DNA of 64,000 bases, from the NCBI GenBank assembly GCA_902568465.1, contig CACFQR010000001.1, positions 1-64,000 of the forward strand. The letters are read 5' to 3'. The translations under genes were made by a program, and so were the position numbers. This DNA comes from an uncultured Pelagibacteraceae bacterium. Its GTDB lineage: Bacteria; Pseudomonadota; Alphaproteobacteria; Pelagibacterales; Pelagibacteraceae. This document shows positions 1 to 64,000 of the stretch, in pieces; within the stretch, counting starts at the first letter, position 1; every line of letters starts with the position of its first letter. The notes below the pieces were generated by a model, which worked only from the letters and a program-made list of their open reading frames with translations, was not told where the DNA came from and made no database searches.

Positions 1-957
1 TACACAATTGTTGGCTTCGCCTTAGCAGGCTGGTCTGTAATTGCTAACGACTCAATTCAAACTCTAGGTACTTTTATTGCTTCAAAAAAGAAGTGGTTTA
101 AATGGTATACGTTGGCCGCCTCTGCATCTTTTATGATGGCTGTTGTATTGATTTATGGGTGGTGGGCTTATGATGGAGATATTTCGTTTGGAAGATTAAC
201 AAGAATTCCTTACCAAGAAATTCAATGGTATCACGCCGTAGCACCTGGAATATTATTATTACTAACAAGAATTGGAATACCAGTATCAACTACTTTCTTA
301 GTTCTTTCAGCTTTTGCTTCAACGGTTGTTTTAGAAAAAATGCTTTTAAAGAGTGTTGTAGGCTATGGTCTTGCTGCAGTTGCGGCTTATGTTTGTTGGA
401 TTGTTATTTCTAAATTTATTAATGAAAAATTTGATGAAATTACCACTGGCTGGAAAATTTCTTTTTGGCGAAATGCGGTTTGGGTAAGTTCAGCCTATTT
501 ATGGGCAGCTTGGCTTTCTCATGATGTTGCAAATATTGCTGTTTATCTACCAAGACAACTTGATCTTACATTATTATTAGTTGTTGTAACTTATTTTACA
601 ATTCTTCTTTTTTATATTTTCTACATACAGGGTGGACGTATCCAAACAGTAGTTTTGGAGAAAACTGGAACTAGATATGCTCGATCAGCAACTATTATTA
701 ATACTATTTATGCTGCTGTCCTTTATTACTTTAAAGAACTAAACGATCTTCCTATGTCGACAACTTGGGTATTTGTAGGATTGTTATGTGGAAGAGAACT
801 TGCAATCTCTACGATGAATAAAGAATACAAATTCAAATACGTGTTTCCATTAATTGGTAAAGACTTTATTAAAATGGTGTTTGGATTAAGTATTTCGGTT
901 GGAATTGTATTAGCTATTCACTATATAATTATTCCTACTGGATTTGGTTTACAATAA
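1..957 (+). CDS. Integral membrane protein, PiT-like inorganic anion/phosphate transporter features (5' end truncated by window)
   Basis: Open frame runs from base 1 (YTIVGFALAGWSVIANDSIQTLGTF...); the ANDSIQTLGT and GIPVSTTFLVLSAFAS segments resemble the PiT GANDxxNxxGT / GxPVSTTH repeats; many TM segments. Confidence 0.5.
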   Translation, partial: YTIVGFALAGWSVIANDSIQTLGTFIASKKKWFKWYTLAASASFMMAVVLIYGWWAYDGDISFGRLTRIPYQEIQWYHAVAPGILLLLTRIGIPVSTTFLVLSAFASTVVLEKMLLKSVVGYGLAAVAAYVCWIVISKFINEKFDEITTGWKISFWRNAVWVSSAYLWAAWLSHDVANIAVYLPRQLDLTLLLVVVTYFTILLFYIFYIQGGRIQTVVLEKTGTRYARSATIINTIYAAVLYYFKELNDLPMSTTWVFVGLLCGRELAISTMNKEYKFKYVFPLIGKDFIKMVFGLSISVGIVLAIHYIIIPTGFGLQ

Positions 958-964
958 ATTTGAA

Positions 965-1906
965 CTAACCAAACTGTCCACCCGCTCTAAAACGATAAAT
1001 ATATTTAGGTAAGATGCTCTGTATCGGTGTCCCGCTAATACCAAGATCCTTTAATGTTGGATGATCACCAGAAACAATATTGTTATGCTTTAATAATTCT
1101 ACTTGATCAGGTGTTAACAGTGGGTTTGGCATCATCTGTAAAAAGTAGGATTGAAACTTAGCGGCGCCCCAAGGAATAGGTATTAAAAATCTTTTCTTTT
1201 TAATTTCAGCTAATAAAATTTCCATAAGTTCTTTGAATGAATAATTTTTAGGTCCGCCCAATTCATAAATTTTAGGTTCTGAATTATTTAACTCTACTGC
1301 TTTTGCAATGGCTTTTGCCACATCTCCTACATAGATAGGTGCAAACTTTGTTTTGCCCCCACCGACTAAAGGGAGGGCGGGAGAAAATTGGGCAAGGGAT
1401 GCAAAGGTATTAAAGAATTTATCTTCTGGCCCAAACACGACCGAAGGTCTTAAAATAACTGATGGTTTGAAATTATTTTGAATATTTTTTTCACCTTGAA
1501 GTTTTGATTGCATATACAGTGAAGCGTGTCTTTCTTTAACTCCTAAGGCGCTAACGTGAACTAAATTTTTTATTCCAGCTTCACTACACAAATTACTTAA
1601 TAGATGTGGAAATTGTGAGTGAACTTGGTTAAATTTTTGTTTTCTTGTTTCATACAAAATACCCACAAGATTTATAGCAAGATCACAATTTTTTAAAACT
1701 TGCTTAACATCTTCTGAATTAAAAATATTTGTTTTTAAAAGCTCTATTTGACCGGGGTTACCTAGCGGTTTTAAATATCCCTTTTGAAAGGGATTACGAG
1801 TCGCTACCTTTATTCTGTAGTCTAGTTTAGTTAGTTGACGCATTAAATGTTTGCCTAAAAATCCGCCAGCTCCAAATATTGCTATTATTTTCTGATTATT
1901 TTGCAT
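965..1906 (-). CDS. NAD(P)-binding epimerase-like protein, complex I NDUFA9-type family
   Basis: N-terminal GAGGFLGKHLMRQL Rossmann motif, YMQSKLQGEK, ILRPSVVFGPED. Confidence 0.8.
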   Translation of the reverse strand: MQNNQKIIAIFGAGGFLGKHLMRQLTKLDYRIKVATRNPFQKGYLKPLGNPGQIELLKTNIFNSEDVKQVLKNCDLAINLVGILYETRKQKFNQVHSQFPHLLSNLCSEAGIKNLVHVSALGVKERHASLYMQSKLQGEKNIQNNFKPSVILRPSVVFGPEDKFFNTFASLAQFSPALPLVGGGKTKFAPIYVGDVAKAIAKAVELNNSEPKIYELGGPKNYSFKELMEILLAEIKKKRFLIPIPWGAAKFQSYFLQMMPNPLLTPDQVELLKHNNIVSGDHPTLKDLGISGTPIQSILPKYIYRFRAGGQFG

Positions 1907-1940
1907 TTTGACAACATTAACATTATATATGGTTTTAGGT

Positions 1941-2573
1941 ATGACTAAAATTTATAAGTTTCAAGATGATATTTCGACAGATGCGCGAAAAGAACTTGAA
2001 AAGCATTCAAGCCTATCAGTTGATACTGAAGGATCAGGTTTGCAAATTCCTCATAGAGATAAATTAAGTTTAATTCAATTTAGCACTGGAAATAATGATG
2101 CTTATATTATTCAACCAAATAGAAAAAATTATAAAGCTCCAAATATAGTTAAAATTTTAGAAAATCAAAAAATTACAAAAATTGGCCACTATTTAAGATA
2201 TGATATATCTGGTTTGGAATATTTTCTTAAATGTGATGTTAAAAATATTTGGGATACCAAAATAGCTTCGAAACTTTGTAGAACTTATAGCCAGTACCAT
2301 GGCTTGAAAGATTTGGTGCAAGAATTTTGTGGTAAAAAATTAGATAAAAGACTCGGTAGTAGCGATTGGAATAAAAGTTTAAGTGAATTAACTGATGCGC
2401 AACTTCAGTATTGTAGTAACGATGTTATATATTTACATAAAATAAAAAATGAGCTTAATAAAATGTTAGTCAGAGAGAAAAGATTAGAACTTTATGAAAG
2501 TTCAATAAAATTTTTAAAAACAAGAATTAAATTAGACCAAAGCGGATTTACTGAAGACATATTTCAACATTAA
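1941..2573 (+). CDS. rnd: Ribonuclease D-like 3'-5' exonuclease (DEDDy)
   Basis: VDTEGSGL, IGHYLRYD, SSDW, YCSNDVIYLH motifs; ORF track starts at 1908 but internal ATG 1941 gives the natural N-terminus. Confidence 0.75.
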   Translation: MTKIYKFQDDISTDARKELEKHSSLSVDTEGSGLQIPHRDKLSLIQFSTGNNDAYIIQPNRKNYKAPNIVKILENQKITKIGHYLRYDISGLEYFLKCDVKNIWDTKIASKLCRTYSQYHGLKDLVQEFCGKKLDKRLGSSDWNKSLSELTDAQLQYCSNDVIYLHKIKNELNKMLVREKRLELYESSIKFLKTRIKLDQSGFTEDIFQH

Positions 2574-3547
2574 TGAATAAAGATTTAAAAATAGCAAAAT
2601 CAACTGTACAGACTGAAATTTCAGCTTTAAAAAGGTTGTCGCAAAGTTTTGGGCGGTCAACTCAATTTTCAAAAATTGTGAATTTAATTAATCGATGTAA
2701 GGGAAAAGTTTTAGTTGTAGGTGTTGGCAAAAGTTATCTTGTTGGACTTAAAGTTGCCGGCACTCTATCAAGCTTAGGAACACCAAGTGTAGCTTTTTCA
2801 GCAAACGATTTGCAACATGGTGGTTTGGGAGCTATTCAAAAAAATCAGGATATTATTATGGTCTTTAGTGTTTCTGGGCAATCTTCAGAATTAGATTCTA
2901 TTTTAAGATTTACAAAGAGACATAATATTCCTGTGGTTGGAGTAAGTTGTAAATCAACTTCTATGCTATTAAAATTTTCTAACTACAAAGTCCTATTGCC
3001 CAAAGTGATTGAAGCTGGCCACAGTCTTGCACCAACAGCATCCTCTACAATGTTTGGTTGCTGGGGAAATTCCTTAGCAATAGCTTGTATGAAAAGAAAA
3101 AAGTGGACTAATAAAAAATTTGTTGAACATCATACCGGAGGATCTCTGGCTACGGCATTAGTTCAAGTAAAAGAAATAATGGCAAAAGGCGACAAAATTC
3201 CTTTAATACCTGCCAGTAAAAATATAAGAACCGCAATAAAGGAAATGTCAAAAAAAAGATTAGGTGTTGTGTGTATTAAGAAAAAAAATGGGCAAATTCA
3301 TATTGTGAGTGATGGTGATATTAGAAGACACAGTAATAATCTATTTAAGAAAAAAATTGTTGATGTTTGTACAAAAAATCCAATCTGGATATCGGATACA
3401 GCTACAGCTCTATCTGCAATTGACATAATGAATACAAAAAAAATAACTTCTCTTTTAGTGGCAAGAAGTAAAGATGTAGGAAAAAAAATTAAAAATGTTG
3501 TTGGAATTATTCATCTTCATCATTGTCTTAGCAGAGGAATAAAATGA
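2573..3547 (+). CDS. kdsD: KdsD/KpsF-like arabinose-5-phosphate isomerase family (SIS + CBS), divergent active site
   Basis: SIS domain GVGKS...VSG, SLAPTASST, GGSL, C-terminal CBS pair; located 5' of lptC/lptB. Confidence 0.7.
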   Translation: MNKDLKIAKSTVQTEISALKRLSQSFGRSTQFSKIVNLINRCKGKVLVVGVGKSYLVGLKVAGTLSSLGTPSVAFSANDLQHGGLGAIQKNQDIIMVFSVSGQSSELDSILRFTKRHNIPVVGVSCKSTSMLLKFSNYKVLLPKVIEAGHSLAPTASSTMFGCWGNSLAIACMKRKKWTNKKFVEHHTGGSLATALVQVKEIMAKGDKIPLIPASKNIRTAIKEMSKKRLGVVCIKKKNGQIHIVSDGDIRRHSNNLFKKKIVDVCTKNPIWISDTATALSAIDIMNTKKITSLLVARSKDVGKKIKNVVGIIHLHHCLSRGIK

Positions 3548-4149
3548 CCAAAAAAAGAAAAACTATTCAATTAATGTTAACATTCGTTGGCGTTTTTCTT
3601 ATATTAATAACTTATATACTTTATCCAAAAATAGGCGAAAAAAAAGTTTCTGAGAGAAAAAGTGTAATTATTGAAAGTGAAAATGATAAAGAAATTAGCG
3701 ATGCAAAAAATAAGGATAATACTTTTGAAAATGTTGAATATAAAGGTTTATATGACTTTGATAAACCTTTTACTGTTAAGTCAGATAAAGCGTATATTTT
3801 GTCTGACGAAGAAGATATTGTATATATGACTCGCATGGAAGTTACTTTGAGCATGAAAGATGGCAGGGTGATCGTTATAACAAGTGAAAAAGGTAGTTAT
3901 AATAAAAAAACATACGATTGTTTTTTTCAAGAAAATGTAAAAGCTACCGATGGAAAAACAATAATAACATCAAAAAATCTAGATTTAATAGCGTCTGAGG
4001 ATTTTGCAAGTGTGTATAATGATGTTGTTATAAAGAATGACGGAAGTCATCTTAAAGCTGATAAAGTTGATTACAATTTTGTTTCTAAAAAATATAATTT
4101 TTCAATGTTTGAAAATGCAAAAAAGGTAAAAGTAAAAATAATAAATTAA
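3544..4149 (+). CDS. lptC: LPS export periplasmic protein LptC-like
   Basis: N-terminal TM anchor then OstA/LptC-like beta-repeats; position between kdsD and lptB. Confidence 0.65.
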   Translation: MTKKRKTIQLMLTFVGVFLILITYILYPKIGEKKVSERKSVIIESENDKEISDAKNKDNTFENVEYKGLYDFDKPFTVKSDKAYILSDEEDIVYMTRMEVTLSMKDGRVIVITSEKGSYNKKTYDCFFQENVKATDGKTIITSKNLDLIASEDFASVYNDVVIKNDGSHLKADKVDYNFVSKKYNFSMFENAKKVKVKIIN

Positions 4150-4914
4150 ATGAATAATATTAAAAAATTTAGAATTATTAAATTTAAATCAAAGCCAATA
4201 TTATCTGCAAAAAGCATTGCTAAGTCTTTTGATGAGAGAGTTATACTTAGAAAAATAGATATACATTTAAATCAGGGAGAAATGTTAGGTCTTCTTGGTT
4301 CAAATGGTGCCGGCAAAAGTACATTTATGAATATAGTATTAGGTCTTGTAAAATGTGATTTTGGCGACATATTTTTAGGAAATACAAAATTAACTAATCT
4401 AGCAATCCATGAAAGATCTAAATTAGGAATAGCCTATCTACCACAACAAACAGCAATTTTTAGAGGACTTACAGTTTATGAAAATTTATTGGCTATAGCT
4501 CAAATAGTAAAAAAAAGAGTTAAGGATCAAAAGGATATTGTAGAAAAACTTTTAGCCGAATTTTCTATAACACATTTAAGAGACGTTAAAGCTACCTCAT
4601 TATCAGGTGGAGAGCGCAGAAGAACAGAAATAGCAAGATGTTTAATTAACAACCCTAAAGTTTTATTATTAGATGAACCCTTTGCAGGAGTTGACTTATT
4701 ATCTATTCAAGACATCAAAGGACTTTTAATAAAGTTGCAGGCTAGAGGTTGTGCAGTATTAGTAACAGATCATAATGCATCGCAACTGCTTAGTGTGGTG
4801 GATAGAGCATATGTTTTGGCAAATGGTACTATTGTAGCAAATGGTTCTCCAAAACAAATAGTAAATACGACCGAGGCTCAAAAACTTTACTTTGGATCAG
4901 ACTTCAAATTATAA
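4150..4914 (+). CDS. lptB: LPS export ABC transporter ATP-binding protein LptB
   Basis: GSNGAGKST Walker A, LSGGERRRTEIARCL, LLLDEPFAGVD, TDHN. Confidence 0.85.
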   Translation: MNNIKKFRIIKFKSKPILSAKSIAKSFDERVILRKIDIHLNQGEMLGLLGSNGAGKSTFMNIVLGLVKCDFGDIFLGNTKLTNLAIHERSKLGIAYLPQQTAIFRGLTVYENLLAIAQIVKKRVKDQKDIVEKLLAEFSITHLRDVKATSLSGGERRRTEIARCLINNPKVLLLDEPFAGVDLLSIQDIKGLLIKLQARGCAVLVTDHNASQLLSVVDRAYVLANGTIVANGSPKQIVNTTEAQKLYFGSDFKL

Positions 4915-4920
4915 TTTTAA

Positions 4921-6276
4921 ATGAACCAAAAGTACTCAGTATTTATAAATAAAAAAATTAATCGATTTAACAAAACAGTAAAAATTCCTGGAGACAAATC
5001 TTGTTCGATTAGGGCTTTGCTTTTCGCGAGTCAATGCTGCGGTATCAGCGAGATAAAAAATTTATTAAAATCTGAAGATGTTTTAAATTGTCTAAAGGCT
5101 TTGAGGAAATTAGGTGTAAAAATAATAAAAAAAAACGATTTATATAAAGTTTATGGTAATGGTTTAAGTTCATTTAAAGTAGCAGGTAGTAAAGCTAAAA
5201 AAATATTTGTTGGTAATAGTGGCACTACAGCTAGAATATTGTGTGGACTATTATCTACCAACCCAGGAAAATTTTATTTATATGGCGACCGATCTATGAA
5301 TAAAAGAGATATGTCGCGAGTTATAACACCTCTAGAAAAAGTTGGGGCTAATTTTTACCCAAAAGGCAAAAAAACTCTACCAATTACAATAGAGGGTACA
5401 TCTATGCCATTAGCACAAAATCATGTTGAAAAAATTGGATCTGCGCAAGTTAAGTCTTCTTTGTTAGCCTCTTTTCTAAATACCCCAGGTAAAAATACTG
5501 TAATAGAAAAAAAAAGTAGTCGAAATCACACTGAAATTCTCTTAAAAAAAATTTTTGCTGATATCAGTATCAAAAAATCAAATAACGAAAATATCATTTC
5601 AATTTTTGGTCAAAAAAACTTACATGCTTTCAATTATACTGTAGGTTCAGATCCAAGCTCAGCTGCTTTTCTTGTAACTGCAGCATTATTATCATCTAAA
5701 TCAAAAATAATTATTCATAACTGCTTGTTAAATAAAACAAGATTAGGATTTTATAAAGTTCTAAAAGAAAAAGCTGGGGCAGATATAAAAATAAAAAATT
5801 TAAGAAAATCATCAAACAGTGGTGAGATAGTAGGAACTGTTATTGCCAAAAGTAGTTTTTTAAAAGCCTTTAGCTGCCCAAAAAAAATAATACCCTCACT
5901 TATTGATGAATTGCCTATACTCTTTGTGATAGCAGGTTTAACAAAAGGAACATCAAAATTTGTACAGATAAATGAGGTAACTAAAAAAGAGAGTAATCGT
6001 ATTGAAGAGATGCGAAAAATTTTAATTCAAGCAGGAATAAAATGTAAAAGTACAAAAGATACTATGACAATTTTTGGAAAAAATAACATTAAGACTAGTA
6101 ATAAATCAATTTTGGTGAAGACGCATGGGGATCATAGAATTTGTTTAAGTGCATGCATTTTTTCTTTAGTTACAGGAATTAAGACAAAGATAAAAAACTT
6201 TGAAACAGTAAATACTTCGTTTCCCGGATTTATTTCAATAATAAGGAGTTTGGGAGGTAAAATTGAAATTATATAA
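4921..6276 (+). CDS. aroA: 3-phosphoshikimate 1-carboxyvinyltransferase (EPSP synthase)
   Basis: PGDKS, GNSGTTAR, SAQVKSSLL, DPSSAAF, KESNRIEEM, GDHRI, TSFPGF. Confidence 0.85.
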   Translation: MNQKYSVFINKKINRFNKTVKIPGDKSCSIRALLFASQCCGISEIKNLLKSEDVLNCLKALRKLGVKIIKKNDLYKVYGNGLSSFKVAGSKAKKIFVGNSGTTARILCGLLSTNPGKFYLYGDRSMNKRDMSRVITPLEKVGANFYPKGKKTLPITIEGTSMPLAQNHVEKIGSAQVKSSLLASFLNTPGKNTVIEKKSSRNHTEILLKKIFADISIKKSNNENIISIFGQKNLHAFNYTVGSDPSSAAFLVTAALLSSKSKIIIHNCLLNKTRLGFYKVLKEKAGADIKIKNLRKSSNSGEIVGTVIAKSSFLKAFSCPKKIIPSLIDELPILFVIAGLTKGTSKFVQINEVTKKESNRIEEMRKILIQAGIKCKSTKDTMTIFGKNNIKTSNKSILVKTHGDHRICLSACIFSLVTGIKTKIKNFETVNTSFPGFISIIRSLGGKIEII

Positions 6277-6928
6277 ACCCTTAAGGATAGCTTGCGATGG
6301 TGAAAGCGCCAGTGGAAAAAGTTTAGCCTCAAAACTAATTGCAAAAAAATATAATTTATTTTGTTTAAATTCAGGTTTAATTTATAGATATGCAAGTTAT
6401 CTTATTATTAAAAATGAGCCTAAAAGAAGTATTCCTTATCTTAAAAAAAAATTTAAAAATTTAAATTACAAAAAAATAAATTCACTTAACCTACATACAC
6501 AGGAAATAAGTTATCATGTCTCAATTTTAGCAAAACAAAAAAAAATAAGACAATTAGTTAAAACTTTTCAGAGAAAAATTATAAAAAGGTATCCTAGAAT
6601 TGTTGTTGAAGGGAGAGATTCTGCCAGTTCAATCCTGAAAAGTAACCCCAGATATACAATTGCGTTTTATTTTATCTGTAAATTATCTGTTGCTAGTTTT
6701 CGCAGATGGCGTGACCTAAAGAAGAAAATTCCACTAAAAGAGATTAAAAAATCGTTAAAGAATCGCACTCTACTTGATAAAAAAAGGTTCCATAATCCCT
6801 TGAAAAAAGTTCCTGATGCTGTAGTAATACGCACTCATTTACTTACAAAAAAGCAAATGATTAATAAAATGGAGAAATGTATTAACAAAAAAATATTAAA
6901 GTATGGAAGAAATTTTAAAGCAAAGTAA
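6263..6928 (+). CDS. cmk: Cytidylate kinase-like protein (divergent)
   Basis: DGESASGKS P-loop, VEGRD, NPLKKVPDAVVI; TTG start preceded by GGGAGG; syntenic aroA-cmk-rpsA. Confidence 0.65.
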   Translation: MKLYKPLRIACDGESASGKSLASKLIAKKYNLFCLNSGLIYRYASYLIIKNEPKRSIPYLKKKFKNLNYKKINSLNLHTQEISYHVSILAKQKKIRQLVKTFQRKIIKRYPRIVVEGRDSASSILKSNPRYTIAFYFICKLSVASFRRWRDLKKKIPLKEIKKSLKNRTLLDKKRFHNPLKKVPDAVVIRTHLLTKKQMINKMEKCINKKILKYGRNFKAK

Positions 6929-8612
6929 ATCTCACAAAGAGTTTGAAGAACTCCTTTCCCAAGACCTAAATAATAGAAAATTTAAAGAAGGCGAAATATC
7001 AAAAGGTGTAATAAGCAAAATAGGAAAAAAATTTGTATTTGTAGATTTAGGTCTGAAAAGTGAAGGAGCAATACCTATAGACGAATTTAAGCTTACTAAA
7101 GAAATAGATAAAATTAAAATCGGCTCAACAATTGATGTATTGCTTGAAAAAATTGAAAATAAAAGTGGAGATGTGGTCATAAGCCGTGAAAAAGCAAGAA
7201 AGGCTCACTCTTGGAAAAAGATGGAAGCAGCATTTGAAAAAAAAGAGGAAGTAAAAGGAGTAATTATTTCAAAATGTAAAGGTGGATTTATAGTTGACGT
7301 TGACTCATGTCTTTGTTTTTTACCTGGATCACAAGTAGATCTAAGACCTTTAAAAAATATAGACCATCTAATGAAAGTTCCACAAAAATTTGAGTGTGTA
7401 AAATTAGATAAAAAACGTGGCAATATTGTTCTTTCAAGAAGAGCAATAATGTCAAAAATGAGAGACAAAGATAGAGATAAAATTTTAGAAAAAATTAAGG
7501 AAGGAGATGTTATAGAAGGAACAGTTAAAAATTTAACTGACTGGGGTGCTTTCGTAGACATTAATGGTGTTGACGCTCTTCTTCATATAACTGATATATC
7601 TTGGGACAGAATTAGTAGACCTTCAGAGCTTTTATCGATTGGACAAACAGTAAAAGCAAAAATAATTAAAATTGAAGAAGGTTCAAAAAAAATAAGTCTA
7701 GGAATAAAACAATTAACTGAAGATCCATACATTAAAGCAATAAATAATTATGAAGTAGGAAAAAATTACCCCGCTACAATCACCAAAGTGCAAGATTATG
7801 GATGTTTTGCAAAACTAGAGGACGGTCTAGAAGGTCTAATTCACCAATCAGAACTTTCATGGACTAAAAGAAATGTGCATCCAGGTAAAGTTTTGTCTAC
7901 ATCTCAAAAAATAGAAGTCCAAATTTTAGAAAAAGATATAGATAAAAGAAGATTAAGCCTTAGCTACAAAAATACCTTGGTTAACCCTTGGGTTAAATTT
8001 GCTAATGATTATAAAATAAATGACAAAGGAGAAGGTGTGGTAAAAAACATTACCGACTATGCTCTTTTTATATCTATTAAAAACTCAGAACTCGATGGAA
8101 TGATTCATTATAAAGATTTAAGTTGGACGGAAAAAGATACTGAGCTAGCAAAATATAAAAAAAACCAAACAGTGCAGTTTAGAATTTTAGAGATTAATGA
8201 GAAAAAAGAAAAAATTAGACTTGGTATCAAGCAATTAAAAGATGACCCTTTTGAATTCTTTATGAATAAAAAATCACAAGAGGTTATTACTGTAATAGTA
8301 GACCATGCAACTAAAAATGGAATTTTGGTTCACACAGGAAATAAGGAACAATTATATTTAATTAAAAAAAATCTTTTAGCTAAAGAACCAGAGAACGCTC
8401 GACCTTCTAGATTTGCTCCAGGCGATAAAGTTGACGTTATGATTCTTGAATTAGAAAAAGATAAAAAAGAAGTAGTTTTGTCAATTAAAGCACTAGAGGA
8501 AAAACAATCAAAAGATGCTGTTAAAAAATACGGCTCAACTGATTCAGGTGCATTATTAGGGGATATACTTGGCCCTCTTCTAAAGAAAAAAAAACCTAAA
8601 ACAAAAAAATAG
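6903..8612 (+). CDS. rpsA: 30S ribosomal protein S1
   Basis: Multiple S1 repeats: VKNLTDWGAFVDINGVDALLHITDISW, FLPGSQVDLRP, RGNIVLSRRA. Confidence 0.93.
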   Translation: MEEILKQSKSHKEFEELLSQDLNNRKFKEGEISKGVISKIGKKFVFVDLGLKSEGAIPIDEFKLTKEIDKIKIGSTIDVLLEKIENKSGDVVISREKARKAHSWKKMEAAFEKKEEVKGVIISKCKGGFIVDVDSCLCFLPGSQVDLRPLKNIDHLMKVPQKFECVKLDKKRGNIVLSRRAIMSKMRDKDRDKILEKIKEGDVIEGTVKNLTDWGAFVDINGVDALLHITDISWDRISRPSELLSIGQTVKAKIIKIEEGSKKISLGIKQLTEDPYIKAINNYEVGKNYPATITKVQDYGCFAKLEDGLEGLIHQSELSWTKRNVHPGKVLSTSQKIEVQILEKDIDKRRLSLSYKNTLVNPWVKFANDYKINDKGEGVVKNITDYALFISIKNSELDGMIHYKDLSWTEKDTELAKYKKNQTVQFRILEINEKKEKIRLGIKQLKDDPFEFFMNKKSQEVITVIVDHATKNGILVHTGNKEQLYLIKKNLLAKEPENARPSRFAPGDKVDVMILELEKDKKEVVLSIKALEEKQSKDAVKKYGSTDSGALLGDILGPLLKKKKPKTKK

Positions 8613-8626
8613 ATATATAATAAGTC

Positions 8627-8938
8627 ATGGTTAAATCAGAACTGGTGCAAGATCTTTGCAACATGAATCCCAACATTATTCGGGCTGACATCGAAAAAAT
8701 CGTAAAAATTATAATTTTTGAAATGACTGAAGCACTATGTAGAGATGAGGCAGTAGAAATAAGGGGTTTGGGAAGATTCAAAACTGTTATGAGAAAAGCT
8801 AGAATTGGAAGAAACCCAAAAAATTCAAAAATAGTTCAAATACCTGCAAAAAAAGCAATTAAATGGAAGATGTCTTCACTTCTCTACAAAAGATTGAACA
8901 ATAATTTTACTGAAAACAAATTATCTGGTAATTATTAA
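8627..8938 (+). CDS. ihfB: Integration host factor beta / HU-like DNA-binding protein (divergent C-terminus)
   Basis: MVKSELVQDL...VEIRGLGRFKTVMRKARIGRNP; downstream of rpsA. Confidence 0.75.
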   Translation: MVKSELVQDLCNMNPNIIRADIEKIVKIIIFEMTEALCRDEAVEIRGLGRFKTVMRKARIGRNPKNSKIVQIPAKKAIKWKMSSLLYKRLNNNFTENKLSGNY

Positions 8939-8943
8939 AATCA

Positions 8944-9630
8944 GTGAAAAAAATTATCCTTGCTCTTGACACAAATAACCTAGAACAAGCAATTAATATT
9001 ACAAAAAAAATTAAGCATAAAATCTTTACCATAAAGGTTGGGTTAGAATTTTTTAATTCGCATGGAAAAGAAGGTATAAAAAAATTTAATGAGTTGGGAA
9101 TAACAAACCTCATGCTTGACCTTAAATTAAAAGATATACCTCAAACTGTTTATAAAGCAATTAAGGCACTGGATGATATTAATTTTGGTTTTATTACAAT
9201 ACATGGCCAAGGTGGAAAGGAAATGATAAAACTTGCTAAACAAGCAGTGAATGAAATTAAATCTAAACCTACAATCATGATGGTAACTATTTTGACTGCG
9301 TTGAATGATGAAGATTTAAAAACTATGGGAAATAATAATACTGTAAATGAACAAGTCGAAAAATTATCAAAAGTTGCTAGAGAAATGGAGGTTGGAGTTG
9401 TTTGCTCAGGAAACGAAGCAAAATTTGTTAGAAAAATAATAGGACCCGAACTATTAATTTTTACACCTGGTGTCCGTATGAGTGATGAAGATAAAAATGA
9501 TCAAAAACGTATTTGTACTCCTGCAGAAAGTATAAAAAATGGCGCTAATAAAATAATTATGGGAAGAAGTTTAATTACAGGAAATATTGATCATAATATA
9601 GATAAAGTGTCTAATTCTATAAAAGAATAA
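8944..9630 (+). CDS. pyrF: Orotidine 5'-phosphate decarboxylase
   Basis: GTG start; KVGLEFF, LDLKLKDIPQTV (DxKxxD retained), TPGVR, DQKRICTPAESI, GRSLI. Confidence 0.85.
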   Translation: MKKIILALDTNNLEQAINITKKIKHKIFTIKVGLEFFNSHGKEGIKKFNELGITNLMLDLKLKDIPQTVYKAIKALDDINFGFITIHGQGGKEMIKLAKQAVNEIKSKPTIMMVTILTALNDEDLKTMGNNNTVNEQVEKLSKVAREMEVGVVCSGNEAKFVRKIIGPELLIFTPGVRMSDEDKNDQKRICTPAESIKNGANKIIMGRSLITGNIDHNIDKVSNSIKE

Positions 9631-9634
9631 TTTG

Positions 9635-10861
9635 ATGAAAAAAATAAGAAAAGGAATACCTTTAATAGACCAACATGATAAAAATGGTTTTTGGGGCAAA
9701 TTTGGTGGAAATTTTATACCCGAAACTTTAAAAAAACCTGTAGAAGATTTAACTGTCTTATTTGAAAAATTAAGAAAAGATAAAAAATTTATTAAGGAAA
9801 GAGATTATTATTTTAAAAATTGGGTTGGGGCTCCTACTCCATTCATAAAACTTGAAAACTTAACTTCATATTTAGGTGGCGCTGAAATATGGGCAAAAGT
9901 TGTATCTGAAGCTAACGGCGGTGCGCACAAAATTTATAATGCAACTGTTCATAGCCTTATCGCTAAAAGAGCAGGAAAAAAATATATCGTCGGAGATACT
10001 GGAGCTGGATATGCTGGAAAAATGTTAAGCATGGCAGCAAAAAAATTTAACTTGAGGTGTAAAATATTTATGGGTGCAAAAGATATTAAAAGACAAAAAC
10101 CTAATTGTGATGCTATGCGAAAAAATGGCGCTGAAATAGTTCCTGTTTATACAGGTAGTCAAACACTTGTAGATGCAGTTAGTGAATGTATGAGATATTG
10201 GGTGTCGAATTGTGACACTACTCATATGTGTGTCGGTTCAACTGTGGGACCTAATATCTTTGTAAAAATTTGTGGGTGGAGCACATCACAAATTTCTAGG
10301 GAGCTTCATCTCCAAATTAAAAATGAATTTGGGAAAATTCCAAAGAAAATAAAATTAATAAATTGTGTTGGTGGAGGTTCATCAAGCTTTGGATTTTGGA
10401 ATGAATTTATGCATTATAACAAAAAACAATTTGAGTTTATTGGTATTGAAGCTGGCGGACCAAAAAATAGTAAAAAGCATGCTGCTCCTCTAACTTACGG
10501 ATCAAAAATTGGAATTTTGCATGGTGCAGCTCAATATGTAAATCAAAACTCTGAGGGTCAAATAGAAGAAACAGAATCTATAAGCGCAGGATTAGATTAT
10601 CCTGGAGTTTCTCCTCTACATTGTTTTCTAAAAGATACAAAGAGGGCAAGATATAGTGCGGCAACTGACGAGGAAGCTTTGAAAGCTTATCAGCTAGTTA
10701 CAAAATACGAAAATTTAAATCCAAGTTTAGAACCAAGCCATGCTTTTGCAGAAGCAATTAAAATAGCACCTAAACTGGGTAAAGATACAATTATAATTGT
10801 AAACTCTTGTGGTGATGCACAAAAAGATCGGGATATTTTAAAAAAAAGATTAGGAAAATAA
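9635..10861 (+). CDS. Tryptophan synthase beta-subunit homolog with altered catalytic motifs
   Basis: GKFGGNFIPETL N-terminus, AHK PLP lysine, CVGGGS, EESISAGLDYPGV context; KxEDLNHTG, ETGAGQHG and NLSGRGDKD replaced. Confidence 0.8.
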   Translation: MKKIRKGIPLIDQHDKNGFWGKFGGNFIPETLKKPVEDLTVLFEKLRKDKKFIKERDYYFKNWVGAPTPFIKLENLTSYLGGAEIWAKVVSEANGGAHKIYNATVHSLIAKRAGKKYIVGDTGAGYAGKMLSMAAKKFNLRCKIFMGAKDIKRQKPNCDAMRKNGAEIVPVYTGSQTLVDAVSECMRYWVSNCDTTHMCVGSTVGPNIFVKICGWSTSQISRELHLQIKNEFGKIPKKIKLINCVGGGSSSFGFWNEFMHYNKKQFEFIGIEAGGPKNSKKHAAPLTYGSKIGILHGAAQYVNQNSEGQIEETESISAGLDYPGVSPLHCFLKDTKRARYSAATDEEALKAYQLVTKYENLNPSLEPSHAFAEAIKIAPKLGKDTIIIVNSCGDAQKDRDILKKRLGK

Positions 10862-10864
10862 AAA

Positions 10865-11674
10865 ATGAGCACATCATTAATTAGTTTAGCATTTCAAAAA
10901 TCTAAAAGAGAAAAAAGACCTGCTTTGCTCACTTATACTGTAGCTGGAGATAATACTAAAAAAAAATCACTAGAAATATTAAATTCAATAGCAAATTATG
11001 CTGACATTTGCGAAATAGGTTTTCCACATAATACTCCTATCGCAGATGGTGGACAAATACAAACAGCTTCATACCGAGCAATTAAAAATGGAATTAAAAT
11101 GAGAGATATTTTTGAAATTGTAAAAAAATTTAAAAAAAATAAAAATACAAAACCTATAATTTTGATGGGTTATTATAATATGATTTACCAATATGGGCAG
11201 AACAAATTTTTAAAAAAATGTAAACAAGTAGGTGTAAATGGTTTAATTATAGTTGATCTACCTTGGCCAGACAACATGCAGTTTGCAAAAAAATGTAAAA
11301 AAAATTCTATAAATTTTGTGCAACTTTTATCACCTACTACATCTGTGGAGAGAATGAAAAAAATTATTAATAATTCTCATGACATGATTTACTATATAAG
11401 CATGTTATCTACTACTGGAGGAAGACTAAAAATATCTCCAAAAAACATTTTGAAAAATTATTTTAGAATTAAAAATATGATCAAAAAGAAAAAAAAATAT
11501 CTTGTAATCGGTTTCGGAATAACAAGTAAAAACATATCATCGTTTAAAATCTCAGATGGATGTGTTGTGGGATCGGAAATTTGTAAAAAGATCTCACAAT
11601 CTATCAAAAATAAACAAAATCCTGTCACAAATGTAAGTAATATGGTAAAAAATCTTAAGAGAAAATTAATATGA
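10865..11674 (+). CDS. Tryptophan synthase alpha-subunit homolog with altered loops
   Basis: TIM-barrel TrpA pattern CEIGFPHNTPIADGGQIQ, LMGYYN, IIVDLPWP, GFGITSK, CVVGSEI. Confidence 0.8.
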   Translation: MSTSLISLAFQKSKREKRPALLTYTVAGDNTKKKSLEILNSIANYADICEIGFPHNTPIADGGQIQTASYRAIKNGIKMRDIFEIVKKFKKNKNTKPIILMGYYNMIYQYGQNKFLKKCKQVGVNGLIIVDLPWPDNMQFAKKCKKNSINFVQLLSPTTSVERMKKIINNSHDMIYYISMLSTTGGRLKISPKNILKNYFRIKNMIKKKKKYLVIGFGITSKNISSFKISDGCVVGSEICKKISQSIKNKQNPVTNVSNMVKNLKRKLI

Positions 11675-12624
11675 ACTGGATAACACGCTGGAAAAAAATT
11701 GGAATTAAAGTAAGACAAATTTTTAAAAAGCAACCCGTTGGAGAACAAGAAACCGATTGGAAGAACTGCCCACTATGCAAAAAAATATCCTACCTTCCAG
11801 ATTTAATTAAAAACTCATATATTTGTGACTGCAGTTTTCATTTTGATTTGCCCCCAAAGATGCGTCTTGAAAGTATATTTGATTCTTCCTTCGAAATTAT
11901 TGAACCGCCAGAAAATATTGATCCAGACCCTTTAAATTTTGAAGTTGAAAATAGATACAAATACATAGAAAAAATTAAAAAATATAGAAAAGTTACTGGT
12001 CAAAAAACTGCTTTGATTTGTGCTTCTGGAAATGTTTCAAATTTAAATGCTGTTGTAGTTTGTTTTAACCCCAAATTTGGAGCGGGTCGTTTCGGTCCTG
12101 CTGAAAATGAGCATTTTTTAAAAGCAGCCAATTTTGCAATAGAAAAAAAAGTTGATATTTGGATTGTGATTTATCAAAGCTCAGGAATAGACGTACACAC
12201 TGGAGTAACAGGATTATCAGGTATGGCAAAAAGTATAGTTGCGATAAATGAAATTAAAAAAGCTGGGATCCCAACTTTTGCGATAGCCGCAAGAGCGGTT
12301 GCTGGAGGAACATATGCGTCTAGTTTTTTTATGCATGATTTTATAATGATAGAATCTAAATGTGTGGAAAATCTGCTTTTCTCTGGAAAAAGAGTAACTG
12401 CAAATATTTTAAAAGGAACTGACCAAATTCCAGAAGACTTTGGCACAGCCCCAGGAGTAATGAAATCAGGATTGGCTGATATTACTCTTGAAAATAGAAA
12501 AGAATTAAAAGACACTATAGCTAAATTAGCTAGCATTATTTTAAAGAAGGAAGAATCAAAAATATCTAATGAAGAAGAAATCGAGAATAGAGAAACTAAT
12601 ATCAAAATTTCTTCAGCTTCATAA
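11671..12624 (+). CDS. Acetyl-CoA carboxylase carboxyltransferase beta-subunit (AccD) homolog with altered active-site motifs
   Basis: MNWITRW start, CPLC/ICDC zinc-ribbon-like segment, DPLNF, AGGTYASS; immediately downstream of trpA as in accD loci. Confidence 0.75.
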   Translation: MNWITRWKKIGIKVRQIFKKQPVGEQETDWKNCPLCKKISYLPDLIKNSYICDCSFHFDLPPKMRLESIFDSSFEIIEPPENIDPDPLNFEVENRYKYIEKIKKYRKVTGQKTALICASGNVSNLNAVVVCFNPKFGAGRFGPAENEHFLKAANFAIEKKVDIWIVIYQSSGIDVHTGVTGLSGMAKSIVAINEIKKAGIPTFAIAARAVAGGTYASSFFMHDFIMIESKCVENLLFSGKRVTANILKGTDQIPEDFGTAPGVMKSGLADITLENRKELKDTIAKLASIILKKEESKISNEEEIENRETNIKISSAS

Positions 12625-13870
12625 CCGTAAGATTGATTTAAGTTTAAATCGCATCAATAGACTAAATAAAGATTTAAAAATTGATTTAAACAAATTAAGA
12701 GTAAAAACAATTACTGTTAGCGGAACCAACGGCAAATGGTCAACTGCTTCATTTATTCGTTCTATCTTTGAGTCAGCTGGTTATAAAGTGGATCTTTTTA
12801 CCTCACCACATGTACAAAATTATACAGAAAGATTCGTTTTTGAATCTAAAGAAATTTCAGAAAAAAAATTATACAATTTATTATTAGAAGTAGAAAAGAA
12901 AAACGCAGGAAAACCAATTACAGTGTTTGAGCTTTTGACAAGCGCTTTTTACTTTCATTCAGCAAAAAGATCGAATTGTGATTTATTAATTGCGGAAAAT
13001 GGATTGTTTCAAAGATACGACAGCGTATCATCTATTGGTCATCACCTCATGAATGTAACATGTCAAATAGGGCTTGATCACTTAGATTGGCTACCCAAAA
13101 ATAAAAAAACGATTGATCAAATAATCATAGAAAAAACTTCAAATATTAAAAGTTCTAATGTCGTTATATCAAAACAAAATAATAATCGAATTATAAATAA
13201 AATTAGGAAAAGTATAAAAAATAACTCAGCTAAAAAAATTATTTTTTCCAAAGATTATAATTATAAAATTAACAAAAGTGGATTTTTATATAAAGATCAG
13301 TATGGGTCTTTGCAATTGCCGAAGCCTGGCTTGCTTGGCCAACACCAGATTTCTAATGCGGCTTGTGCTATTTCAGCAGTTAGGAACCTAAATAAATATA
13401 ACATTAAAAATAAACATATTATTGAGGGAATAACATCAATAAAAAATATGAGGGGAAGATTGGAAATAATAAATAAAGGTTTTTTAAAAAAAATTGCACC
13501 TACGAATACGATTCTTTGTGACATCGCTCATAATCCAAGTGCTGGCTTAGTTGTAAGTAATTATTTAAATACTTTAAATGTTAACGAAAAAATTTATATG
13601 ATTTGTGGCATGATGAAAAATAAAATTCATGATAAATTTATATCAAATTTTAAACAAGTTCATGAAATTTTAACTGTAAATATACCGAATAACAAAAATT
13701 GTATTAAAAAAGAGGATTTAAAAAAAATAGTTGAAAAAGTGGGAATAAAAACGCAAACTAGTAATTCGGTCCAAGAGGCAATTAATTACATTGCTAAAAA
13801 AAATAAAAACTCAACAATTCTAATTACTGGTTCAATTTTTTTAATTGGAGAGGTGTTAAATATAAATTAA
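12569..13870 (+). CDS. FolC / Mur-ligase-like protein (folylpolyglutamate/dihydrofolate synthase homolog) with altered motifs
   Basis: LHNRKIDLSLNRINRL, SGTNGKWST, FTSPHVQNYTERF, GLDHLDWL, DIAHNPSAG. Confidence 0.8.
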   Translation: MKKKSRIEKLISKFLQLHNRKIDLSLNRINRLNKDLKIDLNKLRVKTITVSGTNGKWSTASFIRSIFESAGYKVDLFTSPHVQNYTERFVFESKEISEKKLYNLLLEVEKKNAGKPITVFELLTSAFYFHSAKRSNCDLLIAENGLFQRYDSVSSIGHHLMNVTCQIGLDHLDWLPKNKKTIDQIIIEKTSNIKSSNVVISKQNNNRIINKIRKSIKNNSAKKIIFSKDYNYKINKSGFLYKDQYGSLQLPKPGLLGQHQISNAACAISAVRNLNKYNIKNKHIIEGITSIKNMRGRLEIINKGFLKKIAPTNTILCDIAHNPSAGLVVSNYLNTLNVNEKIYMICGMMKNKIHDKFISNFKQVHEILTVNIPNNKNCIKKEDLKKIVEKVGIKTQTSNSVQEAINYIAKKNKNSTILITGSIFLIGEVLNIN

Positions 13871-14184
13871 ATATTTTCTTTAATCCAAGAAACTATATTA
13901 GATTTTGTTGTGGCGCCAACTTTAGTAGCTTTTAACTCACCATTCTTAAAAAGCAACATAGTTGGAATACCTCTTACGCCATACTTAGTTGGCTGATTTG
14001 GATTGTCGTCAATGTTGTGCTTGGCAATAACTACATCATTTTTCATTTCGTCAGATATTTCTTCAAGAACTGGGGCGATTTGTTTACATGGGCCACACCA
14101 CTCAGCCCAAAAGTCTGTTAATAAGATTTTATTATCTTTTACTAAGGAATCAAAAGTTTCATCTGTAGATTTAATTGTAGCCAT
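13867..14184 (-). CDS. trxA: Thioredoxin
   Basis: DFWAEWCGPCKQIAPVLEEI, VRGIPTMLLFKNGE. Confidence 0.95.
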   Translation of the reverse strand: MATIKSTDETFDSLVKDNKILLTDFWAEWCGPCKQIAPVLEEISDEMKNDVVIAKHNIDDNPNQPTKYGVRGIPTMLLFKNGELKATKVGATTKSNIVSWIKENI

Positions 14185-14219
14185 AAGATAATTTCAATTT
14201 AATAAGTTTTTTTCCAATG

Positions 14220-15638
14220 TCAACTAGCCTTTTGGTACAATTCTTCCATTTCTTCAATATAGGAATTAATCTCCTCAAGAATTTTTAATTTATCTTTATC
14301 ATCCTTAAATTTATTTCTTAAAGTGTCTATTTCAGAATATGTTCTTGGAATTGTATTCCATTTTTCTTTGTTAGTACTGAGCACTCTTGATGCAATTTCT
14401 TTGTGTATCAAATCATATTCATTTTTGGGCAAAGATTCTGGGCTTTCTTCGTATAAAATCTTTTTTCCAAAGTATTGAAAACGTTCATCTTTGAATTTCT
14501 GAAGAACTAGAAATTTATCTTTCCAATCAACCTTGTGGAATTCAGGCATTATTGCACTATCTTCTTTGCTAGCAAATTTTTTATATATAGATTCTTCTGC
14601 ATAAATATCTAGCTGAGAATCTATTTCGCTCTTATCTTTTATATCTTCCTCCAAAAGTGAACTAACTCTTTGGATAAAATTTTTATTTTTTCTAATTAGT
14701 TGTGCTCTTTCTTTTAATTTTTTAATTCCAAGTTGCTTATAATTATCAAAATAAGTTCCATAGGTAGCATTCATAATAATAGGATGTTTTTTATGTTTTA
14801 TGGTCCTCATAACTTTTGGCTTCACATCAAAAATTTCTTTTCTTAGCTCTCGGTCTGACAAATTAAAATAGTATAAAGGGTCAGCTTTTAAATCAAAAGT
14901 AAAGGGGTAGCCCCAGGGATGTGTACACAAAAAAGTTAATATAAAAGGAATAGCTTTGCCTCCATAAAAAAAGTTTGTACAAAATAATTCTTCTTTTTTA
15001 ATTATTTCAAAACACTTGTCTTTGTTGGTTGTCATTAAACTAGCTTTCCATACATTTGGGGCCTTTTTGGATAATATTTTTGCAATTTCTACAGTAGCTA
15101 AAACATCCCCCATAGCACTATGGGCCTTGTCATGCTCGATACCATTCATAGGTGCCAAATGATCCAATTTAAAAACAGGGTTATTCTTGTCACTAATTGG
15201 TGTTTTTATACAGTTAGGATAATATAGATGTGATGCCCTTGCTAATCCTAAAAGGTCACCTCTTTCATTTCCATTTGTTACAGTCAAATACGGATATTCT
15301 AGATTTTTAAATAATGTTCTTCTTAAAAATTCTTCGTCGAAATCAATACTATTGTATCCAAAAAAAATTGAATTTTTCCATTGATGAAATTTTTCTAACA
15401 TTTGTTTTATCATTTGATAGTGAGATAAATTTGTATCTTTTAACATTGAAACAGAGGATTTATTTACAATTAAAGCCATCGCCTCTGGAATAATACCAGG
15501 ACTTAACCTGCACCTTCCTTCGTATCTATCTAACTCTTGGAAATTATCATTAACAAGGACAGCGGCTGCTTCTATAATTTGTCCATAAGAAACATTGCTT
15601 GAACATGTTTCAAAATCATAAAACACATAATTTGGCAT
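14220..15638 (-). CDS. sbcB: Exodeoxyribonuclease I (SbcB)
   Basis: YDFETCSSNVSYGQIIEAAAVLV, FGYNSIDFDEEFLRR, DHLAPMNGIEHDKAHSAMGDVLATVEIAK. Confidence 0.85.
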   Translation of the reverse strand: MPNYVFYDFETCSSNVSYGQIIEAAAVLVNDNFQELDRYEGRCRLSPGIIPEAMALIVNKSSVSMLKDTNLSHYQMIKQMLEKFHQWKNSIFFGYNSIDFDEEFLRRTLFKNLEYPYLTVTNGNERGDLLGLARASHLYYPNCIKTPISDKNNPVFKLDHLAPMNGIEHDKAHSAMGDVLATVEIAKILSKKAPNVWKASLMTTNKDKCFEIIKKEELFCTNFFYGGKAIPFILTFLCTHPWGYPFTFDLKADPLYYFNLSDRELRKEIFDVKPKVMRTIKHKKHPIIMNATYGTYFDNYKQLGIKKLKERAQLIRKNKNFIQRVSSLLEEDIKDKSEIDSQLDIYAEESIYKKFASKEDSAIMPEFHKVDWKDKFLVLQKFKDERFQYFGKKILYEESPESLPKNEYDLIHKEIASRVLSTNKEKWNTIPRTYSEIDTLRNKFKDDKDKLKILEEINSYIEEMEELYQKAS

Positions 15639-15644
15639 TAGATA

Positions 15645-16691
15645 CTACTTATTGAAAGATTTTATTTTGTCAACCTTATCATTTGTTTCATCAGCTTTTT
15701 TTTCAACTGCATGGGGTGTTTTAATGTTATCTAAAGTTCTCATAATAGATCTAGCATCTCTTCCAAAGTCATCTGTATGGTTTAATGCTTCTTCTAAAGT
15801 TTTTCTTAAGCTTACAATGCCATCGAAATGTTTGTTAAACCTAGAAGAAATATTTCTTAAATCATTATAAATTTGTGTAGCATGTTTTTGTACTTTTAGA
15901 GTCTGAAAACCCATATGCAGCGACTGCAGATAGGCAGAAAGTGTATTAGGTCCAGATATTGTAATTTTATATTTTCTCATTAATTCTTGGGTTAACAATT
16001 CTTTGGTGGTTGGATCACGGTAACTAGTAAGCTCCGAAAATAAACTTTCTGTAGGTGCATAAACTATTGCAAAATCTGTAGTTTTTGGAGGTACAATATA
16101 TTTTTCGTTAATTTTTTTTGCTTTATTTCTGAAAGCGCTTGCTAATTTATCTTTAGCGTCTGTTAAGGCTTTTTTGTCCTTTGACTCTTCAGCATCAACA
16201 ATTGCTTGAAATTTTTCGACTGGCCAATGAGAGTCGATTGGAACCAAAATACCATCTTGTAACTTTACTGCAAACTCAACATTCTCTCCGGTGTCTTCTT
16301 TCATTCTTACATTGGGAATATATTGAGAAGCTGGTAATAAATCCTTTAGAAGAGAAGAAAGAGAAAATTCAGCCAACGTGCCATATTTTTTTACACCTGC
16401 TAAAATTTTACTAAAACTTGCCTGACTTTTATTTAAGTCTTCTACTTGCTTATTAAAAGCTCCTACTTTCTCATCAACTTTAGTGAGGGCCTGGGTCATA
16501 TCTCGAGTAACATCTTTTGATAAAGTATTAAAAGATGCTGACATAGTATTCATAGAGTTATTGAATGAGTCTTTTAGTTTATCAAATTCTTTACTATTTT
16601 TAATTTCCTCCCTATTTTTCCTTTGAGAAATTAAAAGATAAATCACTACACCAAGTAGTATTAAAACTATATACAAAATTGATTCTTGCAT
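15645..16691 (-). CDS. rmuC: DNA recombination protein RmuC
   Basis: N-terminal TM, coiled coil, GTLAEFSLSSLLKDLLPASQY, PIDSHWPVEKF, TESLFSEL. Confidence 0.85.
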   Translation of the reverse strand: MQESILYIVLILLGVVIYLLISQRKNREEIKNSKEFDKLKDSFNNSMNTMSASFNTLSKDVTRDMTQALTKVDEKVGAFNKQVEDLNKSQASFSKILAGVKKYGTLAEFSLSSLLKDLLPASQYIPNVRMKEDTGENVEFAVKLQDGILVPIDSHWPVEKFQAIVDAEESKDKKALTDAKDKLASAFRNKAKKINEKYIVPPKTTDFAIVYAPTESLFSELTSYRDPTTKELLTQELMRKYKITISGPNTLSAYLQSLHMGFQTLKVQKHATQIYNDLRNISSRFNKHFDGIVSLRKTLEEALNHTDDFGRDARSIMRTLDNIKTPHAVEKKADETNDKVDKIKSFNK

Positions 16692-16739
16692 TAAGAAATT
16701 ATTTTAATATCACACAAATAAGTTTTAATCAGCAAAAAA

Positions 16740-17906
16740 CTAACTTGCTTTTTTTTGATTTTTAATTTTTTCAAGCATTTCAACCGTGTTATCAATAATT
16801 GTATCTTGAAAAAGGAAAATTTCTTTAAATTTTAGTTCAAGGGTTGTATGTTTTTCTGGATTAGTTTTTATCTCTAAAACAATTTTTCCACTATTTAAGT
16901 TATTATCTTTAACATAGCATAAAATTAAAAAATCCTCTGAAGACTCTTCTTCTAGCCATTTTAAATAAATTTCTCCATGTTCCATTGATAAATCCTGTAC
17001 TTTTAATGGCGACATATTTCTGCTTAGATAATTTTTATTTATAAAAAAAGCCATACTTCTAAGACTTCTTGTAAATGGAAGTAAAGTGTTTTCAATCTGA
17101 GACTTTTCAAATATGAACTGCCTTTCTCTTTCTAATAAAGCTGTTTTATCCTCGTCTCCACTTAATTCTATTCCAAGGTCTTCGATCCTACTTCTTAATT
17201 TTTCTTCCTGTAGTTTTTTGTAGCGATCTTTTATTGCCTGTATTTTTTCAAGGGTTGGTTCGTAAGCTTCTTTTAAATTTTGAAGAGCATACTTTTCTAG
17301 AGCCAAAGTTTCACGATTCATCCTTTCTTCAAATTTTTCGATTTGTTTGGAAATTTTTAAATTTTCTAATATTTTCTTTTGTTGAATGGCTTTCTCTTTT
17401 CTTGCTTCTCTTTCAGCCTGACGTAAATAAATCTGAATTTCTGCTTTTGATTGTTTGGCAAATTGAATTTTTTCTCTTAGCTCTTTTTGCTTTTGTTCTA
17501 AAATTATTCTTTGTCTCTCCTTTTTTATTTTTTCTTCTTCTTTTACTCTCTCATTTTCAGCTTTTAATTTATTTAGTCGTGTTTTTTCTCGATAACGATC
17601 GTAAGCAACAAATAAAGGATTTAAAGCTAAATTTATTATTTTAGTAGCTAAACTTGATAATTGTTTTTGCAAATTAAAATTCTTTTTCTTTTTTTTAATT
17701 TTAATTTTAATTTTAATTTTGGGTATTTTAAATTTTGGTAGTTTTATTTTTTTAAGTCTTTCGAGCGGCTGTTTCTTTTTAAGCTTATTTAATTTTTTTT
17801 TCTTTTTTGCTTTTCGAAATTTCCTATTGACTTTTTTAATTTTTAGTTTTTTTGGTTTTTTAGAGGAAATTTTTTTACTAAATTTTCTTTTATTTTTTTT
17901 TTTCAT
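16740..17906 (-). CDS. Hypothetical protein: extreme Lys-rich N-terminal tail plus coiled coil and C-terminal globular domain
   Basis: MKKKNKRKFSKKISSKKPKKLKIKK...KFKIPKIKIKIKIKKKKK; long E/K/R heptad region. Confidence 0.75.
   Translation of the reverse strand: MKKKNKRKFSKKISSKKPKKLKIKKVNRKFRKAKKKKKLNKLKKKQPLERLKKIKLPKFKIPKIKIKIKIKKKKKNFNLQKQLSSLATKIINLALNPLFVAYDRYREKTRLNKLKAENERVKEEEKIKKERQRIILEQKQKELREKIQFAKQSKAEIQIYLRQAEREARKEKAIQQKKILENLKISKQIEKFEERMNRETLALEKYALQNLKEAYEPTLEKIQAIKDRYKKLQEEKLRSRIEDLGIELSGDEDKTALLERERQFIFEKSQIENTLLPFTRSLRSMAFFINKNYLSRNMSPLKVQDLSMEHGEIYLKWLEEESSEDFLILCYVKDNNLNSGKIVLEIKTNPEKHTTLELKFKEIFLFQDTIIDNTVEMLEKIKNQKKAS
17693..17720. repeat. Hexanucleotide TTTTAA tandem repeat (4 copies plus TTTT), coding IK repeats on minus strand
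   Basis: ttttaattttaattttaattttaatttt. Confidence 0.85.
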
Positions 17907-17936
17907 TAGAAACTACTTTAATTATATATAGACCGT

Positions 17937-19133
17937 CTATTGATATATATAATCTCTACGATTGCTAGGTAAAGCAGAATAATCTTTTACAATTTGTAAT
18001 TGATAAACTAAAAGATCCCCATAAGTAAAAGCAGCAGAACATGATGCTAAATAAAACTCAAAAAGACGAACAAATTGTTTATTAAACAGATGTTTTACCT
18101 TTTCTTTATTTGTTAAAAATGTATCTAACCAAGCCTTCAAGGTTTTATCATAATGGCGAATAAGACTCTCACAATCAGACAATACTAAATTATTTTTTTC
18201 GATTTGTGGAATTAGTTGAGATAAACTTGGCACTTTACCTCCTGGAAAAATATATTTATCTATAAAAGCATTTTGTGCGCCAGGTGGATTAGTGGATCCT
18301 ATTGTATGGGTTAGACATATGCCGTCATCTTTTAAAATTTCAGAAATCTTTTTAAAAAATATGTTGTAATATTTAGGATGAACATGTTCAAGCATTCCTA
18401 CATTTAAAATTCTGTCAAATTTTTTTTTGACCTCTCTATAATCACAAAGCTCAAAACTAACCTGGTTATCCAATTTTAATTCTTTTGCCTTTTCTTTACT
18501 ATATTCCAACTGATTTTTGCTTAAAGTAATTCCCACTACTTCACATTTACTTTGCCTTGCAATTTCAAAGCAGATTCCTCCCCAACCTGAGCCTATTTCA
18601 AGAACTTTCATGTTAGGTTTTAAATGTAATTTTTTAATTATATGTTTAAGTTTATTATCTTGAGCTTCCTCTATACTTTCGTTGCCGGTTTTAAAATAAG
18701 CACAAGAATACAATTTATGTTTTTTGTCTAAAAATAGATTATAAAGATCTTCCCCACGGTCATAATGATGTTGAACATTCTTTTTTGAAAGCGCAGGATT
18801 ATTGTGGGTAAGAAAATATTTATAAATTCTCAAAAATTTATTTAAAATATTTGAATAGTTATTAATTTTTCCTCTACCAATATTTTTTAAACATAAACAT
18901 AAAAAATCATAAATTGATCCATTCTCAATTTCTAAATTATTTTTATAATATTCTTCTCCCAAATAAAGCTCCGGGTGAATTAATAGTTTCCAATTTAAAT
19001 CTTTTTTAAATAGTTTTAGAGTAAGAGGTTTATCATTAGAAGGGTTTCCGCAAATATACTTTTGACCATTTGAGTCGATTAACACAATGCCTCCTTGTTT
19101 TAATGTTTTGGATAAAAAATTAGCTAGTAACAT
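17937..19133 (-). CDS. cfa: Cyclopropane-fatty-acyl-phospholipid synthase family methyltransferase
   Basis: VQHHYDRGEDLYNLFLD, LEIGSGWGGICFEIA, GMLEHVHPKYY, IFPGGKVPS. Confidence 0.9.
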   Translation of the reverse strand: MLLANFLSKTLKQGGIVLIDSNGQKYICGNPSNDKPLTLKLFKKDLNWKLLIHPELYLGEEYYKNNLEIENGSIYDFLCLCLKNIGRGKINNYSNILNKFLRIYKYFLTHNNPALSKKNVQHHYDRGEDLYNLFLDKKHKLYSCAYFKTGNESIEEAQDNKLKHIIKKLHLKPNMKVLEIGSGWGGICFEIARQSKCEVVGITLSKNQLEYSKEKAKELKLDNQVSFELCDYREVKKKFDRILNVGMLEHVHPKYYNIFFKKISEILKDDGICLTHTIGSTNPPGAQNAFIDKYIFPGGKVPSLSQLIPQIEKNNLVLSDCESLIRHYDKTLKAWLDTFLTNKEKVKHLFNKQFVRLFEFYLASCSAAFTYGDLLVYQLQIVKDYSALPSNRRDYIYQ

Positions 19134-19135
19134 AG

Positions 19136-20020
19136 TTATGCTGCAATATTTTTTTCTGGAAAAAATTCCAACTCTTTTAATCGTGACATCAATTCTTTAC
19201 TTTGTAGTTCTGAAAGCAAAGTTAGGGGAGGTAAAACCCTGCCATATTTCTCATCCTCAAATTTCATAAAGCTATGTAAACCAGATATTAAATTATAATT
19301 ATCAAAAACTTTTCTAACAGCGCAAAGTTTATCATTAAAAGTTTGTTCTTTTTTATTATGAAAATCATCATAAACCTTACGTGCTAATGAAGCTGTAACA
19401 TTACAAATTGCAGAAATGATTCCACTATTTCCAAGCTCTAAACCTTTAAGAAGTTTAGTTTCCGAACCCGGAAAAATTAAAAAATTTGGTATTTTCAATG
19501 TTTCAAACAAATTGTAGGTGCTATCTTTGACTCCAACGATTTGTTCTGGAAAATTTTTTACCAACTTTTCAATAATTCCAACGTTAAATTTGTATCCACA
19601 TAGTTTTTCAAAATTGTATAAAATTATTCTGCTCTCAGGAACCTTTTGTATGACATTTTCATAAAAAGAAAAAACACCATCATCACTATATTTGTAATAT
19701 GCTGGTGGCATTAAAAGAAAACGATTTATTCCATTTTTTATTGAATGTTTCATTAATTCTATATTTTCATTTAACGCATTGGCGCCAGTTCCAATTATAA
19801 AATGATCTTTTTCTTTGCTGTCCTTTAGCTTATCTATTAAATTTCTTTTTTCGCTTGAAGAAATAAGTTGTGCACATCCAGTCGAGCCAAATAAAATGGC
19901 TCCGTGTAAACCTTGTTTAATGAGTCTTTCTGAATGCAAAATTGTTGAGTCTGCATCAAGTGACAAGTCTTCATTGAAAATACTCATTGAAGCTGCGTAT
20001 ATCCCTTTTTTTATAGCCAT
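19136..20020 (-). CDS. Dihydrodipicolinate synthase/N-acetylneuraminate lyase family aldolase
   Basis: LFGSTGCAQLIS, ILYNFEKL (Tyr), GVKDST (Schiff-base Lys). Confidence 0.85.
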   Translation of the reverse strand: MAIKKGIYAASMSIFNEDLSLDADSTILHSERLIKQGLHGAILFGSTGCAQLISSSEKRNLIDKLKDSKEKDHFIIGTGANALNENIELMKHSIKNGINRFLLMPPAYYKYSDDGVFSFYENVIQKVPESRIILYNFEKLCGYKFNVGIIEKLVKNFPEQIVGVKDSTYNLFETLKIPNFLIFPGSETKLLKGLELGNSGIISAICNVTASLARKVYDDFHNKKEQTFNDKLCAVRKVFDNYNLISGLHSFMKFEDEKYGRVLPPLTLLSELQSKELMSRLKELEFFPEKNIAA

Positions 20021-20065
20021 GTTTTTAACTAATTTATTTGCTAGAAATTATATTAGATTGAAAAA

Positions 20066-21010
20066 ATGAGTAAAGTATTAGTAGTAATAAAATCTATGGG
20101 AATTGGCGATTTATGTATACTAATTCCCAATATACATGCCATCAGTAAAAAAATAGCTGGACCAGTTACAGTTTTAGCACAAAAAAATACGCGTGCGGAG
20201 GCCATACTTAAACATGATCCACATATTAAGGAAGTAATAGAATTAGATGAAAATGAAATTAAAGGTTTTTTAAATATCATAAAAAAAATCAAAGTAAAAA
20301 ATTTTGATCAAGCTTATATTTATAGTGACTCGATTAGACTTTATCTAATTTCTAAATTGTCTAGTATAAAGAAAATTTTTCACTACCCTTTTTTTTCAAA
20401 ACAGGGGAAAAATTTTTTTAGAACTGCAAAGGAATTTACAGAAAATATTTTGCATGTAAAAGTGGATTCGCAATCAAAAATTTATTTTGATGAAGAAAAT
20501 AGCAATACAATTAAAAGCAAATTTAATATTTCTGACGAAAAAAAAAATATTGTATGTGGTATTTCAGCCTCAGGGCCAACTAAGAGATGGGATGTTGAAA
20601 ACTACATAAAATTATTGGAAAATCTAAATTCAAAATATAAATGTAATTTTTTCCTCGCGGCAGGAAAAAATGATGAGGATTTAGTTAATCAAGTTGTTAA
20701 ATCTTCTATAGGAAAAAATTGTATATCTTTCTCTAAAATGTCTATCGCAGAAACAATTCCAATAATAGGTTCATGTAAATATTATATTGGAAATGACACT
20801 GGCTGGGGACATATTGCTTCAGGTTTAGGATTAAAAGCTTTATTTTTATTTATGGATTCTCCACCCTTGGCTTATGGAGTTTATAGTAAAAACATATCTG
20901 TGATTGTGCCTGAAGGTGAAAGTATAAACAGTTGTACTCACAATACCAGAGGCAAAAATAAGATTTCGTTTGAAAAAGTATTTAGTAAAACTGTTGAGCT
21001 AATTGATTAA
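20066..21010 (+). CDS. Glycosyltransferase family 9 (ADP-heptose:LPS heptosyltransferase-like)
   Basis: SMGIGDLCILIPNIHAI, SASGPTKRWDVENYIKL, YIGNDTGWGHIASGLGLKALFLF. Confidence 0.85.
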   Translation: MSKVLVVIKSMGIGDLCILIPNIHAISKKIAGPVTVLAQKNTRAEAILKHDPHIKEVIELDENEIKGFLNIIKKIKVKNFDQAYIYSDSIRLYLISKLSSIKKIFHYPFFSKQGKNFFRTAKEFTENILHVKVDSQSKIYFDEENSNTIKSKFNISDEKKNIVCGISASGPTKRWDVENYIKLLENLNSKYKCNFFLAAGKNDEDLVNQVVKSSIGKNCISFSKMSIAETIPIIGSCKYYIGNDTGWGHIASGLGLKALFLFMDSPPLAYGVYSKNISVIVPEGESINSCTHNTRGKNKISFEKVFSKTVELID

Positions 21011-21519
21011 CTAAATTCACTTCTTATAATTGTTTCTTTTGCTTCATTTACTATCTGGCTTAATCTTTCAGTATTTGCATTTGGATTAACATCAGGGTGA
21101 ATTTTTTTCTGTAAACCGTTGGCCGCTTTGATGACTTCTTCTTTTGAGCACCCTTTTTGTAAACCTAAAATTTTGTATGCCTCCTCATTAGAAAGGTTGC
21201 TTGAAGGTCTAGTCTGATTATTATTACTAAAATGAGAGTATCTTCCAGAAGCTCGTAAATAATTGAGCAATCTCCATATTTGCCAAATTTGAAATGCTGT
21301 TAATCCTTTTATTTTTAATGCGGAAATGGCTAAAAAAAATAACGGTAGTGAAAACAATATTCTTCCACCTATCGCTAGAATTATTGCCACTAGTAGTGAC
21401 AAAATAATAATTAAACTTCGTACTCCTTTGGCTATTTTCTGTGTTTTTTGTTTAGCAAACCAGGATAATAGCAAAAATGTTACGACAAAAATTATTATTC
21501 CAGTTATTATAATATTCAT
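21007..21519 (-). CDS. Membrane-anchored J-domain protein (C-terminal DnaJ domain)
   Basis: N-terminal TM segments; EAYKILGLQKGCSKEEVIKAANGLQKKIHPDVNPNA with HPD motif. Confidence 0.8.
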   Translation of the reverse strand: MNIIITGIIIFVVTFLLLSWFAKQKTQKIAKGVRSLIIILSLLVAIILAIGGRILFSLPLFFLAISALKIKGLTAFQIWQIWRLLNYLRASGRYSHFSNNNQTRPSSNLSNEEAYKILGLQKGCSKEEVIKAANGLQKKIHPDVNPNANTERLSQIVNEAKETIIRSEFS

Positions 21520-21534
21520 ATAAAAACTATTCTA

Positions 21535-23655
21535 ATGAAAAATCCCCCTAAATTAAAACAAAAACTAGAAGTCAAAAAGTATCACGGAATTGAAATAAAA
21601 GATGAATACAGTTGGATTCATCAAAAAAATATTCTTGAGGTTTTGAGAGATAGTTCCAAATTAAATCCTGAAGTAAGAAAATATTTAGAAGAAGAAAACG
21701 CTTATACAAAATTTAAAATGAAAGATACTGAGCAAATTCAAAAAAAATTATTTAGAGAAATTAAGGGAAGAATTAAGCTAGATGATGAGTCTCTTCATTT
21801 TTTTTATAATAAAGATGGATGGGAATATTGGACTAAAACAACTTCTGAAAATAATTATCCAATACAGTTAAGAAAAAAAATAGAGGATAGTAAAGACAAA
21901 GTTCAAGAATATTGGAATGGTGACAAAGAGAAAAAAAAATTAGGTGCTAGTTATTTTGGTGTGGGAGACATCTCTGTTAGTCATAATCATTCTCTTTTGG
22001 GATATTCGCTGGATCTTAATGGATCAGAGTTTTACAGTATTTATATCAGGAGAATAGCAGATGAAAAAATTATTAGTGAAAAAATTGAAAATACTTCTGG
22101 AGGGATAACTTTTAGTAAAGACTCTAGATTTATTTTCTACACTTTATTAAATGAAAAACATCAACCAAAAAAAGTCTTCAGACATAAAATTGGAACATCG
22201 CAGAAAGAAGATGAGTTAATTTATGAAGAGCTTGACCCAAAATTTACAGTAGGGATGGGAGGTTTAACTGCTGACGAAAAATTCTTTACAATTGGTACCT
22301 CGGATCACTCTACAACAGAAACACATTATTTTACTTCTGATTCTGCAAATTCAGACGAAAAAATAAAATTAAACCTTTTTCAAAGACGAGCTGAAAAGAT
22401 TAGATATTCAATTGACTCGTGGCAGAACTATTTTTGGATACATACAAATCAAGATAAATCACCAGATTTTAAAATTTGTAGATGCAAACATAATGATCTT
22501 AAAACCTGGGAAGATTTTATTCCTGCTAAAAAAGAAGTTGTGATTGGGTCTTTAGAATTTCTTGATGACTGGATCATACGAGGAGAAATGTCAAACGCTT
22601 TACCTAAATTATTTGTGAGAAATATTAAAACAAATAAAGAGGAAGAACTATTATTCGCTGAAGAAAAAGTTTGGAGTCCTTCTATTTCTGAAATGCAAAA
22701 GGAAACGAATACGGATAGCATTTATATTAATTATTCTTCCCCAAAAACTAATGGAAGATCTTATGTCTATAATTTAAGAACAAAAGAAAAAAAATTTGTT
22801 AAGCAACAAGAAGTTTTGGATAAAAATTATTCTCCAAAAAATTATATTACAGAAAGACTTGAGTGTAGGTCTCATGATTCAAGGTTAATACCTTTGACCA
22901 TAACAAGACATAAAGATACGAAGATTGATGGAACTGCAAATGTTTTGTTATATGGTTATGGCAGCTATGGTAACAATTTAGGTTTTGGGTTTTCAAGTAC
23001 TAGACTTAGTTTACTGGATAGAAATATTATTTGGGTTGATGCATCTATTAGGGGTGGTCGGGAACGTGGAGAAATTTGGCATGAAGAAGGCAAAATGCTA
23101 AATAAAAAAAATACTTTTGAAGACTATGTCTCTGCTGCAAAATTTTTAATTGAAAAAAAATATACTTATAAAGGTGGAATAGTAGGTTATGGCGGAAGCG
23201 CTGGAGGTCTACTTTTGGGAAGCGTGGTTAATAAATCACCAGAATTATTTTTAGGAATGCTGATTCAAGTGGGTTTTTTAGATTCACTTACTACTAATCT
23301 AGATCACTCTTTACCACTTACATTGGGAGAGCTAACCGAATTTGGAGATGCAAAAAATAATAAACAACATTTTGAGTATATTAAATCTTATTCTCCTTAT
23401 CATAATATAAAAAAAATGAATTATCCTAATTTACTATTAGTAACTAACCTAAAAGATGTGAGAGTTATTTTTGATGAACCAACAAAATTTACAGCTAAAC
23501 TTAGAGAATATAAAACTGATAAAAATTTATTACTTTTAAAATGTGAATTAGAGGATGCAGGCCATGGTGGAAAATCTGGTAGAGATTCTGCTATTGAAGA
23601 AATAGCTTTTGACTATAGTTTTATTTTAAAAATCTTAAATAAATTAAATACCTAG
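21535..23655 (+). CDS. S9 family peptidase, oligopeptidase B-like
   Basis: GYGSYG, DASIRGGRERGEIWHEEG, GYGGSAGGLLLGSVVNKSPELF, C-terminal DAGHGG. Confidence 0.9.
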   Translation: MKNPPKLKQKLEVKKYHGIEIKDEYSWIHQKNILEVLRDSSKLNPEVRKYLEEENAYTKFKMKDTEQIQKKLFREIKGRIKLDDESLHFFYNKDGWEYWTKTTSENNYPIQLRKKIEDSKDKVQEYWNGDKEKKKLGASYFGVGDISVSHNHSLLGYSLDLNGSEFYSIYIRRIADEKIISEKIENTSGGITFSKDSRFIFYTLLNEKHQPKKVFRHKIGTSQKEDELIYEELDPKFTVGMGGLTADEKFFTIGTSDHSTTETHYFTSDSANSDEKIKLNLFQRRAEKIRYSIDSWQNYFWIHTNQDKSPDFKICRCKHNDLKTWEDFIPAKKEVVIGSLEFLDDWIIRGEMSNALPKLFVRNIKTNKEEELLFAEEKVWSPSISEMQKETNTDSIYINYSSPKTNGRSYVYNLRTKEKKFVKQQEVLDKNYSPKNYITERLECRSHDSRLIPLTITRHKDTKIDGTANVLLYGYGSYGNNLGFGFSSTRLSLLDRNIIWVDASIRGGRERGEIWHEEGKMLNKKNTFEDYVSAAKFLIEKKYTYKGGIVGYGGSAGGLLLGSVVNKSPELFLGMLIQVGFLDSLTTNLDHSLPLTLGELTEFGDAKNNKQHFEYIKSYSPYHNIKKMNYPNLLLVTNLKDVRVIFDEPTKFTAKLREYKTDKNLLLLKCELEDAGHGGKSGRDSAIEEIAFDYSFILKILNKLNT

Positions 23656-23657
23656 TA

Positions 23658-23684
23658 TTGAAATTATAAAAAAAACTACCATAT
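23658..23684 (+). promoter_or_regulatory. Possible heat-shock sigma factor (RpoH-type) promoter for hsp20
   Basis: TTGAAA, 15 bp spacer, CCATAT upstream of the hsp20 ORF; resembles a sigma32-type layout. Confidence 0.25.
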
Positions 23685-23750
23685 AACTATTTGTAAGTTG
23701 CCATTGTGGGGCTTACACAAATTAACCTTGCTAAATATAAGGAGGTAAAT

Positions 23751-24191
23751 ATGACAAGTAAGGATTTATCAATCTTTAATTCTCTTAGACCTTTTAGCAT
23801 TGGATTCGATGACATGTTCGATCAGTTTGAATCTATGCTGGGTAATGGTGGAATGGTTCAAAGTAACTACCCCCCATACAACATTAGAAAGGCTGGAAAA
23901 GACAAATACGCTATAGAAGTAGCTGTAGCCGGCTTTAATAAAGATGATGTTGAAGTTGAGTTTGAAGACAAACTTTTAACAGTTAAGACTAAAAAATTTA
24001 ATAAGACTGTTGAAAAAGATGGTGATGAAATAATTCACAAGGGAATATCTCAAAGGTCATTCTCTAGATCATTTACTATTGCTGACGATGTTAAGGTAAG
24101 TGGTGCAGAGCTCAAAGATGGCCTGTTAACGATAAACTGTGAAAAAATCATACCAGAACAAAAGAAAAAGAAACTAATTCCAATTAAATAA
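23751..24191 (+). CDS. Small heat shock protein, Hsp20/IbpA family
   Basis: PYNIRKAGKDKYAIEVAVAGFNKDDVEVEFEDKLLTVK; SD aaggaggt before ATG 23751; ORF-track start 23706 lacks this context. Confidence 0.92.
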   Translation: MTSKDLSIFNSLRPFSIGFDDMFDQFESMLGNGGMVQSNYPPYNIRKAGKDKYAIEVAVAGFNKDDVEVEFEDKLLTVKTKKFNKTVEKDGDEIIHKGISQRSFSRSFTIADDVKVSGAELKDGLLTINCEKIIPEQKKKKLIPIK

Positions 24192-24203
24192 GCTGGAGCC
24201 TTG

Positions 24204-24225
24204 CTTGCGGGTTAATGCCCGCAAG
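24204..24225. terminator. Hairpin between convergent genes, putative bidirectional terminator
   Basis: CTTGCGGG-TTAATG-CCCGCAAG perfect 8-bp stem. Confidence 0.65.
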
Positions 24226-24228
24226 TAA

Positions 24229-24531
24229 TTAAAAACATCCTTTGCTAGTAAATCCCACAACCATTTTGTTATTGTCAATTTCAAACTTTCTTTCGCAAGT
24301 AATATTGTATTTTTTTTTAATATAAACAAAAAAGATTGATCCTTTATCATCTTTGATAATGTCATCTGGCTCTCCCATGACAATTCTTAACTCTGATTCG
24401 GGTTGCTGTAAAAATTTGCTTAATTTATCATTTTCAATTTTGATTGCTCTTTGAGACTTATTTTCAATTGTTTGACAGCTAGAAAGTGCAAAAAGTGCAA
24501 TTACTGATAAAAGTAAGATATTAAATTTCAT
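24229..24531 (-). CDS. Small lipoprotein
   Basis: Signal peptide with lipobox-like ALSSCQ. Confidence 0.7.
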   Translation of the reverse strand: MKFNILLLSVIALFALSSCQTIENKSQRAIKIENDKLSKFLQQPESELRIVMGEPDDIIKDDKGSIFFVYIKKKYNITCERKFEIDNNKMVVGFTSKGCF

Positions 24532-24707
24532 AGCTACAACTTAACATAGAATATCACAAAAATTACAAACAAACATAAACTCTCAAGTTGAAATTTATAT
24601 TGTGTTATGCACACAAAACAGCGCTATTATGTTCCAAATTTGATTGTTACTTCTTTTAAAATATTTATAAAAAAGGTTACTTAATTAACTTTAGGAGGAA
24701 ATATATC

Positions 24708-25994
24708 ATGATGGATAAATATTTCGACTATAGAAAACACAAAACGGATTTTAAAACAGAGGTAATAGCCGGAGTTTCGACTTTCTTAACAATGGCTTAC
24801 ATTTTGTTCTTAAATCCTGTCATACTTGCTGATGGTGGGTTTGACTTTGGCGGGGTTTTCACAGCTACAGTTTTGGCGACAGCCTTAGCATGTTTTATAG
24901 CTGCATTTTACGCTAAGACTTGGCCTGTAGGTCTAGCACCTGGAATGGGTATTAACGCATTTATAGCTTACGGAGTTTGTTTGGGTATGAAATATACTCC
25001 TGCTGAAGCGCTTGGTGCTGTATTTGTTGCTGGTGTGGTCTTCTTAATAATTTCTTTAACTCCAATAAGAGCTTGGCTAATCAACTCTATTCCAAAAAGT
25101 TTAAAACTTGGAATTGGTGCTGGAATAGGTTTGTTCTTAGCAATCATTGGTTTTGAAATTATGGGATTAACTGGTGACCATCCAGTTACACTTGTAACTC
25201 TTGGTGATCTTAGCAACCCATTACTTCTTTTAGGTGCCGGTGCATTTATATCAATGATCGTAATGGAAAAATATAAGATCAAAGGAAACATTATCATTGG
25301 AATCATTGCCTTTAGTATTATTGCTTGGGTAACTGGTTTAGCAAAATTCAATGGTGTTGCTTCTGCTCCACCTCCAATGACACACTTGTTTGCATTTGAT
25401 TTGGGTGCCGCACTTTCAGCTTCAATGGTAACAGTAATCTTTACTCTGTTCTTCATTGACTTTTTTGATACTGCTGGAACTTTAACTAGCGTTGCAAATG
25501 TTTCAGGAAAAATTGGTAGTGATGGAAAAATAAAAGACATCGACAAAGCTATGCTTTCGGACAGTGTATCAACTGTTGCTGGTTCATTATTAGGAACAAG
25601 TACAGTTACTACATATGTAGAATCTGCCGCTGGTGTAAAAGCTGGTGGAAGAACAGGAATGACTTCTCTTGTAATAGGGCTTTTATTCTTGGCTTGCATA
25701 TTTCTTGCTCCATTAGCAACAAGCCTTCCGAAGGAAATAGACGGTGCTGCATTAATTTATATTGCAACTCTTTTCGTTCGTAACATTGTAGATATTGAAT
25801 GGGATGATATTGCTGAGTCAGGACCTGCGGTCCTTGCAATGATAGCTATGCCGTTTACTTATTCAATTTCTCATGGAATAGCTTTAGCATTTATTTCTTA
25901 TGCAGCCATTAAAATCTGCACAGGGAAAACAAATGTTAGCCCTGCAATTTGGGTAATAGCCGTAGCAAGTGTAATAAGCTTCGTTGTAGCTTAA
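24708..25994 (+). CDS. NCS2-family purine (guanine/hypoxanthine) permease, AzgA/PbuG-like
   Basis: TEVIAGVSTFLTMAYILFLNP, GLAPGMGINAF, DFFDTAGTL, TSTVTTYVESAAGV; SD ggagg. Confidence 0.93.
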   Translation: MMDKYFDYRKHKTDFKTEVIAGVSTFLTMAYILFLNPVILADGGFDFGGVFTATVLATALACFIAAFYAKTWPVGLAPGMGINAFIAYGVCLGMKYTPAEALGAVFVAGVVFLIISLTPIRAWLINSIPKSLKLGIGAGIGLFLAIIGFEIMGLTGDHPVTLVTLGDLSNPLLLLGAGAFISMIVMEKYKIKGNIIIGIIAFSIIAWVTGLAKFNGVASAPPPMTHLFAFDLGAALSASMVTVIFTLFFIDFFDTAGTLTSVANVSGKIGSDGKIKDIDKAMLSDSVSTVAGSLLGTSTVTTYVESAAGVKAGGRTGMTSLVIGLLFLACIFLAPLATSLPKEIDGAALIYIATLFVRNIVDIEWDDIAESGPAVLAMIAMPFTYSISHGIALAFISYAAIKICTGKTNVSPAIWVIAVASVISFVVA

Positions 25995-26013
25995 AAATTT
26001 AAATTCTTATATG

Positions 26014-26043
26014 AAAGGGCCGGATTTATTCTGGCCCTTTTTT
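26014..26043 (+). terminator. Rho-independent terminator after the purine permease gene
   Basis: AAAGGGCC...GGCCCTTTTTT hairpin plus U-tract. Confidence 0.8.
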
Positions 26044-26566
26044 ATTTGGAGTGTTTCTTTTTTATATCGTCAATTCTTATTTCTTCGTAATGTTCAAATG
26101 GTTGAACTATCCAAGGATTGTCGGTTAATTTTACAGCACAAAAATCAGGGTTAAACGTTGATTTCTTTTTTTTCCATAACGTTGCTGTTTTTATATCCTC
26201 TATTTTATTTTTTATTGGTCCATAATTTTTTAACCAATCAACACTTTTTTTCAAAGTAATTCCAGTGTCAGAAAGGTCGTCACATAAAAGTATTTTACCA
26301 CCCATATTTTTTGCAATAGAACTCATCTCACGAGAAAAGACTATATCACCCTGCTCATCTTCAACTCCTTTGCCGCTGTATGATTCTACTGCAAGATAAG
26401 CACATTTTAGTTTGAAGACTCTGCTTAACAAGTCTATCATGGGTGCTCCTCCACGCATTATACCTACTAATAGAGTAGGTTTATAACCGCTATCATGAAC
26501 CATGATAGCTAGTTTTTCTACAGTCTTATTATATTCGTCCCAAGAAACAATTAATTTTTCTGACAT
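26042..26566 (-). CDS. Purine phosphoribosyltransferase (hypoxanthine/xanthine type)
   Basis: PTLLVGIMRGGAPMIDLLSR, ILLCDDLSDTGITLKKSVDWL PRPP loop. Confidence 0.85.
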   Translation of the reverse strand: MSEKLIVSWDEYNKTVEKLAIMVHDSGYKPTLLVGIMRGGAPMIDLLSRVFKLKCAYLAVESYSGKGVEDEQGDIVFSREMSSIAKNMGGKILLCDDLSDTGITLKKSVDWLKNYGPIKNKIEDIKTATLWKKKKSTFNPDFCAVKLTDNPWIVQPFEHYEEIRIDDIKKKHSK

Positions 26567-26618
26567 TTTAATTCTGCTATCATAGTTAAAAAAAACTTAA
26601 TTAAAAAGGAGAAAATTT

Positions 26619-26909
26619 ATGCCTAAAGGGATTTGGATAGCTGTGTATGAAAAAATTGAAAATATGGAAATTTTGAAAAAATATGCTGTTAAAGCTACAG
26701 CAGCTATTAGTAAATATTCTGGGAAATTTATAGTAAGAGGAGGAAAAAATATAACTCTTGAGGGAAATCAATCACCAAGAACAGTAATAGTTGAATTTCC
26801 AACTTTTGGAGATGCTGAAAAATGTTACAATTCTGACGAGTACCAAGAAGCTCATAATATTTTGAAAGGTTCGGTAAAAAGAAATTTACAAATTATAGAG
26901 GGAATTTAA
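26619..26909 (+). CDS. DUF1330 family protein
   Basis: Short ORF with FIVRGG...EGNQSPRTVIVEFPTFGDAEKCYNSDEYQEA. Confidence 0.85.
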   Translation: MPKGIWIAVYEKIENMEILKKYAVKATAAISKYSGKFIVRGGKNITLEGNQSPRTVIVEFPTFGDAEKCYNSDEYQEAHNILKGSVKRNLQIIEGI

Positions 26910-27748
26910 TTACTTTCTTTTCTATTATTTAAATTAATGTAGTGCTGAATCATTCCAAAAATTATTGCTAGAATAAAAAGAATTATCCAGTTGTATTTGC
27001 TAGACGAAATAAAAGACGAATGTCCACCAAGCATTATAAACAAAACTAACAATGTAATAATATTGTTATGAACCGATCTCACCTTTGCGCGAAGTGAAAG
27101 ATTTAAATCAAACTTTTCATTTTTTGAAGCAGATAAAGCTATTTTTTTACCATTGGGAGCTATAATAAAAAATACATTCATGGTCATTATACTTCCCAGA
27201 ATAATACCAGATTGTAAAAAGGCAAATCGAGGTCCATAGATTTTAGTTAGAACAAATGCAATAGCTGTTCCAATAATTAAAAGTATAACAGGAAAAATAA
27301 TTTTGAAATTTATTAATTTAGACTTACAAATAAAATCATAAATTAACCACGATCCTATTATAGATAATATTGAAATTGCTATAGCCATTGAAGGTGAAAT
27401 ATTTTCATTTACTCTTTTATCGACCATTAAAATATCTGCATTTACAAAATAAATTAATATCAATAGCGCTAAACCTGATAAAAAAGTCAAATATGAAGTA
27501 TATTTCCAAATAATTACATTCTTTGGAACTTCCTGAGGCGCACCATGATATCTAGTTAATTTATAATAATAACCGCTATGTTGTAAAATTCCTTCAGCTT
27601 CAGGATCTTCTGCTTTTAAATTTTTTGGCAATTTATTATCAAGGTAATTAAAAGTAAATGATGTGCCCACCCATAGTATAGCAAAAAAAACATGACCCCA
27701 TCTTAGTAAAGCTTGAGTCCATTTAGAAATGTCAGGTAAGAATTCCAT
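26906..27748 (-). CDS. puuD: Membrane urate hydroxylase PuuD-like, lacking the C-terminal cytochrome c domain
   Basis: LLRWGHVFFAILWVGTSFTFNYLDN, HGGxYYxxxRYxxAP-like GYYYKLTRYHGAPQEVP; located in purine catabolism island; no CxxCH. Confidence 0.8.
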   Translation of the reverse strand: MEFLPDISKWTQALLRWGHVFFAILWVGTSFTFNYLDNKLPKNLKAEDPEAEGILQHSGYYYKLTRYHGAPQEVPKNVIIWKYTSYLTFLSGLALLILIYFVNADILMVDKRVNENISPSMAIAISILSIIGSWLIYDFICKSKLINFKIIFPVILLIIGTAIAFVLTKIYGPRFAFLQSGIILGSIMTMNVFFIIAPNGKKIALSASKNEKFDLNLSLRAKVRSVHNNIITLLVLFIMLGGHSSFISSSKYNWIILFILAIIFGMIQHYINLNNRKESN

Positions 27749-28213
27749 TTAATATTTAACCTTATCTACTTTTTTATCCCATAATTCAAAAGCTTTTAAA
27801 GCCTCATCTCTCATCATTTGGGTCATTGGAATTTTTCTTTTATCAATATTTTTTTGTAGCTCCAAATAAATTAATGAGTCATCAAAATCAATTTTCCGTG
27901 CGTCGTCTCTAGTATTTGCATAGTATATTTCATTAATTCTTGCCCAATAAATTGCAGATAAACACATTGGACAAGGTTCTGCCGTTGAAAAAATTGTGCA
28001 TCCATCAAGGTTAAAATTATTTAACTTTTTGCATGCCTCGCGAATAGCAACAATTTCACCGTGTGCGGTTGGATCATTGGTAGAGGTAACCTTGTTTGAG
28101 CCTTCTGCAATAATTTTATCATTTTTAACAATTACTGCACCAAATGGACCGCCTCCACTTTTAACGCTGTCAATGGAAAGCTGTATTGCTCTCTTCATAA
28201 ATTCGTTTTTCAT
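27749..28213 (-). CDS. guaD: Guanine deaminase (CMP/dCMP deaminase fold)
   Basis: HGEIVAIREAC, STAEPCPMCLSAIYWARI. Confidence 0.87.
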   Translation of the reverse strand: MKNEFMKRAIQLSIDSVKSGGGPFGAVIVKNDKIIAEGSNKVTSTNDPTAHGEIVAIREACKKLNNFNLDGCTIFSTAEPCPMCLSAIYWARINEIYYANTRDDARKIDFDDSLIYLELQKNIDKRKIPMTQMMRDEALKAFELWDKKVDKVKY

Positions 28214-30510
28214 ATTCTGCTTTTTAAGTTTTTAATACTCATTAATATTTTTTCGGGAGTTGCGGGCGCATCAAGCTTAGGATTTATTTTATAACTTCCA
28301 ATAGATGCTATTGCATTTTTAATTGCAAAAAAAACTGACATTGCATTCATTAAAGGAGGTTCTCCAGTTGTTTTTGATTTATTTATCACATTTTCAATAT
28401 TTTTACCTCTTTTAAAAATTTCTGCATTGAATCTTTCTGGCATATCACTAACAGCAGGAATTTTATAAGTCGATGGTGAGTGAGTGGTAATTTGACCATT
28501 ATTTTTCCAATTAACTTCTTCACAGCCAAGCCATCCTGCTCCTTGTACAAATCCCCCTTCTATTTGTCCCATTTCAATAGCTGGATTAATAGCTTTGCCC
28601 GCGTCATGTAATATATCTGCACGTAATATCTTATTTTCGCCAGTTAATGTGTCAATTATAACCTCACTAACCGCAGCGCTATAACAAAAATAAAGAAATG
28701 GTCTTCCCTTAAAAGTTTTCTTATCAAAATGTATTTTTGGCGTTGCATAAAAACCTGAAGAGGATAATGGAACTCTATTTAAGTAAGCTTCTTTAACAAG
28801 TTTATCAAATCTAAAGCTTTTACCATTAAATTTTACTTTTCCATTTTCGTATATTCCTTCATTGGTTTTAATTTTGTATTTACGTTTAACATAAGCTGCT
28901 AAATTCATTTTAATTTTTGAAATTGCATTAAGAGTAGCTGCTCCATTAAGATCCGTTGTGCTTGAGGCAGCACTAGCGCTGGTATTAGGTACTTTATCTG
29001 TACGAGTAGCTGAGACTTTAATTTTATTAAATGGTAAACCTAATGAATGTGCTGCCAGCTGTGCAATTTTTGTGTGAACACCATTTCCCATTTCTACCCC
29101 TCCATGATTTATATGAACACTTCCGTCTTCAGAATAAATATGTACTAAGGCGCCCGCTTGATTTAAGTGCCAAGTAGTAAAACTTATACCAAACTTTACA
29201 GGAGTTAAGGAAATACCTTTTTTTAAATATTTGTTCTTTAAATTAAATTTTTTTATATTTAATTGTCTACTTTTATAATTTGAAGATTTTACAAGTTGAT
29301 CAAAAATTTCTTGGATAACATTATCCTCTATTTTCATATTATAATGGGTTATATTTTTTTTCCTCTTTTGATAAAAATTTCTTCTTCTTATTTCGGCAGA
29401 ATCTTTTTTGAGTGAAGTTGCAATATGATCTATAATATTTTCAATAGCCATCATGCCCTGATTTCCACCAAAACCTCTGAAAGCTGTATTTGAAGCTGTA
29501 TTAGTTTTACAAAGATAATTTTCTACCAATATATTTTCGAGATAATAAGCGTTATCAATATGTAGTAACGCCCTATCATTTATTGCTCCTGATAGATCGG
29601 GAGATATTCCACATCTTGATGCTAGTTTTAATTTTAAACCTTTAATAACTCCCAGCTCATCAAAACCTACCTCATATTCTGAGTAAAAGTCATGTCGCTT
29701 TCCTGTTATAATAATATCATCATCGCGATCCATTCTAAGTTTAACTGCGCGTTTAGTTTTTTTTGCAAGTAATGTACAAATTGCAGCAAATATAAATGAC
29801 TGAGTTTCAGTTCCACCAAATGAACCACCTAATCTCCTAGTTTCAACAGTAATGGTATTGCTTTTTTGGTTGAGCATCTTTGCTATGATTTGTTGAGTCT
29901 CACTTGGATGCTGCGTTCTAGAAAACACTTTAAAGTCATTATCTTCCTGGGGAATTACAAATGCAGATTGACCTTCAAGGGCAAAGTGCTCCTGCGAGCC
30001 TGTTGTAAAATTGCCTTTTAGGAGATGTGCAGAATTTTTTATAGCCTTAAGCGCTTCCCCTTTTTTAATTATTTTCTCTTTTAAAACATAAGATTTTTTT
30101 TTTAATGCTTCCTGAATACTCACAATTGGTTTAGATGTTTTGTAACTAATTTTTGCCCTTAATACCGCTTTTCTCGCAAGCTCTGTCGTTGTTGCTGCCA
30201 CTGCAAAAAGTGGCTGGCCATAATACTCAGGTTTCTTTGTAAATATTGGATCTCCATCGAATACTGGACCAACATCGTTTCTTCCAATTATATCATCAGC
30301 TGTGACAACAGCGATAACTCCCTCACTTTTTATTACTTCTTGAAGATTAATTTTTTTTATTATTGCGTTAGCTTTTTTACTACATCCAATGGCGCCATAC
30401 AAAGTTCCTGGTGGCTCCGGTATATCATCGGTATAGATAGCTGCACCACTAACGTGTTTTGCGGCACTTTCATGAGGTATTTTTTGACTAATAAAATTCT
30501 CTTTTTTCAT
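28210..30510 (-). CDS. xdhB: Xanthine dehydrogenase molybdopterin-binding subunit
   Basis: VSGAAIYTDDIPEPPGTLYG, EGQSAFV, RRLGGSFGGTETQ, FRGFGGNQGMMAIE, SASAASSTTDLNGAA, GQIEGGFVQGAGW. Confidence 0.92.
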   Translation of the reverse strand: MKKENFISQKIPHESAAKHVSGAAIYTDDIPEPPGTLYGAIGCSKKANAIIKKINLQEVIKSEGVIAVVTADDIIGRNDVGPVFDGDPIFTKKPEYYGQPLFAVAATTTELARKAVLRAKISYKTSKPIVSIQEALKKKSYVLKEKIIKKGEALKAIKNSAHLLKGNFTTGSQEHFALEGQSAFVIPQEDNDFKVFSRTQHPSETQQIIAKMLNQKSNTITVETRRLGGSFGGTETQSFIFAAICTLLAKKTKRAVKLRMDRDDDIIITGKRHDFYSEYEVGFDELGVIKGLKLKLASRCGISPDLSGAINDRALLHIDNAYYLENILVENYLCKTNTASNTAFRGFGGNQGMMAIENIIDHIATSLKKDSAEIRRRNFYQKRKKNITHYNMKIEDNVIQEIFDQLVKSSNYKSRQLNIKKFNLKNKYLKKGISLTPVKFGISFTTWHLNQAGALVHIYSEDGSVHINHGGVEMGNGVHTKIAQLAAHSLGLPFNKIKVSATRTDKVPNTSASAASSTTDLNGAATLNAISKIKMNLAAYVKRKYKIKTNEGIYENGKVKFNGKSFRFDKLVKEAYLNRVPLSSSGFYATPKIHFDKKTFKGRPFLYFCYSAAVSEVIIDTLTGENKILRADILHDAGKAINPAIEMGQIEGGFVQGAGWLGCEEVNWKNNGQITTHSPSTYKIPAVSDMPERFNAEIFKRGKNIENVINKSKTTGEPPLMNAMSVFFAIKNAIASIGSYKINPKLDAPATPEKILMSIKNLKSRI

Positions 30511-30511
30511 T

Positions 30512-31951
30512 TTAAAAATATACTCCTATTAATTTTTTTTGTTTTATTTCAACACAAAATTTTTCAAGTAAATTTTTTGCAACTTCCATACGATATAATC
30601 TACTAGCGCGCATATCACTTATCGGACTAAAATCCTTTTCTAAGGCTTTTTTTGCTTTTTCTATAATAGAATCTGTAACTACAGAATTTGAAAATATTTT
30701 CTCACAGTAAATTGCTCTTTTAGGTATTGCAGCCATACCTCCATAAGCAATCCTTACACTTTGAATTTTGTTTTTTACTATTTCCAAATTAAATGCTGCA
30801 CAAACGGATGAAATATCATCGTCAAAACGTTTTGAAATTTTGTATGCTTTAAATGTATTATCTTTGAATAAAGGTATTCTAATTGAATGAATGAATTGTC
30901 CTTTTTGTAACCTAGTCTTTCTGTAGCTTATAAAAAAATCATCAAGTGATATAATTTTAGTTTTTTTCAGATCTTGCAAAACTACTTTTCCATTTAGAGA
31001 CAACAATAATGGCAAACAATCACCTATGGGCGATGCGGTCGCAATATTTCCAGCTACTGTTGCAACATTTCGTATTTGTGTAGACCCATAACGTTTAAGA
31101 ATTTTTGTAAAATCTGGATAATATTTTTTAATATAATTTTCTAGTTCAATTAAAGGGGTTGAAGCGCCCACTTCAATATATTTATTATTGTTTTTTATAT
31201 AATTGAGCTCTCTGATTGAGTTCATGTAAACAATAGAATTAATATTTTTTCTCTCTTTAGTTACAATTAAAGATAAGTCTGTGCCTCCGCTAAGAAAATT
31301 TACATCAATATTTTTTTTAAGAATTTTTTTTAATTCAGTAATATATCGAGGAGCAAAATATTTTTTACCATCGCTATAAATCACTATGCTTTTGTTATTT
31401 ATTTTTTTTAACAATTTAATTGTGTTTTTTTTATTTTTTCTAAATTGGTCATTTTTATTTTTATTTTTTAAACTTTTCGCAGCCTTTATTATGGGTTGAT
31501 AGCCAGTGCAGCGACAAAGGTTGCCTGCTATAGAATCTTTTATTTCATCATTTTTGAATTTGGAATTTTTTTTAAACATTGAAAATAATGACATAACAAA
31601 TCCTGGTGTGCAGAAACCACATTGTGATCCATGATAGTTAACCATAGCCTGCTGAACTGGATGGAGGTGGCCTTCTTTTGAAATAAGATCTTCAACAAGT
31701 ATAAGTTGTTTTCCTTGTAAAGTTGGCAGAAAAGTTATGCAAGAATTTATAGCTTGATAATTTATTTCATTATTTTTTAACTCACCTAATACAACTGTAC
31801 ATGCTCCACAACCACCTTCTGCACAACCTTCTTTAGTGCCGGTTTTTTTTAATTTCGTTCTTATATAATTTAATAAAGTTTCGTTTGAGTCAGGATTTTT
31901 TATTGTAAAAATTTTTTCTTGGTAAATAAAATCAATATTATCGGAAGACAT
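30512..31951 (-). CDS. xdhA: Xanthine dehydrogenase small subunit (2Fe-2S and FAD domains)
   Basis: GTKEGCAEGGCGACTVV, CGFCTPGFVMS, IAGNLCRCTGYQPI, VAGNIATASPIGD. Confidence 0.92.
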   Translation of the reverse strand: MSSDNIDFIYQEKIFTIKNPDSNETLLNYIRTKLKKTGTKEGCAEGGCGACTVVLGELKNNEINYQAINSCITFLPTLQGKQLILVEDLISKEGHLHPVQQAMVNYHGSQCGFCTPGFVMSLFSMFKKNSKFKNDEIKDSIAGNLCRCTGYQPIIKAAKSLKNKNKNDQFRKNKKNTIKLLKKINNKSIVIYSDGKKYFAPRYITELKKILKKNIDVNFLSGGTDLSLIVTKERKNINSIVYMNSIRELNYIKNNNKYIEVGASTPLIELENYIKKYYPDFTKILKRYGSTQIRNVATVAGNIATASPIGDCLPLLLSLNGKVVLQDLKKTKIISLDDFFISYRKTRLQKGQFIHSIRIPLFKDNTFKAYKISKRFDDDISSVCAAFNLEIVKNKIQSVRIAYGGMAAIPKRAIYCEKIFSNSVVTDSIIEKAKKALEKDFSPISDMRASRLYRMEVAKNLLEKFCVEIKQKKLIGVYF

Positions 31952-32298
31952 TAACTTCCTCTATATGTCGAATAACTCCATGGACTCACAAGTAACGGTA
32001 CATGATAATGTTCGGATGGTTCAGAAATTCCAAATTGAATTACAACTTCATCTAAAAAAGGTATTGTCGGTAAAGCTGTTAAGTTTTTAAAATAATCACC
32101 AACAAAAAAAACAAGTTCATATTTACCTTTTTTAAAACTATCTCCTTCTAACAAAGGTTTGTCTGAACGACCATTACTATTTAATATAATAGAGTTAAGT
32201 TTTTCTTTTTTGCCTGAAATATAATAAACTTCTACTTTAACGCCCTTAGCGGGTTTTCCTGAAAAAGTATCAAGGCAATGGGTAGTTAATTTTGTCAT
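31951..32298 (-). CDS. hiuH: 5-hydroxyisourate hydrolase (transthyretin-like)
   Basis: LTTHCLDTFSGKPAKGV, HYHVPLLVSPWSYSTYRGS C-terminus. Confidence 0.93.
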   Translation of the reverse strand: MTKLTTHCLDTFSGKPAKGVKVEVYYISGKKEKLNSIILNSNGRSDKPLLEGDSFKKGKYELVFFVGDYFKNLTALPTIPFLDEVVIQFGISEPSEHYHVPLLVSPWSYSTYRGS

Positions 32299-32323
32299 AA
32301 GATATTATATAAACTAAATAAAT

Positions 32324-32827
32324 ATGATCAATAAAATTAATAAATTACCTGAAAGTGAATTTATTAAAGTTTTCGCTAATATATTCGAAAACGCAACATG
32401 GGTTGCGGAAGAACTGTACAAACAAAAACCTTTTAGGCATTTTGAAGAATTATCTTCGAAAATGTTGAATATTTTTGAAATGGCTTCAAAAGAAAAAAAA
32501 TTAAAAGTTCTGAATGACCATCCAGATCTAGGAGGCAAAACAAAAATAAGTTCTTTAACAGAAGATTCACAAAAAGAACAAAAAAATGCTGGTTTAGATC
32601 AGTGCACAAAGGAAGAATTCGATGAATTTAAAAAACTAAACGAAGATTATAAAAAATTTGGCTTTCCTTTTATTTTAGCTGTGAAAGGTAAAAATAAAAT
32701 AGAAATTTTAAATGCATTCCGAAAAAGAATTAATTCAGAACCAAAATCTGAGTTTGAAGAGGCTATAAAGCAAGTTAAAAAAATAGCTAGTATGCGTTTA
32801 GAAAATTTAAATAGTAAAAATATTTAA
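32324..32827 (+). CDS. uraD: 2-oxo-4-hydroxy-4-carboxy-5-ureidoimidazoline (OHCU) decarboxylase
   Basis: NDHPDLGGKT, LNEDYKKFGFPFILAVKG, FRKRINSEPKSEFEEAI. Confidence 0.92.
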   Translation: MINKINKLPESEFIKVFANIFENATWVAEELYKQKPFRHFEELSSKMLNIFEMASKEKKLKVLNDHPDLGGKTKISSLTEDSQKEQKNAGLDQCTKEEFDEFKKLNEDYKKFGFPFILAVKGKNKIEILNAFRKRINSEPKSEFEEAIKQVKKIASMRLENLNSKNI

Positions 32828-33450
32828 TACTCAACATCTGTGGGATCAATTGATCTCCACATATACCATGTAAATACTGTTCTATAACCATAGTGAATTT
32901 TAGAAATTTTTTCTAAAAATTTTTTACTTGGAGGGTATGCTGTTTTATAATTTTTAGATATTGCTCTTAATAAACCTATATCTTTTAATGGTAATATATT
33001 TGGTCTGTTTAAATTAAACATTAAAAACATTTCAGCACTCCAAACACCTAAGCCTTTCAATTGTGTAATATAATTAATTGCATCAATATCATTCATTGTT
33101 TTAAGTTTAGTTACATCAAAAGATTTGTTGATAAAGGCTTTTGCAATATTTTTTAAATATTTAATTTTTTGTCTAGACAATCCAGCGCTTTTTAGATTAC
33201 GTGAAGATATTTTATGTATTGTGTAAGGTGTAATATTTTTCTTACATTTTTTTTCAAATTTAGTCCAAATTGAATCTGCTGCTATGGTACTAATCTGTTG
33301 TCCTACTATAGTACGACACAAAGAAAAAAAAGGTTTATTTTTTGTAGTCAAAAATCCTTTGCTATATTTTTTCATTATTTTTCTTAGGACAACATCTTTT
33401 TTAGATAATACTCTTTTTGCTTTATTCCAATAAGCCGGTGGTTTTTTCAT
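32824..33450 (-). CDS. DNA-3-methyladenine glycosylase II-like (HhH-GPD)
   Basis: RTIVGQQISTIAADSIW, LKGLGVWSAEMFLMF, LPLKDIGL. Confidence 0.87.
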   Translation of the reverse strand: MKKPPAYWNKAKRVLSKKDVVLRKIMKKYSKGFLTTKNKPFFSLCRTIVGQQISTIAADSIWTKFEKKCKKNITPYTIHKISSRNLKSAGLSRQKIKYLKNIAKAFINKSFDVTKLKTMNDIDAINYITQLKGLGVWSAEMFLMFNLNRPNILPLKDIGLLRAISKNYKTAYPPSKKFLEKISKIHYGYRTVFTWYMWRSIDPTDVEY

Positions 33451-34364
33451 TGTTGTCTAGGCAAGGTGATAGGTTTTTTTAATTGGTGTTCTCTTATAAA
33501 TATAATGGCAGAAGAAATTATAATTAAACTCGCTCCAGACAAAGTATAAATTGATGGTATCTCATCAAAAAGATAGAATCCAAAAATTATTGCAAAAACG
33601 AGTGATAAATACTTTAATGGTGTTGTTAGAGAAACTTCTGCCAGTTGATAAGCTTTTGTGAGTAATAAATTTGCAATGCTTCCAAAAAATCCTATTAAAA
33701 TTAACAAGCCTAAATCATAACCTTTTGGAATTATCCATCCACCAAATGGTAAAGTAAAAAGTCCAAAAATAGCTGAGCAAAGTGAAAAATAAAAAGCGAT
33801 AAGATAAACTGGTTCGCCTACAAGAGTTAATTTACGAATAAATATAGAAACACCCGCAAAACCTAAAGTAAATATCACTGGATAAATATAATATAAATTT
33901 AAACTATCAAATCCTGGTTTGGAAATTATAAGAACTCCAATAAAACCAAGTCCTACTGCGATCCATCGTTTCGCACGTATTTTTTCACCCAAAAATAAAA
34001 TTGAAAATATTACTACCCAGATTGGTCCTGAAAATGCCATTGAGGTCACTTCTGCAAGTTCTAAATTTCTAAGTCCAACAAAAATAGCGTACATAGCTAT
34101 TGCACCCACAAATGATCTATAAAAATGTAGGCCTGCATATTTAGTTTTATAAAAATTTTTTAAACGTTCTTTGGGTATTAAAAAAAAAATAGGAATGAGA
34201 CCAAACAAGGCTCTGGAAAACATTACTTGGCCAACATCATATTCATATGTAATTTTTATTAAAACATCCATGAGCGAGAAAAATAAAACGCTTAAGATCA
34301 TGCATATTCCACCTAGGTGATTTTGATTTTTGATCATTTTGGTATTTTCATCTATATTTATCAT
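33447..34364 (-). CDS. DMT superfamily (EamA) transporter
   Basis: About 10 TM segments in two EamA repeats. Confidence 0.85.
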   Translation of the reverse strand: MINIDENTKMIKNQNHLGGICMILSVLFFSLMDVLIKITYEYDVGQVMFSRALFGLIPIFFLIPKERLKNFYKTKYAGLHFYRSFVGAIAMYAIFVGLRNLELAEVTSMAFSGPIWVVIFSILFLGEKIRAKRWIAVGLGFIGVLIISKPGFDSLNLYYIYPVIFTLGFAGVSIFIRKLTLVGEPVYLIAFYFSLCSAIFGLFTLPFGGWIIPKGYDLGLLILIGFFGSIANLLLTKAYQLAEVSLTTPLKYLSLVFAIIFGFYLFDEIPSIYTLSGASLIIISSAIIFIREHQLKKPITLPRQQ

Positions 34365-34378
34365 TAATTTAAAATATT

Positions 34379-34828
34379 ATGCAAAAATTTATAGGGGGCA
34401 TTGGTTGCTTTTGGGATGAAACAGAATATCAAGGTATTCCTGGTATTATTTCTACAGAATGTGGATATTGTGGTGGAAAGAATCCAAAAGTTACCTATGA
34501 ACAAGTTTGTGGCGGAGATACTGAACATATAGAGGTTGTTAAAGTTATATTTGATCCAAAAATAATTTCTTATGAAGACGTCACTAAATTATTCTTTAAA
34601 ATTCATGACCCAACAACTCTTAATCGTCAAGGTCCTAATGTAGGCTATCAATACCGATCAGAAATTTTTTATACTACTGAAGAAGAAAAAATAATTGCAC
34701 AAAAAGTATTAGATGAGGTTAATAAGAACCTAAATGGTAAAGTAGTCACAGTTATAAGAAAAGAAAAAAACTACTGTAAAGCTGAAGAGTACCATCAAAA
34801 ATATTTTGAAAAACGTAATAAAAGATGA
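34379..34828 (+). CDS. msrA: Peptide methionine sulfoxide reductase MsrA
   Basis: GGIGCFWDETEYQ, VTYEQVCGGDTEHIEVV, HDPTTLNRQGPNVGYQYRS. Confidence 0.93.
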   Translation: MQKFIGGIGCFWDETEYQGIPGIISTECGYCGGKNPKVTYEQVCGGDTEHIEVVKVIFDPKIISYEDVTKLFFKIHDPTTLNRQGPNVGYQYRSEIFYTTEEEKIIAQKVLDEVNKNLNGKVVTVIRKEKNYCKAEEYHQKYFEKRNKR

Positions 34829-35640
34829 CTTTAGTTTCTACAGATTGGCTAAGCGAAAATTTAAATAAAGTTAAGATTATTGATGCTTCCTGGCATTTGG
34901 TTAAAAATCGAAACGCAATTGAGGAATATAATAAAGAACATATAGAAAATGCAATTTTTTTTGATTTAGATAAAAGTTCTAGTCAAAAAAAGAGTTTGGC
35001 ACATGGCCATTTTTTACCAACAGCAAGCGATCACGAAAAAATTATTTCTGAAATGGGAATTTCTAATTCTGATAAAATAATTATTTATTGTTATAGTGAT
35101 TTAATTTCTAGTTGTCGTGCCTGGTTCCAATTTCTCTATTTTGGTCATGATCCAAAATTAGTATCAGTTCTAAATGGAGGAATGAAAAAATGGAAACTGG
35201 AAGGTAGAAAAATTACAAATTCTAAAACTAAAATAATTAAATCTAATTATAGAGCTAAAGAAAATAAAAATATGATTAAATTAAAATCTCAAATTGATGA
35301 AAATATAAAAAATCGTGAATTTACTATAGTAGACGGTAGAAGCAAAAATAGATTTTTGGGTAAAGAACCTGAACCAAGACCTGGAGTTAAAAGTGGTTCT
35401 ATTAAAGGATCTAAATCTATGCCATTAACTGAAATTGTTAATGTTAAGGATAATACGTTTCTGGATATAACAAAGTTAAGAGATATATTTAATACAAGTG
35501 ATATTACTAGTAATAAAATTGTAATGAGCTGTGGAAGTTCAGTAACAGCGGCAAGTCTAGCTCTTGCATATTCATTAATAAATGATGATTATATCCCAAA
35601 AATATATATTGGAAGCTGGACTGAATTTGGAAAAAAATAA
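34825..35640 (+). CDS. Sulfurtransferase (3-mercaptopyruvate sulfurtransferase/rhodanese)
   Basis: Two rhodanese domains; active-site CGSSVTAA. Confidence 0.87.
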   Translation: MTLVSTDWLSENLNKVKIIDASWHLVKNRNAIEEYNKEHIENAIFFDLDKSSSQKKSLAHGHFLPTASDHEKIISEMGISNSDKIIIYCYSDLISSCRAWFQFLYFGHDPKLVSVLNGGMKKWKLEGRKITNSKTKIIKSNYRAKENKNMIKLKSQIDENIKNREFTIVDGRSKNRFLGKEPEPRPGVKSGSIKGSKSMPLTEIVNVKDNTFLDITKLRDIFNTSDITSNKIVMSCGSSVTAASLALAYSLINDDYIPKIYIGSWTEFGKK

Positions 35641-36516
35641 ATGAAAAGATCAAAAAAAATAACTATTGGAATAATAACATTTTTTCTCGTCGTTACACTA
35701 ATAATTGTTGGTCGTTACGGGGTTGGACTTTACTTTAAAAAAAAATTTTCAAAGCGTCCCCCTCCTGGAGTTGTAGTTGAAATAGTTTCAAGTAAAATTT
35801 TTAAACAATCTTTAGAAAGTTATTGTACCTCCTTAAGCAGTAAAACTACATCCTATAAAATTAAAAAAAACGAATTATTAGAACCAATTAATTTTAATAA
35901 GAAAGTAAATAAAGGAGATGTGATTGCAAAACTTGCTACGAAGACAATTATTGCTCCTTTTTCAGGTGTTATAGGTAAAAGAGGTATAAGCGGAAGTAGT
36001 TTAGGATCAGAAAATACTATTATTTTAACTTTAGATGACTCAAGAAAAGTTTTGTGTGATTTAAAAATTCCCGAAGTTTATGCCGCTGTACTAAAAAAAG
36101 ATCTTGAACTTAATGCTAAATTCTCAGCTTATAAAAATAAAATTTATAAAGGTAAAATCGCATCTGTAGCTTCACGTGTAGATGCGCAAACAAGATCAAT
36201 ATTAGCAAGGGCAAAAATTAACAATGACGAATCAGATATTATTCCAGGATCTCTTCTTGAAATTGAAATTTTTTATAATGAAAAAAATTCTTTAAGTGTA
36301 CCAGACACAAGTATCATGTATGAGGGAAGTAAAAAATTTATTTATAAAGTGACAGAAAACAACATCATTAAAAAGGCAGAAATAGAAACAGGAGTGCGTA
36401 ACTTGGGAAATCTTGAAGTTTTAGAAGGTCTAAATCAGGGTGATAAAGTCATTGCTGAGGGCCTAACCAAGGTAAGACCAGGAATGAAAGTAAAACCAAT
36501 TATTAAATCAGAGTAA
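35641..36516 (+). CDS. RND efflux periplasmic adaptor (HlyD/AcrA family), apparently hairpin-less
   Basis: Lipoyl halves VNKGDVIAKL and TIIAPFSGVIGKR almost contiguous; beta-barrel segment; next to RND pump. Confidence 0.8.
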   Translation: MKRSKKITIGIITFFLVVTLIIVGRYGVGLYFKKKFSKRPPPGVVVEIVSSKIFKQSLESYCTSLSSKTTSYKIKKNELLEPINFNKKVNKGDVIAKLATKTIIAPFSGVIGKRGISGSSLGSENTIILTLDDSRKVLCDLKIPEVYAAVLKKDLELNAKFSAYKNKIYKGKIASVASRVDAQTRSILARAKINNDESDIIPGSLLEIEIFYNEKNSLSVPDTSIMYEGSKKFIYKVTENNIIKKAEIETGVRNLGNLEVLEGLNQGDKVIAEGLTKVRPGMKVKPIIKSE

Positions 36517-36525
36517 AAATTATCT

Positions 36526-39500
36526 ATGTTTATTACCGATCTTTCCATTCGAAGGCCTGTAGTATCAGCAGTTTTTTCAATGATACTTGTAGTTTTCGGA
36601 TTATTTGTATTTTGGAAGCTGCCTGTAAGAGAATTGCCTGCGGGTTTGCAGCCGCCTGTAGTGCAAGTTCAAGTCGATTACCAAGGTGCGTCTGCAGAGA
36701 TTATTTCATCAGAAATAGTTGAAATAATAGAAGATGTCATTGGAGGTGCAGAAGGTATTGAAAATATTGACTCAACTTCTGAAAATGGAAGAGGAACAAT
36801 TAAAATTGAATTTGACACCTCAATAGATCTTGATGCTGCAACGAATGATATTCGAGATAGAGTAAGTAGGGTAGCAGATAATCTTCCAGAAGATGCTGAT
36901 GCGCCAGAAATATTAAAACAATCTGCGGGTTTCACTACAAGTATGTGGCTAGGAGTATCAAGCACTACTTGGACTGATTTAGAAATTGGAGATTATACTA
37001 GAAGATATCTTGTAGATAATTTTTCTAATGTTAAAGGTGTAGGAAGAATCTTGGTCGGCGGTCTGCGTGAACTAAGTGTAAGAATTTATATTTCTCCAGT
37101 TAAATTAGCTGCAAATAATTTGACCATACAAGAAGTTGAGCAAGCATTAAGAAAAGAAAATATAAGTCTCCCGGCTGGAAGTTTAGAAGCAACTAACATT
37201 GATTTAACAATTAATCTTGATAAAGCCTACAAAGATTTATCTTCTATAAAGCAATTACCCATAAAAAAGGTTAAAAATAGTGTGATTCGCTTAGAAAATA
37301 TTGCTGAAGTAAAATATGGTCCCGTTTCAGAAAAAACACTATTTAAAGCACAAAGTAAAGATGGAAAGCCTAATGAAAAAGTTGTCGGCATCGGTGTTTA
37401 TGCTAAAGCTGGAGCTTCTACCGTAGAATTATCAAAAAAGGTTAGGGAAAGAATAAAAGAAGTTAGAAAAAGTTTACCAGATGGATTAAAGCTAAACGTC
37501 TCATTTGATAGAGCCACATACATTAATGCCGCTATTAATGAGGTTTACAAAACTTTAGTTATAGCCTTTGTTTTAGTTGTAATAATTATCTATTTATTTT
37601 TAGGAAATTTGAAAGCTGTAATTGTACCCGCTGTAGCCTTGCCAGTCAGTTTAATTTCATCAGCATTGGGGTTATGGATTTTTGGCTTATCTATAAATAT
37701 TTTTGTTCTTCTCGCTGCAATTTTAGCTATAGGAATAGTTGTTGACGACTCAATAATAATGACAGACGCAATTTATAATAGAGTAGAAAATGGAGAAACC
37801 CCGTTAGTAGCATCAGTGAATGGGTCTAAGAGTGTTACTTTTGCAATTATTTCAACAACTTTAGTTTTGGTAGCAGTTTTTCTACCTTTAATATTTATAG
37901 AAGGAATATCTGGAACTCTTTTTAGAGAAACGGCAATTTCATTAACATTTGCAATTATTGTATCTTCTTTTGTGGCACTGACACTTTCTCCAATGTTAGG
38001 AAGTAAATTTCTCAATAAAAATACAAAAAAATCAAAAATAGTTATAAAATTTGAAAAATTTTATAAATCCTTTTTAGAGTTTTATTCAGAAACATTAAAT
38101 TATTGGATAAATAAACAAAAATTAATTGTTAGTTTTATGGTTTTTATTGTTATTGCTTCAGTTTTGCTTTTTAATTTTTCTAAAAAAGAATTGCTACCTC
38201 AAGAGGATAGAGGTGTGTACTTAGTTATAGGTAAAACTGATGAAGGATCATCATTTCAATATACAGCGGATAAAGCTGAAGAGATTGAAAGAAGACTCAT
38301 CCCTTTAATTAAAAAAGATGGTGAGTCGTATAAAAGGGTAATTATGAGAGTGCCAGGATTTGGAAGAGCAAGTAAATCCTATAATTCCTTCATTATTATA
38401 GCTTTATTAGACGACTGGAAAGACAGAGATGAAAGTGCTGTAAAGATAATGAGAAAAGCCATAGGAAAAATTGTAACTGTTCCGCAAGCTCTTGCTTTTC
38501 CAATATCGCCACAAAGTATCAGGGTTAGCAGTTATAACAAACCTGTTCAAATGGTTTTGCTGGGGAATAATTATAATCAATTAGAGAGATGGCAAAAATC
38601 GATAATGATGGAATTAAGAAAAAATAGAAACTTAGCTGCTGTAGAATCTGATTATTCTAAAAATAAACCGGAAATAAAACTTGTTATAAATAGAAAAAAA
38701 GCACAGGATTTAGGTGTTTCAATTCAATCTATAGGTTCAACGGTCAGCACACTTTTCTCTGGAAAAACTGTAACAAAGTTTAATAGGTTGGGAAAAGAAT
38801 ATCCTATTATACTGCAAGCGGATATCGAAAATAGAAAAAAAAGCGAAACCTTAAGTAAGATTTTTGTTCGTTCAGACACAACAGGAAAATTAATATCATT
38901 GGCTAACCTAGTAGAATTTAAAGAGGTTGGTGCTGCTAAAATTTTAGCACGTTATGATAGACAACGTGCTGTTACTATTAGTGCGAGATTAGTGGGCGAC
39001 TATACTCTTTCTCAAGCTTTAGATTATCTTGAAACAACAACAAATAAAAATATTCCAGATGCAAGAATAGAATGGAAAGGTAAATCGGAAGAATTAAAAG
39101 AAACTTCTAACGAATTATTTATTATATTTGCCTTAGCTTTAGTTACAGCTTTCTTAGTTATGGCAGCAAATTTTAATAGTTTTATTCACCCTGCTGTAAT
39201 TATGTTAACTGTTCCTTTAAGTGTCTTTGGTGGAATAATTTTTATTCTTTTATTTAATTCAAGCATTAATATCTTTTCACAAATCGCATTGGTAATTTTA
39301 ATTGGAATATCTACTAAAAATTCAATTTTAATAGTAGATTGGGCTAATCAGTTAAGAAGAGCTGGAAAAAATATTCAAAGTGCAGCATTAGAGGCTTGCA
39401 AAAGAAGATTTAGAGCAATTATTATGACTTCACTTTCAACAATGATTGCGATGCTCCCCTTGTTAATTGGAAACATAGGCCCAGGTGCAGGCGAAGGTAG

Positions 39501-39654
39501 TCGCTTGGCTGTAGGATCTACAATATTTGGTGGTATGCTTATATCAACCTTTTTTACACTTTATGTAACACCCACTATGTATATTCTTCTTACTAAAAAT
39601 ACAAAAAGAATTGATGCTGTTGATATTCAATTAAATAAAGAATTAAGAAGTTAA
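36526..39654 (+). CDS. RND efflux transporter, AcrB/HAE1-like
   Basis: 1042 aa; SIRRPVVSAVFSMILVVFG, DDSIIMTDAIYNR, GISTKNSILIVDWANQLR. Confidence 0.93.
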   Translation: MFITDLSIRRPVVSAVFSMILVVFGLFVFWKLPVRELPAGLQPPVVQVQVDYQGASAEIISSEIVEIIEDVIGGAEGIENIDSTSENGRGTIKIEFDTSIDLDAATNDIRDRVSRVADNLPEDADAPEILKQSAGFTTSMWLGVSSTTWTDLEIGDYTRRYLVDNFSNVKGVGRILVGGLRELSVRIYISPVKLAANNLTIQEVEQALRKENISLPAGSLEATNIDLTINLDKAYKDLSSIKQLPIKKVKNSVIRLENIAEVKYGPVSEKTLFKAQSKDGKPNEKVVGIGVYAKAGASTVELSKKVRERIKEVRKSLPDGLKLNVSFDRATYINAAINEVYKTLVIAFVLVVIIIYLFLGNLKAVIVPAVALPVSLISSALGLWIFGLSINIFVLLAAILAIGIVVDDSIIMTDAIYNRVENGETPLVASVNGSKSVTFAIISTTLVLVAVFLPLIFIEGISGTLFRETAISLTFAIIVSSFVALTLSPMLGSKFLNKNTKKSKIVIKFEKFYKSFLEFYSETLNYWINKQKLIVSFMVFIVIASVLLFNFSKKELLPQEDRGVYLVIGKTDEGSSFQYTADKAEEIERRLIPLIKKDGESYKRVIMRVPGFGRASKSYNSFIIIALLDDWKDRDESAVKIMRKAIGKIVTVPQALAFPISPQSIRVSSYNKPVQMVLLGNNYNQLERWQKSIMMELRKNRNLAAVESDYSKNKPEIKLVINRKKAQDLGVSIQSIGSTVSTLFSGKTVTKFNRLGKEYPIILQADIENRKKSETLSKIFVRSDTTGKLISLANLVEFKEVGAAKILARYDRQRAVTISARLVGDYTLSQALDYLETTTNKNIPDARIEWKGKSEELKETSNELFIIFALALVTAFLVMAANFNSFIHPAVIMLTVPLSVFGGIIFILLFNSSINIFSQIALVILIGISTKNSILIVDWANQLRRAGKNIQSAALEACKRRFRAIIMTSLSTMIAMLPLLIGNIGPGAGEGSRLAVGSTIFGGMLISTFFTLYVTPTMYILLTKNTKRIDAVDIQLNKELRS

Positions 39655-39657
39655 ATT

Positions 39658-40263
39658 TTAATATATAATATATTTTTTTCTGTCTAAACTTTTTTGACAT
39701 TCTTTTAATTGGCTTCTATAAATCTTAGATTGTTTTTCAACTTTTTTTGCAAGAATAATTGCTTTCTTATCACTCTTATAAACTTTTTTACTATAATTTC
39801 CCCAGCCTAAATAATAATTTAAATACTGTCGATAGGGATCGTTCAGCGGAACTTTATTAATTTTTTTAGTTTTTTCCATATACCAACCAATAAACATAAC
39901 GGAGTCTTTAAAACGTGTTCTTAACGCTAAAGGATTATTGGTTTCATTTTTATATAACTCCCAAGTTTTTTTAACCGCTTGTGAATAACCAAAAGAACTT
40001 GATGGTCTTTTGTAAGGTATCACTTTAAATATTTTTTGTCTTTTGGGTTTTGCCCATCTATTAAATCCAGATTCTTTGTTTACAAAAGCTAAAATTATAT
40101 GGACAGGTACACCATAAGTATCTGAACTTTTTTTAGCTGATTTATACCAAAGATAATTTTGTCCAAAAATTTTGCATGCATTTTGTGGATACTTGGGTAC
40201 AGAAGAACAGGAAGCTAAAACAAAAAAAATAATTAAAAAAAATAAATTTTTATTTAAAATCAT
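39658..40263 (-). CDS. Lipoprotein with lytic transglycosylase (SLT)-like domain
   Basis: Lipobox LASCS; ILAFVNKESGFNRWA, GYSQAVKKTW. Confidence 0.7.
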   Translation of the reverse strand: MILNKNLFFLIIFFVLASCSSVPKYPQNACKIFGQNYLWYKSAKKSSDTYGVPVHIILAFVNKESGFNRWAKPKRQKIFKVIPYKRPSSSFGYSQAVKKTWELYKNETNNPLALRTRFKDSVMFIGWYMEKTKKINKVPLNDPYRQYLNYYLGWGNYSKKVYKSDKKAIILAKKVEKQSKIYRSQLKECQKSLDRKKYIIY

Positions 40264-40564
40264 CTTTAGCTCTATCTAAAGCTTTTTGCATTTCGTCCCT
40301 AATTTCTGATTCGTTAATCTCGATTGAGGCATTCTCAAAATCTTTTTTGATTTTTCTAAAAACATCTTCTTTTCCAGCCTCCTCCATATCTGCTTTAATT
40401 ATTTCTTGTATATAAACTTTATTTTGTTCCTCATTTTTACCAAGTTTAGCACTTACAAACTCAGCTAGATATTTATTGCTTCGAGCCGCAACTTTAAATT
40501 GTAGCTCCTCATCCATCTGGAATTTTTTTTCAAAACTTTTTTTTCTATCTTCAAATGTGCTCAT
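40250..40564 (-). CDS. DUF1476 / ATPase inhibitor zeta-subunit family protein
   Basis: STFEDRKKSFEKKFQMDEELQFKVAARSNKYLAEF. Confidence 0.88.
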   Translation of the reverse strand: MSTFEDRKKSFEKKFQMDEELQFKVAARSNKYLAEFVSAKLGKNEEQNKVYIQEIIKADMEEAGKEDVFRKIKKDFENASIEINESEIRDEMQKALDRAKDDFK

Positions 40565-40567
40565 ATA

Positions 40568-40954
40568 TTATTTTAATGATAAATAAATCTTTATTGAGAA
40601 ATAAGCAACTATTACACCTAAAAAATTACCTACTAAATCAACTAATTGAAAGGAGCGATTAGGTATTATAATTTGCAAAATTTCAAGGATTATCGATAAA
40701 AAAAACATTACATAAACCAATTTGTGAAAATTTTTATGTCTTATGTAGATAAAGAAACCCAATAAAGATATAAAAAGATAACAAATAAAATGATTTATGC
40801 TTGTTCCAAAAGGATTTTTTATTATATCTGGCTGCTGCCCTAAATCACCATATAAAAAATAACCAATCAAGCTTCCCGGAAAAAGCGAAATAATTATTAA
40901 AAATAATATTAAAACGTGAAAAATAAACTTTAAAAAAGTATTAATTTTAGACAT
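40568..40954 (-). CDS. VanZ-like membrane protein
   Basis: Four TM segments, QIIIPNRSFQLVDLVGNFLGVIVAY. Confidence 0.75.
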   Translation of the reverse strand: MSKINTFLKFIFHVLILFLIIISLFPGSLIGYFLYGDLGQQPDIIKNPFGTSINHFICYLFISLLGFFIYIRHKNFHKLVYVMFFLSIILEILQIIIPNRSFQLVDLVGNFLGVIVAYFSIKIYLSLK

Positions 40955-40987
40955 ATATACAGAATACTTATAAATTATTAAAAAAAA

Positions 40988-41683
40988 ATGAATAATCTTC
41001 TACTTGTACGTCATTCAGAAAGTTTGTGGAATAAAGAACGTCGCTTTACCGGTTGGGCGGACATAGATTTAACGGAAAATGGAAGGTTGCAAGCAAAAAC
41101 TGCTGGTAAACTAATAAAAGAGCTAAATATTAATTTTGATATATATTTTACTTCAAAGCTCCAAAGAGCAATAAATACTCTTGATATAATTTTAAAAGTT
41201 CTAAATAAAACTAATGTCGAAATTGTTAAGACTTCTAATTTAAATGAAAGACACTACGGAGGATTAACTAGTTTAAATAAAGATGATATCATAAAAAAAT
41301 ATGGGAAAGACCAAGTAAAAATATGGAGAAGAAGCTTCGATATACCTCCTCCAAAAATGGAAGATGACCACCCCTATAAAAATAAAATAGACTCAAATAT
41401 AAAAGCTGAATCATTAAAAGATACCTTTGAAAGAGTGGTGCCATATTATAATGAAAAAATAAAACCTCTTATTTCGGCAAAGAAGAATATTTTAATAGTA
41501 TTTCATGGAAATAGCTGTAGGGCGTTGCTAATGCAAATTTTAAATATATCAAAAGAAAAAATAATTGAATTTGAGGTCCCTACTGGAAATCCCTTATTAA
41601 TTACATTTGATGATAATCTTAAGGTTAAAAATTATAAATACTTAGATGAAAAAAGAGCAAAAAAAATATTATTTAATATTTAA
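40988..41683 (+). CDS. gpmA: 2,3-bisphosphoglycerate-dependent phosphoglycerate mutase
   Basis: LVRHSESLWNKERRFTGWADIDLTENG, NERHYGGLTSLNKDD, FHGNSCRALLM (canonical AHGNSLR). Confidence 0.9.
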   Translation: MNNLLLVRHSESLWNKERRFTGWADIDLTENGRLQAKTAGKLIKELNINFDIYFTSKLQRAINTLDIILKVLNKTNVEIVKTSNLNERHYGGLTSLNKDDIIKKYGKDQVKIWRRSFDIPPPKMEDDHPYKNKIDSNIKAESLKDTFERVVPYYNEKIKPLISAKKNILIVFHGNSCRALLMQILNISKEKIIEFEVPTGNPLLITFDDNLKVKNYKYLDEKRAKKILFNI

Positions 41684-42358
41684 ACTTTTATAAATTTCTA
41701 AAGTACTTACATGCAAAAAATTTATGTTACTCTCTATTCCTAGCAATTCATTTTTTTCTATTAATTTGTCCCAAATCATATTTATTGAAAAAATCTTTTT
41801 GTCAATGTCGGCAAAAACTTCACGTCGAATAATTTGAAGTCCAGTGTAAATATATTTTAAATTATTTTTATTTTTTCTATTCACTAAATTATTTTTTAAA
41901 TCAAAATCTCCTTTTAAACTCTTATCAAAACTTTTTTCTTTATTAACAAGAAGTATAGAACATTTTTTTTTGCTTAAAAAAAATTTATTTTCCATTTGAT
42001 TAAGTTCATTTAAATAACTGTCATTCCATACGGTGTCTGGATTAATACACAAAAAAGTTTCATCAAAATAATTAATTGCGTTTAATATACCGCCTCCTGT
42101 ATCTAAAATTTTTTCATTTTCATTAACTATAGTTATATTTAAATTGAATTTTTTATTATTAATGTAATCTATAATTTTATCTGAAAGGTAATGAACATTT
42201 ATTATCACTTCGTTTACTCCAAACTTTTCTAAAAATTTTAAAGTATTTGATAATAAAGTTTCTTCACCTATTTTAAGTAAGGGTTTTGGGGTTTGTAGTG
42301 TTAATGGGTGAATTCTTTTGCCAAAACCAGCTGCTAGGATCATTGCTTTTTTTATCAT
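41669..42358 (-). CDS. Sugar nucleotidyltransferase, MurU/GMPP-like
   Basis: AMILAAGFGKRIHPLTLQTPKPLLKIG. Confidence 0.85.
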   Translation of the reverse strand: MIKKAMILAAGFGKRIHPLTLQTPKPLLKIGEETLLSNTLKFLEKFGVNEVIINVHYLSDKIIDYINNKKFNLNITIVNENEKILDTGGGILNAINYFDETFLCINPDTVWNDSYLNELNQMENKFFLSKKKCSILLVNKEKSFDKSLKGDFDLKNNLVNRKNKNNLKYIYTGLQIIRREVFADIDKKIFSINMIWDKLIEKNELLGIESNINFLHVSTLEIYKSLNIK

Positions 42359-43775
42359 TTTTAAATATTAAAAAATGTATAGGCCTTTTATCTACTGCCA
42401 ATGCGGCTTCTTTAACTGCCTCGCTATGTGTAGGGTGGGCATGACAAGTACGAGCTATGTCCTCTGAACTTGCTCCAAATTCCATTGCTAAGGCTAATTC
42501 GGCAATCATAGTACCTGCTACCGCACTTATAATTGAAACTCCTAAAACTTTATCAGTTTTTTCATCAACTATTATTTTTACAAATCCTTCTGTTTGATTA
42601 TTAACCTTAGCTCTCGAATTTGCTAGAAATGGAAATTTGCCAATCTTATATTTAATATTTTCCATTTTAAGCTGCTTTTCAGTTTTACCTACAGAGGCTA
42701 CCTCTGGCGAAGTATAAATTACAGAGGGTATCACATCATAATTAACGTGACCGGCTTGACCACTAATAATTTCAGCTACAGCTATACCTTCATCTTCTGC
42801 TTTATGAGCTAGCATTGGTCCCTTTGCTATTACATCCCCTATTGCATAAACATTTTTTATAGATGTTTCAAATTTATCATTAACTTTAATTTTTTTTTGT
42901 TGATCTAACAAAATTCCTGATTTTGAAATGTCTTCTCCTAAATTAGCTTTTCTACCTATAGCTACTAAAACTTTATCACTTTTAATTTGTTCTGCTTTTT
43001 TGTTTTTATTATTTATCAAATCAATAATAACTTCATTTCGAACAGTTTTAACCCCGGTTACTTTTGAATCTAATTTAAAATTAATTCCTTGTTTGGTAAG
43101 AATTTTTTTAAATTCTTCTGATATATCCTGATCCATTCCTGGAATAATATGGTCCAAATATTCAACTACTGTAACATTTGCTCCTAATCTGCTCCATACG
43201 CTTGAAAGTTCTAATCCAATGTATCCACCTCCTATAACAGTTAAATCTTTTGGGATCTTGTCAAAGGATAAAGCTCCAGTAGAAGAAACAACGTTTTTTT
43301 CGTCAATTTTTATTCCTGGAATAGACGATGTGATAGAACCAGTAGCTATCACAATATTTTTGGCAGTATAATTATTTTTTTTTCCTGACTGATCTTCAAC
43401 GGTTACGGTACCTTTAGATGAAATATAACCTTTGCCCTTTAAATGAGTAATTTTGTTTTTTTTAAATAAAAATTCTACTCCTTTTGTAAGTGTAAGTACC
43501 GACCTATCTTTATTACTCATCATTTTCGATAAATTTATTTTTGCATTACTTATTTCAATACCTAAATTATTAAATTCTTTTTGAGTTTTTTGATACATAG
43601 CTGATGAATTAAGTAAACTTTTTGATGGTATGCAACCAACATTTAAACAAGTACCTCCAAGAGTAGGTCTCGACTCAACGCATGCTGTCTTGAGTCCTAA
43701 TTGAGAACATCGTATGGCACAAACATATCCACCAGGTCCCGAGCCAATTACTATTACATCAAATTTGCTATCCAT
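42273..43775 (-). CDS. lpdA: Dihydrolipoyl dehydrogenase
   Basis: GSGPGGYVCAIRCSQLGLKTACVE, GGTCLNVGCIPSKSLL, CHAHPTHSEAVKEAALAVDKRPIHF; 3' end extends into next gene. Confidence 0.93.
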   Translation of the reverse strand: MDSKFDVIVIGSGPGGYVCAIRCSQLGLKTACVESRPTLGGTCLNVGCIPSKSLLNSSAMYQKTQKEFNNLGIEISNAKINLSKMMSNKDRSVLTLTKGVEFLFKKNKITHLKGKGYISSKGTVTVEDQSGKKNNYTAKNIVIATGSITSSIPGIKIDEKNVVSSTGALSFDKIPKDLTVIGGGYIGLELSSVWSRLGANVTVVEYLDHIIPGMDQDISEEFKKILTKQGINFKLDSKVTGVKTVRNEVIIDLINNKNKKAEQIKSDKVLVAIGRKANLGEDISKSGILLDQQKKIKVNDKFETSIKNVYAIGDVIAKGPMLAHKAEDEGIAVAEIISGQAGHVNYDVIPSVIYTSPEVASVGKTEKQLKMENIKYKIGKFPFLANSRAKVNNQTEGFVKIIVDEKTDKVLGVSIISAVAGTMIAELALAMEFGASSEDIARTCHAHPTHSEAVKEAALAVDKRPIHFLIFKNDKKSNDPSSWFWQKNSPINTTNPKTLT

Positions 43776-43783
43776 TATAAAAA

Positions 43784-45118
43784 CTAAAGATCTAAAAATA
43801 ATCTACGTGGTTCTTCTAAACACTCTTTGATAGTTTTTAAAAAAGAAACTGCTTCTTTTCCATCAATTATTCTATGGTCGTATGATAAAGCCAAATACAT
43901 AATAGGTCGTACAACAACACTACCATTTTCAACTACCGGACGATCTTTAATAGAATGCATGCCTAATATTCCTGTTTGTGGAGGATTTAGTATAGGAGTA
44001 CTCAACATACTTCCGTATATACCTCCATTAGAAATTGTAAAAGTTCCTCCCTGAAGATCATTTATAGTAATTTTGCCCTGCTTTGCTTTTTCAGAAAGTA
44101 AAAAAATATTTCTTTCTATGTCTGCAAAAGAAAGTTCATCGGCCTTTTTCAAAACTGGAACCACTAAACCTTTTTCTGTGCCTATAGCTATAGAAATATT
44201 ATAATAATTTTTATATATAATATGCTCTTTTTCTATTTCGGCGTTTACTGCAGGAAAATTTTTTAAAGCAACAACTGATGCTTTAACAAAAAATGACATG
44301 AAGCCTAATTTAACTGAATATTTCTTTTGGAAGTCTTCCTGATAGTCTGTTCTCATTTGTATGATATTTTGAACATTCACCTCATTGAAAGTCGTTAACA
44401 TTGCTGCCGTATCTTGAGCTTCTTTTAATCTTTTCGCTATAGTAATTCTTAGCCTGCTCATTTTTACTTTTTCCTCTGTTCCATGAGTAATTTTTCTTTT
44501 TGAAGGTTGGGGCATGTTACCCATTAAATTCAACAAGTCAGATTTAATTATATTTCCTTTTGGACCCGACCCTTCAATATTTGATACATCAATATTTTGT
44601 TCCTCTACAATTTTTTTAACTGAGGGTGATAAATGTTTTTTAGTTTTTGGTGGTATATACTCTTTTTTTTCTTCAATATCTTCTTGCACTAATGTGTCTA
44701 AAACTAAAGCACCGTTTGAACCTTTTTCTTCACTTTCATCAACAAGTTTTAAAGTTTCAGATTTAATATCAATTTTTTTTTTAGTTTTTTTTACATTTTC
44801 TTTAGCGGCAGTTTTAGGAGGAACATAAGTTTTTTTGTCATGTTCATTGCCCTCATCATCAGCTTCACTTTTTGTAGATTTCGTTCCGCTAACAAGACCT
44901 AATATAGCTCCAACAGCAACAGTATTTCCTTCTTTTACAGAAATTTTTGACAGTGTTCCACTTAAGGGACTCGGTACTTCTATATTTACCTTGTCAGTTT
45001 CTAACTCTACTAATGGCTCGTCTGCTTCGACATTATCATTTTCAGATTTTAACCATTTTGAAACTGTTGCCTCAGTTACAGACTCGCCCAATGATGGTAC
45101 TAAAATTTGATTTGCCAT
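43784..45118 (-). CDS. sucB: 2-oxoglutarate dehydrogenase E2 (dihydrolipoyllysine succinyltransferase)
   Basis: [61 protein letters not shown]. Confidence 0.95.
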
Positions 45119-45120
45119 TA

Positions 45121-48024
45121 CTATCTAAGTACCTTTTCTATTATTTCCTTTTGCTGTGCAAGATGTTTTTTGAGATATCCACTAGCTGGGGATGCGGCAG
45201 GTTTTCTTCCGATATATTGAACATCATTATTTTCTGCCTTTATGTAATTCAAGCTCCATTGAATATAGTTTCTTGCAGTATTCCACGCTCCCATATTTTG
45301 AGGTTCTTCTTGGCACCAATAAAATTTAGAATTTTTCTTAAATCTTTTCAACTCTTTAGCAAGCGTTTTCACGGGAAAAGGATATAATTGTTCTATTCTT
45401 ATAATAAATACTTCTTTATTTTTTATTTTTTCTCTGGCTTCAATAAGATCAAAATAAATTTTACCTGAACACATAATAACTTTTTTTATTTTTTTATCTT
45501 GATGAAGTTGAATTAAGCCATACTTTTTAAAATCTGCGTGATCATTAAGAACTCTATGAAACGTATTTTGTTTAGTAAAATCCTCCATATTTGAAGTACA
45601 TCTTTTGTTTCTCAATAGTGATTTTGGTGTCATGATTATTAGAGGTTTTCTAAAATCTCTATGTATCTGTCTTCTTAAAGCATGAAAATAATTTGCAGGC
45701 GTTGTGCAATTTATAACTTGGATATTTTCTTGCGCACATAATTGCAAAAATCTTTCTAGTCTTGCAGATGAATGTTCGGGTCCTTGACCTTCATAGCCGT
45801 GGGGAAGTAGCATTACTAAACCGTTTGCTCTAGCCCATTTTCTTTCGCCAGAGGTAATAAACTGATCTATAATAACTTGAGCTCCATTTGCAAAATCACC
45901 AAACTGAGCCTCCCAAACTACTAGAGTGGTTGGTTCTGATAATGCATATCCATATTCAAATCCAAGAACAGCCATTTCTGAAAGTAGACTATCTATTACT
46001 TCGTATCTTTTTTGATTTTTTGAAATATTGTTCAATGGAGTATAGTAAGTACTATCTCTTTGATCTCTAAGAACAGAGTGACGTTGACTAAAAGTACCTC
46101 TACCAGAATCTTGACCAGAAAGTCTGACTGGATAACCTTCGTCTAATAATGTTGCGAATGCTAATTGTTCAGCGGTAGCCCAGTCAAACCCCTTGCCAGT
46201 AGCAAACATTTTCTTTTTATTATCAAATATTTTTTTAATGGTTGGGTGAGAATTAAATTCTTTTGGAATTGATGTAATTTTCTCTCCTATTTTTTTTATT
46301 TTTTCATTAGATACACCGGTGATTCCTCTTCTATCTTTTCCTTTTTCAGGTTTATATCTTGACCAAACACCTGCATACCAATCTAATTTTGGCTTGTATT
46401 CTTTTGCTGTTTTAAACTGTTCTTCAAGAAGATTTTTAAATTTCATTTTCATACTATTAAATTCTTCTTGGGAAACAACGCCTTCTTTAATCAATTTTTC
46501 GGCATAAATATTTAATGCTGTCTTATGTTTTTTAATTTTTGAATACATCACTGGTTGGGTAAATGAAGGTTCGTCACCTTCATTATGCCCAAATCTTCTG
46601 TAACAAATAATATCTATTACTACATCTCGGTTAAATTTTTGTCTAAATTCCATTGCAACTCTTGCGCAATGAACTACTGCTTCTGGATCATCACCATTCA
46701 CATGTAGAATTGGAGCATCAACCATTTTTGCTAAATCAGATGGGTATGGAGAAGAGCGAGCAAATTTTGGACTAGTAGTAAATCCTATTTGATTGTTAAC
46801 AATAATGTGAATTGTACCTCCAGTATTGTGACCGGGAAGTCCTGACATAGCAAAACATTCAGCAACAACACCTTGTCCTGCGAATGCTGCATCCCCATGA
46901 ATTAAAATCGGAACTACTTGTCTTCTTTTTTTATCTTTATGAAAATACTGTTTAGCACGTGTCTGTCCAAGTACTACTGGATTTACAGCTTCGAGATGTG
47001 AAGGATTGTCTGCCAAAGAAATGTGGACTAAATTACCATCAAATTCTCTATTTGAAGAAGCACCTAAATGATATTTCACATCTCCAGTCGAATCGGCACT
47101 AAAAGAAGCATACTCCCCAGCAAACTCATTGAACATTCGCTTATAAGATTTTTGCAAAACATTTGCCAAAATATTTAATCTTCCTCTATGTGGTTGACCA
47201 ATTTTAATTTCTTTAACCCCGAGTTGGCCACCTCTTTTTACTAATTGCTCTAAGGCCGGTATTAAAGATTCCCCTCCATCTATACCGAACCTTTTTGTAC
47301 CAACAAATTTAACTGCTAAGAATTTTTCAAAACCTTCGGCTTGTATTAATTTATTTAATATGGCCTTTTTTCCATTGATAGTAAATTTTATTTGGGTTTC
47401 TTTTTTTTCCATTCTTTCTCTAAACCACACTTTTTCAACTGGGTCTGAAATATGCATGTATTCTACTCCAATAGTTGAACAATATGTTTTTCTAAAAAAT
47501 GAAAGAATTTCATTAATGGTTGCATATCCTTTCTCCATATATGCACCGATATAAATCTTTTTATTATAATCCTCTTTTTTGAAGCCATGATCAGATGGAT
47601 GTAAATCTTCGAGATATTTTCTTTCCATCATTCCAAGAGGATCAAGATTTGCAATAAGATGTCCTCTAATTCTATAGGCTCTTATTAATGCAATCGCTTT
47701 TACAGACTGCTCTTTCTCTTTTTCAAAATTCTCTTGTGTAATTAAATCGCCATTTTTTGGTAAATTCTGATTTTCTTCAAATACTTTTTTTGAAATTTCT
47801 TTATCTGAAATATCTTTTTTTTTAGGTGCCCAGCTTGGACCTAATATTTCTGTTTTAATTATATCTCGCTGTTCATTCAATCCATCAAAAAATTCTTTCC
47901 AGCTTTGTGGAACATTTGTTGGATTATTTAAATATTTTAAATAAAGTTGTTCAATAAATGGACTATTATTACCATGCAAAAAAGAAGTTTTTTCAAAAAT
48001 TATATTTTCCTTATTTGAAGCCAT
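45121..48024 (-). CDS. sucA: 2-oxoglutarate dehydrogenase E1
   Basis: [47 protein letters not shown]. Confidence 0.96.
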
Positions 48025-48066
48025 AGAAAATTAAAGTAAATTTATTTGATTATAAAATTGAAAAAA

Positions 48067-48942
48067 CTATCTTGCAAGTTTGTCGTGCAATGTTTTTCCA
48101 ATTTTTGCTGGAGATTCTGCGACAGAAATGCCACAAATTTTCATTTTTTCTATTTTATTTTCCGCACGACCCTTTCCGCCTGATATAATGGCACCAGCAT
48201 GTCCCATTCGTTTGCCAGGTGGTGCTGTAAGACCAGCAATAAATCCTACTGTTGGTTTTTTAATTTTTGAAGATTTTATAAATTCTGCTGCTTCTTCTTC
48301 TGCACTTCCGCCAATTTCTCCAATAATCAAAATTGAGTGAGTTTCAGGATCATTTAAAAAAAGTTCTAAACAGTCTATAAAACTAGTTCCATTAATTGGA
48401 TCACCTCCAATTCCAATACAAGTGGACTGCCCTAATCCTATTTGGGTTGTTTGTGCTACAGCTTCATAGGTTAGAGTACCGGATCTAGAAACTATTCCAA
48501 CTGATCCCTTCTTGTGTATATTTCCAGGCATAATGCCAATTTTGCATTCTTCTGGAGTTATAATTCCCGGGCAATTCGGACCAATTAATCTGCTTTTGCT
48601 TTTTTTTAAAGCCTGCCTAACTTTTATCATATCTAAAATAGGTATGCCTTCAGTGATACACACAATTAATTCTATTTTGGATTCTATTGCTTCAAATATT
48701 GCAGAAGCACAAAATTTTGCAGGTACATAAATCATTGATGCATTTGCTTTTGTAGTTTTTACTGCTTCATCGACAGTGTTAAAAACTGGTAGACCTAAAT
48801 GTTTTTGTCCACCTTTACTTGGAGTAACCCCCCCTACAATTTTTGTTCCATATTTTAACGCTTGCTCAGAATGAAAAGTACCATGATGTCCTGTGAAGCC
48901 CTGACAAATTACCTTTGTATTACTATCTATTAAAACGGACAT
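48067..48942 (-). CDS. sucD: Succinyl-CoA ligase alpha subunit
   Basis: [46 protein letters not shown]. Confidence 0.96.
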
Positions 48943-50103
48943 TCACCCCACCGCCTTCACAATTTTTTTAGCTGCATCATCTAAATCACTAGCAGATAAA
49001 ATTTTTAAATTTGAATTTTTTAAAATTTTGTTTCCTTCCTCAAAGTTAGTACCCGAGAGTCTCACAACTAATGGTACATTCATTTTAGTTTCCTTGGCAG
49101 CTTCAATTAATCCTTTAGCTAACTCATCGCATCGAAGAATTCCCCCAAAAATATTAACTAAAATTCCTTTAACGCTCTTATCAGAAAGTATAATTTTAAA
49201 TGCGGCAGCAACTTTTTCTTTTGAAGCTCCTCCCCCGACATCCAAAAAATTGGCAGGTTCTTTACCATACATTTTTATTATATCAAGTGTCGCCATAGCT
49301 AACCCAGCTCCATTTACCATGCAACCTATTGATCCATCTAATTTAATATAAGATAAATTATGTTTACTCGCTTCTATTTCAATTGGATCCTCTTCATCTA
49401 AATCTCTTAGTTTTGATATTTCAGGATGTCGAAATATTGCATTATCATCAAAATTTATTTTTGCATCTAGGCACAATAAATCATCAGTTTCTGTTATTAC
49501 TAGAGGATTTATTTCAACCAAATTTGCATCTTTAGTAATAAAAAGATTAAAAATTGAATTAATTATCTTGTTGGCTTGTTCTTTCTGTTTTTTGTTTAAA
49601 TTAAAAATATTAGTAATTTTATTTAGATCATCATTTAAAATTTTATCTGCTAAATTAAATTTTGTGGTAACAATTTTCTCTGGATTATCTTTAGCTACTT
49701 TTTCAATATCCATTCCACCTTCGGTGCTGCTAATAAATGCAACTTTTGAACTTGTCCTATCAATTAAACAAGCAAGATAAAATTCTTTTTTAACATTGCA
49801 TGCTTCTTCAATATAAATTCTTTTAACTTTCTTACCTTTTTTTCCTGTTTGGTGCGTAACCAAAGTTTTTCCAAACATTGCAGAAGTTTCTTTTAATAAA
49901 TCATCTTTATTTTTAACTAATTTAATGCCTCCAGCTTTACCCCTGCCTCCTGCATGAATTTGGGCCTTTACTACTAGATTGTTTGTATTTAAGTTTTTAA
50001 TTTTTTTATCGATTTCATTTAAACTAAAAATTACATTACCTTTTGGAACTGGAATTTTAAATTCTTTTAGAAGTTCCTTGGCTTGATGTTCATGTATATT
50101 CAT
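48943..50103 (-). CDS. sucC: Succinyl-CoA ligase beta subunit
   Basis: [30 protein letters not shown], [17 protein letters not shown] [18 protein letters not shown]. Confidence 0.96.
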
Positions 50104-50112
50104 TGCAAATAT

Positions 50113-50985
50113 CTAGTTCTTTACACTCTCTATATAGCCAACATTAGCTAAAATATTTTTTACTAATTCTGATTTATTTATTTTAGTGGCAATACTAAAA
50201 ACCATTATATTAAAAAATAAGAGTAGTAATAGGATAATTATTAAATAAACATTAAAATCAAATAACAAAAAATTAAATAACATAAACATTAAAGAAGTAA
50301 CTAGTACTCTGTTTTTAAAAACTGAGATTACTTTTAAAGCAAAATGAATTAATGAAAAATAATTATTTTGGCTTTTTCCAAGTATTCTTTTTTTTCTTGG
50401 CGCATATATTATCTTTTTTTTCCTAAAATGTTTTGCTAGTGAGCCAACGTACGCTAAATTTATATCGTTGGTTGATAGAATTTTATCCAAAGAAGTAAAG
50501 TGTAAATAACTATAAACGCCATACTTTAAATATTTCCATGTTAGAAAAAAAGTAATGTACAAATATGCTTGGTATAAAATTTGAAAAAATAGACCATCGT
50601 CTCTCTTTGTTCTGTTAATTGTAATAGTTTTTTCTGGCTCTTTTTTTGCTTCATTTATAATATCAACTAAATTTTTTGGATCATCTTGACCATCTGCATC
50701 CATAACTATAATTCCACCTTTAAAATTATTTTTTTTTAAATAACTCAACCCAGTAGCTATAGCTATTTGTGCTTTAACATTTTTTTTTAAGTTTAAAACT
50801 TCTATATTTTTCAACTTTAAAATTTTTTTAAAAGATAAGTTATTTTTTAATGTTGAGCCGTCATTTATAATCAAAATACTAATTTCGTTATTTATATCTT
50901 TAATTGCATAGTCAATTTGGGGAATTAACAAATTTAAACAATCCCAATCATTAAAACTAGGAATTAAAATAACAAATTTATTCAT
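50113..50985 (-). CDS. Family 2 glycosyltransferase (polyprenyl-phosphate sugar transferase-like)
   Basis: VILIPSFNDWDCLNLLIPQI, IINDGST, VMDADGQDDP, C-terminal TM pair. Confidence 0.85.
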   Translation of the reverse strand: MNKFVILIPSFNDWDCLNLLIPQIDYAIKDINNEISILIINDGSTLKNNLSFKKILKLKNIEVLNLKKNVKAQIAIATGLSYLKKNNFKGGIIVMDADGQDDPKNLVDIINEAKKEPEKTITINRTKRDDGLFFQILYQAYLYITFFLTWKYLKYGVYSYLHFTSLDKILSTNDINLAYVGSLAKHFRKKKIIYAPRKKRILGKSQNNYFSLIHFALKVISVFKNRVLVTSLMFMLFNFLLFDFNVYLIIILLLLLFFNIMVFSIATKINKSELVKNILANVGYIESVKN

Positions 50986-50998
50986 TATGATTTAAAAA

Positions 50999-51697
50999 CT
51001 ATTTTCTTTTTGTAAAAGTTGTTAATCCTAATTTTCTTTTATTTAGTCTTGAAGAAGCGCAATGTATATGTGTTCGATCCACGATAAGACTCTCTCCAAC
51101 TTTCCAATTGTAAATCATTTCAACTTCCATGCCTCTTAGATTGTTAATATCTATGTGACTTAAATATTTTGCATGCATGTCTTTATCAAATTCAATTTCT
51201 CCTAGATGATCTTTTGATCTAGCGTTTTGTCCTGGTTTTGGTTTAAAATTTAATTCCTCTTCATTATTAGTAAAGGTCGTTGATTGTTTATACCATCTCT
51301 TTTTAAAAAAAACTGTATCACCCGGTTCTATTAGAGGTGTTACGATTTGTTTATAAATTAATGCATTTTCATCAAATCCTGTGTCAACATGTAAAGGAAG
51401 TGGAGCAAAACTTTCATGAAAAAGACCAAAAAAATCCTCTCCTGTTTCTGATTTAAGATTATCCATTTCAAATTCTCCTAAAATTTCTTTTAATTTAGAA
51501 GAATAAATTTTATCAAGTGTTTTATTATAATTTTGTAACCATCTTTTTTTTATAACATTTTGCTTTTTGTTGTTAACTGTAACAGGTAATGATTCGTATA
51601 GTTTTAATATACTTTTAATCTCTTCTTCAGAAAATATTTTGATAACCTTTGGTGGGCCTTCAAATTTTTTAATACTTTCGATATTTTTTATTTCCAT
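50999..51697 (-). CDS. Putative 2OG-Fe(II)/cupin-like oxygenase
   Basis: PLPLHVDTGF (HxD) and downstream DRTHIHCASSR; spacing consistent with a double-stranded beta-helix dioxygenase. Confidence 0.5.
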   Translation of the reverse strand: MEIKNIESIKKFEGPPKVIKIFSEEEIKSILKLYESLPVTVNNKKQNVIKKRWLQNYNKTLDKIYSSKLKEILGEFEMDNLKSETGEDFFGLFHESFAPLPLHVDTGFDENALIYKQIVTPLIEPGDTVFFKKRWYKQSTTFTNNEEELNFKPKPGQNARSKDHLGEIEFDKDMHAKYLSHIDINNLRGMEVEMIYNWKVGESLIVDRTHIHCASSRLNKRKLGLTTFTKRK

Positions 51698-51730
51698 AAA
51701 GTTTCATAATTCTTTTAATTGTTATTATAT

Positions 51731-53296
51731 TTATATGCAATTTTTTAATTCATAGCTTGTCAATTGTTGCATTAAAGAAAACTTTTCATAACAATTTTTA
51801 TATAGGTCAATATAGTGAAAATTATTATTTTCATTAGCTGTGTTTATTACATAAATAACTGAAATTTCATTACGTTTAATTAGATTGTCCATTAATTCCT
51901 GATATTTTGAGACATATTTATTTCCTTTTATAGGGTGTGTGGTGCCGTCTCCAGTATAAATTCTGCTAGGTGCAAAAACATCCTGATCTAAAATTACTGA
52001 AAAAAAAGGATAATTAGTTATTATCATTTTGCTTCTATTATCACTTTTTAAAATTAATTTTATTTTATTAATAAGATCTATTTCCTTTTTGGGGTCATTT
52101 TTAAACTGAGGAGTAATCCATTTTAAGCCAGCAAGTCTATTATCTATTTTATTTGCATTTATCACTAGTTCAAAATTTGCACCTATCAATTCATGAAACT
52201 TCCTGTTCTCATTAAATCTTAAGTGATATTTAAATGTTGAAAATAAGCAAATTATTATAATGAAAAAAGTTATAGCTTTTTTAAATTTTAAATTACTAAG
52301 ATTTAAAGATATATGAGAAAATGCTGATAAAATAGGAATTAAAAAAAAAATAAACGTTTGATTTTTTGTTAAAATTTGGTGCAAAATTAATGAAAACGTT
52401 AAACAGGTTAAAGTCAAGAAAGAATAAAAGTCATTTTTTTTAGTATAGTTCTTTTCATTGAAAAGTTTTTTTAAGTTCACATAAACTAAAAAAAATATTG
52501 CTAAATATATAAAAATAAAGTGTTCAACGATACCACTAAAAGTAAAATTATAATCAACAAATCTCTCTTTACCTACTGTTTGAGGATAAAAAATATACTG
52601 ATCAAAAAATGCAGAAATCAATATTCCTTGGGTTTTGCAAAAAACTAGAAAAAGCGAAATAAATATAAGTGTTCCTAATAAACAATTTTTTATAACTGAG
52701 AGTTTTTTATTTTTTACTACATAAAAAATTGTAACTAAAAATATAAATATAATTAAATATCCTGCGGGTACTTGTTTTGAAAGAAAAGCAAAACCAAAAA
52801 GTATTGGCATTAATATCCAATAAAAATTTTTCTGTGTATTAATTGCGAAAAAAAAGCAATAAACGGCTAATAAAGAAATAAAGGCAGAATGATGATCAAT
52901 AAATGGGGTCCCGCTTGATGGATATGCAAGTACTGATAAGAGTAAAGAATAAAAAAAACAAAAATTAATATTTAGTTTAAAATTTTTTAAAATAAAAAAA
53001 GTACTTAAGGTTAATATCGCATTTATTAAAGAAGCTTGAAATACATATGCTTGCCAATTCACTCCAAATAAATAAAAAAAAATTGCAGATATATAATCAA
53101 GTAACGGACCTTTGATTAACCAATAATCCACGAATGGGATACTGCCATTTAAAATTCTATAACCAGAATCAAAAAAGTGAAAACTGTCCATAGGAAATGT
53201 ACCGCGATTGCCGTAATACTGATTAATAATTATAGAAAAAGTTAAAAGAACTAATATGTATATTTTATTTCTATATTTTAATATTGAAGAAGTCAT
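51731..53296 (-). CDS. Multi-TM membrane glycosyltransferase (GT39/ArnT-like)
   Basis: About 10 TM helices; acidic motif after TM1 PMDSFHFFDSGYRILNG; YWLIKGPLLDYISAIFF. Confidence 0.7.
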   Translation of the reverse strand: MTSSILKYRNKIYILVLLTFSIIINQYYGNRGTFPMDSFHFFDSGYRILNGSIPFVDYWLIKGPLLDYISAIFFYLFGVNWQAYVFQASLINAILTLSTFFILKNFKLNINFCFFYSLLLSVLAYPSSGTPFIDHHSAFISLLAVYCFFFAINTQKNFYWILMPILFGFAFLSKQVPAGYLIIFIFLVTIFYVVKNKKLSVIKNCLLGTLIFISLFLVFCKTQGILISAFFDQYIFYPQTVGKERFVDYNFTFSGIVEHFIFIYLAIFFLVYVNLKKLFNEKNYTKKNDFYSFLTLTCLTFSLILHQILTKNQTFIFFLIPILSAFSHISLNLSNLKFKKAITFFIIIICLFSTFKYHLRFNENRKFHELIGANFELVINANKIDNRLAGLKWITPQFKNDPKKEIDLINKIKLILKSDNRSKMIITNYPFFSVILDQDVFAPSRIYTGDGTTHPIKGNKYVSKYQELMDNLIKRNEISVIYVINTANENNNFHYIDLYKNCYEKFSLMQQLTSYELKNCI

Positions 53297-53333
53297 AATT
53301 TTTTTTTTATTATTTAATATAATTAATTAAAAA

Positions 53334-54296
53334 TTAATTAGCTAGACTTGGGTCAATTTTAATTGCAATTTTTAAAAGATCTTTTACTGCTTTTACTGAT
53401 ACTTCAAAATTTTCTTTTTCTTTTGTATCCAATTTAATTTCAACTATTTTTTCTACGCCTTTATTACCTATGATTGCTGGAACTCCTGCATATAATTTAT
53501 TAAAGCCATATTCCCCATTAAGATATGCTGCACATGGTAATGTTTTTTTTAAGTTTTTAATATATGATTCGGCCATTTCTACCCCTGACGCTGCAGGAGC
53601 ATAAAATGCAGATCCCTTTTGGAGAAATTTTATTATTTCAGCTCCACCCTTTCTTGTCCTAGTGATAATATCTTCCAGTTTTTCTTTTGTAATTTTGTTT
53701 TCTTTTATTAATTCAATTAAAGATTTTCCATTTATAGTAGTACGATTAGGCATGGGAACCATTGTATCTCCGTGACCTCCTAAAACTAAAGTTTTAATTT
53801 TTTTAACCGGCACATTAAACTCTTGTGAAAGAAAATAATTAAATCTGGATGAGTCCAAAATTCCAGCCATACCTACAACTTTATTAGCAGGCATGCCTGA
53901 GTATTTTTGAAGGGCCATAACAATAATATCCAGTGGATTTGTTATACAAATTACAAAAGCATTTGGTGAAGTTGATTTTATTCCATTTGCAACTTCTTTT
54001 ATTATTTTTAAATTTATTTCTAATAAATCATCTCTTGACATGCCTGGCTTTCTTGGCACCCCTGCAGTAATAATAATTACATCGCTATTTTTTGTATCTT
54101 CATAAGAACTAGTTCCTGTGAGGTTTACATCATTACCATCAACTGCTGTTGATTGAGCTATATCTAAAGCTTTACCTTTCGCTATACCTTCGGCTACATC
54201 AAAAAGAACTACATCCGCTAATTCCTTAATACTTATAAGATGAGCTAAAGTGCCACCAATTTGGCCGGCGCCTATTAATGAAATTTTTTTTCTCAT
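53334..54296 (-). CDS. mdh: Malate dehydrogenase
   Basis: [49 protein letters not shown]. Confidence 0.96.
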
Positions 54297-54301
54297 ATTA
54301 A

Positions 54302-55795
54302 TTAATTAAGTGTTGGCATAACAAACTCAGGGTCAGCTGCCAATCCTTTTGGCCATTTTGAAGTTATAGTTTTTAGTTTCGTATAAAATTTAACACCTTC
54401 ATTGCCATGCATTCCAGAGCTACCAAACAACGATCTTTTCCAACCACCAAAAGAATGGTAAGCAACAGGTACTGGAATTGGTATATTAATTCCAACCATT
54501 CCAATTTTTATTTTACTAGCAAAAGTTCTTCCTACATCTCCATCGCGGGTATATATACTTGTTCCATTGCCAAATTCATGTTCATTCACTAATTTTATAG
54601 CTGACTCAAAATCTTCTACCCTGACAACTGAAAGGACTGGGCCAAAAATCTCTTCTTTATAAATTCTCATTTTTTGTTCAACATTATCAAAAAGGCAACC
54701 TCCCATGTAAAATCCTTTTTCATAACCTTGTAATTTTATATTTCGACCATCCACAACTAACTTTGCACCTTCTTTAACACCAAGATCAACATAACCTTTT
54801 ACTTTTTCCAAATGTTCTTTTGTTACTAAAGGACCCATTTCAGAATTTTTATCTAACCCGGGTCCTATTTTTAGAGACTCAACTTTTTTAGCTAAATTAC
54901 TTACAAGTTGATCTCCAATTTTTCCAACAGCAACGGCAACGGATTGGGCCATACATCTTTGTCCAGCTGATCCATAAGCAGCACCAATTAAACCATTTAC
55001 TGCTTGATCAAGATCACAGTCTGGCATAACTACACAATGATTTTTTGCTCCACCTAATGCTTGAACACGTTTTTCATTTTTTGCAGCATTTTCATAAATA
55101 TATTTTGCAATAGGTGTTGATCCAACAAAGCTAATAGCAGCCACTTCTTTGTTAGTTAATAATGCATCGACCGCTTCTTTATTTCCATTAACTACGTTAA
55201 AAACTCCATCAGGTAATCCGGCTTCTTTAAATAATTGAGCCAATTTAATCGCACAAGAGGGATCTTTTTCACTTGGCTTAAGTATAAAAGTATTTCCACA
55301 AGCTATAGCGATAGGAAACATCCAAAGTGGAACCATGGCAGGAAAGTTATAGGGAGTTACACCAGCACAAACTCCCAATGGTTGTCTAATCGACCAGCTA
55401 TCAACATCGGTGCCAACATTTTCGGTAAACTCTCCTTTAAGAAGGTGAGGTATGCCGCATGCAAATTCAACAACTTCTAACCCCCTCGTTAATGATCCTT
55501 TAGCATCCTCATAAACTTTTCCATGTTCTAAAACTATAAGTTTTGTTAACTCGTCTGAATTTTTTTCTATAAGTTCTTTAAATTTAAATATAACTCTTGC
55601 TCTTTGCGCTGGCGGTTTCAACGACCAATTTACAAATGCTTTTTTAGCTTTTTCAACTGCAAAATCTATATCTGATTTAGAGGCTAATTTAACATTAGCT
55701 GTTTGTTCGCCTGTAGCAGGATTAAAAACCTTAGATGTTTCTTTTGATGATCCTTGGGTTATTTTCCCATCTATAAAATGTTCAATTAAATTCAT
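54302..55795 (-). CDS. mmsA: CoA-acylating methylmalonate-semialdehyde dehydrogenase
   Basis: [44 protein letters not shown]. Confidence 0.94.
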
Positions 55796-55823
55796 TTCTG
55801 TCTAAAATGATTTAATTAAGCTT

Positions 55824-56600
55824 CTAGCTTGTTGCAAGCATTTTTTTAATGGAGCCTATAGCCTTTGCTGGATTTAAGCCTTTTGGGCAAGAACTAGCGC
55901 AATTCATTATAGTATGACACCCATATAACTTAAGTTTATCGGCGACCTTTTTTAATCTTTCTTTTTTTTCGTCATCTCTACTATCAGATATCCATCTATA
56001 AGCTTGAAGCAAAACTGCTGGGCCAAGATACTTTTCACTGTTCCACCAATAGCTTGGGCATGAAGTCGAGCAACATGCGCACATTATACATTCATATAAA
56101 CCATCCAGCTTCTCCCTGCTTTTTTTAGACTGATTAATTTCGTTTTTTTTTGATTTACTGTTTTTTGTTTTTAACCATGGCTCAATTGATTCATATTGTC
56201 TGTAAAGTTTACTAAGATCAGCTACTAGATCTTTAACAACTTTTAAATGCGGTAGAGGAAAAATTCTTAAATCACCTTTTATTTCTTTATGTGATTTCAT
56301 GCAAGAAAGAGTATTTACTCCATCAACATTCATTGCGCAAGATCCACATACACCATGTGCGCAAGATCTTCTAAAAGTTAAAGACGAATCTATTTCATTT
56401 TTAATTTTATTTAAAATATCTAAAACTTTATTTCCACAACTATTTAGATCTATTTCAAAAGTATCTTCTCGTGGATTTTCGTTCTTGTCGGGATCCCATC
56501 TGTAAATATGAACTATTTTTAAATTAGAAGATCCCGTTTTATCTTTAAAGTATTGACCTTTCAAGATTTTAGAATTTTTTGGTAAATTAAACTGTACCAT
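55824..56600 (-). CDS. sdhB: Succinate dehydrogenase iron-sulfur subunit
   Basis: [49 protein letters not shown]. Confidence 0.96.
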
Positions 56601-58375
56601 TAATAAACTCTTTCTTTTGGTGGAAAAGTTTGCACGTCATTGGTCAAGGTTGATAGATTAACCTTTCGATAATTAATTTTTACTTCTTTTCCATTGTGCC
56701 AACTTAAAGTATGTTTCATAAAGTTTTTGTCATCTCTTTTAGGAAAATCTTCTCTAGCATGAGCACCACGGCTTTCTTTTCTATGATAAGCTGACTCCAT
56801 TGTTGTAATAGCTTGCCGAATAAGATTGTCAAACTCAAGGGTCTCCACTAAATCTGTATTGAAAATTAAAGATTTATCTTTAACCGATATAGACTCCATG
56901 CCTTCGAAAGGCTTTTTGATTTCATCAACACCTTGTTTTAATGTTTTTTCAGTTCTAAATACTGCACATTTTTCTTGCATTGTTTTTTGCATAGACAGTC
57001 TAAGTTCTGCAGTTTTATTTGATCCATTTCCATTTCTTAATTTATCAAATCTGTCGAGAGATTTTTCAGTTTCAGTTTTAGAAATTTCATCATGTGGAGT
57101 ATTTGGTTTTATTAATTCAATAGCTCTCTTAGCTGCCGATTTTCCAAAAACTACTAAATCTATCAATGAATTTGAACCCAATCTATTTGCGCCATGAACA
57201 GAAACGCAAGCAGCTTCACCTATAGCCATTAAACCTGGTACAGTTTTATCTTTGCCATTGGAATTTAAAACCTCTGCCTTATAGTTAGCTGGTATTCCTC
57301 CCATGTTATAGTGTACGGTTGGTACAACTGGTATCGGATCTTTAGTTACATCTCGATGAACGAAAGTTTCTACTGACTCGGATATTCCTGGTAAGCGATT
57401 TTCAATAATTTTTGGATCTATATGGTCAATATGTAAATGAATATGATCCTTGTTTTCCCCTATTCCTCTTCCCTCATTAATCTCTATTGCCATTGAACGA
57501 CTAACGACATCACGAGAAGCTAAATCTTTTGCTTTTGGAGCGTACCTCTCCATAAAACGTTCACCTTTTGAATTTAGCAAGTAGCCGCCCTCTCCTCTAA
57601 CTGCTTCTGAAATTAAACATCCAATACCATAAAGGCCCGTAGGATGAAATTGAACAAACTCCATATCCTGTAATGGCAATCCAGCTCTTAAAACCATTCC
57701 GTTTCCATCACCAGTGCATGAGTGTGCTGCTGTTGCCGAAAAATAAATTTTACCGTAACCTCCTGTTGCTAATATTGTAATATGGGATCTAAATCGATGA
57801 ATAGTTCCATCATTTAAATTCCAAGCTATTACACCTTTGCATTCTCCATTTTTCATTAATAAATCTAAAGCAAAATATTCAATAAAAAATTCTGTCTTAT
57901 GTTTCAATGCTTGCCCATACAAAGTATGTAATATTGCATGTCCTGTTCTATCTGCGGCAGCACAAGTTCTTTGTACCGGTTCATTGCCGTAATTTTTTGT
58001 CATTCCTCCAAATGCTCTTTGGTATATTTTTCCGTCTTTAGTTCTACTAAAGGGGACCCCATAATGCTCTAGTTCAATGACTGCTGATGGAGCTTCTTTA
58101 CACAAATACTCTATACAATCTTGATCTCCAAGCCAGTCACTACCCTTTACAGTGTCGTACATATGCCAGCGCCAATCATCTTCCCCAGCATTTCCTAAAG
58201 CGGCAGAAATTCCGCCTTGGGCTGCTGCAGTATGACTTCTTGTTGGAAATACTTTTGAAATGCAAGCAGTTTTTAAACCAGACTCACTTAAACCAACTGC
58301 AGCTCTTAAACCTGATCCTCCAGCTCCTACTACTAGGACATCGTACTCGTGATCTACTATGTTATATGCACTCAT
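56600..58375 (-). CDS. sdhA: Succinate dehydrogenase flavoprotein subunit
   Basis: [57 protein letters not shown]. Confidence 0.97.
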
Positions 58376-58698
58376 TATATTTTATATATCAATAAAGTTA
58401 AAATTATTAACGGTATTATTATACTGAATATTGTTACCAAAAGATTTGCGACATCTTTGATTTTTTTATTAATTATATAATCTTCAAAAATCTCACCTAA
58501 ACTAATTTTAACATGAAAAAAGCCAACAAAAAATACGATGATTGTTAAACTTCCAAATAATGGGTTTTTAAAAAAAAATATAGCTTCTGAATAACCTTTG
58601 GTTGAAAGTAAAATTAATGAAAAATATAGCCATATGTATAGCGGAGCTAAAATTATTGCACTTATTCTATGTAACATCCATTTTCTCGCTGCACTCAT
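58375..58698 (-). CDS. sdhD: Succinate dehydrogenase membrane anchor subunit
   Basis: [26 protein letters not shown]-track start 58725 probably 9 codons too long. Confidence 0.85.
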
Positions 58699-59084
58699 TA
58701 AATAAATCCCCTTGCAAATAACCAAAATATAATTGTTAAAAGTAAAGACGAAATAATTACAACTATACCGGAAAAATTTGCTGTTTTAATTTCAAATCCA
58801 TAGCCCATATCCCAGACTAAATGTCTTATACCACTTAAAACATGAAAACTCATAGACCAAGTAAAACCAATTAAAATAAATTTTCCAAAAAAACTATTCA
58901 CTATAAATAAAAATGTTTCATAATTATTTTCTCCTAGACTCAAAACTGTTAACCAAAAAAAAATTGAAATTAGTGCTATAAGATTTATAACGCCTGAAAT
59001 TCTATGTGTTATTGAGAGTAAAGATGAAATATGCCATCTATAAATTTGAATATGTGGTGATAATGGATTTTTAGAATCATTCAT
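58698..59084 (-). CDS. sdhC: Succinate dehydrogenase cytochrome b556 subunit
   Basis: SPHIQIYRWHISSLLSITHRISGVI, SGIRHLVWDMGYGF. Confidence 0.93.
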   Translation of the reverse strand: MNDSKNPLSPHIQIYRWHISSLLSITHRISGVINLIALISIFFWLTVLSLGENNYETFLFIVNSFFGKFILIGFTWSMSFHVLSGIRHLVWDMGYGFEIKTANFSGIVVIISSLLLTIIFWLFARGFI

Positions 59085-59087
59085 TAT

Positions 59088-60092
59088 TTATTTAATATAT
59101 TTTTTAATAAGAACATTTGCAATTTGAACTGCATTAAGAGCGGCACCTTTTAATAAATTGTCAGATACTACCCACATATTTACAGAATTTTTTTGTGTCT
59201 GGTCGTCTCGTATTCTTGAAATATAAGTTATAAAATCACCACTTGATTCAACTGGAGTGATATAACCACCATCCTTGGTTTCATCTACTACTTTGCAGCC
59301 AGAAGCTTTTTCCAAACACTCTCTTACTTTTTTAGAATTAACTTCTTTATTAAACTCAATATTTACAGACTCGGAATGACCAACAAATACTGGAACCCTA
59401 ACGCATGTTGCGCTGACAGATAAGTCTTGATCTAGAATTTTTTTTGTTTCAACAGTCATTTTCCACTCTTCTTTTGTGTAACGATCTTCCATAAAAGCAT
59501 CTATGTGTGGAATTACATTAAAGGCAATCTGTTTTGTAAAATTTTTTGAACTTACCTTTTGTTTGTTTAAAACTTGTTTGCTCTGTTCCTCTAACTCTTT
59601 TATATGAGCATTGCCCGCGCCTGATACCGATTGATAAGTTGAAACAATTACCCTTTTAATTTTAAATTTGTCATGCAGCGGTTTTAAAGCCAAAACTAAT
59701 TGGATTGTTGAGCAGTTGGCATTTGCAATAATATTTTTATTTTTATAATTTTTTAAAGTATCAGCATTTACCTCTGGAACTACTAAAGGAATATCTTTAT
59801 CCATCCTAAAATATTTAGAATTATCTATAACGATTGTTTTTTTTGCAGCAATCGGTGCCCATTTTTCTGCTATGACACTACCAGCAGAAAAAAATGCTAT
59901 TTTGACTTTTGAAAAATCAAAATCACTTAGACCAATAATAGAATAAGTTTTGTTTTTAAAAGTTATTTTTTTTCCAATGCTTTTATCGGAAGCAATAAGG
60001 TAAAGCTCACTAAATTTAAAGTCTAGTTTATCTATAACTTCTAAAAGCTTCCTTCCAACATTTCCTGTCGCTCCAACAATTGCTATATTCAT
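59088..60092 (-). CDS. asd: Aspartate-semialdehyde dehydrogenase
   Basis: AIVGATGNVGRKLLEVI, NANCSTIQLVLALKPLHD, STYQSVSGAG. Confidence 0.95.
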   Translation of the reverse strand: MNIAIVGATGNVGRKLLEVIDKLDFKFSELYLIASDKSIGKKITFKNKTYSIIGLSDFDFSKVKIAFFSAGSVIAEKWAPIAAKKTIVIDNSKYFRMDKDIPLVVPEVNADTLKNYKNKNIIANANCSTIQLVLALKPLHDKFKIKRVIVSTYQSVSGAGNAHIKELEEQSKQVLNKQKVSSKNFTKQIAFNVIPHIDAFMEDRYTKEEWKMTVETKKILDQDLSVSATCVRVPVFVGHSESVNIEFNKEVNSKKVRECLEKASGCKVVDETKDGGYITPVESSGDFITYISRIRDDQTQKNSVNMWVVSDNLLKGAALNAVQIANVLIKKYIK

Positions 60093-60128
60093 ATATGATT
60101 AAGTATTACTATTGTTTTGTGACCAATT

Positions 60129-61235
60129 CTAGACTAATGGCAGATCAGAGATTGAACCTTTGCTTTTTTTACCATTTATTTCCAATTCAAAAGTAGTTTT
60201 TTTGTCCCAATATTCTTTTTTAATCATTGCAATTCCTACTACTTTTTTAAAATGAGGAGAATAAACTGCTGACCTTAAATGTCCTACTAGGCTTTTTCCA
60301 TTGTGAAGAGGTCTTTCCTCCATCATTTCGATTTTATCTAAATCTATTTTGACGCCCATAAGTTTCCTTTTAATTCCTTCTTTAGAAATTTTAACTAAAG
60401 CTTTTTTCCCTAAATAACTAATATCAGATTCAATATCTATATATTTATCAAATCCACACTCATAAGGATTATCACCATAATCAAAATCATTACCGCATGA
60501 TAAAAGACCACTTTCAATTCTTTCTATTAGATTTGGGCAGCCAGGCTTAACATTAAATTCTTTGCCTGCTAAAAATAGTTCATCATATAAATTTAGTCCC
60601 GCCTCTCTATTTTCTACATAAATTTCATATCCACCTTGCTTAGACCATCCTGAGCGAGCTATGAAAAATTTATTTCCTTTAAAATCAAAATAATCAAAAC
60701 CAAAAAATTTAAGTTCGGTTATTTTTTTTCCTAAAATTTTTTCCATTAATTTAAATGATTTTGGCCCTTGAACAGCTAATATATTCACATCTGGTTCGCT
60801 AACCTCAACCTCCAATTTCAAACCACTTGCTAGTCCTTTGGCATAAAGTCCCACATCGGAGTCTGCTAATGATATCCACCATTTATTTTCGTCTAATTTT
60901 AAAATTATAGGATCATTTATCATTTTACCTTGTTCATCAATTATTGGAGCGTAGTAGCATCTTCCTACTTTTGATTTTGAAAGGTTTCTACAAGTCATTA
61001 GTTGAATCAGTTTTGCGGAATCCTTTCCCTCTATCTGAACTTGTCTTTCGGCGGCAACATCCCAGACTTGAACATGTTCTTTTAAGTGAGAGTATTCTTT
61101 TGCTGTACCATCAAATCCAGCAGGCAAAAGCATATGATTATAAACTGTATAAGCTGTTAAACCCTGCTCCTCAATTCTACTTGTGAAAGGAGTTCCTCTT
61201 AATCGTCTTGCTTTTGCAATATAAAATTTTTTCAT
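60129..61235 (-). CDS. dmdA: Dimethylsulfoniopropionate demethylase DmdA family (GcvT-like)
   Basis: [69 protein letters not shown]-like [14 protein letters not shown]; neighbouring dmdB/metF-like genes. Confidence 0.83.
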
Positions 61236-61237
61236 AA

Positions 61238-62023
61238 TTATTTGTGATTTTTTTGTACAAAATTTTTGACAATCTCTCTCATTTCAAAAGCTTTTTCAAA
61301 TATAATCATATGACCACATTCTTTTAATACCTCTAATTGAGAACTTTTAATACTTTCAGCCATTTTTTTTCCTTTTTCTAGTGGAACCATCTTATCTTTA
61401 TCTCCTAATATACAAAGTGTAGGGCAGCTTATTTTTGACGCAGCTTCTAAACCATTTTTATAATTGTTGCATGCCCTAAGATCTATTGCTAATCCTTCTT
61501 GAACTTGTCTTGGTGAATTAATAATTTTTTGTACTGGATTTCCTCCAATAAATTTTTTAACACCTTCGTAACCCCATTTCATCATAAGCTCTACTGATTT
61601 CATGTCGCCTCCATCCGCAAAATTAATTAGAGCTGGATTAACAGGTAGCTCGTAAGACCCTCCGACAAGAACTAAGCTTTTAATTAATTTTGGAAAACGA
61701 GAAGCAAACTCAAGTCCAACTAAACAACCTTGGGAGTGACCCATAAAAGAAATTTCATTAATTTTTAATTCTTCCATTGATTTTTTAATCCACGCCGATA
61801 TCTCTTCAATAGATTTTATTGCGGGTCCTTCAGAATTTCCATGTCCGGGTAGATCTACAGATAAAACACTGTATCCTGCTGTTGTTAAAAATTGTTCATG
61901 TAAAGACCAAACTATATGGGTGAGTCCACTACCATGCATCAAGACAATTGCCGGTTTTTTATTATCAAAATCTAATCCACCAGTAGATGCAAAAACATCT
62001 TTTTGGTCTACTTTAAAATTCAG
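61238..62023 (-). CDS. Alpha/beta hydrolase; probable CTG start overlapping upstream stop (ORF-track start 61942 is truncated)
   Basis: MHGSGLTH oxyanion region, GHSQGCLVG nucleophile elbow, ECGHM catalytic His; open in frame to CTG at 62023 preceded by AAGGAG. Confidence 0.8.
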
Positions 62024-63648
62024 TTTATCTCCTTAGCTTTCTTTCTTAATTCAAATTTTTGGATTTTTCCTGTAGATGTTTTTGGTAATTCACAAAATTC
62101 TATTTTTTTTGGCACCTTAAAATTTGCTAAAGTTTCTTTACAGAAACTTATTAATTCTTTTTCTGTAACGGTTTTGTCTTTAACAGATTCGATAAATGCA
62201 CAAGGTACTTCTCCCCATTTTTCGTCTGGTTTCGCCACTACAGCTGCTATCGATACGGAAGGGTGTTTTGCTAATGTATTTTCTATTTCAATTGATGATA
62301 TATTTTCACCACCAGAAATAATTATATCTTTAGATCTATCTTGAATTTTTACATATCCATCGGGATACATAACAGCTAGATCTCCAGTATGAAACCATCC
62401 ACCTTTCATTGCTTTTTCGGTAGCATCTTTATCTTTAAAGTAACCTTTCATAACTACATTTCCTCTGATCATTATTTCTCCAATTGTTTTACCATCCCTT
62501 GGAACTTCCTTCATGGTTTCTGGGTCCATAATTGTTACACCTTCTGTATTAGGATATCTTACTCCTTGTCTAGCTTTAATCTCATTTTGTTTTTCCTCTT
62601 CTAATTCATTCCATGTTTCATTCCATGCACATTGTGTTACATGTCCATAAGTTTCGGTTAGGCCATAAACATGCATTACTTCGAAACCAAGACTTTTCAT
62701 TTTTTTAAAAATTATACTTGGCGGTGGAGCCCCAGCGGTTAATACATAAACTTTTTGCTTTAATTTTTTACGATCACTTTCTGCTGCTCCTGTGATCATA
62801 TTAAGTACAATTGGTGCGCCACCAAAATGAGTTACATTATATTTGTCAATTAATTCAAAAATTTTCTTAATATCAATGTTTCTAAGACAAATTGTTTTTC
62901 CATTTAGCATAGGAATAGTCCAAGGGTAACACCAGCCGTTACAATGAAACATTGGCACGATAGTTAAAAAATTTAATCTGCTTGGCATATTCCAAGCTGT
63001 AGCACTGCCGGTTGACATTAAATATGCACCTCTGTGATGATAAACAACTCCTTTTGGGTTTCCTGTTGTTCCTGAAGTATAGCTTAACGAAATAGCTTGC
63101 CACTCATCTTCTGGCATTTTCCAACTATAATTTTCATCACCTGTGTTTAAAAATTCTTCATACTCTAAATCACCAATTTTTTTTAATTTTGACTGATCTG
63201 CAAATTTGTCATTTATATCTATAACAATTATTTTTCTTTTTATTGTACTTAATGCTTTTTTAACCTCTGCGTGAAGTTGTCTGTCCACAACTAAAACCTT
63301 GGCTTCACCATGTTCTAAAATATAGGCGATGGTTTTAGCATCTAATCTAATATTAATTGTATTTAATACTCCACCAGTCATGGGAACAGAGTAATGAGCT
63401 TCAAAAATTTCTGGAGTATTAAAAGCTAGAAATGAAACTGTGTCACCTTTTCTAATACCAATTTTTTCTAATGCGCTTGCAAATTTAGTACATCTTTTAT
63501 AAATTTCTGACCAAGTATATTTTCGATTCTCATAGACTAATGCCTCATAATTTGGGTAAATGTCCTTAGCTCTTTCAAGAAAAGATAAAGGTGTTAATGG
63601 AACAAAATTCGCATTATTTTTATCGAGATTTTTATCGTAGTGGCTCAT
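62020..63648 (-). CDS. dmdB: Acyl-CoA synthetase, DmdB-like (3-methylmercaptopropionyl-CoA ligase candidate)
   Basis: SYTSGTTGNPKGVVYHHRGAYL, VYGLTETYGH, GWFHTGDLAV, SGGENISSIEIE; adjacent to dmdA. Confidence 0.78.
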   Translation of the reverse strand: MSHYDKNLDKNNANFVPLTPLSFLERAKDIYPNYEALVYENRKYTWSEIYKRCTKFASALEKIGIRKGDTVSFLAFNTPEIFEAHYSVPMTGGVLNTINIRLDAKTIAYILEHGEAKVLVVDRQLHAEVKKALSTIKRKIIVIDINDKFADQSKLKKIGDLEYEEFLNTGDENYSWKMPEDEWQAISLSYTSGTTGNPKGVVYHHRGAYLMSTGSATAWNMPSRLNFLTIVPMFHCNGWCYPWTIPMLNGKTICLRNIDIKKIFELIDKYNVTHFGGAPIVLNMITGAAESDRKKLKQKVYVLTAGAPPPSIIFKKMKSLGFEVMHVYGLTETYGHVTQCAWNETWNELEEEKQNEIKARQGVRYPNTEGVTIMDPETMKEVPRDGKTIGEIMIRGNVVMKGYFKDKDATEKAMKGGWFHTGDLAVMYPDGYVKIQDRSKDIIISGGENISSIEIENTLAKHPSVSIAAVVAKPDEKWGEVPCAFIESVKDKTVTEKELISFCKETLANFKVPKKIEFCELPKTSTGKIQKFELRKKAKEIN

Positions 63649-63654
63649 ATCAAA

Positions 63655-64000
63655 TTAACTTATTTTAGATTCTTTTATAATTTCTGCAATTACTTCTTCT
63701 TTTTTATGTCCCATTAAATGAATCCCCTTAACCCCTTTAATTTCGCGAAAAATTTGGATTAATTCAAGACAAATTTTTTTACTCTCTTCCTTTTGATCTT
63801 TTGCCTGTTCTAATCTTTTAACAATTTCATCAGGTACATCTACACCAAATAAATTATCATTCATCCATTTAGCACTTTTTGCAGAAGTGAATGGACCTAG
63901 ACCAATTAAAAATGATGTTTTTTCTAGAATTCCTGCATCTTCTAATACTTTCATATACTCTTCTAATTTTTTTTTTTCGAAAACATATTGAGTTTGAAAA
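63655..64000 (-). CDS. Methylenetetrahydrofolate reductase family protein (C-terminal part; truncated by window end)
   Basis: Frame open upstream (FQTQYVFEKKKLEEYM); IGLGPFTSAKSAKWM, VPDEIVKRLEQA, GVKGIHLMGHKKEEVIAEI. Confidence 0.8.
   Translation of the reverse strand, partial: FQTQYVFEKKKLEEYMKVLEDAGILEKTSFLIGLGPFTSAKSAKWMNDNLFGVDVPDEIVKRLEQAKDQKEESKKICLELIQIFREIKGVKGIHLMGHKKEEVIAEIIKESKIS

Follow-up and report, generated by a model that had tools for sequence, protein, structure and literature searches.

Replaced active-site and interface residues in the tryptophan synthase beta subunit of SAR11 bacteria

Tryptophan synthase serves as a model for allostery and channelling and as a workhorse for the production of unnatural amino acids. 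In a stretch of 64,000 nucleotides from an uncultured Pelagibacteraceae bacterium (SAR11), hereafter called the window, trpB, the gene for the beta subunit, encodes a protein in which the catalytic glutamate and several other textbook residues are replaced. The question raised by this locus is whether the protein is still part of a working tryptophan synthase or has taken on a different job, in one of the sea's most abundant bacterial groups. The SAR11 trpB cluster itself has been known since a 2008 survey (PMC2395257), and among the open-access papers searched its residue-level remodelling appears to be new. The accessible part of that Sargasso survey describes a SAR11/Pelagibacter cluster of the same organism group and with the same gene neighbours, gives a distance tree only, and contains neither an active-site analysis nor alternative trpB-trpA pairs.

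The trpB gene and its relatives

The genes at the locus are the following:

8944..9630, plus strand: pyrF, conserved left neighbour (profile match, synteny)
9632..10861, plus strand: trpB, SAR11 type A (TIGR00263, 387.0 bits; PALP fold, PF00291; single TrpB in the assembly)
10865..11674, plus strand: trpA, partner gene (TIGR00262, 203.9 bits against a cut-off of 102.35)
11671..12624, plus strand: accD, conserved right neighbour, divergent (profile match, synteny)

The type letters used here, A to F, are our own labels. The coding part of trpB (9632-10858, plus strand, frame end at 10861) specifies 409 residues, and the start is likely the ATG at 9635 because the reading frame opens with TTG-ATG. 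The source assembly, a SAR11 genome of 1.01 Mb in 19 contigs and 80% complete, holds one TrpB. This protein is a fold-type II PLP enzyme (PF00291) and matches the TrpB1 equivalog profile TIGR00263 over its full length with 387.0 bits, 5 bits short of the curated cut-off of 392.45, which is why it is filed as a divergent branch rather than as a standard TrpB1 member; the near miss also counts against reading it as a working TrpB. Comparison with the TrpB1 and TrpB2 profiles had been proposed in an earlier note on this DNA. TrpB2 shares the fold and the PLP lysine, and membership there was rejected, as the score for TIGR01415 (95.4 bits) lies far under its cut-off of 518.85. Compared with TrpB1 of Salmonella, E. 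coli, and Pyrococcus, length and fold are the same, the alignment is gapless around the active site, and trpA is likewise adjacent. An AlphaFold model of TrpB built with 18 close sequences was discarded (pLDDT 54.5).

The best 80 related loci in the genome collection are 81-93% identical and nearly all titled Pelagibacteraceae or Pelagibacter. A match was found in 51 of 60 near relatives, including all 19 genomes that are at least 90% complete, whereas other alphaproteobacteria carry canonical TrpB with at most 45% identity to the window protein. The rewriting of active site and interface is common to nearly the whole SAR11 group. Viral contigs, searched with a phage origin in mind, gave no match. 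Transfer from outside SAR11 was considered and set aside, since the thinly sampled genomes of the class and phylum contain nothing closely related to types A, B, or D.

Residues of the active site and of the subunit interface

Residue numbers are those of Salmonella TrpB and TrpA, whose reference sequences were checked at the named positions only. Conservation was assessed in 120 distinct SAR11 sequences with Asp109 (type A) and in 44 comparison rows without it. The relevant codons are given below, those of TrpA from residue comparison:

9929..9931, plus strand: PLP Schiff-base lysine of TrpB (Salmonella Lys87, own Lys100) after His86, in 120/120
9995..9997, plus strand: Asp for catalytic Glu109, in 120/120
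10010..10015, plus strand: Tyr-Ala for Gln114-His115, carboxylate loop and indole subsite wall (roles from PMC9512447)
10169..10171, plus strand: Val for Lys167, TrpA interface contact (Val in 115 and Ile in 5 of 120)
10382..10384, plus strand: Ser for Asn236 in the phosphate-binding GGGSN loop, in 120/120
10814..10816, plus strand: Asp for Arg379 (GRGDKD to GDAQKD), Asp in 116/120
11012-11014, plus strand: TrpA catalytic Glu49, kept
11033-11035, plus strand: TrpA Asp56, replaced by Thr
11045-11047, plus strand: TrpA catalytic Asp60, kept
11414-11416, plus strand: TrpA Thr183, kept

His86, Lys87, Thr110, Arg141, Asp305, and Glu350 of TrpB are kept, each in 120/120 sequences, and Lys100 lies within AKVVSEANGGAHKIYN. 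The replacements in the window protein are Glu109Asp, Gln114Tyr, His115Ala, Arg148Ala, Lys167Val, Asn236Ser, Gly310Ser, and Arg379Asp. Tyr114 occurs in 118 of the 120 sequences and Ser310 in all of them, position 148 is Ala or Ser, and pocket position 188 is changed together with 109, 114, 115, and 310. All 44 comparison rows have Glu at position 109. The reading of the earlier note was accurate for the Schiff-base lysine and its preceding histidine, for the exchange of the catalytic Glu for Asp (GDTGAGYAGK from 9992, just past the end of the noted interval at 9988), and for GGGSSSFG in place of GGGSNAIG (from 10370). Its view that the signature motifs are rewritten has to be tempered for KRDELNHTG, which rather than KREDLNHTG is the norm for alphaproteobacterial TrpB; similarly, NSCGDAQKD is present, one base further on at 10802-10828, and its Cys377 for Ser377 is the usual state in alphaproteobacteria.

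Asp109, found in 120/120 type A sequences, is therefore a fixed trait rather than an error. Degeneration after tryptophan auxotrophy, or an artefact of assembly or contamination, might have been suspected in a streamlined, AT-rich genome of a genus with missing trpF. It is refuted, since the new residues are conserved throughout the set; these sequences come from independent single-cell and metagenome assemblies, and internal stops are absent. Together with an intact PLP lysine, this conservation points to an active fold-type II enzyme of the TrpB line, as had been supposed.

In the standard enzyme (PMC9512447), Glu109 touches indole N1 and stabilizes the transition state of C-C bond formation. 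Gln114 forms bonds with Asn145 and Arg148 when the enzyme is closed, and His115 is part of the indole subsite lining. Of these residues all but Asn145 are changed jointly in SAR11 type A, a pattern that fits a reconstructed pocket with Asp acting where Glu normally does. The aspartate, one methylene shorter, would most likely still provide a carboxylate for binding and activating indole N1, and Tyr114, Ala115, Ala/Ser148, Ser236, Ser310, and Asp379 probably re-seat the carboxylate and the closed state. Counting against this is the Salmonella Glu109-to-Asp swap, which, according to the title of a paper cited in PMC9512447 (Brzovic 1992), altered specificity and activity; for that reason type A may accept a broader or shifted set of nucleophiles. 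The enzyme might even be promiscuous or bifunctional in vivo, making tryptophan and also accepting other nucleophiles. This would be compatible with a working tryptophan synthase and would agree with pocket residues 109, 114, 115, 188, and 310 being changed and fixed, but we regard it as unlikely given a standard gene neighbourhood with no second pathway gene alongside. Type A enzymes offer ready starting points with a different indole pocket.

The partner TrpA belongs to TIGR00262, with a score over the cut-off and Glu49 and Asp60 in place. In the Salmonella enzyme, beta-Lys167 and alpha-Asp56 form a salt bridge at the subunit interface. In type A this contact is gone on both subunits, Val or Ile at 167 being combined with Thr, Ala, or Cys at 56, while the beta-Arg141/Asp305 pair is retained. 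In each tree row, loss of one residue goes with loss of the other, yet these losses trace to only two independent events (sign test p 0.5), so that a coupled loss is suggested rather than proven. As the contact is absent on both sides, communication between the subunits would pass through other contacts. A fixed natural Glu109-to-Asp enzyme that also lacks Lys167/Asp56 indicates that residues treated as essential are replaceable.

Pathway context and the predicted reaction

The neighbourhood of trpB has the standard alphaproteobacterial arrangement, and the neighbourhood comparison revealed no second pathway gene travelling with it. In most of the order trpF immediately precedes trpB; at the pyrF-trpB junction (9630-9632) of the window it is absent, as it is from two further genomes of the window's genus (G003, G011) and from G023, and its role may be taken by a bifunctional isomerase of the HisA type. 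trpC and trpD were not found in the 80%-complete source assembly and are present in relatives. These gaps count against a full pathway in this organism, yet relatives with type A trpB carry trpC, trpD, and trpF, and the catalytic motifs of TrpC appear intact in relatives when the sequences are read by eye. Complete SAR11 genomes contain no second TrpB1, and many are without TrpB2. For P. ubique HTCC1062, the survey of Kagan and colleagues reports, in its accessible part, one trpB of the SAR11 cluster in the order trpF-trpB-trpA and judges the cluster functional in tryptophan synthesis (PMC2395257). The same strain was grown without added tryptophan, in a defined artificial seawater medium supplied with glycine, glycine betaine, pyruvate, and DMSP (PMC5069961).

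Since the pathway genes are kept, the gene is single-copy, and HTCC1062 is prototrophic, we infer that the type A enzyme makes tryptophan, and we predict with high confidence that type A TrpB serves SAR11 as its tryptophan synthase beta subunit. On this reading, SAR11 type A is a natural variant of the textbook enzyme with an ordinary function, not a new job. TrpA would cleave indole-glycerol phosphate, the indole would move to TrpB, where Lys87 and PLP would turn serine into aminoacrylate, and attack of indole on the aminoacrylate would yield L-tryptophan.

The different substrates or acceptor expected in the earlier note are not borne out by this context (a single TrpB, retained trpC, trpD, and trpF, intact TrpA, and tryptophan-free growth of HTCC1062). 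A beta-replacement enzyme using another nucleophile or amino acid donor and releasing a non-tryptophan product would agree with the replacement of Glu109, Gln114, His115, and Arg379 and with the specificity shift in Salmonella, but it would leave SAR11 without TrpB despite a maintained pathway, and we judge it very improbable.

The same holds, slightly more strongly, for a pseudoenzyme, a TrpB shell that merely activates TrpA for indole release while a TrpB2 elsewhere makes tryptophan. The replaced catalytic Glu and the TrpB2-like gene of some SAR11 genomes would fit it, and plant TSB-like proteins, in which the catalytic Glu position is changed as well, provide a parallel (PMC12727527). Those proteins, however, are extra paralogues that carry Ala, Ser, or Pro at this position and an Asp-to-Glu exchange at the partner of R141, and they do not synthesize tryptophan, whereas the single-copy type A protein keeps a carboxylate and Asp305. 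TrpB2 is moreover absent from complete genomes such as G030, G036, and G299, of which G299 carries type A. The TrpB2-like extra gene was seen at four loci (L128, L129, L130, L131), and in G027 a TrpB2-like gene is the sole TrpB found.

Separately, the window's accD is very divergent, reaching 135.8 bits where the cut-off is 317.45; it is alike in several genomes of the genus and nearer the standard form in other SAR11 genera.

Alternative trpB-trpA pairs at the same locus

Other trpB-trpA pairs occupy this locus in some SAR11 genomes. Canonical pairs are found at L164-L166. Type B was found in eight genomes of one genus and one of another (L170-L177, L179) and also at L198, type C at L167-L169, and types D (L124), E (L123), and F (L127) as single examples. 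Types B and C have lost Asp305 but not Glu109 or Lys167; type C is also without Arg141, and L179 has Lys at 141. In their TrpA, Asp56 is replaced by Glu, and in type B the catalytic Asp60 is Glu as well. The pairs swap at one locus, one per genome and always with both subunits together; the TrpB and TrpA trees are congruent in their main groups, and no coexistence of types was seen in the 22 genomes checked. G306, a single contig that is 100% complete, has type B only, and congeneric complete genomes carry type B in place of type A. Such an exchange of A and B pairs within one genus is expected if both do the same job, and swapping with less changed TrpB/TrpA pairs further argues against a different beta-replacement enzyme. 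Mutually exclusive pairs also open a route to learning which contacts alpha-beta communication needs.

The main groups have long stems, those of the window's group measuring 1.32 (TrpB) and 1.04 (TrpA) changes per site, and the tree placement of the long-branch types D, E, and F is unsure. We tentatively raise the possibility that the tryptophan synthase locus of SAR11 is a multi-type one, at which at least four deeply divergent TrpB-TrpA lineages interchange, even within a single genus, each having shed a different catalytic or allosteric part of the textbook enzyme: Glu109 and the Lys167/Asp56 contact in one lineage, the Arg141/Asp305 pair in another. In that case each lineage would have arrived independently at a functioning way of activating indole and signalling between subunits, and the diversity would perhaps be maintained by an inhibitor or by recombination. 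As a side observation, the trpB at L124:4368-5609, from the window's own genus and at the same locus, is extremely divergent, with a branch of about 4 changes per site.
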